The position numbers and the translations under genes are program-made. The notes beneath the pieces are model-generated. The model worked only from the letters and a program-made list of their open reading frames with translations, made no database searches and was not told the origin of the DNA. A DNA stretch of 51,574 bases from an uncultured Desulfobulbaceae bacterium (GTDB taxonomy: Bacteria; Desulfobacterota; Desulfobulbia; Desulfobulbales; Desulfocapsaceae). The stretch spans positions 1 through 51,574 of the forward strand of contig CAISPV010000102.1 of assembly GCA_903887485.1 (NCBI GenBank). Reading direction: 5' to 3'. Positions 1 through 51,574 of this stretch are shown one piece after another (the stretch's first letter is position 1; each line of letters begins with the position of its first letter).

Positions 1-110
1 CCACCGAATGGTGGTCAGTAAATCTTTTTAACATACCGCTTTGAGCGGTTCATAACTTAAAGCCACAGGTTTTACCGGTGGATACTTACTCAGTTCCTTG
101 CCCTGATTAC
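1..110 (+). other. Hairpin-rich intergenic segment, possible IS200/IS605 right end
   Basis: Three short hairpins lie in a row: CCACC/GGTGG at 1-14, CCGCT/AGCGG at 38-50, and CCACaGG-TTTTA-CCgGTGG at 63-81. The last, preceded by TTAAAG and followed by ATACTTAC, looks like the subterminal hairpin at the right end of IS200/IS605-type elements, where the TnpB omegaRNA scaffold ends. No transposase gene is visible because the window begins here. The resemblance is from memory of the family and is uncertain. The rest up to 180 holds no convincing gene, although a small palindrome around 107-124 (ACTCC/GGAGT) is present. Confidence 0.25.
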
Positions 111-186
111 TCCCGAAGGAGTGATTTTGTACCTATCCATAGCCTGTGTCTCTATGCTGAAAGAGTACCGTATGTCCGTTCTTCAT

Positions 187-227
187 AAAAAAAGGGAGCG
201 ATAACCGATTTATTGGTTGTCGCTCCC
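187..227 (-). terminator. Rho-independent terminator of the molybdoenzyme operon
   Basis: A 13-bp stem, GGGAGCGATAACC at 194-206 against GGTTGTCGCTCCC at 215-227 (one G-U pair), is followed on the minus strand by a run of seven T (187-193). It lies just after the Fe-S subunit gene, so that gene is the last of the operon and no membrane-anchor gene follows it in the same transcript. Confidence 0.85.
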
Positions 228-271
228 TTCTGGCTTTCAGCAGACTGAAGATTGAGAATCAGACAAAATCT

Positions 272-1084
272 TTATTTGTCATTCTTCTCGTCAGTCAGTC
301 CCTTCACGAGCATGGCTCCAGCCAGACCAAGCAGGCCAAGATCCCTGGCCTTGCGCATCGCTGGTTTGACCATCGATGCCATCATTGCCCGGCGTTTAAC
401 ATTGCCCATATCGGCAAGCTTAGGGGTTTCATCCTGAAAGAGAAGAGCGATATCCTTTTTCTTGCCGTAGTAGCGGGAATTCGGGCCAATGCTGCCACCC
501 TTGGGCTCCAGTCCTTTGGCTCCTTTTACCACATATTTGGCAACATCTGAATTCGGATCATCAAGGTCGCCAAAGATACGGGCATTGGTGATACAGGTCT
601 GAACACAGGCAGGAACAAGTCCGGCCTCAACGCGTGGCATGCAGTAGGTGCATTTGTCAGCCTTGCCGTCGGATGAAACATCATCGGTCAGGGCAGGGTT
701 GACGTAACGGGCACCGTAGGGACAGGCGTCTCTACAGGCTCCACAGCCAAGACAGCGGCTCTTGTCAATCTGAACAGTCCCATTAAAGGGATCTTTCCAG
801 GTTGCGGCCACTGATTTGATGGTGGTCTTACCTGTCTTTGCATCTTTAAAGGTCACATCTACCTTGTCGGCAGGGCATGCATCCACGCAGGGTGGTTTTG
901 CACAGTGGTTACAGAGACCGGGATAGTAGGTAGAGGCAAGCTCTTTTTCTACTTTGCTCGGTCCGAGGCGGCGGACCCAGTTCCGGCCAAATTCAACCGG
1001 GACCTCCCACTCCGCCTTACAGGCTATGGCGCAGGCGTGACAGCCTACACAGCGTTCTAGATCAATGATCATTCCATATTGCAT
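272..1084 (-). CDS. 4Fe-4S ferredoxin-type electron-transfer subunit of a molybdopterin oxidoreductase (PsrB/PhsB/DmsB-like)
   Basis: This is the electron-transfer subunit that carries electrons to or from the adjacent molybdoenzyme. Sixteen cysteines form four cluster motifs: C12/15/18/22, C58/61/66/70, C111/114/117/121 and C145/148/160/164, the arrangement of the DmsB/PsrB/NrfC family. There is no signal peptide, so it would travel to the periplasm bound to the Tat-exported catalytic subunit. After about residue 225 comes an unusual tail with a short hydrophobic stretch (LGLLGLAGAMLV) that might be a membrane contact. The gene follows the catalytic gene by 36 bp and ends at a terminator. 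No NrfD/PsrC-type quinol subunit is present, so the partner that links it to the membrane is unknown. The physiological substrate cannot be read from the sequence. Confidence 0.9.
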   Translation of the reverse strand: MQYGMIIDLERCVGCHACAIACKAEWEVPVEFGRNWVRRLGPSKVEKELASTYYPGLCNHCAKPPCVDACPADKVDVTFKDAKTGKTTIKSVAATWKDPFNGTVQIDKSRCLGCGACRDACPYGARYVNPALTDDVSSDGKADKCTYCMPRVEAGLVPACVQTCITNARIFGDLDDPNSDVAKYVVKGAKGLEPKGGSIGPNSRYYGKKKDIALLFQDETPKLADMGNVKRRAMMASMVKPAMRKARDLGLLGLAGAMLVKGLTDEKNDK

Positions 1085-1120
1085 CGAAAATATCCTCCTG
1101 AAAAAGGCTCAAGGTTTTGG

Positions 1121-3364
1121 TTACGCTGGAATGTCCAGGGTTTTGCCATCCTTGGTCAGTTTAACAAAGTTGTTACGCATACCATGACAGCCGGTCTCCG
1201 GGTCAATGGCAATCTTGGTGATCAGGCTCTGATCGTCAACACCTTTACCAACACCTGCTGTCATTAATGGGTTGGCTGAACCATAGCCATGGTACATATA
1301 GACACAATCTTTTCTAATGCCTGGTGTTACCTTGACGGTTGTGGTGGTCCGGGATTTAACCCCTTCACTATTGATGAAACCAACGGTGTCACCATTTTTC
1401 AAACCAAGTTTGACGGCAACTTCATCATTGAGCCATACAGGATTGTCCGGCATTTCATGATTCAACCAGACGTTGTTCTGGCTGCGGTTGAAGGTGTGAA
1501 CCGGGGCACGTCCATAAAGCAACCGGGCATGTCCGGCAGGTACACCTTCCACTGCTTTATAGGTTGGGGCTCCGGGATGACCGGCAGCAGCGACTTCGTC
1601 ACTGAATAACTGAACCTTAAAATCATCAGGCACGCCATATGGAGACTGGCCAGGCTGGAGGTGAATGCCGCCCTCGGCCTTGACAGAGGCCAAGGTGATC
1701 TTGGCGGGTTCCAAAACTTTGTCCACCAGCTCTTCCAGGGTCTGGGCCGGAATATCTTTCTCGTGGCCCATACGTTTGGCGATTTCATTGGTGATATAAA
1801 CCTGATCCTTGCGCTCGAACATGGCAGCAACCAAAGGCATACGAGGGGCGATGAACTGGGTTGGTTCCTTGTCATCGGCCTTTACCTTGCCAGTCCCGGT
1901 CTTGATGAAGTCGTGACGCTCCAGGTAGGAAGACTCAGGCAGGAGGATGTCGGCCCACATTGTTACATCGGTGGGCATGACATCGACGCACATGACAAAA
2001 TCCATGGCGTTGAACACCTGTTTCATCTTCTCCTGTTTAGGGATGGTCTGCATTGGGTTCTGGCCCCAGACCACGCAACCCTTGATCGGATAAGGCTTAC
2101 CGCTGATCGCGCAGTCACGGATCAATTCGGTCGGGGTGCCAGGAGGACTGAAAGGATAAACCTTTTTATCGCTGACGAAGTTGAGGTTATGCTCATTACC
2201 ATGCTCATGCTTGGGCCAGCCTGGCTTACCAAGTTTGGCGTTAATGGGATCAATCCAACCGCCTTTCACATAGTAGGCGCCAAGAAGCCCGGTCAAACAG
2301 GCCAAGGCCCGTTCACGCTGGAAGTCGTTGCCGTACCAGGATACATGGCGACCTGGATGGATGGCCACATTCGGGGCGTTGGCAGCAAGCAGTTCAGCCA
2401 CTTCCTTGATCTGGGCGGCTGGGATGTCACACTCTTTGGCTGCCTTGTCCAGGGTCCATTCAGAAATGGCCGCGGAGAACTTGTCAAAACCGACAGTATG
2501 TTTGGCTACAAACTCCTTGTCATACTTGTTGTTCTTGACCAGGTAGTTCATAATTGCCAAGAGATAGGCGGTATCGGTGCCTGGCTTGATTTGAACCCAG
2601 ATGTCGGATTTGGCGGCCGAGGCAGAGTAGCGTGGATCGGCGACAACCAGTTTGGCGCCACCCTGCAGACCTTTGATATAGCCCTTGATGTGGGAGACAT
2701 GGATGTTTTCACCCAGATGACTGCCAACGAGGAAGATGACCTTGGCGTTAGCCATGTCAACGGTCTCATTGGGGGCCTTGCCGGTGGTGGCCACATAGGC
2801 GGTGTCCCGGATGCCGCGGCACTGGAAAAATGATGCCTCACTCACATTGGTGGTGCCTACCGCGTGCTCAAAATAGTGCATTGGATATGTGGCAGACGCA
2901 CCATGGGGAAATATGCATATCCCCTGGGGACCATGCTGATCAACAACGGCCTTGAGTTTGGAACCACACTCGTCGAGTGCCTCCTGCCAGGAAATACGCT
3001 TCCACACAGGCTCACCGCGTTTTCCCACGTTTTTCAAGGGGTATTTCAAACGGTCCACATCGTAGAGCAGTTTGACACCGGCGTTGCCGCGGGCACAAAT
3101 GGACATGCCGTTGTCAATGGACTTGGGATTGCCCTCAAGTTTCATCAACTGACCATCGCGAATCTTGCCTGTCAGCTGACAGCGCCAGAAACACATTTCG
3201 CATACTCCGCCGACCACAGTTGTGTCACCCATGGTGCCCTTAGCTTCAAGGGACGCTTTCTTGGCCACACCTGTTTCTGCGGAGACGACCTTGGACAGCG
3301 GTACCGCGGCTGCTGCCAGGGATGCTGTCTGAAGGAACTTACGCCTCGTTAAGTTGAAAGCCAT
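1121..3364 (-). CDS. Tat-exported molybdopterin oxidoreductase catalytic subunit (PsrA/PhsA-like)
   Basis: A DMSO-reductase-family molybdoenzyme of 747 aa. The start at 3364 is chosen over an upstream ATG at 3394 because AGGAGG precedes it by 9 nt and the protein then begins with a Tat signal (RRKFLQ at residues 7-12). An N-terminal Fe-S motif follows (C55, C58, C62, C90). The stretch SFFQCRGIRD around C182 offers a cysteine as likely Mo ligand, as in polysulfide, thiosulfate, tetrathionate and arsenate reductases rather than the Ser of DmsA. The C-terminal molybdopterin-dinucleotide-binding domain is complete. The start overlaps the chaperone gene by 26 bp, indicating translational coupling. 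A sulfur-compound reductase is the likeliest role, but direction and substrate are inference. Confidence 0.85.
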   Translation of the reverse strand: MAFNLTRRKFLQTASLAAAAVPLSKVVSAETGVAKKASLEAKGTMGDTTVVGGVCEMCFWRCQLTGKIRDGQLMKLEGNPKSIDNGMSICARGNAGVKLLYDVDRLKYPLKNVGKRGEPVWKRISWQEALDECGSKLKAVVDQHGPQGICIFPHGASATYPMHYFEHAVGTTNVSEASFFQCRGIRDTAYVATTGKAPNETVDMANAKVIFLVGSHLGENIHVSHIKGYIKGLQGGAKLVVADPRYSASAAKSDIWVQIKPGTDTAYLLAIMNYLVKNNKYDKEFVAKHTVGFDKFSAAISEWTLDKAAKECDIPAAQIKEVAELLAANAPNVAIHPGRHVSWYGNDFQRERALACLTGLLGAYYVKGGWIDPINAKLGKPGWPKHEHGNEHNLNFVSDKKVYPFSPPGTPTELIRDCAISGKPYPIKGCVVWGQNPMQTIPKQEKMKQVFNAMDFVMCVDVMPTDVTMWADILLPESSYLERHDFIKTGTGKVKADDKEPTQFIAPRMPLVAAMFERKDQVYITNEIAKRMGHEKDIPAQTLEELVDKVLEPAKITLASVKAEGGIHLQPGQSPYGVPDDFKVQLFSDEVAAAGHPGAPTYKAVEGVPAGHARLLYGRAPVHTFNRSQNNVWLNHEMPDNPVWLNDEVAVKLGLKNGDTVGFINSEGVKSRTTTTVKVTPGIRKDCVYMYHGYGSANPLMTAGVGKGVDDQSLITKIAIDPETGCHGMRNNFVKLTKDGKTLDIPA

Positions 3365-3929
3365 CTTCCTCTTCCTCCTTTGTAAAAGAATCAATTAAGG
3401 TTACAACCATCCTGTAATAAGGATGGCGCGTTTTTTCTGCCACTCGGGGATAAAATTGTTTGTACCAGGGTCGAAACAGTTTGCTTAAGAATTCTTCCTC
3501 TCCGTCAAAATCTTCTTCTTCGGTCAGGAGTGAAAGGAATTCAAGCTCGTGGATAAGATGATCAGGGAGGTCGGCGTCTTGTTCCATCGCAAAACCTTTT
3601 TCCCGATAAAAGGTCAGGGTCTTAAGGGCAAAGGCCCCTTGAATAGACTGATCCATGTAAACCGAGGCATAGGGTGGGGCGACTACATGGGGAACTCCGT
3701 TGATGAACATTCGGGTATATTCTATCTGCAGCTCTTCGATGAAATCTGGCGATTGTTCCAATGCATCTCGTATCTCTTTGCCTTCGGTGATGGCGCCAAA
3801 GGTGCCCAGAAGATTGTAGAAAACTTGAAAAAAATCATCGTTCATCCACTCTGGGTCAGGATATTGAATACATTGAGCCATGAAACGATAGAGAGAAGCG
3901 ATATCTTGAGATGTGGCTGATTCTGACAT
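3339..3929 (-). CDS. TorD/DmsD-family molybdoenzyme maturation chaperone
   Basis: A 196-aa, acidic, helix-rich cytoplasmic protein with the family's conserved E-x-x-x-L-x-L-x-x-Y-T-R-M-F region and the P-P-Y-A-S-V-Y segment, followed by a C-terminal helical half. Such chaperones bind the Tat signal of their molybdoenzyme and hold export until the cofactor is inserted. It is the first gene of the operon and overlaps the catalytic gene by 26 bp, so the two products are made together. No clear ribosome-binding site is seen before the ATG at 3929. The dedicated partner is inferred from position. Confidence 0.85.
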   Translation of the reverse strand: MSESATSQDIASLYRFMAQCIQYPDPEWMNDDFFQVFYNLLGTFGAITEGKEIRDALEQSPDFIEELQIEYTRMFINGVPHVVAPPYASVYMDQSIQGAFALKTLTFYREKGFAMEQDADLPDHLIHELEFLSLLTEEEDFDGEEEFLSKLFRPWYKQFYPRVAEKTRHPYYRMVVTLIDSFTKEEEEDGFQLNEA

Positions 3930-4063
3930 AATGAGAGAAAAAAGCTATAAAGTAATGGGTGGGGTTAATGGAGCAACCCTTGAAGCTCAGGTCGTGATAA
4001 AGGTATGAGATGTATCATATTGAAACACATGACTTTGACGTAACCGTTTTTAATTAAATAATA

Positions 4064-4092
4064 ATTTAATCGAGGATTGACGCAACTGTCAA
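4064..4092 (-). promoter_or_regulatory. Possible sigma-70 promoter of the molybdoenzyme operon
   Basis: TTGACA at 4092-4087 is followed after 17 nt by TTAAAT at 4069-4064, upstream of the TorD-type gene. Immediately upstream are two direct copies of TATCGTT (plus-strand notation, 4097-4103 and 4111-4117), with a 14-nt period. Tandem copies just above a -35 box could be an activator site. The region 3930-4194 is otherwise A/T-rich and shows no gene. Confidence 0.35.
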
Positions 4093-4194
4093 GGGATATC
4101 GTTTTAATTGTATCGTTAAAAAGAGGCAATAACTTCCAATGATTTCTTCGAAGGATGTAATGTACACATGAAAACCGATCCAGCGATTGGCAAT

Positions 4195-4232
4195 AAAAAA
4201 AGGAATTTCCGGCAGATGCCTGAAACTCCTTT
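4195..4232 (-). terminator. Terminator after tRNA-His
   Basis: On the minus strand GGAGTTTC pairs with GAAATTCC (one G-U) around an inner GGCA/TGCC, followed by seven T at 4201-4195. It lies a few bases after the tRNA CCA end. Confidence 0.75.
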
Positions 4233-4240
4233 TTCATAGG

Positions 4241-4317
4241 TGGGGTGAATGATGGGACTCGAACCCACGACTTCTTGGACCACAACCAAGTGCTACCACC
4301 AGCTGAGCTACATTCAC
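4241..4317 (-). tRNA. tRNA-His (anticodon GTG)
   Basis: The cloverleaf is complete: acceptor GTGAATG/CATTCAC, anticodon stem CTTGG/CCAAG enclosing TTGTGGT (anticodon GTG), and a T arm with GTTCGAGTC. The discriminator base is C and the 3' CCA is encoded. The base just before the acceptor stem (4318) gives G, matching the extra G-1 typical of tRNA-His. It appears to be transcribed alone from its own promoter with its own terminator. Confidence 0.95.
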
Positions 4318-4333
4318 CACATAAATTGTCACA

Positions 4334-4364
4334 ATTATATACCCGTTGGCTCTGGTTTTGGCAA
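4334..4364 (-). promoter_or_regulatory. Promoter of tRNA-His
   Basis: TTGCCA at 4364-4359 is followed after 17 nt by TATATAAT at 4341-4334, about 17 nt before the mature tRNA 5' end. Confidence 0.6.
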
Positions 4365-4382
4365 GGGTAAAATTGCAGGGCT

Positions 4383-4422
4383 AGTCAAGAAATAAAGTGG
4401 TTTTTTCTCATATTTCTTGACT
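4383..4422. repeat. Perfect 12-bp inverted repeat between the zinc-ribbon gene and tRNA-His
   Basis: AGTCAAGAAATA (4383-4394) and TATTTCTTGACT (4411-4422) are exact reverse complements with a 16-nt loop. It lacks a T run on either strand. It may close the mRNA of the upstream zinc-ribbon gene or be a protein-binding site near the tRNA promoter. Confidence 0.6.
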
Positions 4423-4474
4423 GTCCTTGAAACCGCTCTGTTTTGCCCCCAAGGTATTATTCAGCAAAAATGAC

Positions 4475-5125
4475 TTACAGATCTGCCTTGCAGTGCATAC
4501 ATTTCTGGGCCTGGGCCTTGATGAGCTCGGCACAGTGCGGACACTCTTTTTTAAAGTGGGCCTTGAGGATTTCACTGATAATCATACCGCACTCCTGGGT
4601 CAGAGATGTGTCCCTAAAGGTGTGATTCCTGATGGGATCAATACAGGAAAGATCATTGAGCTGCCTCAGGCAGGCAACGGCCTTCTGTCTGTTGACAAGT
4701 CGTGCCGATTCATCAAGGATCAAGGTCATAATCGGCTCCAGATTGTGACCTTCCACGCAGGTGTCAAGGGCAATCACTGCCTCCTGTTCCTTGACGTATC
4801 GTGTGTTTTGCATCTTCACTGCCTCGGTGTCAATGATGCTGCCGGTGAAGGCATATTCACTGGCAACCATCATCACGTTTTGTTCTTTGCTTCCTGGCAG
4901 CTGCATGCAACGATACGAACCCCTGTGGCCATACTGGAGTTCGATGTGCTGCCAGCCATTTTTAAAGACTGGGCATTCATTGTTCAAGCAGATAAACAGG
5001 ACTTCTGAGCCCCAGCCGAGGCCGTCACCAACATGGACGGGGGGAGCTTCACAGCAGGACATTGCGGTCTGACAACGAGGGCAGATATGAACTTCGTCAA
5101 GATAACTGAAATCACGGGTAAACAT
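4475..5125 (-). CDS. Double zinc-ribbon protein of unknown function
   Basis: A 216-aa soluble protein. Residues 15-60 hold a Cys-rich zinc-binding region (CPRC, CC, then C-x-x-x-x-C-P), and the last 22 residues form a second ribbon (CPHC ... CMHC). Between them is a helical segment (about 95-180) of HEAT- or TPR-like appearance. I do not recognise a named family with certainty; similar proteins are annotated as zinc-ribbon hypotheticals. AGGAGA 8 nt before the ATG supports the start. It stands alone, without a functional neighbour. Confidence 0.75.
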   Translation of the reverse strand: MFTRDFSYLDEVHICPRCQTAMSCCEAPPVHVGDGLGWGSEVLFICLNNECPVFKNGWQHIELQYGHRGSYRCMQLPGSKEQNVMMVASEYAFTGSIIDTEAVKMQNTRYVKEQEAVIALDTCVEGHNLEPIMTLILDESARLVNRQKAVACLRQLNDLSCIDPIRNHTFRDTSLTQECGMIISEILKAHFKKECPHCAELIKAQAQKCMHCKADL

Positions 5126-5251
5126 ATGTCTTTCTCCTGAATAGGGATGGATCGATTTGTGAAAAAGTCTTACGGGTTAAATTTATACGCTTGATTATTA
5201 ATAAAATTATTGAGCATCCTGGTTCTTTTGCTGAAAAGATTCAGGGGTGGC

Positions 5252-5278
5252 GCATTGTGTTCCTTCCGACCGAAGGAG
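5252..5278. repeat. Short REP-like palindrome
   Basis: TTCCTTCCGACCGAAGGAGTGA contains a TCCTTC/GAAGGA inverted repeat with a tight loop. It resembles the dispersed palindromes ending in GGAGTGACG found between genes in many related genomes; a similar GGAGTGACG motif occurs near 27665. Confidence 0.35.
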
Positions 5279-5287
5279 TGACGGGCC

Positions 5288-5431
5288 TCAGCCAAGGCCT
5301 TTTATCCCTCCGTAAAAGTAGAGAAGGAGAAGCCAGCAACCCAGGATCAAGACAAGGAGGATATTGGCTGAGCGTTTTTTTTCAGGCAGCTTGGTGTCAC
5401 CGTCGGCTCTAATCTCCTGGTTTTCTTGCAC
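5288..5431 (-). CDS. Small single-span membrane protein
   Basis: A 47-aa ORF that starts with GTG one base after the TAA of the PheA-TyrA fusion gene, with GGGAG about 11 nt upstream inside that gene's end. The N-terminal half is charged and polar (ending PEKKRS); then comes one hydrophobic segment rich in Leu and aromatic residues (about residues 24-42) and a short glycine-rich tail. Positive charges before the span predict a cytoplasmic N-terminus. The tight spacing suggests translational coupling. I know no family for it. The 5132-5287 stretch before the next gene holds only a REP-like palindrome. Confidence 0.6.
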   Translation of the reverse strand: MQENQEIRADGDTKLPEKKRSANILLVLILGCWLLLLYFYGGIKGLG

Positions 5432-5432
5432 C

Positions 5433-7130
5433 TTATACTTCTCCCTTCATCCCTGCCCTGGTCAGGACCGCATCGACAGCCCGGGCCTGCTTCATCCGCG
5501 CATCGAGAAAGGCAGGCGTTAGATAGGCGCGGTTTTGATCCATCAGGTCACAGAGTTCGGTAATCTTTCCTTCTTCTGCAAGATCAATGATCTTCAAAAG
5601 ATTTTCGGCAAAGCTGTGCACAATTTTTCTACCATCACCACTGGTGGCCATGATCTCGGCATAGGTACGGGGATTCTGATTATGCACCCGGGCCATGGCC
5701 AGAATACCATAAAGCGAGGTGAGTGTGGAATGGCTGCCGATATCTTTGCAGTTGATCCCGTGCTGCCTGAGGGCTGCGGCCATAGCCACGGAGATGATGG
5801 TCGGCAGTTTCTGGCCAACCCCCATAAGCAGGTCATGTTTGTCTGGAGTGTCCTGGAAGATATCAGCGCCGTGTTTGTAGAGAAAGGCCTCAAATTCTCC
5901 ACAAAAACTGCCGCTGCGAGGCGTTCGTACCACCGAGGCATTTTTGTCTTTCATGGTCACTGCCTGGGGGCCCCAGAGGTTGTGGACCAGCATGATCTCT
6001 ACGCCTTGACGGGTCAGCTTCATAGCAGTCTGCAGGGTATTTTCAGATTCACCGGCCAGCAGGATCAGGGCCTGGCCATCTTTGAGCAGCCCCCCATATT
6101 GGCGGATGGTCTCAGCCGTGACCGAGATGGGAACGCAGATGATGACCACATCAACCTGAGGAATCATCTCATCCGGTCGCAGGGTAGTGGAACGGCCGGT
6201 CATCAAGGTACGGTAGCCTTCATTCTCCAGGCGGTCCGCAAACCAGCTGCTCATGTCACCGGTACCGATGAAGCCGAAAGTCTTGATCTTCTTGACCCGC
6301 ATATCAACACGGGGGAAGGAACCAAGGAGTTTCAGCGAGCCTTCTTCCTGAATGATATTCTTTTCAATACTTTCCAGGGCCCGGCTCAGCAATTCATCGC
6401 CGATGTGTCCTTCCGCCTCGATGTAAATCTGCAGTTTCTGGGTCTTGATATCATTTTCCGAACGAAGATCCAGGATGTTGATACCGCGCCTGGTGAATTC
6501 ACCGAGGATATCAACAAGCATCCCCACCCGGTCTTTGAGCGGTCGGGTGATGATGGCTGTGGCGTCATACCCTGTCTGGCTGGCCAGATTGGAACCAAGA
6601 ACGGCAAAGCGGGTGCGGTTATGGGGAACCACCTCCCTGGTCAGGATTTCCAGGCCATGTTTGCACAGCAATTCTTCCGATTCGATGACCGCATGGTCGA
6701 GGAGATGGCGATTTTTTATATCGGCAAGGGTCATGTCGATATCCTGCACGGTCATCAGGGTGGCTGTTGGATAATTTTCGGCGATATACTCTTCGCACTG
6801 GCGGAAGACCGAGCCGCGACCAACGATGGTTTTTATCTCTCTCTTTCCGTCTGGTTGTTGCAGGGCGCCAAGAGAGAGGTGGATAGGCAGGACGATATTG
6901 TCAATCCAGTATCCTTCTTCAAGTTGTTCCATGAGACGGAAGTACTCTTTGATCTCGCCTTCCCGTGTATTGTAGATAGGAATGAGGGCCAGATCGGTTT
7001 CTTCGTTGATAAAGGCATTGATGATGTCAGGGATACGGTTATAGAAACGAAGGGTGGCGTCAGGCGCGTATTTGCGCGCGGCCTGACAGCCGTTTGAGCC
7101 GTCGGGTCCGAGGGTGGCGATACTGATCAT
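5433..7130 (-). CDS. Prephenate dehydratase-ACT-prephenate dehydrogenase fusion
   Basis: A 565-aa cytoplasmic enzyme for Phe and Tyr synthesis from prephenate. Residues 1-185 look like a prephenate dehydratase domain: the entry motif LGPDGSNGCQAA is a variant of GPxGTxS, and the catalytic TRF triplet is at 173-175. Residues about 193-275 are an ACT regulatory domain (KDRVGMLVDILGEF), the usual Phe sensor. From 283 on comes a TyrA domain with the NAD(P) loop FGFIGTG (285-291) and active-site His at LVHNLWGP (H383). No chorismate mutase domain is present. Whether the dehydratase half is active or only regulatory is open, since its first motif has S for T. The ATG start has no strong ribosome-binding site. 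Confidence 0.8.
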   Translation of the reverse strand: MISIATLGPDGSNGCQAARKYAPDATLRFYNRIPDIINAFINEETDLALIPIYNTREGEIKEYFRLMEQLEEGYWIDNIVLPIHLSLGALQQPDGKREIKTIVGRGSVFRQCEEYIAENYPTATLMTVQDIDMTLADIKNRHLLDHAVIESEELLCKHGLEILTREVVPHNRTRFAVLGSNLASQTGYDATAIITRPLKDRVGMLVDILGEFTRRGINILDLRSENDIKTQKLQIYIEAEGHIGDELLSRALESIEKNIIQEEGSLKLLGSFPRVDMRVKKIKTFGFIGTGDMSSWFADRLENEGYRTLMTGRSTTLRPDEMIPQVDVVIICVPISVTAETIRQYGGLLKDGQALILLAGESENTLQTAMKLTRQGVEIMLVHNLWGPQAVTMKDKNASVVRTPRSGSFCGEFEAFLYKHGADIFQDTPDKHDLLMGVGQKLPTIISVAMAAALRQHGINCKDIGSHSTLTSLYGILAMARVHNQNPRTYAEIMATSGDGRKIVHSFAENLLKIIDLAEEGKITELCDLMDQNRAYLTPAFLDARMKQARAVDAVLTRAGMKGEV

Positions 7131-7286
7131 GGCTGATTCTGCTGGTTAGAGGTAGTAAAGGTGCTCAAGTTCCTCAGGATACATAAATTATTTTGGCAGA
7201 ATAAACATTCTGAGCGGGTAAGACAAGTGATCCTTCTTTTTTTCTCAATATCATGAGTTGAGAGTGAGGGTATTTTATTCTCTTTG

Positions 7287-8021
7287 TCATCTTGATATTC
7301 TGGTCAGATGGATCAGAAACTCGCTGTTTCCCTTGGGGCCAACAATCGGGGAACGGGCAACTCCCTGGCTGGTCAGGCCAATCTTTTCGCTGAAACTCAA
7401 GATTTTGGTGATAGCCTCTTCGTGAAGTAGAGGATCGACAACAACCCCGCCCTTGGGGATCTTCTCTCGGGGTAGTTCAAACTGCGGTTTGATCAGAGCG
7501 ATCAGGTGGATTTCTTCACCAAAAAGGGGGAGTAGGGGTGGAATCAGTTTGGTCAGCGAGATAAAAGAGGAGTCAATAACGGCCAGTTCAAGGGCTTCAG
7601 GGATCTGATCTCTGCTGATTGTTCGGGCATTAAAGCGTTCAATCACTACGACTCGAGGGTCTTGACGCAGTTTCCAATCAAGTTGGCCATAACCAACATC
7701 AACAGCATACACCTTGCTGGCGCCATGTTGGAGCAGGCAATCGGTAAAACCACCGCTTGAGGCGCCAATATCTGCGCAAATCTGCCCTGTTGGATCATAA
7801 TGAAAGGCATCGAGAGCGCCTTTTAACTTTACACCCCCTCGCGAAACATAGGGGCAACAGGGCTTGACTTGAATCTTAACATCAGGGTTAAAAGAAGAAC
7901 CCGCTTTATCTACCAACTGTTCATTGACCAGAACCTGCCCGGCGCCTATCAGCGCTCGGGCTTTGGTCAGATTCTCGGCCAGTCCGGAGATAACAAGGAT
8001 TTCGTCAAGGCGTTGTTTCAC
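7287..8021 (-). CDS. tlyA: TlyA-family rRNA 2'-O-methyltransferase
   Basis: A 244-aa protein with an S4 RNA-binding domain (1-60) followed by an FtsJ-type methyltransferase domain. The SAM loop is DIGASSGGFTDCLL (about 84-97). The K-D-K-E catalytic set is plausible at SRGGVKL, VIDSSFIS, LIKPQFE and NSEFLI. TlyA methylates cytidines of 16S and/or 23S rRNA. The start is a GTG at 8021, the only start codon after an in-frame TAG, with AGGAG about 15 nt upstream. It follows cpoB by 18 bp and probably shares its transcript. Confidence 0.9.
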   Translation of the reverse strand: MKQRLDEILVISGLAENLTKARALIGAGQVLVNEQLVDKAGSSFNPDVKIQVKPCCPYVSRGGVKLKGALDAFHYDPTGQICADIGASSGGFTDCLLQHGASKVYAVDVGYGQLDWKLRQDPRVVVIERFNARTISRDQIPEALELAVIDSSFISLTKLIPPLLPLFGEEIHLIALIKPQFELPREKIPKGGVVVDPLLHEEAITKILSFSEKIGLTSQGVARSPIVGPKGNSEFLIHLTRISR

Positions 8022-8039
8022 TGGGCACGCGAAACTCTC

Positions 8040-9119
8040 CTACAAGGAAGAGAGTTTACTCTTGGCCTGTTGTGCCTCTGGGCTGGAGCCATAGGACGAT
8101 ATGATTTTCTGGTAAAGGATCTTGGCCGTATCCTTATCCGAGAGTTGCTCAAAGGCCATGGCCTGTTTGAGGAGGGCTGCGGGTGTCTTTGGATGTTTAG
8201 GCTGGCTGGAGATGATCTTTTGATACTGCAGGATAGCCTGATCGTATTCTTTTTGCTGGTAGAGACATTCTCCCATCATGTAACGGGCCTGGATGGCGTT
8301 AGCCCCGCTGGCGTTTTTATTGAGAGAAGACTCAAATGTCTCATAGGCATTTTGGTAATTCCCGGCCTCGTATTTCTTTTGCGCTTGATTGAAAAGTTCA
8401 TCAGTAGGTGCAGCCGCCGCAGCCGGAGCCGGCTGTTCTTGTTCCTTCTTCGGGGCTGGTTTTGGTGTGGGTGCAACTGGAGTTACTGGAGCCACATCCG
8501 CAGAAGCTGGTTCCGTTGATGGTGGGGGCGCATGAACGGTTGAGGATGGGGTGTTCGCCTCTTGTTTCATTGCCGCTGGTGCCTGTCCCTTGATCTGCTT
8601 TTTTCGTTCCGCCTGAAAATGGGCAACACCCTGGTTGTTTCCTGCTGTTTTCACCTTTAACCTTGCCGCTTCCGCCGCATCGGCAGCGGCACTGGCCTTT
8701 CGTTCCGCCTCTTGTGTCCGTGCCGACTGAAGGGTGGCTACACTGTCCTGCTGCTGTTTCAGTTGTTCATTAAGCTGGGTTATCTTGATATCGGTTTCTG
8801 AAGATTGCTTGTTCACTATGTCATGAAGTGAGCTTTCCAGCCCTTTGTTTTTTTCCTGAAGCTGACGATTGGTAACTGCTGTTGCCTCAAGTTCACTCTT
8901 CAGCACCAGAATCTCCTGTTGCATCTCATTTAACTGTCCGGATGAGCTGGCCTGTTTCTTCTGCATCTCACCAACGGTATTGGACTGCATATCCTCCAGT
9001 TTTTTATTGACTGCCCGTAACTGATAGGAGAGGGTTTTAACCTCTTCCTGACTTGCGCATTGGACAAGAAAAGGGGTCACGGCGAGAAGAAAAAGGAGAG
9101 TAACAAGAGATTTATTCAT
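8040..9119 (-). CDS. cpoB: Tol-Pal system protein CpoB/YbgF, predicted lipoprotein
   Basis: A 359-aa periplasmic protein. The signal peptide ends in a lipobox (LVQC, Cys21), unlike E. coli CpoB, which is soluble. Residues 25-165 form a long Gln/Glu-rich coiled coil, 170-235 are an Ala/Pro linker, and 238-359 hold TPR repeats (FNQAQKKYEAGNYQNAYETF, then YMMGECLYQQKEYDQAI). CpoB links Tol function to peptidoglycan synthesis during division. It follows tolB by 36 bp; the usual pal gene between them is missing. Confidence 0.88.
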   Translation of the reverse strand: MNKSLVTLLFLLAVTPFLVQCASQEEVKTLSYQLRAVNKKLEDMQSNTVGEMQKKQASSSGQLNEMQQEILVLKSELEATAVTNRQLQEKNKGLESSLHDIVNKQSSETDIKITQLNEQLKQQQDSVATLQSARTQEAERKASAAADAAEAARLKVKTAGNNQGVAHFQAERKKQIKGQAPAAMKQEANTPSSTVHAPPPSTEPASADVAPVTPVAPTPKPAPKKEQEQPAPAAAAAPTDELFNQAQKKYEAGNYQNAYETFESSLNKNASGANAIQARYMMGECLYQQKEYDQAILQYQKIISSQPKHPKTPAALLKQAMAFEQLSDKDTAKILYQKIISSYGSSPEAQQAKSKLSSL

Positions 9120-9155
9120 GGCATATACCTGTTTAATGATATTTGTAATAAAATA

Positions 9156-10454
9156 TTATTTTTTGGAGGACCAACGGGGATATGTTTGGTTACCTTTTAA
9201 CGAAAAAAGTTGCCGCTGATAGGTGCCGTTTTTCAGAATGGCGTAAATTCTCTGCCCCCCTCCTTCCCGTTTTGCGAAGATCAGTTGTTTGCCGTCAGGA
9301 GACCAGTCAGGTGATTCGTGATGACCTGAGTCTTTGGTAACCTGAACAGGCGCAGCACCTGTTTCTGGATGGATGGTGCAAATCTGGTATGAGCCATTCG
9401 TCAGGCTGGAGTATGCCAGAAGATCACCTTTGGGAGACCAGGATGGTTCGGCATTTTCTGTACCCTGAAAGGTAAGCCTCTGAACATTTTTTGTATTGAG
9501 ATCCATAAGATAGACCTGTGGCTTTCCGCTGCGGTCAGAGACGAAGGCAATTCGCCTGCCGTCAGGTGACCAGGCTGCCGAGACATTGATCCCTGAACGT
9601 GCGGTCAGTTGTTCCAGCACATTCCCCTGCCGGTCAAGCAGATAGAGATCAGGATTTCCGTCCTTGCTCATGGTCAGGACCATTTTTTGTCCATCCGGCG
9701 ACCAGGCTGGAGCCAGATTCATCCCTTTTCTTCTGGACAGGGCCTGGGTCGAGGTGCTTTGGTCGAGGTTGGTGATATAGAGATCCTGATTGCCCTTATG
9801 ATAGGAGGTATAGCTGAGACTCTGCCCATCAGGGGTAAAACGGGGAGAGATCACCAGGTTGCGATGGCGGGTGATCTGTCTTGTTTTGTCGCCCAGGATA
9901 TTTGTCAGGTAGGCCTCTTTGGCGCCACTGCTGTCGGAAATAAAGGCAATCTGGCTGGAGGCAATACCTTGTTCACCCGTGAGTTCCTTGATGACATTGT
10001 CACAGAATTTAAAAATTATTTCCTGCTTCTGCTCAGTTGTCCCAGTATATTTTTTACCGAGGATCGTATCTCCTTTTGCTATATCCACAAGGCGCATTTC
10101 AAAATTGATTCCTGCAGGTGACGAAGAATACGTGCCCAGAATGGTATAGTCGGCGCCAAGTTGTTTCCAGTCAGGAGACCCGGATCCGGCATAGTTCTGA
10201 TTGGGAATAATGGAAATGATCCCATGAAATTCCAACGCTTTTTCCAGGGTGCTGGCCAGTTCATGGCCAAGGGCCTGAGAATCGCCTGGTTGCGCCGTGT
10301 TGGTAAACGAGGGAACGGCCATGTTGATCTTGCGTGTTCCTGAAGCGGTAATGTCGAGATAGACCTTCCCCTCTGCGTGTGCGGAAAAGGGAACGCTGCT
10401 CAGGAGCAGGAGGATACCAAAGAGGAGCGTAACGGTAGAGCGTATCGTGTTCAT
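9156..10454 (-). CDS. tolB: TolB, periplasmic beta-propeller of the Tol system
   Basis: A 432-aa protein with a Sec signal peptide (MNTIRSTVTLLFGILLLLSS ... AHA), an N-terminal TolB domain, and a C-terminal six-bladed propeller with repeated SPDG motifs (PDGQSLSY, SPDGQKMV, SPDGRRIA, SPKGDLLA, SPDGKQLI). The ATG at 10454 is chosen because the 21 residues encoded upstream would bury the signal peptide. TolB binds Pal and TolA at the outer membrane side of the division site. No strong Shine-Dalgarno is visible. Confidence 0.93.
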   Translation of the reverse strand: MNTIRSTVTLLFGILLLLSSVPFSAHAEGKVYLDITASGTRKINMAVPSFTNTAQPGDSQALGHELASTLEKALEFHGIISIIPNQNYAGSGSPDWKQLGADYTILGTYSSSPAGINFEMRLVDIAKGDTILGKKYTGTTEQKQEIIFKFCDNVIKELTGEQGIASSQIAFISDSSGAKEAYLTNILGDKTRQITRHRNLVISPRFTPDGQSLSYTSYHKGNQDLYITNLDQSTSTQALSRRKGMNLAPAWSPDGQKMVLTMSKDGNPDLYLLDRQGNVLEQLTARSGINVSAAWSPDGRRIAFVSDRSGKPQVYLMDLNTKNVQRLTFQGTENAEPSWSPKGDLLAYSSLTNGSYQICTIHPETGAAPVQVTKDSGHHESPDWSPDGKQLIFAKREGGGQRIYAILKNGTYQRQLFSLKGNQTYPRWSSKK

Positions 10455-10532
10455 GATGTGATGAAGGGGAAAAAGGTGAAAATAATGAATGGTTTTAAGA
10501 TCCAAAGAGTGTACCACTGATAGATTAAAAAA

Positions 10533-11621
10533 TCACTGAATTCCGCTTGGCTTGAATTTGAGACCAACTTCAAGACGTTGTTTTTGCAAGGCTGCTGGCG
10601 GCGCAGGTAGAGGATTCGCGGCCTCCAGGGTCTTGAGCACAAACTGATCAAAAAGCTTATCCCCTGATTCCTGCTCAAAGGAGTGGCTGACAATCTGTCC
10701 GTCACTGGCAATCGTGATGCTGACCACTGCCTGCAGATTGGGCTCCCATGTCTTGATATCGGGTGGCCGCCAGTATTGTTGGATGTGGCCCATAATGGTT
10801 GCATAATACTGTTGTTCCAGGACACCCATGCTTTTGGCATTGCCGGTACCGGATTGTGAAGACGCTGCATGCGATGTGCTCGAACTGGTTGCTGTCCGAA
10901 GCTGATCGCGCAGGGCATCCTTGGCATCTGCCGCCGCCATTCTGGCCTCGAGCTCAGCACGTCTGGCTTCTTCTCTTGCTGCGGCCACTTGCCGTTGCTT
11001 TTTTATGGTTTCTTGAGCCGTGTTTTCTTTTTTTACTTCTTCCTGGAGCTGTTTAGCGATGTTTTTTAATTCGTCTTTACGGATTTTTGCATCCTCGGCA
11101 CGGGGGGCAGGGATTTCTTTGACCTCTTTTTTCAGCTTTTGTTTTAACGGCTTGATGGAGATCGCCTCGGCTGGTGCCGGGGGCGCTACCGGTTCAGGCA
11201 CGACTGTTGGCTCTGGAACGGGAACGGGTTTTTCTATGGGAGGAGGAATTTTTTTTGCAACTTCCGGTTTAATTATTTCAGCAGGTTTTGGTGGTACAAT
11301 CTCCTCCTTAACCTCTTCTTTTACTTCTTCCTTTACCTCTGCTTTTACTTCTTGCTTAATTGGCTGTTTTGTCGCTTTTATTGCTGTCGGGGCCGCCGGG
11401 GCCGCAGGCCCATTTTGGGCCGCAGGTTCAGCAGCACTCATCAGATCAATGGTGGTGATTTCCGGCAGTATGGGACGTTGATTCAGTAATTTTGGCAGAA
11501 ATATGGCGGACAACAGGATAAGAAGGTGGAGGCCAACCGCCAGATTGATTGGGAGCTTCCATTCGCCGGGCGGGGTATGTGGGGATATATGTTTCTGCAA
11601 CACGTTACTACTTTTCTTCAA
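10533..11621 (-). CDS. tolA: TolA/TonB-like energy-transducing protein
   Basis: A 362-aa inner-membrane protein with one N-terminal transmembrane helix (about 24-46), then a long Lys/Glu/Pro-rich region (70-190), a charged coiled coil (195-250), and a C-terminal TonB/TolA domain (about 270-360, VVSITIASDGQIVSHSF ... LKTLEAANPLPAP). It transmits proton-motive force from TolQR across the periplasm. The predicted start is TTG at 11621, overlapping the end of tolR by 14 bp; an in-frame GTG at residue 7 is an alternative. The operon position favours TolA over TonB. Confidence 0.85.
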   Translation of the reverse strand: MKKSSNVLQKHISPHTPPGEWKLPINLAVGLHLLILLSAIFLPKLLNQRPILPEITTIDLMSAAEPAAQNGPAAPAAPTAIKATKQPIKQEVKAEVKEEVKEEVKEEIVPPKPAEIIKPEVAKKIPPPIEKPVPVPEPTVVPEPVAPPAPAEAISIKPLKQKLKKEVKEIPAPRAEDAKIRKDELKNIAKQLQEEVKKENTAQETIKKQRQVAAAREEARRAELEARMAAADAKDALRDQLRTATSSSTSHAASSQSGTGNAKSMGVLEQQYYATIMGHIQQYWRPPDIKTWEPNLQAVVSITIASDGQIVSHSFEQESGDKLFDQFVLKTLEAANPLPAPPAALQKQRLEVGLKFKPSGIQ

Positions 11622-12033
11622 TTGGTTTGGTCATCATTCCCAGCTTGGCAAATCCTGCTGCTTTAATGTTGGCCATGGTTACTGCAACTACTTTATAGGC
11701 AACATTTTCGTCAGCTGAGAGGAAGATGGGTTCCTCTTTGCCTTTTTCATTCATTATCTTTTTCAGTTGCTCCAACAAGACCGCTTGGGTGTATTCGATC
11801 TTGCCAAGATAAATCTTTCCGTCTTTTTTAATAGTTACAACTAATGGATCTTCTTTCTGCCGCAGTGAATTTGCTGTGGTTGCCGGCAAGTCCACATCAA
11901 GTCCCTGGGTCATCATCGGGGCGGTCACCATGAAGATGATGAGCAACACCAACATAACATCCACCAGGGGCGTTACGTTGATATCAGCAACCAATCCCCT
12001 TGCTCCATTTCCCCTGCTTGATCCCATTCCCAT
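11608..12033 (-). CDS. tolR: TolR, ExbD/TolR-family stator protein
   Basis: A 141-aa protein with an N-terminal transmembrane helix containing the family's proton-path Asp (INVTPLVDVMLVLLIIF) and a periplasmic domain (DLPATTA, then VTIKKDGKIYL and ADENVAYKVV). It forms the TolQR motor with the upstream tolQ. It is 35 bp downstream of tolQ and overlaps tolA. Confidence 0.93.
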   Translation of the reverse strand: MGMGSSRGNGARGLVADINVTPLVDVMLVLLIIFMVTAPMMTQGLDVDLPATTANSLRQKEDPLVVTIKKDGKIYLGKIEYTQAVLLEQLKKIMNEKGKEEPIFLSADENVAYKVVAVTMANIKAAGFAKLGMMTKPIEEK

Positions 12034-12068
12034 TTTCTTCGTATCCAGTAAAAAAGTATGTTGTCTAT

Positions 12069-12770
12069 TTATGTGCGGCTTATCATGTCGCGTTCAATAA
12101 GGTTGAGAAAATCGGTGGAGAAATTCTGCATCTCGCCGTCAATATAGGTAACTTTATTGGCAAAATAATTATAAAAGATAACTGCCGGGATGGCAACGGC
12201 AAGGCCTGCGGCTGTTGCTATCAGGGCCTCGGAGATACCAGGGGCGACAACGGCCAGTGATGCGGAACCTCGTGCGCCGATTTCGTGAAATGAGGCCATG
12301 ATCCCCCAGACCGTACCAAACAGGCCGATAAATGGGGTCGCGCTGCCGGTGGTAGCCAGGAAGGGAAGATATTTTCCCATTGCCGTAATCTCCTGCGATT
12401 CAGCCTTGCGGATGGCCCGTTTCAGATTATCCAGGGTTGCCATCTGCATCTCCAGGGTTTCCGGTTGCTGGCCTTCATCTTTCCGGCTGCGAATTTTGTT
12501 GATCTTCTGGAGTTCGGTAAAGCCTGCTGAAAAGATGGCGGCCTCGGGGCTGTATTCATAGTCTTGGGCAGAGTCGTAGGCCTGGCTGAGTTTGCTCGAA
12601 GACCAGAACGCTTCTATAAAGTCCTGGGTATCGTTAGAGACTTTTTTAAACAGTCGCACCTTAATAAAAACAATCGACCAGGATATCAGTGAAAAAAGAA
12701 GAAGAACAAGCATGACCAGTTGTCCAACCGGCCCAGCGTGTAAAATCATGTTAGCGATAGAGAGCTGCAC
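12069..12770 (-). CDS. tolQ: TolQ, MotA/TolQ/ExbB proton-channel protein
   Basis: A 233-aa inner-membrane protein with a first transmembrane helix at about 17-37 and the conserved channel region near the C-terminus (LPFLATTGSATPFIGLFGTVWGIM, then GISEALIATAAGLAVAIPAV). It starts with GTG at 12770, with AAGGAA about 8 nt upstream. It is the first gene of the tol operon. The 12771-12895 stretch upstream must hold its promoter, but no convincing -35/-10 pair was found. Confidence 0.92.
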   Translation of the reverse strand: MQLSIANMILHAGPVGQLVMLVLLLFSLISWSIVFIKVRLFKKVSNDTQDFIEAFWSSSKLSQAYDSAQDYEYSPEAAIFSAGFTELQKINKIRSRKDEGQQPETLEMQMATLDNLKRAIRKAESQEITAMGKYLPFLATTGSATPFIGLFGTVWGIMASFHEIGARGSASLAVVAPGISEALIATAAGLAVAIPAVIFYNYFANKVTYIDGEMQNFSTDFLNLIERDMISRT

Positions 12771-12895
12771 GTTTGTATTCCTTTAAGTGTTGATTCCGCT
12801 TAATGCGAAACGTATTGGTTGTGGGTTCTGTATCGTTCAAAAATCACTATCTATTATCGATGCTACAAACAATTCCTAACTATTTAAACTTGAGG

Positions 12896-12929
12896 AGAGA
12901 TTTATCTGAATCCTGTCAGATAAATCTCT
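12896..12929. repeat. Perfect 14-bp inverted repeat between the lipid cluster and tolQ
   Basis: AGAGATTTATCTGA (12896-12909) and TCAGATAAATCTCT (12916-12929) are exact reverse complements with a 6-nt loop. It lies 28 bp past the end of the small UGA-containing ORF and 126 bp before tolQ. No T run follows on either strand, so it is either a T-less 3'-end hairpin protecting the mRNA or an operator for tolQ. Confidence 0.7.
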
Positions 12930-12956
12930 GGCAAAATACTCCTTTTGCATAAAAAA

Positions 12957-13187
12957 TCAACTCCCAGCTTGCTGGTATAATTCTTCCCGCCACGCCTCCA
13001 ACTGATTTTGATAGTCATTAACTGAAGAAATCATTCCGCACCCCGTGCAGACAGTCTTGGCGTTATGTCAGCATCCCTGCAGGTGCACTTTTTTCTGACC
13101 GCAGTAGAGGCAGAGGAAGGTCGGCTCTGTATCCTTTGAATCTGTTTTCTTGAGAGCAGATGAGGTGGGAGAGGCTGAGTCAATCAT
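12957..13187 (-). CDS. Candidate small selenoprotein, CxxC...CU...CxxC (in-frame UGA at 13070-13068)
   Basis: The frame starts with ATG at 13187, overlapping the FabZ-like gene's stop as ATGA, and runs 76 codons to TGA at 12959-12957 if the internal TGA is read as selenocysteine. The protein has a polar N-terminus, CLYC at residues 26-29, then QGC-Sec-HN (C39, U40), CTGC (47-50) and a helical acidic tail. The symmetric CxxC-CU-CxxC arrangement suggests a redox or metal-binding ribbon. A SECIS-like hairpin follows the UGA: CTGCAC (13050-13045), loop GGG, GTGCGG (13041-13036), with the loop 23 nt downstream. Alternatives are a 39-aa peptide or a nonsense-mutated Cys gene. No known family is recognised. 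Confidence 0.6.
13036..13070 (-). promoter_or_regulatory. Candidate bacterial SECIS element
   Basis: After the UGA (13070-13068) come 17 nt, a 6-bp stem CTGCAC/GTGCGG (one G-U) and a 3-nt loop GGG. Loop distance, stem length and a G at the first loop position meet the published bacterial SECIS pattern (loop 16-37 nt after UGA, G among the first two loop bases). Confidence 0.5.
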
Positions 13188-13630
13188 GGCTGTAGGGAAG
13201 ATGTCATGGCACAGGAAAAATCAACCTGAACGGCAATCTTTTCTTTGACGCGCAGGATTCCTTTCAGGAACCAGGCACCGGCAATTTTTTCTCTCACATT
13301 TACCTGCATCTGGATGATGCTGCCCGGTCCCACAGGACGTTTGAAGCGGGCTCCGCCAATGCGGGCGAGGACAGGAATACCGTGTTGTGTTTTCTGTTCA
13401 TCCTGTAACATTCTGGCAATCAGCAGGGCGCCGGTCTGAAACAGGGCCTCGCAGAGGATGACTCCCGGCAGGATCGGATGCTCAGGATAATGCCCCTTGA
13501 AGATGTCCAGGTCTTCAGGGATGGTTTTTTCCGTAACCATGGTCCCTGCCTCATAGCTGATAATCCTGTCAATCCAGAGGAAGGGCGGCCGATGCGGGAT
13601 CAGGGCCGTAATGAGCGGGTCAATAGTCAT
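13184..13630 (-). CDS. FabZ-like 3-hydroxyacyl-ACP dehydratase
   Basis: A 148-aa hot-dog-fold dehydratase. The N-terminus IPHRPPFLWIDRI matches the FabZ entry motif, and GHYPEHPILPGVILCEALFQTGALL holds the active-site His and Glu of the family. It would dehydrate 3-hydroxyacyl-ACP made by the adjacent FabG. It lies 6 bp after fabG and shares an ATGA overlap with the UGA-containing ORF. It belongs to a dedicated synthase cluster rather than to housekeeping fatty-acid genes, judging from its CrtI-type neighbours. Confidence 0.85.
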   Translation of the reverse strand: MTIDPLITALIPHRPPFLWIDRIISYEAGTMVTEKTIPEDLDIFKGHYPEHPILPGVILCEALFQTGALLIARMLQDEQKTQHGIPVLARIGGARFKRPVGPGSIIQMQVNVREKIAGAWFLKGILRVKEKIAVQVDFSCAMTSSLQP

Positions 13631-13636
13631 GGCGGC

Positions 13637-14377
13637 TTATAAGCCTCCGTTAACTTCCAGCACCGCGCCGGTAATGTAGGAGGCCTGCCGGCCGGCAAGA
13701 AAGAGAACCGCGTCCGCTACTTCTTCCGGAGTGCCAAAACGGCGCATGGGCACCAGATTCTTGTAGGCAGCCACTTGCTCGGCGCTCAGGTCGTCAAGGA
13801 GATCGGTGGCGATAAATCCTGGGGAGACACAGTTGACGGTGATCTTTTTGCGGGCGGTTTCCTTGGCCAGACTCTTGGTCATGCCGATTTGTCCAGCTTT
13901 GGAAGCCGCATAGTTGGCTTGACCGGCAAAGCCGAGATGAGCAACGGGGGAGGTGATATTGATGATCCGGCCATATTTCTGCTTCATCATCAGGAGTACC
14001 GCCTGCTTGGACATATTAAAGGTGCCGGTGAGATTGACATCAATGACCTGTTGCCAGTCCTTGTTGTCCATGAGGGCCAGAAGGCCATCGCGGCGGATCC
14101 CGGCATTATTGACCAGGATATCAATGGTGTCAAAATCCTCTTCCACTTGCCGGAAGAAATCCTCGACCTGCTTGCTGTCGGAGACATCGCATTGGCGCAG
14201 TTGTAGCCTGTTGCCAAACTGGGCGCATTCCTGGGTAAAGGCCTTGGCCGCCTCGCTATTGCTGCCATAAATCCCGATGACAGACGCGCCAGCTTTGAGA
14301 AAGGCCAGGGTGATGGCCCGGCCCAAGCCGCGACTCGCCCCGGTGACAATAACTTTTTGATCAATAAAGGTGGTCAT
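13637..14377 (-). CDS. FabG-like 3-oxoacyl-ACP reductase (SDR)
   Basis: A 246-aa classical short-chain dehydrogenase: TGASRGLG at 12-19, NNAG at 90-93, catalytic Ser143 (NITSP) and Y156-x3-K160 (YAASK), ending in the family's VNGGL. It reduces 3-oxoacyl-ACP with NADPH. It sits 9 bp after the second FAD oxidoreductase gene and 6 bp before the dehydratase, consistent with a single operon. Confidence 0.88.
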   Translation of the reverse strand: MTTFIDQKVIVTGASRGLGRAITLAFLKAGASVIGIYGSNSEAAKAFTQECAQFGNRLQLRQCDVSDSKQVEDFFRQVEEDFDTIDILVNNAGIRRDGLLALMDNKDWQQVIDVNLTGTFNMSKQAVLLMMKQKYGRIINITSPVAHLGFAGQANYAASKAGQIGMTKSLAKETARKKITVNCVSPGFIATDLLDDLSAEQVAAYKNLVPMRRFGTPEEVADAVLFLAGRQASYITGAVLEVNGGL

Positions 14378-14386
14378 ATTCTCTGA

Positions 14387-15793
14387 TTATACACTGCGGA
14401 TATAGCCGTCAACATCATTGGCGACGATCACCCCGTAATTGATTGCCCCAAGCCAGCCGGACATGATGATCCCCACCGAACCGACATGAAAAAGCCCGTG
14501 AACCTCTTTGAAGAGGGAACGGGAGACAGCCAGGCCCTCAAACTTGGTGCCAAAGGAGGTGCCGCGGCTGTGCAGGGTGTAGCGGTTAAAGGTCTTCGGC
14601 GTTGCCGCCTCCAGCCAGTCAATCTTTTCATTTACTCCGGGAAAGTAACGATTCAGATCCACCAGGGTCCGCTCGATGAGGGCTTGCTTCTCGGTTTCAT
14701 AGGCGGCTGGGGTGAGGCTGTTCCAGTCCTCAAACCGGCTGTTCATGGAGGCGACAATGGCATAGCGGTCGTGGCCTGGTCGTGTCTTCGGGTAATAGAC
14801 CGAGAAGGTCTTGGAACGAGTGTGCATGTCGAGCAGTTCGGAAGAGTCGAAAACCGGTGCCGTAGAGGTGAAAAGAAGATCGCCTTTATCTTCAATGGCG
14901 GCATCTTTTTTCAGTCCGATATAGACCTGGCAACTGGAGTTGTTGACCCGAACCGCATCGGCTTTTGCCAGGAAGTCCTGAGAAAAGACATCGCGCCCAG
15001 TCAGATCATAGATGGTATTGGTGATGCCGCTGTTGGAGACTACAGCCGGGGCGGTGATCACTTTGCCGTTCACCTCAACACCGCGCACCTTGCCTTTTTC
15101 CACAATAATTCTGTCAACCTTGGCATTGGTGCAGATCATCACCCCGTTGCGTTCAAGGTCTTCGGTCATTAACTCGATGAGTTTGTCCGTGCCGCCTTCA
15201 AAGGTGAAAACCCCCTTGTTCATGAAGTTGGAAAAGACAATGCCGTAGGTGATGGCTGGATCGTCAAGGGTGGAGCCGTTGGCATAGGTGATCGGTTCCA
15301 TGAGCAGGCGATGGACATCGCTGCGGCCGGGGAAGAATTCGTCAAACAGTTCCCGAGTGGTCATGGTCTGGTCATCGTAAAAATTCATCCCCGCCACCGT
15401 GGAGAAAAAATGGTCGATAGTTGTCTGGGGGATCTTGAATTTTTTCTTCAGCAGGGCGGTAAAATCAACCCGGTCAAAGGTGGTTTGCAGAGAAAACTGG
15501 GGGTTGTCAAAGACGATATTCTTAAGCTGGACAATAGATTGTGTGATCTCCTTGGTCCAGTATTTTTTACAGGTCTTGACCATGCCATAGGGAAAACCAT
15601 GCAGGGAGACGTCGAAGATATGGCCTTTGCGCTTGAACCAGGTGGCAAGACCTCCAAGCTGGTGGTGGAACTCAAGGAGCAGCACCTTGTGGCCGCAATA
15701 GGAGAGCCGTTTGGCCGTGGTCAGGCCACCCAGGCCGGAGCCGATAACAATTACATCGTAGCGGTCGGCTGCTTTGTCTAAAGAAAAGGGCAT
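14387..15793 (-). CDS. CrtI/CrtISO-like FAD-dependent oxidoreductase
   Basis: A 468-aa flavoprotein with the dinucleotide motif [17 protein letters not shown] and [16 protein letters not shown] (residues about 14-55), an internal [10 protein letters not shown] segment and a C-terminal FAD-closing motif ([23 protein letters not shown]). The layout is that of phytoene desaturases, carotene isomerases and retinol saturases. With ACP-linked synthase genes around it, the likely substrate is an acyl or polyene chain and the reaction a desaturation or isomerisation. It is 33 bp after a paralogue with which it shares architecture but modest identity by eye. Confidence 0.8.
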
Positions 15794-15825
15794 AAAATTG
15801 TTTTTAGCGTTCTTTGCTTATTAGC

Positions 15826-17211
15826 TTAGAGTCGGGACAGAATATGTTGGTTGACCATGGAGACACCGCTGAGCATGGAGCCGACAATACCTAAAAAACC
15901 CTGGTCGGTGCCGGCAAGAAAGAGGTTGTTATAGCCTATGTCACCATTCTTGATCTTGTCGGGACAACCATAAATAGCGCCTTCTTTTTTGGCGGTAAAG
16001 CGTTCTATGGTAAGGGGGGTAAAGGTATCCTCATATACAATATGTTGTTTGAAATTACCAATGATTTTCTCAATCGCCGCCTTTGATTGGGTGGCCGTGT
16101 CGCTCTTGGCCGCAAGATAGGCGGGCCGGTCTTCGGCAAGGGCCTTCCAGCCGGCATAATCGGCAAGATGGGTGGCACGAACCTCAAGGTATGTTTGGGC
16201 ATCAAGCCCGTGGAAGTTTCCCGGAAAGCAGATAACGCCGCTGCTGTAATCGACCCGTTCTTCCGGCCGCTGGTAGAGAAATTTCTTGTTGCTGTTATAG
16301 AAAATAATAGTTTTGTCTTTGGGTAGAACATTCTGACAATCAGCAGGTAGCCGGAAGATGGATTCGACAAAACCAAGTCGGGTTTGTTGCTTCTGTACAG
16401 GCGGCACAGCGAGAGCTGCCAGGGTTTCTTCATAGCCAATGGTGGAGAGCAGGGCGTCGCATTCAATCACCTCGCCGTCTGCCAGCTCCACCCCCGTCAC
16501 CTTCCTGTCCCGATGGATGATTCTGGCCACAGGGGTCTGCAAGCGAATCTTGCCGCCGAATCCCTGATACTGCTTGAGCAGGATATCGAGAAAATCCTTG
16601 ATGCTGCCCTCAGGCCGGAACATCCCTTCGAGGAAAATCGCCCGGAACATGATGACAAATTGGCCCAAATCCATGTCGTTTTCGACGCTAGATCCGTAGT
16701 ACATCAGCGGACAGAGCAGCATGTCCACTAAAAGTGGGGCGTCGAGGGTCGCGGCTAGAAAGGTTCGGGCCGAACGGAAGGGCGCTGCCTTGAACGGGTC
16801 ATATTCCTTGATGGCCTGCAGCAGTCTGGCAAATCCGGGCGCGCTGCGGGGGAATGTGGTCACAATTTCTTGGTGCAGCATCTCGAAATCGTTGGAGAAG
16901 GTCAGTCTCTCCTGATTGACAAAGCAGATCTCGCTTGCGATCTGTTCATGAAACGTGAAGTCCTTGCGTCGCAGTTTCAGCTGGCGGAGCAGCCGATTGA
17001 GCGGCGCGTTTTTATCGTGGGGCGTGGCAAAATTGGTGATGGCATGGAGACCGGTCTCAATCAGAGAGTTGTTACGGTAATAATAGGAGTTGAGGCCACC
17101 AATGCGTGAATGTTTTTCCAAGATAAGGACTCCTGGATTGAAACGGGCGAAACGAATTGCGGCGGCCAGTCCCGAGAGACCGCCGCCGATTATCAACAGA
17201 GGAATATGCAC
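15826..17211 (-). CDS. CrtI-like FAD-dependent oxidoreductase (second copy)
   Basis: A 461-aa flavoprotein: LLIIGGGLSGLAAAIRFAR and ILEKHSRIGGLNSYYYR at the N-terminus, LAGTDQGFLGIVGSMLSG at the C-terminus. It starts with GTG at 17211, 13 bp after the ACP stop. It belongs to the same superfamily as the next gene; two desaturase-like proteins in tandem next to an ACP suggest successive or heteromeric steps on an ACP-bound chain. A carotenoid substrate is less likely, as no crtB or crtE homologue is visible. Confidence 0.8.
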   Translation of the reverse strand: MHIPLLIIGGGLSGLAAAIRFARFNPGVLILEKHSRIGGLNSYYYRNNSLIETGLHAITNFATPHDKNAPLNRLLRQLKLRRKDFTFHEQIASEICFVNQERLTFSNDFEMLHQEIVTTFPRSAPGFARLLQAIKEYDPFKAAPFRSARTFLAATLDAPLLVDMLLCPLMYYGSSVENDMDLGQFVIMFRAIFLEGMFRPEGSIKDFLDILLKQYQGFGGKIRLQTPVARIIHRDRKVTGVELADGEVIECDALLSTIGYEETLAALAVPPVQKQQTRLGFVESIFRLPADCQNVLPKDKTIIFYNSNKKFLYQRPEERVDYSSGVICFPGNFHGLDAQTYLEVRATHLADYAGWKALAEDRPAYLAAKSDTATQSKAAIEKIIGNFKQHIVYEDTFTPLTIERFTAKKEGAIYGCPDKIKNGDIGYNNLFLAGTDQGFLGIVGSMLSGVSMVNQHILSRL

Positions 17212-17224
17212 TTTTTGATATGTG

Positions 17225-17476
17225 TCAGGCGTTTTTGAGCATGGGTTCCAGATAGTTGACGCAGCTGTCCAGAGAGGCGAGCTGCGGATAATCCTCTTCC
17301 GGGATCTGGAGTTTATGGCGTTTGCGGAGCTCCATCACGATATCAAGAAAATCCATGGAATCAAGGTCAAGCTGGTCACGCAGTGGCTGGTCGGATTGCA
17401 GTGTGGCAAAATCGGCATCTTCATCTATGTCTTTGATAATCTCAAGAATGAGATCCTTAATATCATCACGTGTCAT
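17225..17476 (-). CDS. Acyl carrier protein
   Basis: An 83-aa acidic four-helix carrier with the phosphopantetheine attachment motif LDLDSMDFLD (Ser40). GGAG 6 nt before the ATG supports the start. It would carry the growing chain for the KAS, FabG, FabZ and FAD enzymes encoded around it. The 17477-17671 stretch upstream is markedly A/T-rich, has no gene, and probably holds a promoter; it also carries a small CACT/AGTG hairpin. Confidence 0.9.
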   Translation of the reverse strand: MTRDDIKDLILEIIKDIDEDADFATLQSDQPLRDQLDLDSMDFLDIVMELRKRHKLQIPEEDYPQLASLDSCVNYLEPMLKNA

Positions 17477-17671
17477 GTCGTCTCCAGATTCTATCTCTCA
17501 CTAAAAAGAGTGACTTTGGTATATGTTATTGTGCTTGGGTGGCTATAAATAAAAGTGTTTATCAGAAAAAACTTTTCTTATACCATATCTTGCCACTCTT
17601 TTTTATATTTTTTTGAAAAATATTTTTCTTGAGATAAACTCCAAGCCTTGCAAGGGGACAATAGCTGACTT

Positions 17672-19516
17672 TTATGGTTTAGCGTGCATAAGGGTTGGTA
17701 TGAGCAGCAATAAGAGGTTGCCCTTGGCGGTGGTCAAGCTCACGTCGTCAATGAAAAAAGTGGTGGCAAGTGACGCGTTCTCCGTTGCTGTAAAACGCAG
17801 ACGCACGGTTTGTCCTTTGTAGGCGGCGACATTAACCGGCAGGCTTTTACGCACCCATTGATTAGGATTCGCTGCATCCAGATTTGAAAGAGTGGTCACT
17901 GTGGCCAGTTTGGTGGATCCGGTGGCGTCATAGAGTTCAACGGTCAAGGTGTCATTTTTGACACTGGTGGTTGTCTCACTTGTTGTAATGAAAGACCAGA
18001 ATTCGACTGTAGCACTATTGGCATTTGCTGGAATCGTCAGGCTCTGTTCAACAGCCTCGGTCGCCACCAAACCATAACCGCACAGATAAGCGCTATAGCT
18101 ATCCAAATGTGCATTAAATGTAGAGACGGGCATTACGCCTTGCGTTGAATATTGAGTCCAGGGTGTGGCTGCGCCCATCTCAAAACCGGGATCCTGGAGG
18201 AGATTGTTGCTGGGGAGCAAATCAGCAAGATAAACCCCTTGCCTATTGGGGAATTTGGAATCCAGGGTGATCTGGCTGGATGAAAAGACAGAAAAACGCC
18301 CCGCGTCATCATTGGATAATGACAGCGAATTACTAGACACCGAGCGATCGGCCACCAGGATGGTCTGGTTGTGAACAAGATCGCGAACAAGGGGCTTCAT
18401 CCAGGCAGACGATGTCACCAGATTGGTCGCCTTGCTGGTAAAGGCAACATGCTTGCCGTTGTGGGACAGGGCTGGACGTGTATCAGGGCCACCGCTGTCA
18501 TCATTTCCCAATGCTGTGCCATCTGCGCTGACACTGGCCAGGGCCAGCACTCCGGTTTGCGTGTCCTTGACATAAACCTGGTATTTGCCGTTTCCCCCGC
18601 CAAAAGCAGTATTTCCTGTGTCAAAACCTGTGACAAAAGAGACATAGCGGCCATTCCCCGAAATCCCGGGACTGTGGATGCCACTGATGCTGCCAAGTGG
18701 TGAGACTTGCAACTCGCCGCTGCTTCCTGTGCTGACGCGAGATACGTTATACCCAGCTATGGCTGGATCAACCCACAGATAAATGTCCCAGCCTGTGGCG
18801 CCATCAAATTGGTAAGACCAGAAGGCGATACGCGATCCATCATACGAAATGTCCGGTTCGCGACCAGAATCCAGGGTAACAGTATCAGCTCTTAAACTTA
18901 CCGGGACGATTGCTCCGGTAACAAGATCCTTGCGTACCACCGAACCAGAACCACTTCCGATGTTAGTGGCGTATGTCATAAAGGCCGCATAGTGGCCATT
19001 ACCAGAAATTCTGGCCTCTTTACTCTGTCCATCGCCAGGAGTTCCAGACCCATTGGCGCTGACGAGGCTGGTCCGTTTGGGGCTTGTGCAGCGATCACGC
19101 ACAAAGATGTTTCCACCTACATTATTTGCAGAAGCCAGATTGGTCGAAGCTGATGCGAAGACCACCTTGCACCCATCATTTGATATCGAGGGATAGTCAC
19201 TTGTGCTATTGCCGTAGTCACCAGTATTGCTCATACTGATCAGCTCGGTCGTATGAGATAACCGGTCATGCAGATAGATCTGGTAACCGGGTGCGTTGGG
19301 AGTGACCAGGGTGGATTCACTGGACACATAAACAACAAAGCGTCCGTCCGGGGTGACTTGAGGTCTCGTTCCGTATCCTGTATTGGCACCATCGGTGCTG
19401 CGGGATATAAATTCGTATGTTGTCTCCGCCGCTGTAACCGCATGAACCGCAGCGCCTGAAAACAGAAGAAACGCTACTGTTGGCAAAAGGTGCTTCCAGC
19501 AAGAACTGATTTTCAT
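17672..19516 (-). CDS. Secreted beta-propeller protein with C-terminal carbohydrate-binding-like domain
   Basis: A 614-aa exported protein. The signal peptide ends near AVHA-VTAA (residues 1-30). Residues 35-430 contain repeated blades of the PD40/TolB type (TPDGRFVVYVSS, SNDGCKVVFAS, SGNGHYAAFMT, SYDGSRIAFWS, SGNGRYVSFVT, SHNGKHVAFTS). From about 440 a jelly-roll-like domain begins (LLQDPGFEMG ... FFIDDVSLT), similar to modules that bind sugars. The tail is hydrophobic (NLLLLLIPTL). AGGAG precedes the ATG. It lies on the same strand inside the lipid synthase cluster, between KAS and ACP, but has no evident role in that pathway. Function unknown. Confidence 0.75.
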   Translation of the reverse strand: MKISSCWKHLLPTVAFLLFSGAAVHAVTAAETTYEFISRSTDGANTGYGTRPQVTPDGRFVVYVSSESTLVTPNAPGYQIYLHDRLSHTTELISMSNTGDYGNSTSDYPSISNDGCKVVFASASTNLASANNVGGNIFVRDRCTSPKRTSLVSANGSGTPGDGQSKEARISGNGHYAAFMTYATNIGSGSGSVVRKDLVTGAIVPVSLRADTVTLDSGREPDISYDGSRIAFWSYQFDGATGWDIYLWVDPAIAGYNVSRVSTGSSGELQVSPLGSISGIHSPGISGNGRYVSFVTGFDTGNTAFGGGNGKYQVYVKDTQTGVLALASVSADGTALGNDDSGGPDTRPALSHNGKHVAFTSKATNLVTSSAWMKPLVRDLVHNQTILVADRSVSSNSLSLSNDDAGRFSVFSSSQITLDSKFPNRQGVYLADLLPSNNLLQDPGFEMGAATPWTQYSTQGVMPVSTFNAHLDSYSAYLCGYGLVATEAVEQSLTIPANANSATVEFWSFITTSETTTSVKNDTLTVELYDATGSTKLATVTTLSNLDAANPNQWVRKSLPVNVAAYKGQTVRLRFTATENASLATTFFIDDVSLTTAKGNLLLLLIPTLMHAKP

Positions 19517-19608
19517 GAAAAATCTCCTGTCTCTTTGAGTTGTTGTGAACTATCAATATCGCAAAGTAATTTATCAGTTCAGGAATAATTGAGAATCCTT
19601 CTCTGATA

Positions 19609-20850
19609 CTACTTTTCGTATTTTTTGACAATAGTAACGGAGTTGATGCCAACCATGCCAAAAGAGTTATTGAGAATGGTGGACACAGACGAAAGTTGGA
19701 CCGGTTTGTTAATGACCATGTTGGGCAGGGCGCATTCGGGATCAAGCTGGGTGACATTGATGGTGGGATGCACCATATGATCCTCAAAGGCAGGCAGATT
19801 ACCGGCAAGTTCCAGGACGCCGGCGGCCCCCATGGCATGACCGATGATGGATTTTGTGTTATTGATGTAGGTGGATGACGTCTCACCAAAGACCTGGCGG
19901 ATGGCCTTGCACTCTTCAATATCACCCTGCCGGGTGCCAGTGGCGTGGGTGTTAATGATATCGATGTCGGAAGGTTTGAGCCCGGCGCGCTCAAGGGCCT
20001 GCTGCATGCACTCTGCCTGGCGCTTGTCATAGGGGAGCACAAAGTCACGGGCATCGGAGTTGATGCAGTAGCCGATAATCTCTCCATAGATCTTGGCCCC
20101 GCGTTCAAGGGCTTTTTCCAGCCGTTCCAGGACGTAGATGCAGGCCCCTTCTGAAACTACAATCCCGTTTCTCTCTATGTCAAAAGGCCGGCAGGCCATG
20201 CGCGGATCTTTGGCCTCACCGAGTGCGCCCTGGGCCTTGAAGCTGGCAAAGATCCCAAAGGAGCCGGTTGATTCCGAGATACCACCGGCGAGTGCCATAT
20301 CCACTTCGCCCAGGCGGAGCATCTGCACACCTTGAATCAGAGAGGCGTTGCCGGCCGCACAAGCTGCTCCTATGGCGTAATGGGGACCGGTGATCCCCAG
20401 GCTCATGGTGATCTCGCCGGCAGGGTTGTTGAGAACGGTTCGGGGATTATGGTGGTGGGTCCAATACTTTACGTCATAATTGAACTGACTGATATTAAAA
20501 ATTTCATTTTCTGTCTCCACGGTTCCATGCTCGGTGAGGCCTACATAGACACCGATGCGGGATCTCTTGTAAAAATCAATATCGAGCGCCGCATCGGCCA
20601 GGGCCTCGTGGGCACAATAGACACCAAGGCACCCGGCACGGGTCCCCCGTTTATTTTCCTTTTTTTTCCGGTACCGGGTTTCGTCAAAGGTGCAGATCCC
20701 GGCGGGTGCAGGGCCAAAATAGCGGAGGTCGATCTCTTTGATTTTACTGGTTCCGGTCAGCAGTTGCTCGCGAAAATCCTTAAGATTATCAGCGCCCGGC
20801 GCAGCCAGGCCGACCCCTGTTATGACGATTCTTTGTTGATTGTAATCCAT
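19609..20850 (-). CDS. FabF-like beta-ketoacyl-ACP synthase
   Basis: A 413-aa condensing enzyme with the KAS II triad: Cys164 (IGAACAAGNAS), His302 (NTHATGTRQGD) and His338 (IGHAMGAAG). It extends acyl-ACP with malonyl-ACP. The ATG at 20850 is preferred because the family begins at RIVITGVG; a TTG 36 codons upstream would add a non-homologous stretch. No clear Shine-Dalgarno is seen at either. It is the first gene of the cluster, and a divergent gene starts at 21029, so the 20851-21028 gap should contain promoters in both directions. Confidence 0.87.
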   Translation of the reverse strand: MDYNQQRIVITGVGLAAPGADNLKDFREQLLTGTSKIKEIDLRYFGPAPAGICTFDETRYRKKKENKRGTRAGCLGVYCAHEALADAALDIDFYKRSRIGVYVGLTEHGTVETENEIFNISQFNYDVKYWTHHHNPRTVLNNPAGEITMSLGITGPHYAIGAACAAGNASLIQGVQMLRLGEVDMALAGGISESTGSFGIFASFKAQGALGEAKDPRMACRPFDIERNGIVVSEGACIYVLERLEKALERGAKIYGEIIGYCINSDARDFVLPYDKRQAECMQQALERAGLKPSDIDIINTHATGTRQGDIEECKAIRQVFGETSSTYINNTKSIIGHAMGAAGVLELAGNLPAFEDHMVHPTINVTQLDPECALPNMVINKPVQLSSVSTILNNSFGMVGINSVTIVKKYEK

Positions 20851-21028
20851 GATGGTTGATTGACGAATGGAGGTGAGCTTATTATAAATAGGTTGAGTTG
20901 TCGTTGAATAAGCAGGCTGAAACCCTTTATCTTTAGGATATATTGCTTGAGAATTCAAGAAGAATGCAGGATGGTATGGAAAAAGTGCTCCTTGTTGGAG
21001 ATGGAATCTTGGTTTTTGGGAGGGAAAA

Positions 21029-21946
21029 ATGGATAGTTCTGTCTATGATGTGGTGATTATCGGCGCTGGTCCGGCCGGGATTCAGGCCGCGATCCATGCG
21101 GTTCGCAAGAAAAGCAGGGTCTTGCTGCTGGGACGGATTGAGCGAAGTTCGCTCTATTCTGCCCATGTGGAAAATTATGCCTGTGTGGAAGGGGTGAAGA
21201 GTGGTCAGGAATTGCTGGAGGCAGGAATTGCCCAGGCCAAGGGGTTTGGCGCCGAGCTGCTGGATGACGATGTATTGAAGATCCATCAACAGGAAGCCCT
21301 TTTTGTCCTTGATCTGGAGGACGGGGCCACAATCACCAGCCGCACCGTTATCTTTGCCACCGGTACGGCCAGAAAAAAACTGAAGGTTCCGGGTGAAAAG
21401 GAACTGGCTGGACGTGGCGTTTCCTATTGTGTCGATTGTGACGCCAATTTTTACCGGAAGGCCACGGTCGCGGTCGTCGGCAATGCCAGCGCTGCCATCG
21501 ACGGGGCCTTGACCCTGACCGGTTATGCCTCCAAGGTCTATCTGGTGAGTCAGAAACTGGTGGCCTCTGCCGATCTCCTGGCGAAGCTGGAAAGCTCCAC
21601 CGTCGAACACCTGTCAGGAACCTGGGTCAAGGCGATTCAGGGTGAGAAGGCCGTGCAGTCCATCCTCCTTGAAAACGGGAATGAGGTGGCAGTCGATGGC
21701 GTGTTCATCGAGCTTGGGGCCAAAGGGGCTATGGAGTTGGCCCTGGAGATCGGGGTGCAGCTTGACCTGGATACCATGACCCATATCGATACCAATAAAC
21801 TGACCGAGACCAACGTCCCTGGGGTTTATGGGGCCGGAGATATCACCGGCCATCCTTATCAGATGGCCAAGGCCGTTGGCGAGGGCTGCGTCGCGGGCAT
21901 GGAGGCGGCTAATTATGCCCGGAAACAGAAGGGTGAAGGGGTATAG
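21029..21946 (+). CDS. Thioredoxin-reductase-like FAD/NAD(P) oxidoreductase
   Basis: A 305-aa protein with FAD motif IIGAGPAGIQAA (10-21), a redox-active CVDC pair (C134, C137) in the NAD domain, a partly degenerate second nucleotide-binding motif (VAVVGNASAAIDGA) and the C-terminal GVYGAGDITGHPYQ. GGGAGG before the ATG supports the start. It may be a low-molecular-weight thioredoxin reductase or a ferredoxin/glutaredoxin-like reductase; no thioredoxin gene is next to it. It lies 68 bp before rubrerythrin, hinting at shared use in oxidative-stress defence. Confidence 0.85.
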   Translation: MDSSVYDVVIIGAGPAGIQAAIHAVRKKSRVLLLGRIERSSLYSAHVENYACVEGVKSGQELLEAGIAQAKGFGAELLDDDVLKIHQQEALFVLDLEDGATITSRTVIFATGTARKKLKVPGEKELAGRGVSYCVDCDANFYRKATVAVVGNASAAIDGALTLTGYASKVYLVSQKLVASADLLAKLESSTVEHLSGTWVKAIQGEKAVQSILLENGNEVAVDGVFIELGAKGAMELALEIGVQLDLDTMTHIDTNKLTETNVPGVYGAGDITGHPYQMAKAVGEGCVAGMEAANYARKQKGEGV

Positions 21947-22014
21947 CTTTTCGCATTTTTTATCATTATGCCCCGTTGCAATTTCAAACAATTTTTTTCT
22001 CAAGGAGGAAAATT

Positions 22015-22515
22015 ATGCCATCAACTACAGAAAATCTTATGGATGCTTTTGCCGGTGAAAGTCAAGCGAATCAGAAATACCGGGCCTTTGCCAGGAAGGC
22101 GGAAAAAGAAGGTTTTGTCAATATTGCCAGATTGTTCCGTACCACGGCCGAGGCTGAGCGGATCCATGCCGAAGGCCATCTGAAGGCCCTGGACAAGATC
22201 GGTTCCACTGTTGACAATCTGCAGGCAGCCATTCATGGCGAGACCCATGAGTTTCAGGACATGTATCCGCCTATGGTCGAACAGGCAGAGGCCGAGGGCC
22301 ACAAGGCCAAGGTCATGTTCAAGTTTGCGGTCAAGGCCGAGGCGGTTCATGCCGCTCTCTATGCCAAGGCCCTGGAGGCGGTAAAAAATGGCGTGGATCT
22401 GGAGGTGACCGATTTTTATCTCTGTCCGGTCTGCGGCCATATTGAGTTTGGCGCTCCCCCGGAGAAATGCCCGATTTGTGGTGCCAAAAAACATATCTTT
22501 GAACAGATCAGCTAA
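22015..22515 (+). CDS. rbr: Rubrerythrin
   Basis: A 166-aa peroxide-reducing di-iron protein. The ferritin-like domain (1-125) contributes Glu and His ligands (FAGESQANQKY, AEAERIHAEGH, KAEAVHAAL), and the C-terminal rubredoxin-like domain has CPVCG ... CPICG. The start at 22015 is fixed by AGGAGG 8 nt upstream; the ATG 13 codons earlier lacks one. It protects anaerobes against hydrogen peroxide and probably takes electrons from a flavoprotein, perhaps the upstream TrxR-like one (inference). Confidence 0.95.
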   Translation: MPSTTENLMDAFAGESQANQKYRAFARKAEKEGFVNIARLFRTTAEAERIHAEGHLKALDKIGSTVDNLQAAIHGETHEFQDMYPPMVEQAEAEGHKAKVMFKFAVKAEAVHAALYAKALEAVKNGVDLEVTDFYLCPVCGHIEFGAPPEKCPICGAKKHIFEQIS

Positions 22516-22544
22516 CGCTTATTCCGGTAACAGTTCTCCTCATT

Positions 22545-22580
22545 CATTTCTCCTGAGGCTGCCCGGTCTCGGGAGAAATG
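22545..22580. terminator. Bidirectional hairpin between convergent rbr and surE
   Basis: CATTTCTCCTGAG (22545-22557) pairs with CTCGGGAGAAATG (22568-22580), 13 bp with one G-U. Only a weak T-rich stretch follows. Position between convergent genes supports a shared terminator. Confidence 0.6.
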
Positions 22581-22583
22581 AAA

Positions 22584-23390
22584 TTATTCTCCGCCGCTAT
22601 CCATTTGCAAGTCTCTTTGCCACTCCCAGATTCCCTTGTCAGTTTTCCGTTCCAGCGCCCATTCCTCCTTCAGATAATCCAGTCCGGCATGATTGGTCAG
22701 ATCAAGGTGAATGGGAGTGATTGAGATATATCCGGCGCTGATGGCGTTCGCGTCCGTATCTTCGTCCGGATCCAGATGCGGGGTTCCGCCTCCTATCCAG
22801 TAATGTTTCCGTCCCCAGGGATCAAGGGTCTCCTGAATGGCGTTTTGCCAGAGTCTTCGTCCCTGGCGGGTGACTTTCACGCCGCGTATCGTCTTAATTG
22901 CCGGAACATTGGCATTGAGAAGGGTGCTTTCGGGTAGCCCCTTTTCCAGGATGATTCCGGCAAGCCAGGCTGCCACTTGCCCGGCAACACCAAAATCATA
23001 GGGGTGGGTTCCGGCCAGGGAGACCGCCAGAGATGGAATCCTGTACATGGTTCCTTCCACGGCCGCTGATACCGTGCCTGAATAGGCGATATCGTCACCC
23101 AGATTGGGGCCGGGATTGATTCCCGAGACCAGCAGATCCGGCCGCTGCTTCAGAATCTTGTTCAAGCCGATGGCCACGCAGTCGGTGGGTGTGCCGTCCA
23201 GGGAGTAGAAATCCTCCTCAACCTTGGTGACCTTTAAGGGACGATTCATGGTCAGTGAGTGCGATACCGCCGAATTATCCCGGTCGGGGGCGATAATCAC
23301 ACACTGCGCCAGGGGGCGAAGAGCGCATGCCAGAACCTGGAGACCGGGGCTATGGATTCCATCGTCATTGGTAATGAAGATAAGCGGCAT
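22584..23390 (-). CDS. surE: SurE 5'/3'-nucleotidase
   Basis: A 268-aa phosphatase. The N-terminal metal site is intact (FITNDDGIHSPGL), followed by APDRDNSAVSHSLT and SGINPGPNLGDDIAYSGTVSAAVEG, all family signatures. It hydrolyses nucleoside monophosphates and short polyphosphates. The ATG at 23390 (MPLIFITNDDG) is preferred over a GTG four codons upstream, as homologues start here and GGAAG lies just before it. The signalling genes upstream are 69 bp away, and cotranscription is possible. Confidence 0.93.
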   Translation of the reverse strand: MPLIFITNDDGIHSPGLQVLACALRPLAQCVIIAPDRDNSAVSHSLTMNRPLKVTKVEEDFYSLDGTPTDCVAIGLNKILKQRPDLLVSGINPGPNLGDDIAYSGTVSAAVEGTMYRIPSLAVSLAGTHPYDFGVAGQVAAWLAGIILEKGLPESTLLNANVPAIKTIRGVKVTRQGRRLWQNAIQETLDPWGRKHYWIGGGTPHLDPDEDTDANAISAGYISITPIHLDLTNHAGLDYLKEEWALERKTDKGIWEWQRDLQMDSGGE

Positions 23391-23459
23391 ATGCTTCCAC
23401 ACCCTTTGTGTTTGATTGAGAGTACTTTGAGAGTTACGAGAGATGTTGCAGCTATTCGA

Positions 23460-25175
23460 TCAGGGCAGAGGGAGATGCACGGTGAATAAGGCACCGCCCA
23501 GCTCGGAGCGGCCCACCTCGATAGCGCCATGGTGGGCTATGACTATCTGTTTGACAATGGCCAGGCCAAGCCCGGTTCCATCGACCCGTTTGGTGAAAAA
23601 AGGCTCAAAAATTTTTTCCCTGTTTTCTTCCTCAATACCTGTTCCGTTATCACCAACGCGCAGGATAATTTCTCCCTGATTGTCGACAAGATTCAGCTCT
23701 TTCGCTTCTATCCTGACAATCTCTGCGCCTTGGGGGCAGAAGGGCAGGGCGTTGTGGAGCAACTGGCTGAGAACCGTGAAGATCTGGTTCTGGTCTGCCC
23801 AGAGAGAGTATCTGGGATTAATCTCGATCTGGAGGGTGCAACTGGCTGGCCACAGGGGATCTGCCTTGCTGACCTGGATGACTTCATCCAGACATTTTTT
23901 CAGGGAAAACCATTCGCGTACTGCAGATTCCGGTCTGGCGAACTTAAGAAAATCAGCGATGGTTAGGGTTAGGCGGTTTGATTCGCGGAGGATGATATTG
24001 ATGAGCGCCCGGTTGGTTCTTTGCTCGGGGGAATCGTGCTGGGAGAATTCATTGGCAAGGACCTGGGCTGAGCCGGAGATGGCGGTGAGCGGATTTCTGA
24101 AATCATGGGCAATGCCGGCGCTGATCCGTCCGATGGCGGCTAATTTCTCAGCTTGGCGCATCTGCTGTTCCAGGCGTTCTACCTCACTGATATCCTGAAT
24201 GGTCAGGATCTTGCAGTTCTGGCACTGGTGCGATTCAGGCTCATGACTTGCTGGATCTAATGGGAATTGGAGTCTGGCGCAGGAGTATCCCACCCTGATT
24301 TCCACGCCATCCTGGCGGACAAGATTGGCAGTGAGGCGAGAGCCTTTGTTGTGCAGATCCAGGGTGGGAAATATTTGGGAAAAGAGCTGTTCGGGAAGAT
24401 TTGTTGGTAAGTAGCCGGTGATGCGGCCAATGGCATTGTTGGCCGATGTGATCCGGTTGTTATCATCGATTGTGATAATACCGGTGGCGATATCATCAAA
24501 AATCTGTTTGTAGAGCCGCGACAGGCTGTCAAGGCTTCTGACCGTATCAGAAAGCGCAGCCTCTGTTTTGAGCAAGCGACGCGAAAAAATTGCGCTGAGG
24601 ATGGCGGCCAGGAACAAGGTCAGTCCCAGTACGGCAAAATGGTTGATACTGGTGAACAGGTTCTGCTCTTTAATGAACTCGTAACGATTGAGAAATACAG
24701 GATAAATTCTCATCTGCTCAAGAGCGAGGGCCAGGGCGTATTGCAGGGTTGCCGTGGCTGCCGCTATCAGGCCCCCTCTTCGGGGAAAGATCAGGCCACC
24801 GGCAATAATGGGGAAAAAGTAGAGGGGGGAGAATGTGGAGTATGAGGTACCGGTGTAATAGACCAGGAGGGTGACAAAGAAGATATCAAGTTGATTCTGG
24901 ATGAAACCAAATCGGTGAATATCTTTATTGCCGGTCAGCAGGAAAATGGCTGAACCGATGGCTGAAAGATAGACACTGCAGATAAAAAAAAGGAGCCAGT
25001 AGTAGGGTGGCAGAATGATCTCAAGTTGATTGCTCTGGAGAAAGACACTGATTCCGAGGAGCAGGGTATAGAGAATGACCCGGAGCAGGAGCATCCACAG
25101 AAGCTGGCCTTTCAGCAGGGAGTCTGGAGATGGCTCGGTTTGGTGGGTCTGGGTGGTGACGGTCTTGAAATCCAT
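23460..25175 (-). CDS. PilS-like membrane sensor histidine kinase with PAS domain
   Basis: A 571-aa kinase. Residues 25-200 contain about six transmembrane segments, 220-330 a PAS domain (IFDDIATGIITIDDNNRITSANNA), then a HisKA domain with phosphorylated His357 (GIAHDFRNPLTA) and a HATPase domain (LLHNALPF, GDNGTGIEEENREKIFEPFFT, GTGLGLAIVKQ). A Cys pair at CQNC in the PAS-kinase linker could bind metal. It precedes a sigma-54 response regulator by 45 bp in the order expected for PilS-PilR. No pilin gene is in the window, so the target is uncertain. Confidence 0.87.
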   Translation of the reverse strand: MDFKTVTTQTHQTEPSPDSLLKGQLLWMLLLRVILYTLLLGISVFLQSNQLEIILPPYYWLLFFICSVYLSAIGSAIFLLTGNKDIHRFGFIQNQLDIFFVTLLVYYTGTSYSTFSPLYFFPIIAGGLIFPRRGGLIAAATATLQYALALALEQMRIYPVFLNRYEFIKEQNLFTSINHFAVLGLTLFLAAILSAIFSRRLLKTEAALSDTVRSLDSLSRLYKQIFDDIATGIITIDDNNRITSANNAIGRITGYLPTNLPEQLFSQIFPTLDLHNKGSRLTANLVRQDGVEIRVGYSCARLQFPLDPASHEPESHQCQNCKILTIQDISEVERLEQQMRQAEKLAAIGRISAGIAHDFRNPLTAISGSAQVLANEFSQHDSPEQRTNRALINIILRESNRLTLTIADFLKFARPESAVREWFSLKKCLDEVIQVSKADPLWPASCTLQIEINPRYSLWADQNQIFTVLSQLLHNALPFCPQGAEIVRIEAKELNLVDNQGEIILRVGDNGTGIEEENREKIFEPFFTKRVDGTGLGLAIVKQIVIAHHGAIEVGRSELGGALFTVHLPLP

Positions 25176-25220
25176 GATATCTGCTCAGATTGAGATCCTG
25201 ATAATCTGTAGGTTTTTTAG

Positions 25221-26600
25221 CTACGCGTCTTCAATACCATATTTTTTGATCTTATAGCGTAGAGAACGAAAACTGATGCGCAGCAGTTCTGCAGCCTGCA
25301 TCCGGGAGTGGTTGCTTTTTTCCAGGGCAAAATAAATAATTCTTTTTTCCAGGTCATTGATGACCTCTTCCAGGCCACGCTCAAAGAGTTCTTCCTTGCT
25401 GGCCGCGGCCTGAAACAGGGGATCACCCCCGGTCTTGTTTCTTTGCTCCGAGCGGTGCGCCGACAGGGTTAAACTTTCCGGCAGGATAATGTTGGAGCTC
25501 TCAAGGGCCACCCCCCGCTCAATGATATTCTCCAGTTCCCGAACATTCCCGGGGAAATCGTAGTCCATAAGGACCTGCATCCCGTAAGATGAGATCTCCT
25601 GGACCTTTTTTCCCAATAACCGTGAATGCTTCTGCAAAAAATGATTGACGAGAAGCGGCACGTCACCCTTGCGTTCCCGTAGCGGGGGCATGCGAATGGG
25701 CACCACCGCCAGACGATAGAAAAGATCTTCGCGGAAACGTCCGGCGATAATCTCCTGTTCAAGCACGCGGTTGGTGGCCGCGATAATGCGGACATTCACC
25801 CGTTCGATCCGGGTTGAACCCACGGGTTTGACCTCCCGTTCCTGGAGGACCCTGAGCAGCTTAGTCTGGATCATGGGGGGCAGTTCGCCGATCTCATCAA
25901 GGAAAGCCGTGCCGTTATTGGCCAGTTGAAAAAGACCGGCTTTGTCATTGATGGCCCCGGTGAAGGCACCCTTGACATGGCCAAAGAGCTCACTCTCCAT
26001 GAGGTCTTCCGGGATGGCGCTACAGGTGATGGGCACAAAGGGTTGATCGGCCACCTTGCTGTGCTGATGGATTGCCTGGGCAACGAGTTCCTTGCCGGTG
26101 CCTGATTCGCCATAGATAATGACATTAGCCGGGGTGGGGGCGACGCGCTGGATCAGGTCAAAGATCTTGATCATCTCCTGGCTCTTGCCAATGATAGCCG
26201 GAAAGGAGTCGGCGGCAGATGGGCCTTGGGGTTCGGCACTCTTGCGGGCAGTGGCTGAGCGGATGATGTTCTTGATCTCGGCCACATTAAACGGTTTGCT
26301 GATATAGTCAAAGGCCCCGTCTTTCATAGCGGCAACAGCGTCATCAGGGGAGACAAAGGCGGTGATCAGGATTACGGGCAGGGTTGGATACTTTCCCTTG
26401 ATGCTGTGCAGCAGATCAAGGCCGCCAATGCCGGGCATGCGGATGTCGCTGATGACAAGATCGAAGGTGTTGCTTTCCAGGCAGCGCAGGGCACTGGCGC
26501 CATCACCTCTTGTCTCGACCTCGTACCCCTCTTTCTGCAGCAGGATTGCGAGAAAATCCCGCATGCTTTGTTCGTCGTCAACAATCAGGATTGAGGTCAT
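25221..26600 (-). CDS. PilR/NtrC-type sigma-54 response regulator
   Basis: A 459-aa regulator: receiver domain (phospho-acceptor D52), AAA+ domain with Walker A GESGTGKE (164-171), the sigma-54 contact loop GAFTGA (211-216) and Walker B GTAFLDEIGELP, then a Fis-type helix-turn-helix (NHSRMQAAELLRISFRSLRYKIKKYGI). It activates sigma-54 promoters when phosphorylated, presumably by the kinase encoded downstream on the same transcript. Its 5' end overlaps the GIY-YIG gene by 23 bp. Confidence 0.92.
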   Translation of the reverse strand: MTSILIVDDEQSMRDFLAILLQKEGYEVETRGDGASALRCLESNTFDLVISDIRMPGIGGLDLLHSIKGKYPTLPVILITAFVSPDDAVAAMKDGAFDYISKPFNVAEIKNIIRSATARKSAEPQGPSAADSFPAIIGKSQEMIKIFDLIQRVAPTPANVIIYGESGTGKELVAQAIHQHSKVADQPFVPITCSAIPEDLMESELFGHVKGAFTGAINDKAGLFQLANNGTAFLDEIGELPPMIQTKLLRVLQEREVKPVGSTRIERVNVRIIAATNRVLEQEIIAGRFREDLFYRLAVVPIRMPPLRERKGDVPLLVNHFLQKHSRLLGKKVQEISSYGMQVLMDYDFPGNVRELENIIERGVALESSNIILPESLTLSAHRSEQRNKTGGDPLFQAAASKEELFERGLEEVINDLEKRIIYFALEKSNHSRMQAAELLRISFRSLRYKIKKYGIEDA

Positions 26601-26889
26601 GGTGGATAGTCTCGTGAAAAGTCATCGAAGAGATTTTCTCTTGTTGTGCCACCAGTTGGCCCTTCTCGGATATCTTGAGTTTTTTGATATGAGCCTCACG
26701 GCTGGTTGCGGCAGATCGGGATGTTGCCTGTTCGCAATAGACAAGCGCGACGGGACGGCGTGACCTGGTGTATCGCGCCCCTTTTGGCCCGGAATTGTGT
26801 TCCAGGAGGCGTCTTTCTAAATCTGTGGTGATGCCGGTATAGAGGGTGCTGTCACTGCAGCGGACGATATAGACATACCAGAAATCCAT
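26578..26889 (-). CDS. GIY-YIG domain protein (UPF0213/YhbQ-like)
   Basis: A 103-aa protein consisting of one GIY-YIG nuclease-like domain: WYVYIVRCSDSTLYTGIT, RRLLEHNSGPKGARYTRSRRPV, then SREAHIKKL. The ATG at 26889 is preferred over a GTG six codons upstream because AAAGAGAC precedes it at suitable distance. The C-terminus runs past the usual end of the domain by about 15 residues, overlapping the start of the regulator gene. The biological role of these small solo proteins is poorly known. Confidence 0.85.
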   Translation of the reverse strand: MDFWYVYIVRCSDSTLYTGITTDLERRLLEHNSGPKGARYTRSRRPVALVYCEQATSRSAATSREAHIKKLKISEKGQLVAQQEKISSMTFHETIHHDLNPDC

Positions 26890-26924
26890 ATCTGTCTCTT
26901 TATGCACAGGGGCAAATGAATCCG

Positions 26925-27455
26925 CTACCAGGTGCGGACATGGCCTGTATCCAGGTGAATAAAATCGGATTGAGGATAATAGCCAACGCCACCCCGCTGA
27001 AAAGCAAGGGCAATCTTGTGGAGATGGCCAGTACTGAAAGAGGAGAGACGGATATCTATAGCCTTGCCGAGCATGTGCAGGCTGTGGCTGGCAACCCCGC
27101 CGCTATTATTCTGGAGCATGGCGTTGGTCTGAGGCGATCGGTAGCCGGAGATCACCTCAAAAATTTTCTTTGTACCTGTGGCCTGTTGCAGGTCATGGAG
27201 TATGTCGAGCAGGGCGGGATCAATCGGATGGATGTCTCCCGTCCGGAAATCTTTCAGGAAATTATTTATTTTTGCCAGGGAGCTGGGAATATGGCGACCA
27301 TTTCTGAAATAGACGATGGACAGTTCTTTTAAGGTGTGGGTGTGATAAAAGGAGAGGGTTTTTTCTTCAAGGCTGGCCAGTAAGGAGCTGGGAGAAGAGA
27401 GCAAGAAAAGAGGGACCATGGCCATTGCCCGTCCAAGAAAATTTCGTCGATTCAT
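26925..27455 (-). CDS. MepK/YcbK-like murein endopeptidase with Tat-type signal
   Basis: A 176-aa periplasmic peptidase of the DUF882/M15A group. The N-terminus MNRRNFLGRAMAMVPLFLL is a Tat-type signal. The metal site is seen in SGYRSPQTN, ASHSLHMLGKAIDIRL and FIHLDTGHVRTW. MepK cleaves 3-3 and other crosslinks in peptidoglycan. It lies 277 bp after an L,D-transpeptidase gene on the same strand, the same partnership as ycbB-ycbK in enterobacteria. The family usually carries a twin-arginine motif, which fits the tatC gene nearby. Confidence 0.88.
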   Translation of the reverse strand: MNRRNFLGRAMAMVPLFLLSSPSSLLASLEEKTLSFYHTHTLKELSIVYFRNGRHIPSSLAKINNFLKDFRTGDIHPIDPALLDILHDLQQATGTKKIFEVISGYRSPQTNAMLQNNSGGVASHSLHMLGKAIDIRLSSFSTGHLHKIALAFQRGGVGYYPQSDFIHLDTGHVRTW

Positions 27456-27581
27456 TGGTTCTTCCTGTATCTTTAAGTTGATCTTATCTTTTATTCGATT
27501 TTATAGTCAAGATAGCGTTATTCTGTCCTTTCCGTTGTTACAATTTCGAGTGTGGAGAATAAGAGTTCAATTTGTACCCTA

Positions 27582-27672
27582 AAAACACCCCTCTTGTCAA
27601 CCTGGTCATCCTGGTGAAGGGAGAAAACTCATTGCGGCAATGAGTTGTGGATCTTTGTCTTTGCCGGAGTGA
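27582..27672. repeat. Degenerate REP-like inverted repeat
   Basis: GTCATCCTGGTGAAG near 27605 and CTTTGCCGGAGTGACG near 27658 are imperfect reverse complements flanking a near-perfect palindrome ACTCATTGC-G-GCAATGAGT (27627-27645). It fits the look of dispersed intergenic palindromes. The rest of the 27456-27732 gap shows no gene. Confidence 0.4.
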
Positions 27673-27732
27673 CGATTTGAAAAGTTGCTCTTCTTAACTT
27701 GAAACATGTCTTTATCTGTTGGTATCTATACG

Positions 27733-29433
27733 TTATTTTTTTAAAAGTATCTCGCCTGGCTGCTGGTCGCGATCATAAATATCCATATGGAAAGAGATCC
27801 TGCCATCCTGGTCGCTTGTGACGGTCTGGTAGGTGATATGGACCGGTAAAGGCGTTGGCAGATGGATAATGGTGCGTTTACCCGTGCTTATGAGCTCATT
27901 GAGTTGTTCTGAAGACCAGCCTTTTTCGCTGCCGCCCAGGAGGAATTCCGCCAGCTTGCGAGGATTGCCGAGGCGAATACAGCCATGACTGAAGGCCCGG
28001 TTAGAGCGTTTGAAGAAGGACTGCTCAGGGGTATCATGCATATAGACATCAAAACTATTGGGAAAGACAAATTTGATTGCGCCAAGGGCGTTCCATTTGC
28101 CAGGGTCTTGTCGTAATGCGAACTGGCCCATTTTATTTGGGCTCACCTGGCTCCAGTTAATGGACAGAGGATCTATTTCTCTGGCCTCAGATGTCCTGTC
28201 ACTGAAGAGGCGGATATGTTTGGTATTGAGATAATGAGGATTTTTTCTTAAATCGGCCAGCATTTCATTACGGGCAATGCTGGCTGGAACATTCCAGTAA
28301 GGGTTGAGATCTATATATTGGATCAGATCACTGAATACTGGTGTCTCGTGGTGTTGGGTACCGACAATAACGGGCATTTCCAGAATGACCCTGTCATTTT
28401 CAATGCCTTCCAGGGTAAAACCGGCAATATCCACCAGTACATATTTTTTACCAAGATCATGGGCCTCCCAGCGCCAACGCTCAAGATTGATAATGATTTG
28501 TCTGACTTTCTGCTGGGCGGGTATGTTCATAGCCACGATGGTGGATTTGCCGATCACCCCATCATCGGTCAGGCCATGGCGAAGCTGAAACTGGCTGACG
28601 GCCTGAACAAGCATGTCATCATAAACAAGGGTGTCGGTTGTCGCCGATTGGAGAAAGCCTTCAATCTGTAATCTTTTCCTTATTGCCGGGATCCTTGAAT
28701 CCTGTTCGCCTGGATGGATGGATTTACCGGCTGCAACAGGGAGCCAGCCACCGGCTGCAGCCAGATTTTGATATCGCGGCAAGGCGGCGCGCAGATTTCT
28801 ATAATATTTATGTGGTGGCAACAAACTATCCATAAATTGGTTAAAGTCCGGAGCAGACAGGGCTGTTTTTATAAGTGCCAGTTCATAAAAAGCAGAAGTA
28901 TCTTCATCCTTCACCAGAATATCGGGGTTGCTTTTTCTGGAATGCGTCCGTCCTTGCTGGGCGTCATGGGCATAGGTGATGAAGGCAAGGGTCAACAGGG
29001 TATCGAGATCGATCAGCTCTTCTGGCGTTGTGCCATTCCAGAGGGAGGTGATCCGGTTCACATGGTATTGTTCTGGAATCAGGCCATCCAGTTCGGAGTT
29101 TTTTAAAACCGCGAGGAGGATTTCCGCTTTTTCCCCAGGGCCATTCGAGGTGACCCAGAGGGGCTGTAAACCTGTTTTGGTATAGATGACAACCAGCCGA
29201 CGCTGCATATTATTGGCTTCTTTATCAGTTTGAATATCAGAAAATTTAACGTTGTTTTGTTCGAATCGATCACGAAGGATCAGATTCAACCTTTCCGCGG
29301 TGACAGCAAGAGCAGTCCCGGGAACGGGAAAGAAGGCACAAAGCAGAAATGCGATAGATAACAGTGTTTTTAGCAATCTTGATCCTTTGTTGAATGAGTT
29401 GCAAAGAGTGGTTCTGGATGGTATGTAGTTCAT
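27733..29433 (-). CDS. L,D-transpeptidase LdtD/YcbB-like
   Basis: A 566-aa periplasmic enzyme. After a signal peptide (hydrophobic about 22-42) come an N-terminal scaffold domain, a peptidoglycan-binding domain (about 240-300: IPAIRKRLQIEGFL, AVSQFQLRHGLTDDGVIGKSTI) and a YkuD catalytic domain with SHGCIRLGNP, the catalytic Cys motif. It makes 3-3 crosslinks in peptidoglycan. The C-terminal extension with TYQTVTSDQDGRISFHMDIYDRD is also typical of the YcbB group. Paired with the downstream MepK-like endopeptidase. Confidence 0.9.
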   Translation of the reverse strand: MNYIPSRTTLCNSFNKGSRLLKTLLSIAFLLCAFFPVPGTALAVTAERLNLILRDRFEQNNVKFSDIQTDKEANNMQRRLVVIYTKTGLQPLWVTSNGPGEKAEILLAVLKNSELDGLIPEQYHVNRITSLWNGTTPEELIDLDTLLTLAFITYAHDAQQGRTHSRKSNPDILVKDEDTSAFYELALIKTALSAPDFNQFMDSLLPPHKYYRNLRAALPRYQNLAAAGGWLPVAAGKSIHPGEQDSRIPAIRKRLQIEGFLQSATTDTLVYDDMLVQAVSQFQLRHGLTDDGVIGKSTIVAMNIPAQQKVRQIIINLERWRWEAHDLGKKYVLVDIAGFTLEGIENDRVILEMPVIVGTQHHETPVFSDLIQYIDLNPYWNVPASIARNEMLADLRKNPHYLNTKHIRLFSDRTSEAREIDPLSINWSQVSPNKMGQFALRQDPGKWNALGAIKFVFPNSFDVYMHDTPEQSFFKRSNRAFSHGCIRLGNPRKLAEFLLGGSEKGWSSEQLNELISTGKRTIIHLPTPLPVHITYQTVTSDQDGRISFHMDIYDRDQQPGEILLKK

Positions 29434-29554
29434 GGTGCTCTTTGGGGAGACAGGCTGTGGATATTGACCGTTTCAGTGGGTGTACCCTGAGAAGATTCAG
29501 CCGAAACAACCCGGCTACAATATCATTTAAGGGAATAAAATAGCAAGAATAACA

Positions 29555-30396
29555 ATGATGGAACAGAATAATGACCCAGAACAGGTGAAGCTCCCTGAAC
29601 AAACTCCCGGGACAGAAGATGAACAATTCAATTCCCAGTCTTTGACCGATCATCTGCGTGATCTGCGCTCCTGCCTTATTATCTCCCTGGTTGCCGTCGT
29701 TGTTGGTTTTACTGCGGCGTATAACTATGTCGAATCCATTGGGGTCTGGTTTTTCAAGCCACTCACCGATGTCTTACCCCAAGGCTCATCACTGATCTTT
29801 ACCTCGTATCAGGAAGGGTTTTTTTTTATCTAAAGCTCGCCGTAGTCTGCGGTCTGCTTCTGGCCAGTCCGGTCATTTTCTATCAGATCTGGCGTTTTCT
29901 GGCCCCTGGTCTGTACAAACATGAGAAACGCGTACTGCTGCCCTTTTCCTTCCTTTCCACCATTTGTTTTTTGAGTGGCGCGACCTTTGGCTATTTTGTC
30001 GTCTTTCCACCCGCCTTCCGTTTTCTTGTTGGGTATAGCAATGATTTCCTGATATCAATGCCGGCTGTCACCGAATATTTTTCCCTGGCCCTCCATCTGC
30101 TTATTGCCTTTGGGGTCATCTTTGAAATGCCGGTGTTGATGGTTTTTCTGGCCAAGATTGGCGTTATTAATCTTGCTTTTTTGAATCGTAATCGCAAGTA
30201 TGCCATTCTTGTCAATTTTATTATTGCGGCGATTCTAACGCCAACTCCTGATGTTGTGAATCAGTTCATGATGGCGGTGCCCTTGATGATCCTGTATGAA
30301 ATCGGTGTCATCGCCGTGTGGATCTTTGGCAAGAAAGGCTTTGCCGATTTTCAGCCGGGATCTGCCGTACCGGAAAAGGTTGATACCGAAGCATGA
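29555..30396 (+). CDS. tatC: TatC, twin-arginine translocase subunit, with apparent frameshift at a T9 run
   Basis: The N-terminal part (29555-29833) has the cytoplasmic motif DHLRDLRSCL and first membrane span, then hits a stop just after nine T (29819-29827). Reading on in the -1 frame from codon TAT at 29827 restores a normal TatC: YLKLAVVCGLLLASPVIFYQIW, APGLYKHEKR, FGVIFEMPVLMVFL and TPTPDVVNQF, ending at 30396. A joined product is about 281 aa, the family's usual length. The heptamer T-TTT-TTT suits -1 ribosomal slippage, and T9 suits polymerase slippage; a sequencing error or true mutation is also possible. Tat substrates are encoded nearby, so function is expected. Confidence 0.85.
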
Positions 30397-30510
30397 TGAT
30401 TTGGTCTGGAAAAGGTTGTTTCTTCCCTCATCTGCTGCTGGACTCTTTTATTGGGGTACGTTATAAAGGGTATAAAAGGCCTATCTAAACCTATCTAACA
30501 GGAGCTTGTG

Positions 30511-31791
30511 ATGTGTACTACGAATCATTTTGACAAGGCATTGGAGATTGGACGCCCCCCCAATATCAGACAGTTGTTTCCCCACTCCCAGGCCCTGCTG
30601 GTCAGCGGCAAGGTGATTGACCGCGCCCTGCGGGCCAAAGGCGGGGCCATGACCATGGCCGCCAATGGCCGGAACCTTTTTATTATCCGTGGCGCCTTGC
30701 AGGCCGCGCAAAGGGCTGATGCCGCGCTGATCATTGAAATTGCCCGGTCTGAGGGCGGGGCCTCTGCCTATTGTGCCGTGAATTACTGGAATATTGCCCG
30801 GCAGGTGGATGCCATGTGCAATGAGTTGGGAATCACCGTGCCGGTTGCCATCCACGCCGATCATTACGGGATCAAAAAGGAAGGGGACCTGGCCATGGCC
30901 AGGGTGGAGATCCCGACGATTTTTGAAGCGGGCATCACCTCGATTGCCATTGACGCCTCGCATATGCCCGATGATCTGAACCTGCTGGCCAATATTGAAC
31001 TGAACGCCATGATCCCTGCCTGGGCAGGGCTTGAGACCGAGGTGGGCGAGATCAAAGGTTCGCAGGGGCTCTCCACCGTTGATGACGCCTCTTTCCTGAT
31101 CAAGGGGTTGAACGCCCATGGGATCTGCGCCGACTGGATTGCCTTGAACAATGGCACTACCCATGGCCTTGAGGCCAGCAGTCAGGGGATTCAGGTGGAG
31201 TTGACCATGGATATCCATAAACATCTCGCCCCGTATGGCACCTCCGGCGCCCAGCATGGGACCTCCGGCAACAGCTCGGAGCGCCTGCGGGCCATTGCCA
31301 GGCAGACCAGCACCACCAAGGCCAATGTGGCCACGGCCCTGCAAATGGTTTCCTGGGGGGTGGAGGTCAATGATTATGGCAATGCCATCCTCGATGACAG
31401 CGGCAATCTGCAGAAGGTTAAAGGTGAGGGTGTTAGCGAGGAGATGTGGCAGCAGATGACGGCCTATGCCGAGGCCAAAGGTTGGAAGAGCGGCGACTAT
31501 AAAAAGCTGAATCTGCCCTTTGAGCCCTGGCTCCTGGGCCAACCCCGAGCAATTCGGGAGCGAATGGCCAGGCGGGTGGAAGATTTTGTCTATACCATGC
31601 TGATGGATGTGTTCTATGCCGGAGGCAGCGCCACCCTGGCCCGCGAGGTGATTCTTGCGGCCGGGTCGTACGATCTTGGCCCCAAGGTTGGGCGGATTGA
31701 AGACCCGGCGCAATGGACCCGGGAACTGATTATTGAACGGGCAAGAACGCTTGATGTGAACAAGGGGCCGGAAGGCCATTTTGACGATTGA
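30511..31791 (+). CDS. Class II fructose-bisphosphate aldolase-like protein
   Basis: A 426-aa enzyme of the class II (zinc) aldolase family, longer than the 340-360 aa common form. Metal and substrate motifs are AIHADHYG (about residue 112), AGLETEVGEIKGSQG and GTSGAQHGTSGNSSERL. It would interconvert fructose-1,6-bisphosphate with the two triose phosphates. AGGAG 8 nt before the ATG at 30511 supports this start over the adjacent GTG. The short gap to the next gene suggests cotranscription with the epimerase. A substrate other than FBP is possible given the length. Confidence 0.82.
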   Translation: MCTTNHFDKALEIGRPPNIRQLFPHSQALLVSGKVIDRALRAKGGAMTMAANGRNLFIIRGALQAAQRADAALIIEIARSEGGASAYCAVNYWNIARQVDAMCNELGITVPVAIHADHYGIKKEGDLAMARVEIPTIFEAGITSIAIDASHMPDDLNLLANIELNAMIPAWAGLETEVGEIKGSQGLSTVDDASFLIKGLNAHGICADWIALNNGTTHGLEASSQGIQVELTMDIHKHLAPYGTSGAQHGTSGNSSERLRAIARQTSTTKANVATALQMVSWGVEVNDYGNAILDDSGNLQKVKGEGVSEEMWQQMTAYAEAKGWKSGDYKKLNLPFEPWLLGQPRAIRERMARRVEDFVYTMLMDVFYAGGSATLAREVILAAGSYDLGPKVGRIEDPAQWTRELIIERARTLDVNKGPEGHFDD

Positions 31792-31805
31792 TACAAATGG
31801 AAACC

Positions 31806-32813
31806 ATGAAAAAAATACTTGTGACCGGGGCCGCCGGTTTTATTGGGGCTCATCTGGTCAAAAGGTTGACGGATAAGGGCGCGGAGGTAGTTGGTATTGA
31901 CAACCTGACGCCCTATTATGATCCTCAGTTGAAAAAAGACCGGCTGGCTCATCTGGCAACAGGAGAGCGTTTTCGCCATGTGAATATGGATATTGCCGAT
32001 CGACCGGCCATGGAAAAGCTGTTTCAGGATAACAGCTTTGATGCAGTGGTTAATCTGGCCGCCCAGCCCGGGGTTCGCTATTCTCTCATCAATCCCTATT
32101 CCTATGTGGACACCAATATCGTGGGCTTTGTCAATATCCTGGAAGGTTGCCGTCATTCCGGGGTCAAGCATTTTGTTTATGCCTCGTCCAGTTCGGTGTA
32201 TGGGGCCAATACCCGGCATCCCTATTCGGTGCATGACAATGTGGATCATCCGGTCTCTCTGTATGCGGCCTCGAAGAAGGCCAATGAACTGATGGCCCAC
32301 ACCTATAGCCATCTTTTTGGTCTGCCCACCACCGGATTGCGTTTCTTTACGGTCTATGGCCCGTGGGGCAGGCCGGATATGGCCCCCGCCCTTTTTGCCA
32401 AGGCCATCCTGGCCGGTGAGCCGATCAATGTCTTTAACAACGGCAATATGGAGCGCGACTTTACCTATATTGACGATATCGTCGAAGGCGTGGTCCGGGT
32501 CATTGACAAAGTGCCGGAGCCGGATCCGTTGTGGAATGGCGACCTTCCTGATCCAGCGACCTCCTACTGCCCGTATCGTATTTATAATATAGGGAATAAT
32601 AACAAGGAGAAGCTGATGCACTTCATCCATGTCCTTGAGGAAGCCTTAGGGCGCAAGGCGGTTAAGAATTTCCTGCCGATGCAGCCTGGTGATGTCCCGG
32701 TTACCTATGCCAATGTCGATGAGTTGAAACGGGATTTTGGTTATAAGCCGGCAACGTCCTTGGAAGAAGGGGTGCGTAAATTCGTGGCCTGGTATAAAGA
32801 GTATTATCAATAA
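31806..32813 (+). CDS. UDP-glucuronate 4-epimerase-like SDR
   Basis: A 335-aa NAD-dependent nucleotide-sugar epimerase. It has the NAD motif TGAAGFIG, the active-site SSSSVYG and Y-x3-K (YAASK), and R-F-F-T-V-Y-G-P-W-G-R-P-D-M that marks the UDP-glucuronate 4-epimerase group (WbnF/CapI/LspL). It makes UDP-galacturonate for surface polysaccharide. ATG codons at 31797 and 31806 are both possible; the second begins MKKILVTG as in homologues. It overlaps nothing and ends before a bidirectional terminator. Confidence 0.87.
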   Translation: MKKILVTGAAGFIGAHLVKRLTDKGAEVVGIDNLTPYYDPQLKKDRLAHLATGERFRHVNMDIADRPAMEKLFQDNSFDAVVNLAAQPGVRYSLINPYSYVDTNIVGFVNILEGCRHSGVKHFVYASSSSVYGANTRHPYSVHDNVDHPVSLYAASKKANELMAHTYSHLFGLPTTGLRFFTVYGPWGRPDMAPALFAKAILAGEPINVFNNGNMERDFTYIDDIVEGVVRVIDKVPEPDPLWNGDLPDPATSYCPYRIYNIGNNNKEKLMHFIHVLEEALGRKAVKNFLPMQPGDVPVTYANVDELKRDFGYKPATSLEEGVRKFVAWYKEYYQ

Positions 32814-32832
32814 CAGTAAATATTCAGGTGGT

Positions 32833-32894
32833 TAGACTGAAGACTGAAGGCTGAAGTATTTATTTGTTCCTAAAATCCTTCAGCCTTCAGTCTA
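32833..32894. repeat. Inverted repeat of the GACTGAAG type
   Basis: TAGACTGAAGACTGAAGG (32833-32850) and CCTTCAGCCTTCAGTCTA (32877-32894) are reverse complements apart from one position. The left arm itself contains the tandem unit GACTGAAG/GCTGAAG. This looks like a dispersed intergenic repeat. Confidence 0.6.
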
Positions 32895-32944
32895 TCTAAG
32901 CAGTTATCAATAAGGTCTATTGGTTAATTCTTTGGACAAGGCAT

Positions 32945-32990
32945 AAAAAAAGGGGCTGCGGTAAGTTAATCTTACCGCAGCCCCTTTTTT
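32945..32990. terminator. Bidirectional terminator between the epimerase gene and lpxC
   Basis: A perfect 14-bp stem, GGGGCTGCGGTAAG (32952-32965) and CTTACCGCAGCCCC (32971-32984), is flanked by A7 on the left and T6 on the right, so it works on both strands for the convergent genes. Confidence 0.93.
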
Positions 32991-33015
32991 ATTCAGGGAG
33001 ATGAAAATCAAAAAG

Positions 33016-34017
33016 TCAGTAGGATGCCGTCGGGGCGATAGCCGGCTGTGCTGGTTGTGGTCTGAAAAGAGGAGCGAGCATGTCGCCAGCCGCTTTTGTG
33101 CTGGAGATGACTTGATCCAGCACTGAGTAGTGGCCGCTTTGGCTCAGTTCAACGAGCTCCCAGCAGTCGGTGGCATTGGCGATGGCCTGCATAAAGGCAA
33201 GGTGTTGAGTGTGACCGGCGCAATGGGCAGTGACATGGCCAAGAACAGGACAGCCAAGCAGCGCCAGATCGCCTACCAGATCCAGGACCTTATGGCGGAT
33301 AAATTCATCGTCAAATCGCAGGCCTTCTTCATTTAATACGCTTTTTCGATCCCAGTGAATAGCGATTACATTGCTCAGGTTGACGCCGAGCGCCAGTCCT
33401 TGCTTCCATAATCCTTCAACCTGTTCAGCATATCCAAAGGTCCTGGCCATGGCGATTTCTTTGGCAAAGCGATCTTCTGTCAGGTTGATTGAATAGTGCT
33501 GGGTCTGGATGACCTGATCCTTAAAGTCAATCTTGCCGCTGATCTTGAAACCGTTATAGGGGAGAATACGGAGAAAGCTGTCGCCGTCCTGATAGGTGAT
33601 TTCCTTGGTGATCCGCAACACTTTACGCAAGGCAGCCTGTTTTCTTTTTCCTGCCTGGGTCAAGAGATGAATAAAAGGGCCGGCGCTGCCATCCATGATC
33701 GGAACTTCACCCCCGTCAAGTTCAATGTCGGCGTTATCAATGCCGTATCCGAGGAGGGCGGCCATGAGGTGTTCCGTGGTGGCGACGGTTATGCCGTTGT
33801 CACTGATGGTTGTGGAGCGACGAGTGTCAACAATCTTATCCATATGGGCCTGAATATGCTGATGAGAGGTCAGGTCACAACGGAAAAAACGGATGCCGTT
33901 GTTTTCAGGGGCCGGCTTGATTGCCATATTGACAGGCTCACCTGAGTGCAGACCAATACCACCACAACGGATGGTCTTGCGGACAGTGTGTTGATGAAGT
34001 TCTATTTGACGTGACAT
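33016..34017 (-). CDS. lpxC: LpxC, UDP-3-O-acyl-N-acetylglucosamine deacetylase
   Basis: A 333-aa zinc deacetylase for the committed step of lipid A synthesis. Motifs include TIRCGGIGLHSGEPV, TTEHLMAALLGYGIDNADIELDG with a zinc His, FDDEFIRHKVLDLVGDLAL with a second His and Asp, and the catalytic region near AHCAGHTQH. It lies 206 bp after lpxK on the same strand. The gap (34018-34223) is A/T-rich, holds no gene, and contains TGCAAAA/TTTTGCA half-sites (34073-34103) that could be an operator. Confidence 0.95.
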   Translation of the reverse strand: MSRQIELHQHTVRKTIRCGGIGLHSGEPVNMAIKPAPENNGIRFFRCDLTSHQHIQAHMDKIVDTRRSTTISDNGITVATTEHLMAALLGYGIDNADIELDGGEVPIMDGSAGPFIHLLTQAGKRKQAALRKVLRITKEITYQDGDSFLRILPYNGFKISGKIDFKDQVIQTQHYSINLTEDRFAKEIAMARTFGYAEQVEGLWKQGLALGVNLSNVIAIHWDRKSVLNEEGLRFDDEFIRHKVLDLVGDLALLGCPVLGHVTAHCAGHTQHLAFMQAIANATDCWELVELSQSGHYSVLDQVISSTKAAGDMLAPLFRPQPAQPAIAPTASY

Positions 34018-34223
34018 ATAAAAAAACCTTGTTTGTTCAGGAATAAGGACAGCGTTCTGTTAACTTGAAGTATGCAAAAAACAAACCATAATGTATGTTT
34101 TGCAATATTAAACAAATTTATATTGTTTATTCAGGATGTTGGGTTATTTCTTGTGGTTTGTTTGTTGGCGCATTTGCTGTGGGATAAAAAACGCGATAGT
34201 GGCCGGAGGTGGGGAAAAACACA

Positions 34224-35288
34224 TCATCTGGTGGTTCGTGTAAGCAGCGCCAGCTTCTCCATGATAAAGGATTGCAGGCCATCGTCAACATGGGTCTGCA
34301 TTTGCAGGCTATAAAAGGGGAGGGGGAAATTACAGTTCTTGAGCTTGACCATATCCTTGGCGGTGGTAATCATCCCTTGGGCTCCGGTGTTTCCGGCTTC
34401 TTTCTGGAGTTGCTGCAAGATGTTGGGGGTATAGTGTTGATGATCCTTAAGAGCGGTAAAACCGCTTACAACAAGACCCTGCTCGGCCAGGGTCTGCCGG
34501 AAGGCCTCTGGCCTGGCAATCCCGCAAAAAGCAAAGAGTGGTGTTGGCAGGGACACGAGGGGAAGCATCGTGTTTTCTTTCTCGTTTTTTGCAGCACCAG
34601 GTGTATATCCGCTGAAAAAAACAGGTCTATGGGGAAAACGATCCTGGAGAAGAGTTGCAAAACGTTCCGCCCGTTCCTTGTTTGCTAAAGTCGTGCCCGT
34701 CAGCAGAAAGGCGTCGGCACGCTTAAGCGCGGAAACCGGCTCCCGCAGATCACCGCCGGGAAAGACCCGGCTGTTGCCAGCCAGTGAATCGGCACTGAAC
34801 AGGACCAGATTGATATCCCGTTCCACGGCCAGATGCTGAAATCCATCGTCAAGGAGAAGGATGTCACAGCCAAGGGTATGAATGGCGTGCTTACAGGGCA
34901 GGGCGCGCACAATACCGGTGAGGACAGGGATTCCCGGCAGGGTCTCGGCCAGCAGCCGCGGCTCGTCTCCGGCCTGCTCGGCGTCAAGGAATATTTCTTT
35001 CCCATCTGAAACCACATTGACCTTGTTGCCGGCAGCGCCGCCATAGCCACGACTGATGATGGCCGGTTTGTACCCCTGGCTCTGTAAAAAGGTGGCCAGA
35101 TAACTGACGATGGGTGTCTTGCCGGTGCCTCCCATGGTCAGATTGCCGATCGAGATGACCGGAACTTCCATCTTGTAACGGCGGAAGAATCTTCGATCAT
35201 ACAGGGAAGAGCGGAACTTCATGGCCGTGCTGTATAATGGGCTGAAAGGGCGGCCCAGGAGGTACAGGTTTTTGGAGGAATCAGACAT
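34224..35288 (-). CDS. lpxK: LpxK, tetraacyldisaccharide 4'-kinase
   Basis: A 354-aa membrane-associated kinase that phosphorylates the lipid A precursor at the 4' position. It has the P-loop VISIGNLTMGGTGKTP (about 44-59), PAIISRGYGG, LLLDDGFQH with the catalytic Asp pair, and FPGGDLREP. No signal peptide; an N-terminal helix anchors the family to the inner membrane. With lpxC downstream and lpxB at 41645, three lipid A genes are within the window but in separate units. Confidence 0.94.
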   Translation of the reverse strand: MSDSSKNLYLLGRPFSPLYSTAMKFRSSLYDRRFFRRYKMEVPVISIGNLTMGGTGKTPIVSYLATFLQSQGYKPAIISRGYGGAAGNKVNVVSDGKEIFLDAEQAGDEPRLLAETLPGIPVLTGIVRALPCKHAIHTLGCDILLLDDGFQHLAVERDINLVLFSADSLAGNSRVFPGGDLREPVSALKRADAFLLTGTTLANKERAERFATLLQDRFPHRPVFFSGYTPGAAKNEKENTMLPLVSLPTPLFAFCGIARPEAFRQTLAEQGLVVSGFTALKDHQHYTPNILQQLQKEAGNTGAQGMITTAKDMVKLKNCNFPLPFYSLQMQTHVDDGLQSFIMEKLALLTRTTR

Positions 35289-35498
35289 GGATAGTTATAT
35301 TTAGAGGTGAATTGAATCTTTTGTAGGGTGTGCCGCGTGCCGGAAACAGTGAAAAAAGGTGTTTTTTTTCTGTCAGATGGTATTATCAAAACTGTTTTTT
35401 TATATTGAATATCCAGGATAAATGATACTCTCTTTTGTAAAGAGTTTCAGCCTGTAATGTCACTATTCATCAATTGAAGGGAAAAAGAGGAATCAAGA

Positions 35499-36617
35499 AT
35501 GAGAACAAATACTCTGGTGGCAGCGGCGGCCATTGTCCTGGCCATGATGCTTCCAGGATGCGGCATGGCTGGAGATGCCATCAAGCTTGGTGTTGCCGGC
35601 GCGCATAGCGGAGATCTGGCATCCTATGGCCTGCCAACCGTCAATGCCGCAAAACTGGTGGTGGATGAGCTGAACGCCAAGGGTGGGGTCAATGGCAAAA
35701 AGGTGGAACTGCTGATTGAGGATGATGTGTGCAAACCAGAGGTTGCTGCCAATATCGCTAGCAAGCTTGTCTCCAAAAAGGTTGATGTGGTGCTCGGCCA
35801 TATCTGTTCCGGCGCCACCAAGTCGGCCCTCCCTATCTATAAGGATGCCGGGATTATCCTCATCTCCCCATCAGCCACCAGTCCGGAATTGACTCAAAGT
35901 GGTGCGTATCCAAATTTCTTCCGAACCATTGCCCCTGACAACATGCAGGCCAAACCGGAAGTGGACTTTGCCTTGAACGTGCTTGGGGTGAAGAAGATTG
36001 CGGTGATTCATGACAAGGGTGACTACGGTAAAGGGGTTGCCGAGCTGGCTAAGGGGTTTATTGAAAAATCGGGAAAGGGTGAGGTTGTCCTGTTTGAAGG
36101 GGTGACTCCCGGTGCTGTCGACTATTCAGCCATTGTCCAGAAGATCAAACAGTCTCAGGCTGATGCCGTTATTTTTGGCGGCTATCATCCCGAGGCCTCC
36201 AAGATCGTCTCCATGATGCGTAAAAAAAGGATGAAGACGGTGTTTCTTTCCGATGACGGGGTGAAGGATGCCACCTTTATCAAGGTTGCCGGCAAGGATG
36301 CGGAAGGGGTCTATGCCACGGGTCCAAAGGATAACTCGAACAATCCCTTATTCCAGGCTGCCGTTGCCGCTCATAAAAAGGCTTATAACAGTGACCCCGG
36401 CGCCTTTTTTGAAAGCGCCTATTCCGCGACCCTGGCCATTCTCAATGCCATTGACAAGGCTGGTTCCACGGAGATAGGGGCAGTGACCAAGGCCCTGCAG
36501 GCAGAAAAGGTCGATACGCCAGTGGGTACTATCAACTTTGATGCCCACGGGGATGCCGTAGGTGTTGGCTTTGCCATTTATCAGGTTAAGAATGGCCGGT
36601 TCGTTGAAGTCAAATAA
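35499..36617 (+). CDS. livK: Branched-chain amino acid ABC transporter substrate-binding lipoprotein
   Basis: A 372-aa periplasmic binding protein with a lipobox (LPGC, Cys21). The LivJ/LivK fold is recognised from IKLGVAGAHSGDLASYG, VVDELNAKGGVNGKKVELLIEDD and IIFGGYHPEASKI-like segments. It captures branched-chain amino acids or similar ligands for LivHMGF encoded downstream. AGAGGAA precedes the ATG. The upstream gap (35289-35498) shows a small ACTCT/AGAGT hairpin near 35430 and must hold the operon promoter. Confidence 0.92.
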   Translation: MRTNTLVAAAAIVLAMMLPGCGMAGDAIKLGVAGAHSGDLASYGLPTVNAAKLVVDELNAKGGVNGKKVELLIEDDVCKPEVAANIASKLVSKKVDVVLGHICSGATKSALPIYKDAGIILISPSATSPELTQSGAYPNFFRTIAPDNMQAKPEVDFALNVLGVKKIAVIHDKGDYGKGVAELAKGFIEKSGKGEVVLFEGVTPGAVDYSAIVQKIKQSQADAVIFGGYHPEASKIVSMMRKKRMKTVFLSDDGVKDATFIKVAGKDAEGVYATGPKDNSNNPLFQAAVAAHKKAYNSDPGAFFESAYSATLAILNAIDKAGSTEIGAVTKALQAEKVDTPVGTINFDAHGDAVGVGFAIYQVKNGRFVEVK

Positions 36618-36652
36618 GTGATTTTTGTTGTTGCAACCATGCCTGAAAGAAT

Positions 36653-36694
36653 GCCTGAGACAGAGAACCTTCTTTGTCTCAGGCGCTTTTATTT
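36653..36694 (+). terminator. Intra-operon terminator/attenuator between livK and livH
   Basis: GCCTGAGAC (36653-36661) pairs with GTCTCAGGC (36676-36684), followed by GCTTTTATTT. Partial termination here would give more binding protein than permease, as is common in ABC operons. Confidence 0.7.
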
Positions 36695-36719
36695 GGAATG
36701 AAGGGACAATGGGAATTGT

Positions 36720-37622
36720 ATGGATTATTTCATTGAACTCTTTCTGAGCGGCCTGACCAGGGGCTCAATCTATGCGCTGATTGCTCTCGGCTACACCATG
36801 GTCTATGGGATTATCGGTCTGATCAATTTTGCCCATGGCGAGATTTACATGATCGGGGCCTTTACCTCTTTTATCGTGGCCACGACGCTGTCAATCTATG
36901 GTTTTCCCCTGGCCGCCATTGTCGTGGTGGCTGGAGTTGCGGCGGCGATTTGGTCATCGGCCTATGGCTATACGGTTGAACAAATTGCCTATAAACCCCT
37001 GCGTCACGCGCCGCGTCTGGCCCCGCTGATCAGCGCCATCGGCATGTCCATTTTGCTGCAGAACTATGTCCTCCTGGCCCAGACCTCGGACTTTCTGCCG
37101 TTCCCCAAATTGATCCCGGAATTTGCCTTCATGGAACCGGTGGCCCATGTCATTGGTTCTTCTGATCTGGTCATCCTTATCACTACCGCCATGATCATGC
37201 TGGCACTGACCCTTCTCATTAAATTTACCCGAATCGGCAAGGCCATGCGGGCAACGGCCCAGGATCGAACCATGGCCCTGCTGGTCGGCATCAATGTCGA
37301 TCGGGTCATCTCCGCGACCTTTATCCTCGGCTCAGCCCTGGCCGCCATCGGGGGTCTGCTGATTGCCTCGCATATTGGTCAGATCAATTTTGCCATTGGC
37401 TTTATCGCCGGCATCAAGGCCTTTACCGCCGCGGTACTGGGCGGAATCGGCTCGATTCCGGGCGCCGTGCTCGGCAGTCTGGTCCTTGGCCTGACCGAGA
37501 GTTTTGCCACCGGCTATGTTTCCAGTGATTATGAAGATGTCTTTGCCTTTTCCCTGCTGGTCCTGATCCTGATCTTCAAGCCGTCCGGCCTGCTCGGCAA
37601 GGCAGATACCAAGAAGGTGTGA
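36720..37622 (+). CDS. livH: LivH, branched-chain amino acid ABC permease
   Basis: A 300-aa inner-membrane permease with about eight hydrophobic spans. Family features are GLTRGSIYALIALGYTMVYGIIGLINFAHGEIYMIGAF and the ABC contact loop RIGKAMRATAQDRTMALLVGIN, ending GLTESF ... LILIFKPSGLLG. Forms the channel with LivM. Confidence 0.94.
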   Translation: MDYFIELFLSGLTRGSIYALIALGYTMVYGIIGLINFAHGEIYMIGAFTSFIVATTLSIYGFPLAAIVVVAGVAAAIWSSAYGYTVEQIAYKPLRHAPRLAPLISAIGMSILLQNYVLLAQTSDFLPFPKLIPEFAFMEPVAHVIGSSDLVILITTAMIMLALTLLIKFTRIGKAMRATAQDRTMALLVGINVDRVISATFILGSALAAIGGLLIASHIGQINFAIGFIAGIKAFTAAVLGGIGSIPGAVLGSLVLGLTESFATGYVSSDYEDVFAFSLLVLILIFKPSGLLGKADTKKV

Positions 37623-37632
37623 ACGGGTCATT

Positions 37633-38904
37633 ATGATTACCGCAAAGGAATTAACCCCGATAAACAAGAAAATAATCTGTAAGGCACTAAAAAGATCCCT
37701 GCTGATCTCGCTCTGGTTTGTCTTTCTCACCTTTCCGATCATGGTGATCAAGGTGAATCCCATCGAGCGCACGGTTTCCTGGCGCTGGGGCAATATTGCG
37801 TATGTGGCCATTGGCAGCTTTGTCATCTCGCTGCTGGCCAAGGCCTGGCTGGTCAGGAAGGAGAGGGCGGCGGCCGCGAAAACGGCGGCCTGCCCGACGC
37901 GAGCCTCAATCTTTCATAATATTCTGCAAAGACCGGGATGTCGCTATCCCCTGGCTGCCTTGTTGTTGGGGGTGGCCCTGGCGTTCCCCCATCTCTTCTC
38001 CACCTATCAGGCCAATATCATGACCACCGCCCTGATGTATATTGTGCTGGGGCTGGGGTTGAATATCGTGGTTGGAGTGGCTGGCCTCCTTGATCTTGGT
38101 TATGTCGCTTTTTATGCCATCGGGGCCTACAGCTACGCGCTGCTCAACCTGCATTTCCATCTAGGCTTCTGGGCCGCGCTGCCCATCGGCGGGCTTCTGG
38201 CCGCCCTGTTCGGGGTGCTGCTCGGTTTTCCGGTGCTCCGCCTGCGCGGGGACTATCTGGCCATCGTCACCCTGGGATTTGGGGAGATCATCCGGTTGAT
38301 CCTCGAAAACTGGAACGCCTTTTCCAAGGGGCCCAGCGGCATCAGCAATATTCCCCGTCCCGGATTTTTCGGCCTGGAGATGTCGCTTGATCAGGCCATG
38401 ATTTACATGTATTATCTGATGATTGGATTGGTGCTCCTGGCCATCTTTGTGGTGAACAGGCTTCAGCATTCACGGCTGGGTCGGGCCTGGCTGGCCCTGC
38501 GCGAGGACGAGATCGCCTGTCAGGCCATGGGGATTGACAAGACCAGGATAAAATTGACTGCCTTTGCCCTCGGCGCCTTCTGGGCCGGCCTGATCGGGGT
38601 GATCTTTGCCGCCAAGACCACCTTTGTCAATCCGGCAAGCTTTACCTTCATGGAGTCGGCCATCATCCTCGCCATTGTCGTGCTTGGGGGGATGGGCTCC
38701 ATCATCGGCGTGATCTGTGGTGCCCTGATCCTGATCCTGCTTCCTGAGTATCTGCGGGCCCTGTCTGAGTACCGGATGCTGGCCTTCGGCGCGATTCTGG
38801 TGGCCATGATGATCTTCAAGCCTGAGGGTCTGATTGCCGGTGTCCGCAGAACATATTGTTTCCAAGGACGAAAAAGCACGGCCGCCTTACAGGATGATGA
38901 ATAA
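37633..38904 (+). CDS. livM: LivM, branched-chain amino acid ABC permease
   Basis: A 423-aa inner-membrane permease, about 100 residues longer at the N-terminus than short LivM forms, as in E. coli LivM. Conserved stretches are LNIVVGVAGLLDLGYVAFYAIGAYSYALL, LRLRGDYLAIVTLGFGEIIRLIL and the ABC contact loop SRLGRAWLALREDEIACQAMGID. The last 20 residues are polar. It overlaps the start of livG. Confidence 0.93.
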   Translation: MITAKELTPINKKIICKALKRSLLISLWFVFLTFPIMVIKVNPIERTVSWRWGNIAYVAIGSFVISLLAKAWLVRKERAAAAKTAACPTRASIFHNILQRPGCRYPLAALLLGVALAFPHLFSTYQANIMTTALMYIVLGLGLNIVVGVAGLLDLGYVAFYAIGAYSYALLNLHFHLGFWAALPIGGLLAALFGVLLGFPVLRLRGDYLAIVTLGFGEIIRLILENWNAFSKGPSGISNIPRPGFFGLEMSLDQAMIYMYYLMIGLVLLAIFVVNRLQHSRLGRAWLALREDEIACQAMGIDKTRIKLTAFALGAFWAGLIGVIFAAKTTFVNPASFTFMESAIILAIVVLGGMGSIIGVICGALILILLPEYLRALSEYRMLAFGAILVAMMIFKPEGLIAGVRRTYCFQGRKSTAALQDDE

Positions 38905-39697
38905 GCGGATGAATAAGCCGATTCTCAACGTCAGCGGTCTGACCATCGATTTTGGCGGGATCCGTGCCCTCGATCACCTTGATTTTGATGTGCAGGTCAC
39001 AGAGATTGTGGCCCTGATCGGCCCCAATGGCGCGGGCAAGACCACACTTTTCAACTGCCTGACCGGGATTTATCGGCCCACTGACGGCGAGATTCTGCTG
39101 GCGTGTCCGAAAACGGGGCAACAAACCCGGCTGAATGGTCTGAAACCCAATAAGATTACGGAAAGGGGGATGGCCAGAACCTTTCAGAACATCCGTTTGT
39201 TTTCCCGGATGACCGTGCTTGAAAATGTGATGATCGGCAGACACTGCCGGACGCATTCGTTGATCCTGGGCGCTATCTTTCGGAACCGCAAGACCAGAGA
39301 AGAAGAACAGGAGACCATACACAAGAGTTACGAGATCCTTGAAAAGGTCGGGCTCGCCGGGCAGGTCAATGAATTGGCCGGCAACCTCTCCTATGGAGCG
39401 CAGCGGCGTCTGGAGATCGGCCGGGCCCTGGCCACCGAACCCTTCCTGCTGCTCCTGGACGAACCGGCCGCCGGAATGAATCCCCAGGAAACGGCGGTCC
39501 TTGTCGCCCTTATCCGCCAGATCCGTGATGAGGGCCATGCCATCCTCCTGATTGAGCATGACATGAAACTGGTGATGACCCTCTCTGATCGTGTCGTGGT
39601 CATGGATTATGGGAAAAAGATCGCTCAGGGGACGCCGGATCAAATCCGTGGCAACCGGGACGTGATCAAGGCCTATCTGGGCGAGGATGTGGGGTGA
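38897..39697 (+). CDS. livG: LivG, branched-chain amino acid ABC ATPase
   Basis: A 266-aa ATPase. Walker A GPNGAGKTT, the Q-loop in TFQNIRLF, LSYGAQRRLEIGRAL in place of the LSGGQ signature (LSYG is usual for LivG) and Walker B LLLLDEPAAGMNP. The start at 38897 overlaps the livM stop; an ATG at 38909 is an alternative. Confidence 0.94.
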   Translation: MNKRMNKPILNVSGLTIDFGGIRALDHLDFDVQVTEIVALIGPNGAGKTTLFNCLTGIYRPTDGEILLACPKTGQQTRLNGLKPNKITERGMARTFQNIRLFSRMTVLENVMIGRHCRTHSLILGAIFRNRKTREEEQETIHKSYEILEKVGLAGQVNELAGNLSYGAQRRLEIGRALATEPFLLLLDEPAAGMNPQETAVLVALIRQIRDEGHAILLIEHDMKLVMTLSDRVVVMDYGKKIAQGTPDQIRGNRDVIKAYLGEDVG

Positions 39698-39701
39698 TGC
39701 C

Positions 39702-40409
39702 ATGCTGGAACTGAAGAATATTCAGGCTGGTTATGGTAATGTCCATGCCTTGCGGGATGTCAGCCTGACCATCCATACCGGCGAGATCATTACCCTGATC
39801 GGGGCCAATGGCGCCGGCAAAAGCACCACGCTCATGGCCATCTCCGGGATTGTTCCGTGCCGGGGCGGGCAGATCCTGTTGCAAGGCCGGGAGATACAGG
39901 GCCTTGCCCCTGACCGGATTGTGGCCATGGGGGTCAGCCAGGTCCCGGAAGGAAGGCATATCTTTGCCGGTCTGACCGTGCAGGAGAACCTGGATCTGGG
40001 TTCTTTTCTGCGCACCGACAAGGCGGGGATCAGGCAGGATCTGGATTATGTCTATTCGCTGTTTCCCTTCCTTGCTGAGCGTAGACATCAGTCAGGAGGC
40101 ACACTCAGCGGCGGTGAACAGCAGATGCTGGCCATGTCACGGGCCCTGATGGCCAGGCCGCGACTCCTGCTCCTTGACGAACCGTCGATGGGCCTTGCTC
40201 CGCTTATGATTAAACAGATCTTTGCAATCATCAAGGCCATCAACAAGGAGCACAATACCACCATATTCCTGGTGGAGCAGAACGCGCATCAGGCCCTGCA
40301 TATTGCTGATCGGGGCTATGTTCTTGAAAATGGACGGATTGTTCTAACCGATAGTGCGGAAAGGCTTCTAAATAATCCCGAGGTGCAAAAGGCGTATCTC
40401 GGGATTTAG
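39702..40409 (+). CDS. livF: LivF, branched-chain amino acid ABC ATPase
   Basis: A 235-aa ATPase with Walker A GANGAGKST, VPEGRHIFAGLTVQENL, signature LSGGEQQMLAMSRAL and Walker B LLLLDEPSMGLAP. GGGGTG precedes the chosen ATG, 4 bp after the livG stop. Pairs with LivG; it is the last gene of the liv operon, and a MITE-like element begins just after its stop. Confidence 0.94.
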   Translation: MLELKNIQAGYGNVHALRDVSLTIHTGEIITLIGANGAGKSTTLMAISGIVPCRGGQILLQGREIQGLAPDRIVAMGVSQVPEGRHIFAGLTVQENLDLGSFLRTDKAGIRQDLDYVYSLFPFLAERRHQSGGTLSGGEQQMLAMSRALMARPRLLLLDEPSMGLAPLMIKQIFAIIKAINKEHNTTIFLVEQNAHQALHIADRGYVLENGRIVLTDSAERLLNNPEVQKAYLGI

Positions 40410-40410
40410 G

Positions 40411-40612
40411 TGCCGTTATGAAATTACCATTATCCTAAAAATGGCAGTTGCCTCATAATGCAAACACCGCTCTCCCTCATCCCCGACCCTCTCCTTTTGG
40501 GAGAGGGTCGGGGTGAGGGGAAGGTTTGGCAATACAAGAAGTTATTGCAAAATCAATGTCTCCAACTGCCGTTTTTAGGTTCAAAGTTACAGATTCTTTT
40601 TTGACAGCGGCT
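40411..40612. mobile_element. MITE-like composite palindromic element after livF
   Basis: About 200 bp of nested inverted repeats. Outer ends: GCCGTTATGAAATTAC (from 40412) and the inverse of AGCCGCTGTCAAAAAA (to 40612). Inside, CCTAAAAATGGCAGTTG (40434-40450) and CAACTGCCGTTTTTAGG (40563-40579) pair at 16 of 17 positions. The centre holds a C-rich/G-rich hairpin (40472-40519) of the widespread CTCTCCC-GGGAGAG type and GCAATA/TATTGC (40529-40548). Its termini resemble those of the element at 50696-50794. No coding capacity. Confidence 0.5.
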
Positions 40613-40639
40613 TAATTTAATGAACTATTTCAAAGTTGA

Positions 40640-41638
40640 GTGGTGAAGAGAGTGAAGAAAGTGAAGGCGGGAGTAATTGGCGTCGGTTATCTGGGGAAAT
40701 TCCATGCCCAGAAATACGCGGGGATGGAAGGGGTGGAGCTGATCGGGGTAGTCGATGTCGATCCGGTCATGGCCGGCAAGATTGCCGCCGAGTGTGGCTG
40801 TGCACCCTTTACCGATTACCGGAAGCTCCTGCCGCTGGTTGATGCGGTCTCCATTGTCGTGCCCACCAGCTATCATCATCAGGTGGCCCTCGATTGTATT
40901 GAGGCAGGCGTGGATATCCTGCTGGAAAAACCGATCACCACCACCCTGGAGGAGGCCGATGATCTGATTAAGCGGACCGATGCCAAAAAACTGATCCTGC
41001 AGGTGGGGCATCTGGAACGCTTTAATCCGGCGGTTCAGGCCATGGAGAAATTTCTCACCGTTCCGGTCTTTATTGAAAGCAGCCGGATCTCACCGTTTAA
41101 AAACCGGGGCGTGGATGTGGACGTGGTCCTTGATCTCATGATCCATGATATTGATATTATTCTCAGTATTGTCAAGTCACCTCTGAAGTCCATCCAGACC
41201 GTGGGCGCCCCGGTGGTGACCGCGACCACCGATATCGCCAATGCCCGCCTGGTCTTTGAGAATGGGGCCACTGCCAATGTGACGGTCAGCAGGATTGCCC
41301 GTACCACGATCCGCAAGATGCGCATTTTCCAACCCGGCTCGTATATCAATGTCGATTTTGCGGGCAGAAAGGTGATGACCATCCATCTGACCGATGAGAT
41401 CCAGGCCAACGGCGCGCCGGGTCAGGATGTTGAGGTTACCTCCTTTCCGGCAAGCGATGCCCTGAAAGATGAGATCGCCCATTTTATGGAATGCGTCCGC
41501 ACCCGCAGCGAACCTCTGGTCTCTGGACGGGTAGGGCGGCAGGCCCTGGATGTGGCCCTCCAAGTGATGGCCCAGATTCGCGAGGGTCAGAAGCTTGAAG
41601 TGTACCGGCAAGTTGCCGCGGCCTTGCACAAGAGATAG
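40640..41638 (+). CDS. Gfo/Idh/MocA-family oxidoreductase next to lpxB
   Basis: A 332-aa NAD(P)-dependent sugar dehydrogenase: GVIGVGYLGKFHAQKY nucleotide-binding loop, ILLEKPITTTLEEADDLI (the E-K-P motif), and DLMIHDIDIILSI with the catalytic region. Several in-frame GTG codons (40640, 40643, 40652, 40661) compete as start; the protein core begins at the last one. Six bp separate it from lpxB. Genes of this family next to lpx genes include GnnA, which oxidises UDP-GlcNAc for a 3-amino lipid A; the aminotransferase partner GnnB is not in the window, so that role is only a possibility. Confidence 0.83.
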   Translation: MVKRVKKVKAGVIGVGYLGKFHAQKYAGMEGVELIGVVDVDPVMAGKIAAECGCAPFTDYRKLLPLVDAVSIVVPTSYHHQVALDCIEAGVDILLEKPITTTLEEADDLIKRTDAKKLILQVGHLERFNPAVQAMEKFLTVPVFIESSRISPFKNRGVDVDVVLDLMIHDIDIILSIVKSPLKSIQTVGAPVVTATTDIANARLVFENGATANVTVSRIARTTIRKMRIFQPGSYINVDFAGRKVMTIHLTDEIQANGAPGQDVEVTSFPASDALKDEIAHFMECVRTRSEPLVSGRVGRQALDVALQVMAQIREGQKLEVYRQVAAALHKR

Positions 41639-41644
41639 CGGACT

Positions 41645-42826
41645 ATGAACGCTGAGAATATTCCGGCTGGGCCTAAAAAAATAATGATCATTGCCGGCGA
41701 GGCCTCTGGAGATCTTCATGGCGCCCGTCTGGTGCAGGCCATGCGCCAACAGGAACCAGGACTGGCCTTTTGCGGCATGGGCTCCAGGGAGCTTGCGGCC
41801 GCAGGTGTTGAGCTGCTCTTTGATGCGAGCAAGATTGCGGTCGTGGGCCTGATCGAGGTGCTGGCCCATCTTCCCGATATTGTTACCGCCCTGAAAATGC
41901 TCAAGAAAAGGATGCGGGATGATCGTCCTGATCTGCTGATCCTGATCGATTTCCCTGATTTTAATCTGATGCTGGCCAAGAGGGCGAAAAAACTCGGCAT
42001 TCCGGTCTTTTACTATATCAGCCCGCAGGTCTGGGCCTGGCGCACAGGGCGGGTGAAGACCATTGGCCGGTTGGTCGATACCATCGGAGTGATTCTGCCC
42101 TTTGAAGAGGCCTTTTACCGCAGCCGTGGGGTTGCGGCCCACTATGTGGGGCATCCTCTGCTCGATTCGGTCAAGGTGACAACCGATCGGGACTCCTTTT
42201 GCCGGAGGCATGGCATCAACCCGGCGCATAAACTGATCGGCCTGCTGCCGGGCAGCCGCCGGAAAGAGATCTCGGCGCTGCTCCCTGATTTTCTGGCCGC
42301 CGCCAAGCGTCTGCCGGGGAAATATGATCATGAATTCGTCTTTCTCCTGCCGGTTGCCGCGACCGTCTCGGAAGAGGATCTGTGGAACAATGGCCTGGAA
42401 ACCTATTCAGGGCAAATCAATATCCACCTGATCCGTGAGGACCGCTATGATATGATGGCCGCCTGTGACGCTGTTGTCGCGGCCTCGGGTACCGTCACCC
42501 TGGAACTGGCGATCCTGGGTATTCCGATGGTGGTTGTTTATAAAGTGTCTCCTCATACTTATTTTTTAGGGAGGTTGCTCGTCCGGCATATGCAGTTTTT
42601 TTCCCTGGTTAATCTAATCGCTGAACGGTCAGTAGTACCTGAACTTTTGCAGGATGAGGTCAATCCCGGCAAGATTGAGGCAGAGCTTGTCCGCCTTCTC
42701 TTTGATGACAAGGCCAGAGCCGAAATGCAGACGGCCCTGGCCGAAGTTCGTTGTAAACTTGGGCACCCCGGCGCTTCGCAGCAGGCGGCCGGGCTTGCCT
42801 TGAAGCTTCTTGATCTGAAGAAGTAA
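41645..42826 (+). CDS. lpxB: LpxB, lipid-A-disaccharide synthase
   Basis: A 393-aa glycosyltransferase (GT19) joining UDP-2,3-diacylglucosamine and lipid X. Signatures: [68 protein letters not shown] and [14 protein letters not shown], then [21 protein letters not shown]. It is coupled to the upstream dehydrogenase by a 6-bp gap. Confidence 0.95.
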
Positions 42827-42853
42827 TGATTCCTGTATTGCAGGAAAATGAAA

Positions 42854-45169
42854 ATGGGTGATTCGATGAAAAGAAAATTTCTATTGAAAACACTGGCACT
42901 CTGTTTCGTGATTCTTTTACCCGTCTGGGCTGGCGCTGAAGACCTTGGCGCCTTGCGGTTGAGTCAGATGCAAGGTGATATCCAGGTCCAGTCCAAGGGA
43001 TCAACTGAATGGTTTCCTGCCACCATCAATCTGCCGGTTCAGGCGGGAGACCGGCTGTGGTCGCCAAAAGACGCATGGGTTCAGGTGGAGACCCGGGACG
43101 GGAGTGTCGTCAGGCTTGACGCCGACAGCTCGCTTGAGATCCTGGCGGTAGAAAAGGACTCGCTGCAGATGTACCTCAGCCAAGGGCAGGCATATCTGAA
43201 CTTCAAGAAGGGAATGGATTCCATGTTTCAATTGGACACCCCGAATTCTTCGCTCAGGATATATGACAGCTCGACCCTCAATGTTGCCCTTGTCGATAAT
43301 GGCAATACCGAGATATCCGTGTTCCGGGGCGCCGCATATGCGGAAAACAGAAGCGGTGAGATCAGGGTTGGCGCCGGCAAAATGCTCTCCATCAATGATG
43401 ATGTGCCCTTCCTGATAGCCTTGGAGTCACCGAGTGACTGGGAAAAATGGAACCGTGATTGGGATGAATCCCTGATTAGCGATGAGAGCAGCAAACAATA
43501 TCTTCCACAGGAACTGTCAGGATATGGACGGGATCTGAACAAAAATGGCCGGTGGGTTGAAACCACTGAGTATGGAAATGTCTGGACTCCAACCACGCAT
43601 GTCTCTGCTGATTGGGCTCCTTATCGTGATGGTCGGTGGGTGTGGATTGGTGACGATTATGTCTGGATCGCCAGTGAATCGTGGGGCTGGGCCCCTTACC
43701 ATTACGGGCGCTGGGCTCACATCTCTTCTTATGGCTGGTGCTGGGTTCCACCGCCGCGCAATGAGGTCTATTGGGGGCCTGGCTATGTCAGTTGGGTATC
43801 AACTGATAGCGATGTCGCCTGGGTGCCGCTGGCGCCTGCCGAGATTTATTACGGCCATGGCTATTATGGCCCTCATAGTGTCAATATTGTTAATATTAAT
43901 ATCAATACAGTGGTGGTGCCTGGACGCAATTACAGAAATTCCCTTGTGCGTAACGCCGTTACCGTCGTCCATCGAGATACCTTCTTGACAGGACGTCATC
44001 ATGAGATCGGACATCGGGAAAATCCTTTTTTGCGGGAACGGATAAGTATTGGCCACCCCAGAATTGAGCCGGGGCGGATTACCAAGATGCCGATTATCAG
44101 GGATATTCCCAAGGTAAATCTGCCGCCAGAGCATCTTCGGTCATTGCCGGGAAGGCCAGTGGGTGGGGCGAGGCCTATGGTTAGAGAACGTGATCGTTCA
44201 ATTTTCACACCAACGGCGGCGCCACGACCCTTGGAACCCAGAGTCAGGATGAACCCTGAGCCGGCAGGAAAACAGACTGAAGGCCGGCATGTGCCAGGGC
44301 CTGATGAACGGAAACAGATGTTGGAACATAGCGTTGTGCCCAGACAATTCAAAGACCGGCCGAATATTGATGCCGATGCCGTTAAATCGGCACCACCATC
44401 TGCAACTCCAAGGCCACAGATCGCGCCGCCGCCAAGCCAGAATGAGGAAAGGAAGGCCCCGGTGGCACATGAGCGGCAGCAGATTCCTGAGCATCCCGCC
44501 ATGCCCGGTCAGTTGAGGGAACGGCCGAATAATCCCGATGCCGTTAGAGCGACGCCACCACCTGCTCCAAGGCCGCAAATCGCGCCGCCGCCAAGCCAGA
44601 ATGAGGAAAGGAAGGCCCCGGTGGCACATGAGCGGCAGCAGATTCCTGAGCATCCCGCCATGCCCAGTCAGTTGAGGGAACGGCCGAATAATCCCGATGC
44701 CGTTAGAGCGGTAACACCGCCACCTGCTCCAAGGCCGCAGATCACACCGCCGCCAGTCCAGCATGAAGAAAGGAAGGCACCGGCGGTACATGAGCGGCAG
44801 CAGAGTCCTGAGCATCCCGCCATGCCCAGTCAGTTGAGGGAACGGCCGAATAATCCCGATGCCGTTAGAGCGGTAACACCGCCACCTGCTCCAAGGCCGC
44901 AGATCACACCGCCGCCAGTCCAGCATGAAGAAAGGAACGCACCGGCGGTACAGCGGCAGCAGATTCCTGAACGCCCCGCCATGCCCAGTCAGTTGAGGGA
45001 ACGGCCAAATAATCCCGATGCCGTTAGAGCAGTAACGCCACCACCTGCTCCAAGGCCGCAGCAGATCGCACCACCGCCACATGTTCCTGCTCAGGGGCAA
45101 CCGTCCCATCTTGACCCAGAGGCATTGAAACGTCTCAAAAAACAGCAGGAGGCAGACAAGAAAGATTAA
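42854..45169 (+). CDS. Secreted FecR-domain protein with W/Y-rich (DUF6600-like) region and proline-rich tandem repeats
   Basis: About 771 aa. After a signal peptide (hydrophobic stretch ending AGAEDL), residues about 40-180 form a FecR-like domain (GDIQVQSKGSTEWFPA ... AGDRLWSPKDAWVQVE). Residues 220-330 are rich in W, Y and G (YGNVWTP, WAPYRDGRWVW, WGWAPYHYGRW), as in DUF6600. The C-terminal third carries about four tandem repeats of roughly 53 aa (APRPQI, EERKAP, PEHPAMPSQLRERPNNPDAVRA). It may be an envelope or matrix protein; its function is not known. AGGA lies 8 nt before the chosen ATG; ATGs at 42848 and 42866 are alternatives. Confidence 0.8.
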   Translation: MGDSMKRKFLLKTLALCFVILLPVWAGAEDLGALRLSQMQGDIQVQSKGSTEWFPATINLPVQAGDRLWSPKDAWVQVETRDGSVVRLDADSSLEILAVEKDSLQMYLSQGQAYLNFKKGMDSMFQLDTPNSSLRIYDSSTLNVALVDNGNTEISVFRGAAYAENRSGEIRVGAGKMLSINDDVPFLIALESPSDWEKWNRDWDESLISDESSKQYLPQELSGYGRDLNKNGRWVETTEYGNVWTPTTHVSADWAPYRDGRWVWIGDDYVWIASESWGWAPYHYGRWAHISSYGWCWVPPPRNEVYWGPGYVSWVSTDSDVAWVPLAPAEIYYGHGYYGPHSVNIVNININTVVVPGRNYRNSLVRNAVTVVHRDTFLTGRHHEIGHRENPFLRERISIGHPRIEPGRITKMPIIRDIPKVNLPPEHLRSLPGRPVGGARPMVRERDRSIFTPTAAPRPLEPRVRMNPEPAGKQTEGRHVPGPDERKQMLEHSVVPRQFKDRPNIDADAVKSAPPSATPRPQIAPPPSQNEERKAPVAHERQQIPEHPAMPGQLRERPNNPDAVRATPPPAPRPQIAPPPSQNEERKAPVAHERQQIPEHPAMPSQLRERPNNPDAVRAVTPPPAPRPQITPPPVQHEERKAPAVHERQQSPEHPAMPSQLRERPNNPDAVRAVTPPPAPRPQITPPPVQHEERNAPAVQRQQIPERPAMPSQLRERPNNPDAVRAVTPPPAPRPQQIAPPPHVPAQGQPSHLDPEALKRLKKQQEADKKD
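44395..45070 (+). repeat. Tandem repeats of about 159-162 bp inside the FecR-domain gene
   Basis: Four near-identical units plus a partial fifth; adjacent units 2 and 3 differ by only a few bases, indicating recent expansion by recombination or slippage. A degenerate older copy precedes them (around 44300-44390). Confidence 0.85.
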
Positions 45170-45198
45170 CAACAGGACGATGGTAACAGGATGCGGGA

Positions 45199-45250
45199 GG
45201 ATGCGACCTAAATTTCTCTGAGGAGAGTGGGTCGCATTCCTTTTGATATT
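45199..45250 (+). terminator. Terminator after the FecR-domain gene
   Basis: ATGCGACC (45201-45208) pairs with GGTCGCAT (45230-45237), an inner CTCT/AGAG extends the stem, and TTTT follows at 45241. Confidence 0.65.
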
Positions 45251-45433
45251 TTTAAGCGTAGTTGTTAACCTGACACCTGGCTTATTTCATATAATCAGGA
45301 ATAAGGCTATAGCTTTCAGCTATTCGCCCAGCCTTGAGAGTGCCAGTGGATATCTTTACCTGCTGGATATCAGGATCTTCAAATTTATAACTCAAAATTT
45401 GATCTCTTCATCTATGCCTTTCCTTGACAGAAG

Positions 45434-45462
45434 TTAACATTTCATGCGAGCATTAATAATAT
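45434..45462 (+). promoter_or_regulatory. Possible promoter of the signalling operon
   Basis: TTAACA at 45434-45439, 17-nt spacer, TAATAT at 45457-45462, about 175 nt before the first gene. The 45251-45636 region is A/T-rich with several short palindromes (GATATC pairs near 45350, CAAATTT/AAATTTG near 45380) and no convincing gene. Confidence 0.3.
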
Positions 45463-45636
45463 AATGTTGTGAGATAGAGAGGTTGAAAAATATTCTAACA
45501 TCTTCGATGCTCTATTATTGAAAGGACTCTTGCGAATAGGTCTCGAAAGAAAAATGCACTTCAAATTTGTATCTGCGCCCCCCAGCTCATCGTCCTGAAA
45601 AACAAAGACCAATCACCTGTAAATCACGGAGCCAGT

Positions 45637-46536
45637 ATGAAAGAGAAAATACTGATTATCGATGACGAAGAAGAGATCCTTGAGGTCCTCGCAGAGGTCT
45701 TTGAGGAAGAGGGTTATCAGGTCAAAAAAGGCCAGGACGGCGAGCACGGTATGGCCGTTTTTTTAGAGTGGCAGCCTGATCTGGTGATCACTGACATCAA
45801 AATGCCCAATAAGAATGGGCTCGACGTCCTCAGGAGTGTCAAGAACTCCGGCTCCGATGTCGATGTTATTATTCTCACCGGCCATAGCGACGAGATAACC
45901 GCCATCGAATGTCTCAAGTCAGGGGCCTATGATTACCTGCTCAAACCAGTTGAGGATATTGCTATCCTTTTAGTGGCCGCGGAAAGGGCGTTGGGCAAAC
46001 GAAGGCTTAAGCTTCAGAATCAGGATCTGCTCAGACAGCTCGCGGAACAGGCCCTCAAGATGATCGGTCTCCCCAACTACCGTCACCTCCAGACCTGCCT
46101 GGACGAGGAGATCTGCCGGGCCAAACGGTACCAGCATCCCTTCTGTTTCTGCATGGTTGACATCGATCACTTCAAGCTCTTTAACGACAGCCATGGCCAC
46201 CCCTTCGGTAATTTTGTCCTCCATGAACTTGGCCGCCTCCTGCAAGAAGGGCTTCGGCCCTCCGATAAGGTATTCCGTTATGGCGGCGAGGGATTTTCGA
46301 TTATTTTGTCCGAGACCGCCGCTCCCGAGGCCAAGGTTGCCCTTGACCGGCTCTTGGACGGGATAAGAAAACACCCATTCAGTTTTAACGGACAAAACGC
46401 CACCCTTACCATCAGCGTCGGGGTGGCCCTTTGTCCCGATCAGGCGGAAGATCTGTCTGCCTTGATCTCTCTGGCGGATGAGGCCTTGTATCAGGCAAAA
46501 GAAACAGGACGAGACCGGGTGGTATTCAGTGGCTGA
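45637..46536 (+). CDS. Response regulator with GGDEF-type domain (GGEGF variant)
   Basis: A 299-aa protein. The receiver domain (1-120) has acidic pocket DDEEE and phospho-acceptor D53. The GGDEF-type domain (about 145-299) has the metal Asp at VDIDHFKLFNDSHGH (D175), and an RxxD inhibitory site (207-210) five residues before the signature, which reads GGEGF (216-220) instead of GGEEF. The fourth position is a metal-binding acid in active diguanylate cyclases, so activity is doubtful. First of three consecutive signalling genes. Confidence 0.88.
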   Translation: MKEKILIIDDEEEILEVLAEVFEEEGYQVKKGQDGEHGMAVFLEWQPDLVITDIKMPNKNGLDVLRSVKNSGSDVDVIILTGHSDEITAIECLKSGAYDYLLKPVEDIAILLVAAERALGKRRLKLQNQDLLRQLAEQALKMIGLPNYRHLQTCLDEEICRAKRYQHPFCFCMVDIDHFKLFNDSHGHPFGNFVLHELGRLLQEGLRPSDKVFRYGGEGFSIILSETAAPEAKVALDRLLDGIRKHPFSFNGQNATLTISVGVALCPDQAEDLSALISLADEALYQAKETGRDRVVFSG

Positions 46537-46582
46537 CCTCCGACTGTTGAGCAGTCGTCCTTTTGAAGGCTGGGAGATGACC

Positions 46583-48400
46583 ATGTCAAGACAGGCAGGA
46601 ACGATACGGCGTCAGATTCTCTGGCCTTTGATGGCGGCCATCGGGCTCATTCTGCTGGTCACATTTTTTTCGATATCTTATCTGCAGAAATCCTTTGTCG
46701 TCATGGAGGCACGCCACCATATCGATCAAGTTGAGCGACTCTTCAACGGCCTCCTTGAAGCTGAGGCCAAGTTTATGCAGGTGCGCCTCGACACACTCAC
46801 AGAGGATAAAGTCCTGCAAAAAGCCTGGCTGGAGAGGGACCGTCAGCAATTGCTGGCGGTGGCCGAGCCCCTGTACCAACAACTTCACTCTCAATATAAA
46901 ATTACCCATTTCTATTTTGTCGATCCGAATCGTACCTGCTTTCTGCGGGTGCACAATCCCGCTCGGCGCGGTGATATCATCGAGCGGTTCACTATGCGAC
47001 AGGCCGAGGAAACCGGTAAAATGAGCTGGGGTATCGAACTCGGACCGCTTGGCACCTTCACCCTGCGGGTCGTGGCGCCATGGCGGATCAACGACAGGCT
47101 GGTCGGCTACCTCGAGCTTGGCGAGGAGATCGAGCACCTGACCCCGGCGCTTGTTTCAATCCTGAATGTTGATCTTCTGTTCCGCATCAAAAAATCCTAT
47201 CTGAACCGCTCAGACTGGGAGAAAGGCATGGCCATGCTGGGCCGTAAAGCCGACTGGGATGCCTTCGACCAGATGGTGTCGATTGACGCAACAAAGAACA
47301 ATATCTTGAAGGAGTTTCTTGATCTTCAGCACAAAACACATGAAGCACCCAAGAATGGAATTATCCGTATAACGACCGATGACAAAATTTTCATGGGCGG
47401 CCTGATCCCCCTAATTGATGCCGGTGGCCGCAATGTCGGCGATATTCTGGTACTGAACGACTGGACATCATTGAGCAATACCTTTCAGCGCCAGACCCTT
47501 TTTCTTGTCCTGCTGATCGGCGGCATCGGCTGCCTGCTGTTCATCATCTTCTTCCTCTACGCCGGCCGCATTGAGCAGCGCCTGGTCAATGCCTTCAAGA
47601 GTCTTTCCGATAAAAACCGGGAGCAGCAGCGGACCGAAGCGGAGCTGCGCGCCACGCAGGCCCAGCTCATCCAGTCCAGTAAACTGGCCTCGGTTGGCGA
47701 ATTGGCCGCCGGCATCGCCCATGAACTTAATCAGCCGCTCATGGTCCTGCGTAGCAAGAACCAGTTGATGCAGCGACGCCTGCAGAAAGAGACCCTGACC
47801 CCTGAGCACATTGGAGAGGCCATTGAGTCGGTGAATCGCAACACCAAGCGGATGATGAACATCATCGACCATCTGCGTGCCTTCTCGCGCCAGTCCGGCC
47901 AGACAGAACACAAACGAGAGTTGGTGCAGATCAACAAGGTAATTGACGACTGCTTTCTCATGATTGGTGAGCAGTTGCGGCTGCGGGATATTCAGATCAA
48001 AAAAGAGTTCGATCCGGGACTGCCCAGGATCCAGGCAGATGGCAACCAGTTGGAACAGGTCTTTCTTAATCTGTTCGCTAATGCCAGAGATGCTGTGGTG
48101 GAGAAGCGGGAAAAATGTACAGACAAAGAGAGCTGTCAGGCGGAGATAGCAATTCACACCGGCATAAGCGAAGATAAATCGCATATCGTTATCCTGATCA
48201 GCGACAACGGTTGCGGCATCCCCCCCGCCCTGGAGAAGACCATCTTTGATCCCTTCGTCACCTCAAAAGCGGTGGGCAAGGGCACCGGCCTGGGCCTTTC
48301 CATCAGTTATGGGATCATCCAGGAGCACAGGGGGCTGATTCGGGTGGCAGAGAGTGGCCCGGAGGGAACTACTTTTTGCGTGGAGTTACCGGCGGGGTGA
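46583..48400 (+). CDS. Membrane sensor histidine kinase with periplasmic sensor domain
   Basis: A 605-aa kinase. TM1 at about 12-34, a large periplasmic region to about 305 (VDPNRTCFLRVHNP and PWRINDRLVGYLELGEEIEHL are typical of double-Cache-type sensors), TM2 near 315-335, a coiled linker, HisKA with His380 (GIAHELNQPLMVLRSKN) and HATPase (LFANARDAV, DNGCGIPP, GKGTGLGLSISYGI). GGGAG 6 nt before ATG 46583 fixes this start. It lies 46 bp after the receiver-GGDEF gene. Confidence 0.9.
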   Translation: MSRQAGTIRRQILWPLMAAIGLILLVTFFSISYLQKSFVVMEARHHIDQVERLFNGLLEAEAKFMQVRLDTLTEDKVLQKAWLERDRQQLLAVAEPLYQQLHSQYKITHFYFVDPNRTCFLRVHNPARRGDIIERFTMRQAEETGKMSWGIELGPLGTFTLRVVAPWRINDRLVGYLELGEEIEHLTPALVSILNVDLLFRIKKSYLNRSDWEKGMAMLGRKADWDAFDQMVSIDATKNNILKEFLDLQHKTHEAPKNGIIRITTDDKIFMGGLIPLIDAGGRNVGDILVLNDWTSLSNTFQRQTLFLVLLIGGIGCLLFIIFFLYAGRIEQRLVNAFKSLSDKNREQQRTEAELRATQAQLIQSSKLASVGELAAGIAHELNQPLMVLRSKNQLMQRRLQKETLTPEHIGEAIESVNRNTKRMMNIIDHLRAFSRQSGQTEHKRELVQINKVIDDCFLMIGEQLRLRDIQIKKEFDPGLPRIQADGNQLEQVFLNLFANARDAVVEKREKCTDKESCQAEIAIHTGISEDKSHIVILISDNGCGIPPALEKTIFDPFVTSKAVGKGTGLGLSISYGIIQEHRGLIRVAESGPEGTTFCVELPAG

Positions 48401-48445
48401 AGATCTTGTTTTACGAATGAGGAATTCAGCAAGAGGTCTTTGATC

Positions 48446-49669
48446 ATGAATGAGAAGATATTGGTGGTCGACGATGAGCCGGAGATCCTGGAAATAATCT
48501 CGGAGTTTCTCAATGCCGAGGGTTTCAGGGTGACGACAGCCGCATCCGGGGAGGAAGCGCTGACCTGTATTGCTTCCGAATCTTTCCCTCTTGTGATCAC
48601 GGATATGAAGATGCCGGGCCTGAGCGGCCTTGATCTTTTGCGAAAGGTCAAGGCGCAAGATGAAGACACCGAAGTCATCGTTATGACCGGCAACGGCACC
48701 TTGGAGAACGCCATTGAGGCCCTCAGAAACAACGGGGCCTCTGATTACCTCCGAAAACCCCTGGAGGATCTTGATGATCTTTCCTGTGCGGTGACCAATG
48801 CCCTGATAAAACGACAATTACGATTAGAGAATAAGCACCTGTGTCAACAACTGTTCAAGGCCAATGAAGAACTGGAAGAAAAAGTACGGCAACGAACAAG
48901 TGTACTGGAAGAGACGATTGAGCAACTCCGCAAGTCCAAAGTGGCGGCCGAGGTGGCCAATCTGGCCAAGAGCAACTTTCTCAGCAGCATGAGCCACGAG
49001 TTAAGGACCCCACTCAATAGCATCATTGGTTTTTCTCAAATTTTACAGTCGCAACTCTCCGCACAGCAGCAAAGTTATGCTCACAACATCCAGGAAAGCG
49101 GCCAATATCTTTTTGCTCTGATTAAGGATATCCTTGAGATGTCCGATGTTGAGGAAGGGGACATCTCGATCCACTCCACTCGATTCGATCTTCCTGCCGC
49201 ACTCCAGAGCTGCCTGACAATGCTGCAGGAACGAGCAAGAAAGCGACATATTACCTTTGATATTGACGTGGCAGAAGAGTTGACCGGTCAGCTGGTGCGG
49301 GCAGATAGTGCCAAAATCAAACAAGTCCTCTTCAACCTCCTCTCAAATGCCATTAAATTTTCCGATGAAGGAGGCAATGTCTCTATCATTATTGAGCCGA
49401 CCAGTAAGCACAGCCGACCGGAAGTCATGGTGACCATCATCAACGATGGCAGAGGAATCCCCCTTGAACGGCAGGCTAAGATATTTGAGCCGTTCTACCA
49501 GACGGAGAATATACTCTCTAACAAACCTCCAGGATCGGGCGTTGGTCTTGCCATCGCTAAGCATTATATCGAACTCCAGGGCGGCACCATCTCAGTGGCC
49601 AGCAAGGGCGAAGGGTTGGGGAGCAGATTCAGTTTTACTCTTCCTTTGGAGTTTCCTCATGAGCTGTGA
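48446..49669 (+). CDS. Receiver-histidine kinase hybrid
   Basis: A 407-aa cytoplasmic protein: N-terminal receiver (D53, ITDMKMPGLSGLDLLRKVK), coiled-coil linker (about 125-175), HisKA with His184 (SMSHELRTPLNSIIGFSQ) and HATPase (LLSNAIKFS, NDGRGIPLERQAKIFEPFYQ, GSGVGLAIAKHYIEL). No membrane segment, so input probably arrives by phosphotransfer to the receiver from the kinase encoded 45 bp upstream. No DNA-binding output is encoded nearby. Confidence 0.9.
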   Translation: MNEKILVVDDEPEILEIISEFLNAEGFRVTTAASGEEALTCIASESFPLVITDMKMPGLSGLDLLRKVKAQDEDTEVIVMTGNGTLENAIEALRNNGASDYLRKPLEDLDDLSCAVTNALIKRQLRLENKHLCQQLFKANEELEEKVRQRTSVLEETIEQLRKSKVAAEVANLAKSNFLSSMSHELRTPLNSIIGFSQILQSQLSAQQQSYAHNIQESGQYLFALIKDILEMSDVEEGDISIHSTRFDLPAALQSCLTMLQERARKRHITFDIDVAEELTGQLVRADSAKIKQVLFNLLSNAIKFSDEGGNVSIIIEPTSKHSRPEVMVTIINDGRGIPLERQAKIFEPFYQTENILSNKPPGSGVGLAIAKHYIELQGGTISVASKGEGLGSRFSFTLPLEFPHEL

Positions 49670-49850
49670 GTCATTCAAACTTATGAAAGCAAACTTGCCT
49701 CCTGTTTACTAATTTCGAGCCTACTTCAGTGGCCGCCGCGGGTGATGCAGGTCATTAATATTGCCACATCGAATATTTGATTCCATCCAACTGCACTCGA
49801 GTTTGACCTTCCTACTGTTCTCTGACACAGGGAGTCAAAATCTCCTCCTA

Positions 49851-50588
49851 TCAATCCTGACTTACCCCGAATCTCAGCAAGAAAAGATTTTCCTTGGCAG
49901 ACTTGTCTGGTTTGTGCATCAAGGCGACATCTTTAAGTGGGATTTCGCAGGTCCACCCGAATCGGTGGGCAATGTGGCGCAGTGTTACTTCACTGTAAAA
50001 CACCACATGAGTCGGGTCGCGGCGGTAATACCATGACCCGAAATAGTCGTCGTCGGTTTGGAAACAGGTCATGAGTGCCAGCCATCCCCCAGGCCGTAGC
50101 ATCCGGTCGAAACGGGCGAACTCATCGGCCGGCCGATGGAAATGTTCGATGGTTTCAGTGCAGGTAATGAAATCATACAGATCATCAAGCGGTTCCGGAT
50201 CGGGGAAAAAAAGCGGATCAAATAATCCCACCCGGTGGCCTGCCTCGCCTAACATGCAGGCAAGGGCCGGTCCCGGACCACACCCATAGTCCAGCCCCTT
50301 GGCATGCGGCGACAGCCGTTGCAATAATGGATCTGCAAGCTTTGACAAAAAACGGCGATACTTTTTATCCGCCGGATCGTTCCGGTGTTTGCGATAGTGC
50401 TCAAACTCTTCTTCCGTCGACATTCTTTGCGCCGGATTCAGAAAAGTTGCCTGGCAAACGCTGCAACGCCTGTAACTATAACTGTCTACGTTTACAAATA
50501 CTTCTGCTGAGAGCAAACCGCACACAATGCAGCGGTGATAGATAAAAGAGCGAGCACGGTTTAAAGCTTTATAGAAGGACATGGTCAT
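49851..50588 (-). CDS. SAM-dependent methyltransferase with N-terminal Cys-rich motif
   Basis: A 245-aa protein. Residues 19-47 have a CIVC ... CSVC zinc-ribbon-like pair, followed by a class I methyltransferase core: LDYGCGPGPALACMLGEAG, FITCTETIEHFHRPADEFARFDRMLRPGGWLALMT. This architecture occurs in methyltransferases of cell-surface sugar or small-molecule pathways. The substrate is unknown. The 49670-49850 stretch before it (past the kinase gene) contains no evident gene. Confidence 0.85.
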   Translation of the reverse strand: MTMSFYKALNRARSFIYHRCIVCGLLSAEVFVNVDSYSYRRCSVCQATFLNPAQRMSTEEEFEHYRKHRNDPADKKYRRFLSKLADPLLQRLSPHAKGLDYGCGPGPALACMLGEAGHRVGLFDPLFFPDPEPLDDLYDFITCTETIEHFHRPADEFARFDRMLRPGGWLALMTCFQTDDDYFGSWYYRRDPTHVVFYSEVTLRHIAHRFGWTCEIPLKDVALMHKPDKSAKENLFLLRFGVSQD

Positions 50589-50692
50589 GAACCAGTAAAG
50601 CCGCTAACGACTATATCAGAAGTTTCCCTGTTTTCCCGACACGGTTGCAATCAATGCTATCATGTCAATCATTCTGCTTCGTCCTTCTTTTT

Positions 50693-50794
50693 AGGAGCCG
50701 TTACGAAATAACATGGCTCATTATAGCTATTTCGTTACGGCTCCTTATGCCGCTCCGGGCCACTAAATGGCCATGTTATTTTCTTACAACGGCT
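50693..50794. mobile_element. Short inverted-repeat (MITE-like) element
   Basis: AGGAGCCGTTACGAAATA (50693-50710) is repeated in inverse at 50728-50745 with one mismatch, and AGCCGTT...AAATAACATGGC (50696-50717) is repeated in inverse at 50769-50794 with a small internal change. The same terminal sequence type bounds the element at 40411-40612. There is no coding capacity. The remaining 50795-50978 stretch shows no supportable gene. Confidence 0.5.
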
Positions 50795-50978
50795 TATGGT
50801 GACCGGGCGTACGCAACTGGTTCATGAGATCTGCGAAAGGAGTGTGGGTGGCGGTTGATTTCTTTTCTGTGTCTGAATTTTGAGTGGGCAGCCAACCGGC
50901 TGAACCGCAATGCCTCGTTCCTGGGCGAGTTTACCCTTGATTGTGGTAAGAGCGGGCTAAACACCCGTCCTTACCCGA

Positions 50979-51410
50979 TTATGCTTGATCTTTTTTGTAT
51001 TTCATTTCTGGCTCTGGATTAATTCCCAAACAATCCATTACTCTGTTGGAGTAATTAAAATACCCAATTAATTGTGCAGCATCTAATATCTCTTTGTCGC
51101 TAAAACCTGCTTTTTGTAATTTTTCGACATCAGATTTACACATTTCCTTTGGTGTTAGAGTGGTTTTCTTTGCAAATTCAAGAAGTGCTTGTGTTTGATG
51201 GTCAAACTCAACTTGCGTGAAATCTTCTTGAATTTTTAATAATATTTCTTCATCTATGATCTCTTCACGGAGATCTTGCTCATGGCTTTCCACTCAGTAA
51301 TAACAACCATTGAGACTTGAGACAACAGTTGCAATAAGTACACGTTGCTTTCTGTTGAGACCATCCGGAATAGTCATTATGTGTCGGTAGATATTGCGGC
51401 CCATCGCCAT
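50979..51410 (-). CDS. AhpD/CMD-like protein with CxxU motif, candidate selenoprotein, probably 5'-truncated
   Basis: Reading through the in-frame TGA at 51296-51294 gives about 143 aa from ATG 51410. The motif LNGCYY-Sec-VESH (C36, U39) matches the redox CxxC-x3-H of carboxymuconolactone-decarboxylase/AhpD peroxidases, with Sec at the second Cys; Sec forms of this family are known. The following part (FDHQTQALLEFAKK ... DAAQLIGYFNYSNRVMDCLGI) is typical. A SECIS-like hairpin follows (51275-51258). The frame is open only to TAA at 51452; the family's usual N-terminal 50-60 residues are missing and transposase-like sequence lies there instead. The gene is A/T-richer than its neighbours. Confidence 0.65.
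51258..51296 (-). promoter_or_regulatory. Candidate bacterial SECIS element of the AhpD-like gene
   Basis: After the UGA come 18 nt, then a perfect 6-bp stem GATCTC/GAGATC (51275-51270 and 51263-51258) closing the loop CGTGAA. The loop begins 24 nt past the UGA and has G as second base, within the published bacterial SECIS pattern. Confidence 0.55.
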
Positions 51411-51438
51411 TGTTTCAGGGCGTAGACTTTGAATTTGG

Positions 51439-51574
51439 CTATGTTCCCTTTAAGTGTTGAAACTGCCCCAGAGAAATGGCGAGCAAAGACTCTGGTGAAA
51501 TTTGGGGATGTTGCTCAAGAGAACGCCGCCACCCCAGATAATTCGACAGATACTTTGTGGCTACACCATGAAAG
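51439..51574 (-). mobile_element. 3' end of a probable transposase gene (IS fragment, cut by the window edge)
   Basis: The frame open from the window edge to TAG at 51441-51439 encodes 44 residues, FHGVATKYLSNYLGWRRSLE followed by a helical tail ending QFQHLKGT. This resembles the C-terminal region of DDE transposases of insertion sequences. The bases GGCTATGTTCCCTTTAAGTG (51438 on, plus strand) would suit the outer end of a terminal inverted repeat. The IS abuts the AhpD-like reading frame. Family assignment is uncertain. Confidence 0.5.

Follow-up and report, generated by a model that had tools for sequence, protein, structure and literature searches.

The window analysed here, a 51,574-nucleotide stretch of DNA from an uncultured Desulfobulbaceae bacterium (contig CAISPV010000102.1), very probably contains a real gene for a tiny selenoprotein in which an in-frame TGA is recoded as selenocysteine (Sec), a reading that comes from comparison of related sequences. 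The TGA is retained across relatives, a stem-loop just downstream of it covaries and the genome carries the sel set, all of which favours the selenoprotein gene that the original prediction, made from the letters of the window, had put forward. Taken as a whole, the explanation that we prefer is that of a recoded zinc-ribbon selenoprotein with a redox role, whose gene is placed in dsr islands in some lineages and beside a lipid operon in others, and we hold this to be likely with good confidence.

The gene and its reading frame

The reading frame begins with an ATG at 13187 on the minus strand, which overlaps the stop codon of the fabZ-like gene (13630-13184) in the tetranucleotide ATGA. Codon 40 is an in-frame TGA (13070-13068), after which 36 codons lead to a TGA stop (12959-12957); the two CxxC pairs of the protein lie at residues 26-29 and 47-50. 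Start, overlap with fabZ, in-frame TGA, 36 further codons, separate stop and CxxC pairs were all found again where they had been reported. The motif proposed for the protein, CxxC-CU-CxxC, needs amendment: both CxxC pairs are there in the window but CU is not a family motif, as the residue before Sec is Arg in 55 of 73 distinct sequences and Cys in only two (a further sequence outside this set, L021, has Cys there too). The Cys before Sec in the window protein is thus an oddity in a family that is mostly Arg-Sec. The features of the region are collected in Table 1.

Table 1 Coordinates of the putative selenoprotein gene, its elements and neighbouring genes in the window
Feature	Position	Strand	Basis
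Putative selenoprotein gene, 76 residues, predicted Sec at residue 40	12957..13187	(-)	ORF, homologue search, NF041197 match
UGA codon, very probably read as selenocysteine	13068..13070	(-)	One-TGA counts, aligned place in loci read, Cys in L156-L159
SECIS-like stem-loop, 7 bp, GGG loop, within codons of second CxxC	13035..13051	(-)	Covariation, codon bias
fabZ-like dehydratase, FabA-like domain	13184..13630	(-)	Domain scan; same place in 18 loci; ATGA overlap
fabG-like reductase	13637..14377	(-)	Domain scan; 18-locus order
FAD-dependent oxidoreductase 2, Amino_oxidase domain	14387..15793	(-)	Domain scan; 18-locus order
FAD-dependent oxidoreductase 1, Amino_oxidase domain	15826..17211	(-)	Domain scan
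Acyl carrier protein	17225..17476	(-)	ORF; 98% like L106 protein matching PF00550
Beta-ketoacyl synthase, start not refined	19609..20958	(-)	Domain scan; 18-locus order
tolQ-like gene, MotA/TolQ/ExbB family, first downstream	12069..12770	(-)	Domain scan; 18-locus order
tolR-like gene (presumed), second downstream	11608..12033	(-)	ORF; same place in 18 loci

Conservation on both sides of the in-frame TGA

A search of 97 genomes from the same genus, family and order with the read-through protein gave a match at E<=1e-4 in 35, the genome of origin included, and in 34 of these exactly one TGA lies inside the match. The exception is G056, which has a degenerate copy (L134) at the junction of fabZ and tolQ; here the TGA is absent and the C-terminus changed, and from its sequence this copy looks like decay. 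Within the genus, 14 of 17 genomes match, the three that do not being 76%, 55% and 84% complete, whilst in the rest of family f1 only 5 of 43 other genomes match at the same threshold.

Extending the search to 395 genomes of the phylum yielded 58 places in 56 genomes at E<=0.001. One TGA is present in 53 of the 58 (the window's own and a weak match in G191 included) and four relatives have Cys at the Sec place (G472, G131, G344 and G384; loci L156-L159); the place in G021 is a doubtful match within a long frame. A TAG or TAA is also covered by the match in 6 of the 53 places and in all six it stands just 5' of the start codon. In the loci that were read, the TGA stands at the aligned place. 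An alignment of 50 rows (A2) has C26, C29, G38, U40, C47 and C50 invariant, two same-genus rows that break the invariance having been left out of it: in L113 (G016) Tyr replaces the last Cys and in L117 (G003) the first CxxC is absent in frame. Downstream of the TGA, differences summed over all pairs of eight genus members fall 174/145/304 at codon positions 1/2/3, a pattern expected of coding sequence. An outcome that would have told against the original prediction, that homologues all end at residue 39 with nothing conserved after the UGA, did not occur; TGA or Cys is kept at the place of residue 40, with conservation on both sides.

A SECIS-like stem-loop

A stem of 6 bp with a GGG loop had been proposed 23 nt after the UGA. 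This is present (CUGCAC-GGG-GUGCGG, the loop beginning 23 nt past the UGA) and an extra U-A pair lengthens it to 7 bp, giving a stem-loop of SECIS type shortly past the UGA, its small apical loop containing G. To assess it we used 52 of 56 aligned rows, taking 42 nt from the TGA onwards, and compared the pairing of stem columns 20-26 with 30-36 against 500 shuffles, which ignore the relatedness of the sequences. The 7-bp stem is paired in 91.2% of cells (83.3% when shuffled), 27 cells are changed on both sides (shuffled mean 8.3) and the covariation score is 0.267 (0.146 when shuffled); for none of these three measures did any of the 500 shuffles score as high. Versions of the stem slid along the alignment are lower on all three, with only 30.5-64.3% of cells paired. 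Two other measures on the same 52 sequences are not outstanding, namely the number of pairs with a double change (3; 204/500 shuffles as high) and the number of further pair types (13; 40/500). RNAalifold independently recovers the outer five pairs.

Codon usage under the stem points the same way. At U+8, 30 of 31 Thr codons are ACG, a codon that makes up 10% of the 358 used for Thr in 17 ORFs of the window. At U+7, 54 of 56 Cys codons are TGC, compared with 52% in window ORFs, the background in both comparisons being the window ORFs alone. This bias suggests that the codons are constrained beyond what the protein demands. In the wider set of 73 sequences, ACG accounts for 31 of 32 Thr codons at U+8 and TGC for 65 of 73 codons at U+7. 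We also considered pair 26-30, kept in 45 of these 73, as a separate proof, using a test that excluded L190 (of the other branch) and copies lacking the TGA. With all 73 sequences 8/20000 shuffles were as high, but with the 48 that have a fourfold-degenerate codon there the figure was 1502/20000, which is not significant, and the pair was therefore given no weight.

Given its composition, the window stem has an unremarkable folding energy (z -0.10); what supports the stem-loop is the comparative evidence. A search of the genome of origin with the Rfam SECIS_1 model gave no match, and none of the controls matched either.

Selenium machinery

According to the original prediction, absence of sel genes from the genome would have spoken against a selenoprotein. 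The genome of origin encodes all four of the components by which a bacterial selenoprotein would be judged: SelA (541 bits), SelB (389 bits, with the wing domain found), SelD (377.5 bits) and one tRNA-Sec above the cut-off (68.3 bits). That tRNA was one of 11 matches, the rest of which we took to be ordinary tRNAs. SelB proved unsuitable for a test of co-occurrence, as 391 of the 395 genomes match at E<=1e-20 (353 above the cut-off) and it does not discriminate. The SelD match (L191; contig 3 of the same genome, 75574-76515) holds one in-frame TGA, and SelD may thus itself be a selenoprotein.

That the TGA of codon 40 is an ordinary stop, with a 39-residue peptide being made and the following 36 codons either decayed or a separate frame, would accord with the standard code, the degenerate G056 relative and the two damaged same-genus copies, but in-frame conservation on both sides, the Cys replacements, the covarying stem and the sel machinery make it so improbable that we set it aside.

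Relationship to predicted selenoproteins

The original prediction had allowed for a new family, and this did not hold up: all 50 members of A2 match the NCBIfam model NF041197 ('dual CXXC motif small (seleno)protein') at E<=0.001 (best 2.7e-14), as do all 27 of a smaller member set, and this family number covers the predicted selenoproteins DW and OS_HP3, the latter reportedly going back to Zhang and Gladyshev in 2007. The family has therefore already been predicted by others and, judged by its sequence, the window gene is of the NF041197/DW kind. It shares with NF041197 the layout of two CxxC pairs with Sec or Cys between them and matches the profile at E 1.5e-6 in the 50-member scan, scoring 28.2 bits against a curated cut-off of 40. 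When six TGA relatives were scanned singly, five exceeded 40 bits (40.5-42.2) and one scored 34.6; as five of these six pass the cut-off and the window copy does not, we regard it as related to NF041197 but divergent, and not as a formal member. The highest scores, 84 and 69 bits, belong to Cys forms from family f54 with a C-terminal CDR[IV] ending, and the model thus seems to be centred on that branch; a Cys form from f50 reaches 30.5 bits. The window copy shows that members can score below the cut-off, and such genes may go unnoticed or be recorded as ORFs of 39 residues.

In the parts of a 2026 review that were covered (PMC13188914), NF041197 is filed twice, as OS_HP3 with the motif RxU and as hypothetical protein DW with GxU, and a deep-Sep paper (PMC12013277), likewise covered in part, lists DW in two Desulfosarcina genomes as a hypothetical protein without conserved domain. 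The G-x-U motif is common to DW and the window branch, a likeness of family number and motif, whilst OS_HP3 bears the same number with RxU, a comparison by description rather than by sequence. On its GxU motif, the window branch fits best with DW. DW is represented by record SMF39960.1 and OS_HP3 by WP_425411677.1. One genome, G221, carries both branches (L190 and L186), one form having Arg-Sec-Arg and a CDRL ending and the other G-R-U.

The nearest other family, one of several similar small zinc ribbons, is more remote. Eight of the 50 members match TIGR03655 (Lar family restriction alleviation protein) at E<=0.001, the scores shown being 14-23 bits, far below its cut-off of 39.6. Lar proteins are not known to contain Sec.

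Position at the end of a lipid operon

The gene had been placed at the end of a fatty-acid-synthase-like operon, and the gene content of the window confirms this (Table 1; the name tolR-like is presumed from position). The order ketoacyl synthase (KS), acyl carrier protein (ACP), two FAD enzymes, fabG, fabZ, selenoprotein gene, tolQ, tolR recurs in 17/17 f1 loci and in G084, a genome of family f4 in the same taxonomic order as the window. The 17 loci are those fetched with flanks, the short contigs of G007 and G011 being left out and the G056 locus being counted though its gene is degenerate. The proposed link to lipid synthesis therefore stands within the window's taxonomic order, in these 18 loci, but not elsewhere: other lineages have other contexts and only a weaker case is provided by G164 (family f63, another order), where genes resembling FabG (46%) and KS (31%) are found upstream. 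Stable as it is, the fab-tol linkage hardly extends beyond one order.

The passages of PMC2649909 that were covered describe unusual polyunsaturated hydrocarbons in Desulfotalea psychrophila and fatty acid synthase clusters with phytoene-dehydrogenase-like FAD enzymes, two of which are neighbours (DP2405 and DP2406). Compared by this description rather than by sequence, these clusters pair fatty acid synthase genes with FAD enzymes as the window does, but they also hold radical-SAM genes, of which there are none among the window genes scanned. Selenoproteins are not mentioned in the passages covered.

Linkage to dsr islands and other contexts

Contexts differ by lineage: some have the gene in an island of dsr (sulfite reductase) genes, some 5' of selD and some next to a zinc-ribbon gene, and at many other loci its neighbours are unrelated. 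The search for dsr genes covered 54 of the 56 phylum-scan genomes (G021 and G191 left out), some with short contigs. In 12 genomes from five other families dsrA/B lie within 6 kb of the selenoprotein gene (seven genomes in f91, two in f43 and one each in f62, f69 and f105). A HEAT/TPR gene and a TPR gene adjoin the selenoprotein gene in 12/12 of these loci, the 5' end of the TPR gene facing it, and in 9/12 dsrK, O and P are on its opposite side. G396, also of f91, has the same HEAT/TPR and TPR neighbours as far as the contig end, bringing the total to 13 genomes. In the two f43 genomes, the first dsrA/B gene follows immediately downstream of the selenoprotein gene and has the same orientation. 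The names dsrB, DsrO, DsrP and DsrK come from NCBIfam matches in one genome (G449) and those of the HEAT/TPR and TPR genes and of one neighbour with a CxxCxxCC domain from Pfam; DsrA, D, J and M are names that we presume from sequence and gene order. The genome of origin has dsrABD and a pair of HEAT/TPR and TPR homologues on contigs 101 and 6, respectively, apart from the selenoprotein gene.

Two weaker matches were not counted as dsr islands. One, near 272-1084 (-) in the window and ~12.3 kb downstream of the gene, is DsrO-like at 34% identity and is probably another ferredoxin-type protein; the second is a weak DsrO-like match in G413. A literature search for a dsr-selenoprotein link found none named in titles and opening abstract text, and one for Desulfocapsa with selenoprotein returned nothing on the topic.

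In two genomes of family f52 the selenoprotein frame (L150 and L154) continues into an additional domain of ~100 residues, and selD follows just downstream of the fused gene. This domain occurs in 5/395 genomes, all of them f52, and in the three others it is found elsewhere in the genome; the L150 copy has no Pfam or NCBIfam match. With such a narrow distribution and no family match, we did not use the fusion as a clue to function.

How far the place behind fabZ speaks to function is evenly balanced, for we give an even chance to its being inherited synteny only, in which case the gene would sit between the lipid operon and tolQ as a passenger unconnected with lipid synthesis. In favour of this, other lineages carry the gene elsewhere and the fab-tol order is found in one family and, within the same order, in a single genome from a second family. 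The ATGA overlap with fabZ in the window, the constancy of the junction across the f1 loci and G084 and, in another order, the KS- and FabG-like genes that precede it in G164 argue instead for a tie to the operon.

Predicted fold and the proposed role of selenocysteine

AlphaFold2, run on A2, returned a model with mean pLDDT 80.1 and pTM 0.58, block means being 88-94 over residues 21-70. In the model, residues 34-37 and 44-47 form a hairpin in which a short helical turn (40-42) starts at Sec, and past the hairpin come a strand (53-55) and a helix (56-75). From this predicted hairpin fold and the four Cys we infer a zinc ribbon in which the hairpin tip carries Sec. Foldseek gave no match at E<=0.001, a viral library included; its best, weak neighbours are ribosome and RNA polymerase structures and a small zinc-finger protein. 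A sequence search of the PDB gave a single weak match (E 0.064).

These fold neighbours, a weak sequence likeness to Lar-type and Elf1-type ribbons and the fact that an enzyme domain was searched for and none found would all suit a protein in which Sec is mainly a metal or metalloid ligand, or the redox switch of a zinc site in a regulatory or nucleic-acid-linked ribbon, and not a catalytic selenol. We think this possible, if on the unlikely side, since the keeping of TGA over Cys in 53/58 phylum places fits redox chemistry better and there is no pointer to DNA or RNA binding. The alternatives discussed here are not mutually exclusive and their odds need not add to one.

On the redox reading that we favour, ribosomes finishing fabZ would probably restart at the overlapping ATG, and SelB with Sec-tRNA would bind the stem-loop after a 16-nt spacer so that the UGA is decoded as Sec, a step suggested by the machinery and the covarying stem. 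In the resulting protein of 76 residues, probably cytoplasmic, a single metal ion would probably be bound by the two CxxC knuckles. Sec, with which the short helical turn of the model begins, would present an exposed, redox-active selenol at the hairpin tip between them. Anaerobic sulfur metabolism might use such a protein as a small carrier or switch that works by thiol/selenol redox chemistry; its gene stands within dsr islands in some families and, in Desulfocapsa-like bacteria, closes an anaerobic lipid operon beside tol genes.

The dsr linkage, as a matter of gene order, suggests a connection to sulfur respiration. A more specific proposal would be that of a so far unrecognised Sec-dependent redox partner of dissimilatory sulfite reduction, dealing with a persulfide or sulfur-chain Dsr-pathway intermediate (on DsrC, for example), that later moved to the anaerobic polyunsaturated-lipid operon of Desulfocapsa-like bacteria and there, by the same selenol chemistry, serves or protects the FAD enzymes; this is speculative and we rate its chances as low. 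The linkage to dsr islands in five families, together with the fixed place after fabZ, nevertheless offers a first functional lead for the predicted family. Should the Dsr link prove functional, it would connect selenium with a main respiratory pathway of anoxic sediments.

Other features of the window

The original prediction also described a perfect hairpin just after the gene. It exists in the window, as a perfect inverted repeat with 14-bp arms (12929-12896) between the gene and tolQ, but is absent from 16 other loci, where the longest perfect arm in the same 120 nt is 10 bp. Found in the window only among these 17 loci and with no T-run after it, the hairpin was rejected as a conserved terminator.

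Between the ketoacyl synthase and acyl carrier protein genes lies an ORF of 614 aa with a PD40 beta-propeller match (17672-19516 (-)). The corresponding gap in 17 other operon loci is short, about 120-410 bp, so that this ORF looks like an insertion specific to the window.

A 216-aa protein with a weak zinc-ribbon match is encoded at 4475-5125 (-). Its homologues in four genomes of other families (G066, G073, G078 and G083) stop 0.3-0.6 kb short of the selenoprotein gene, on the upstream side, and in 6/17 f1 loci, the window included, they lie ~8-9 kb from it.
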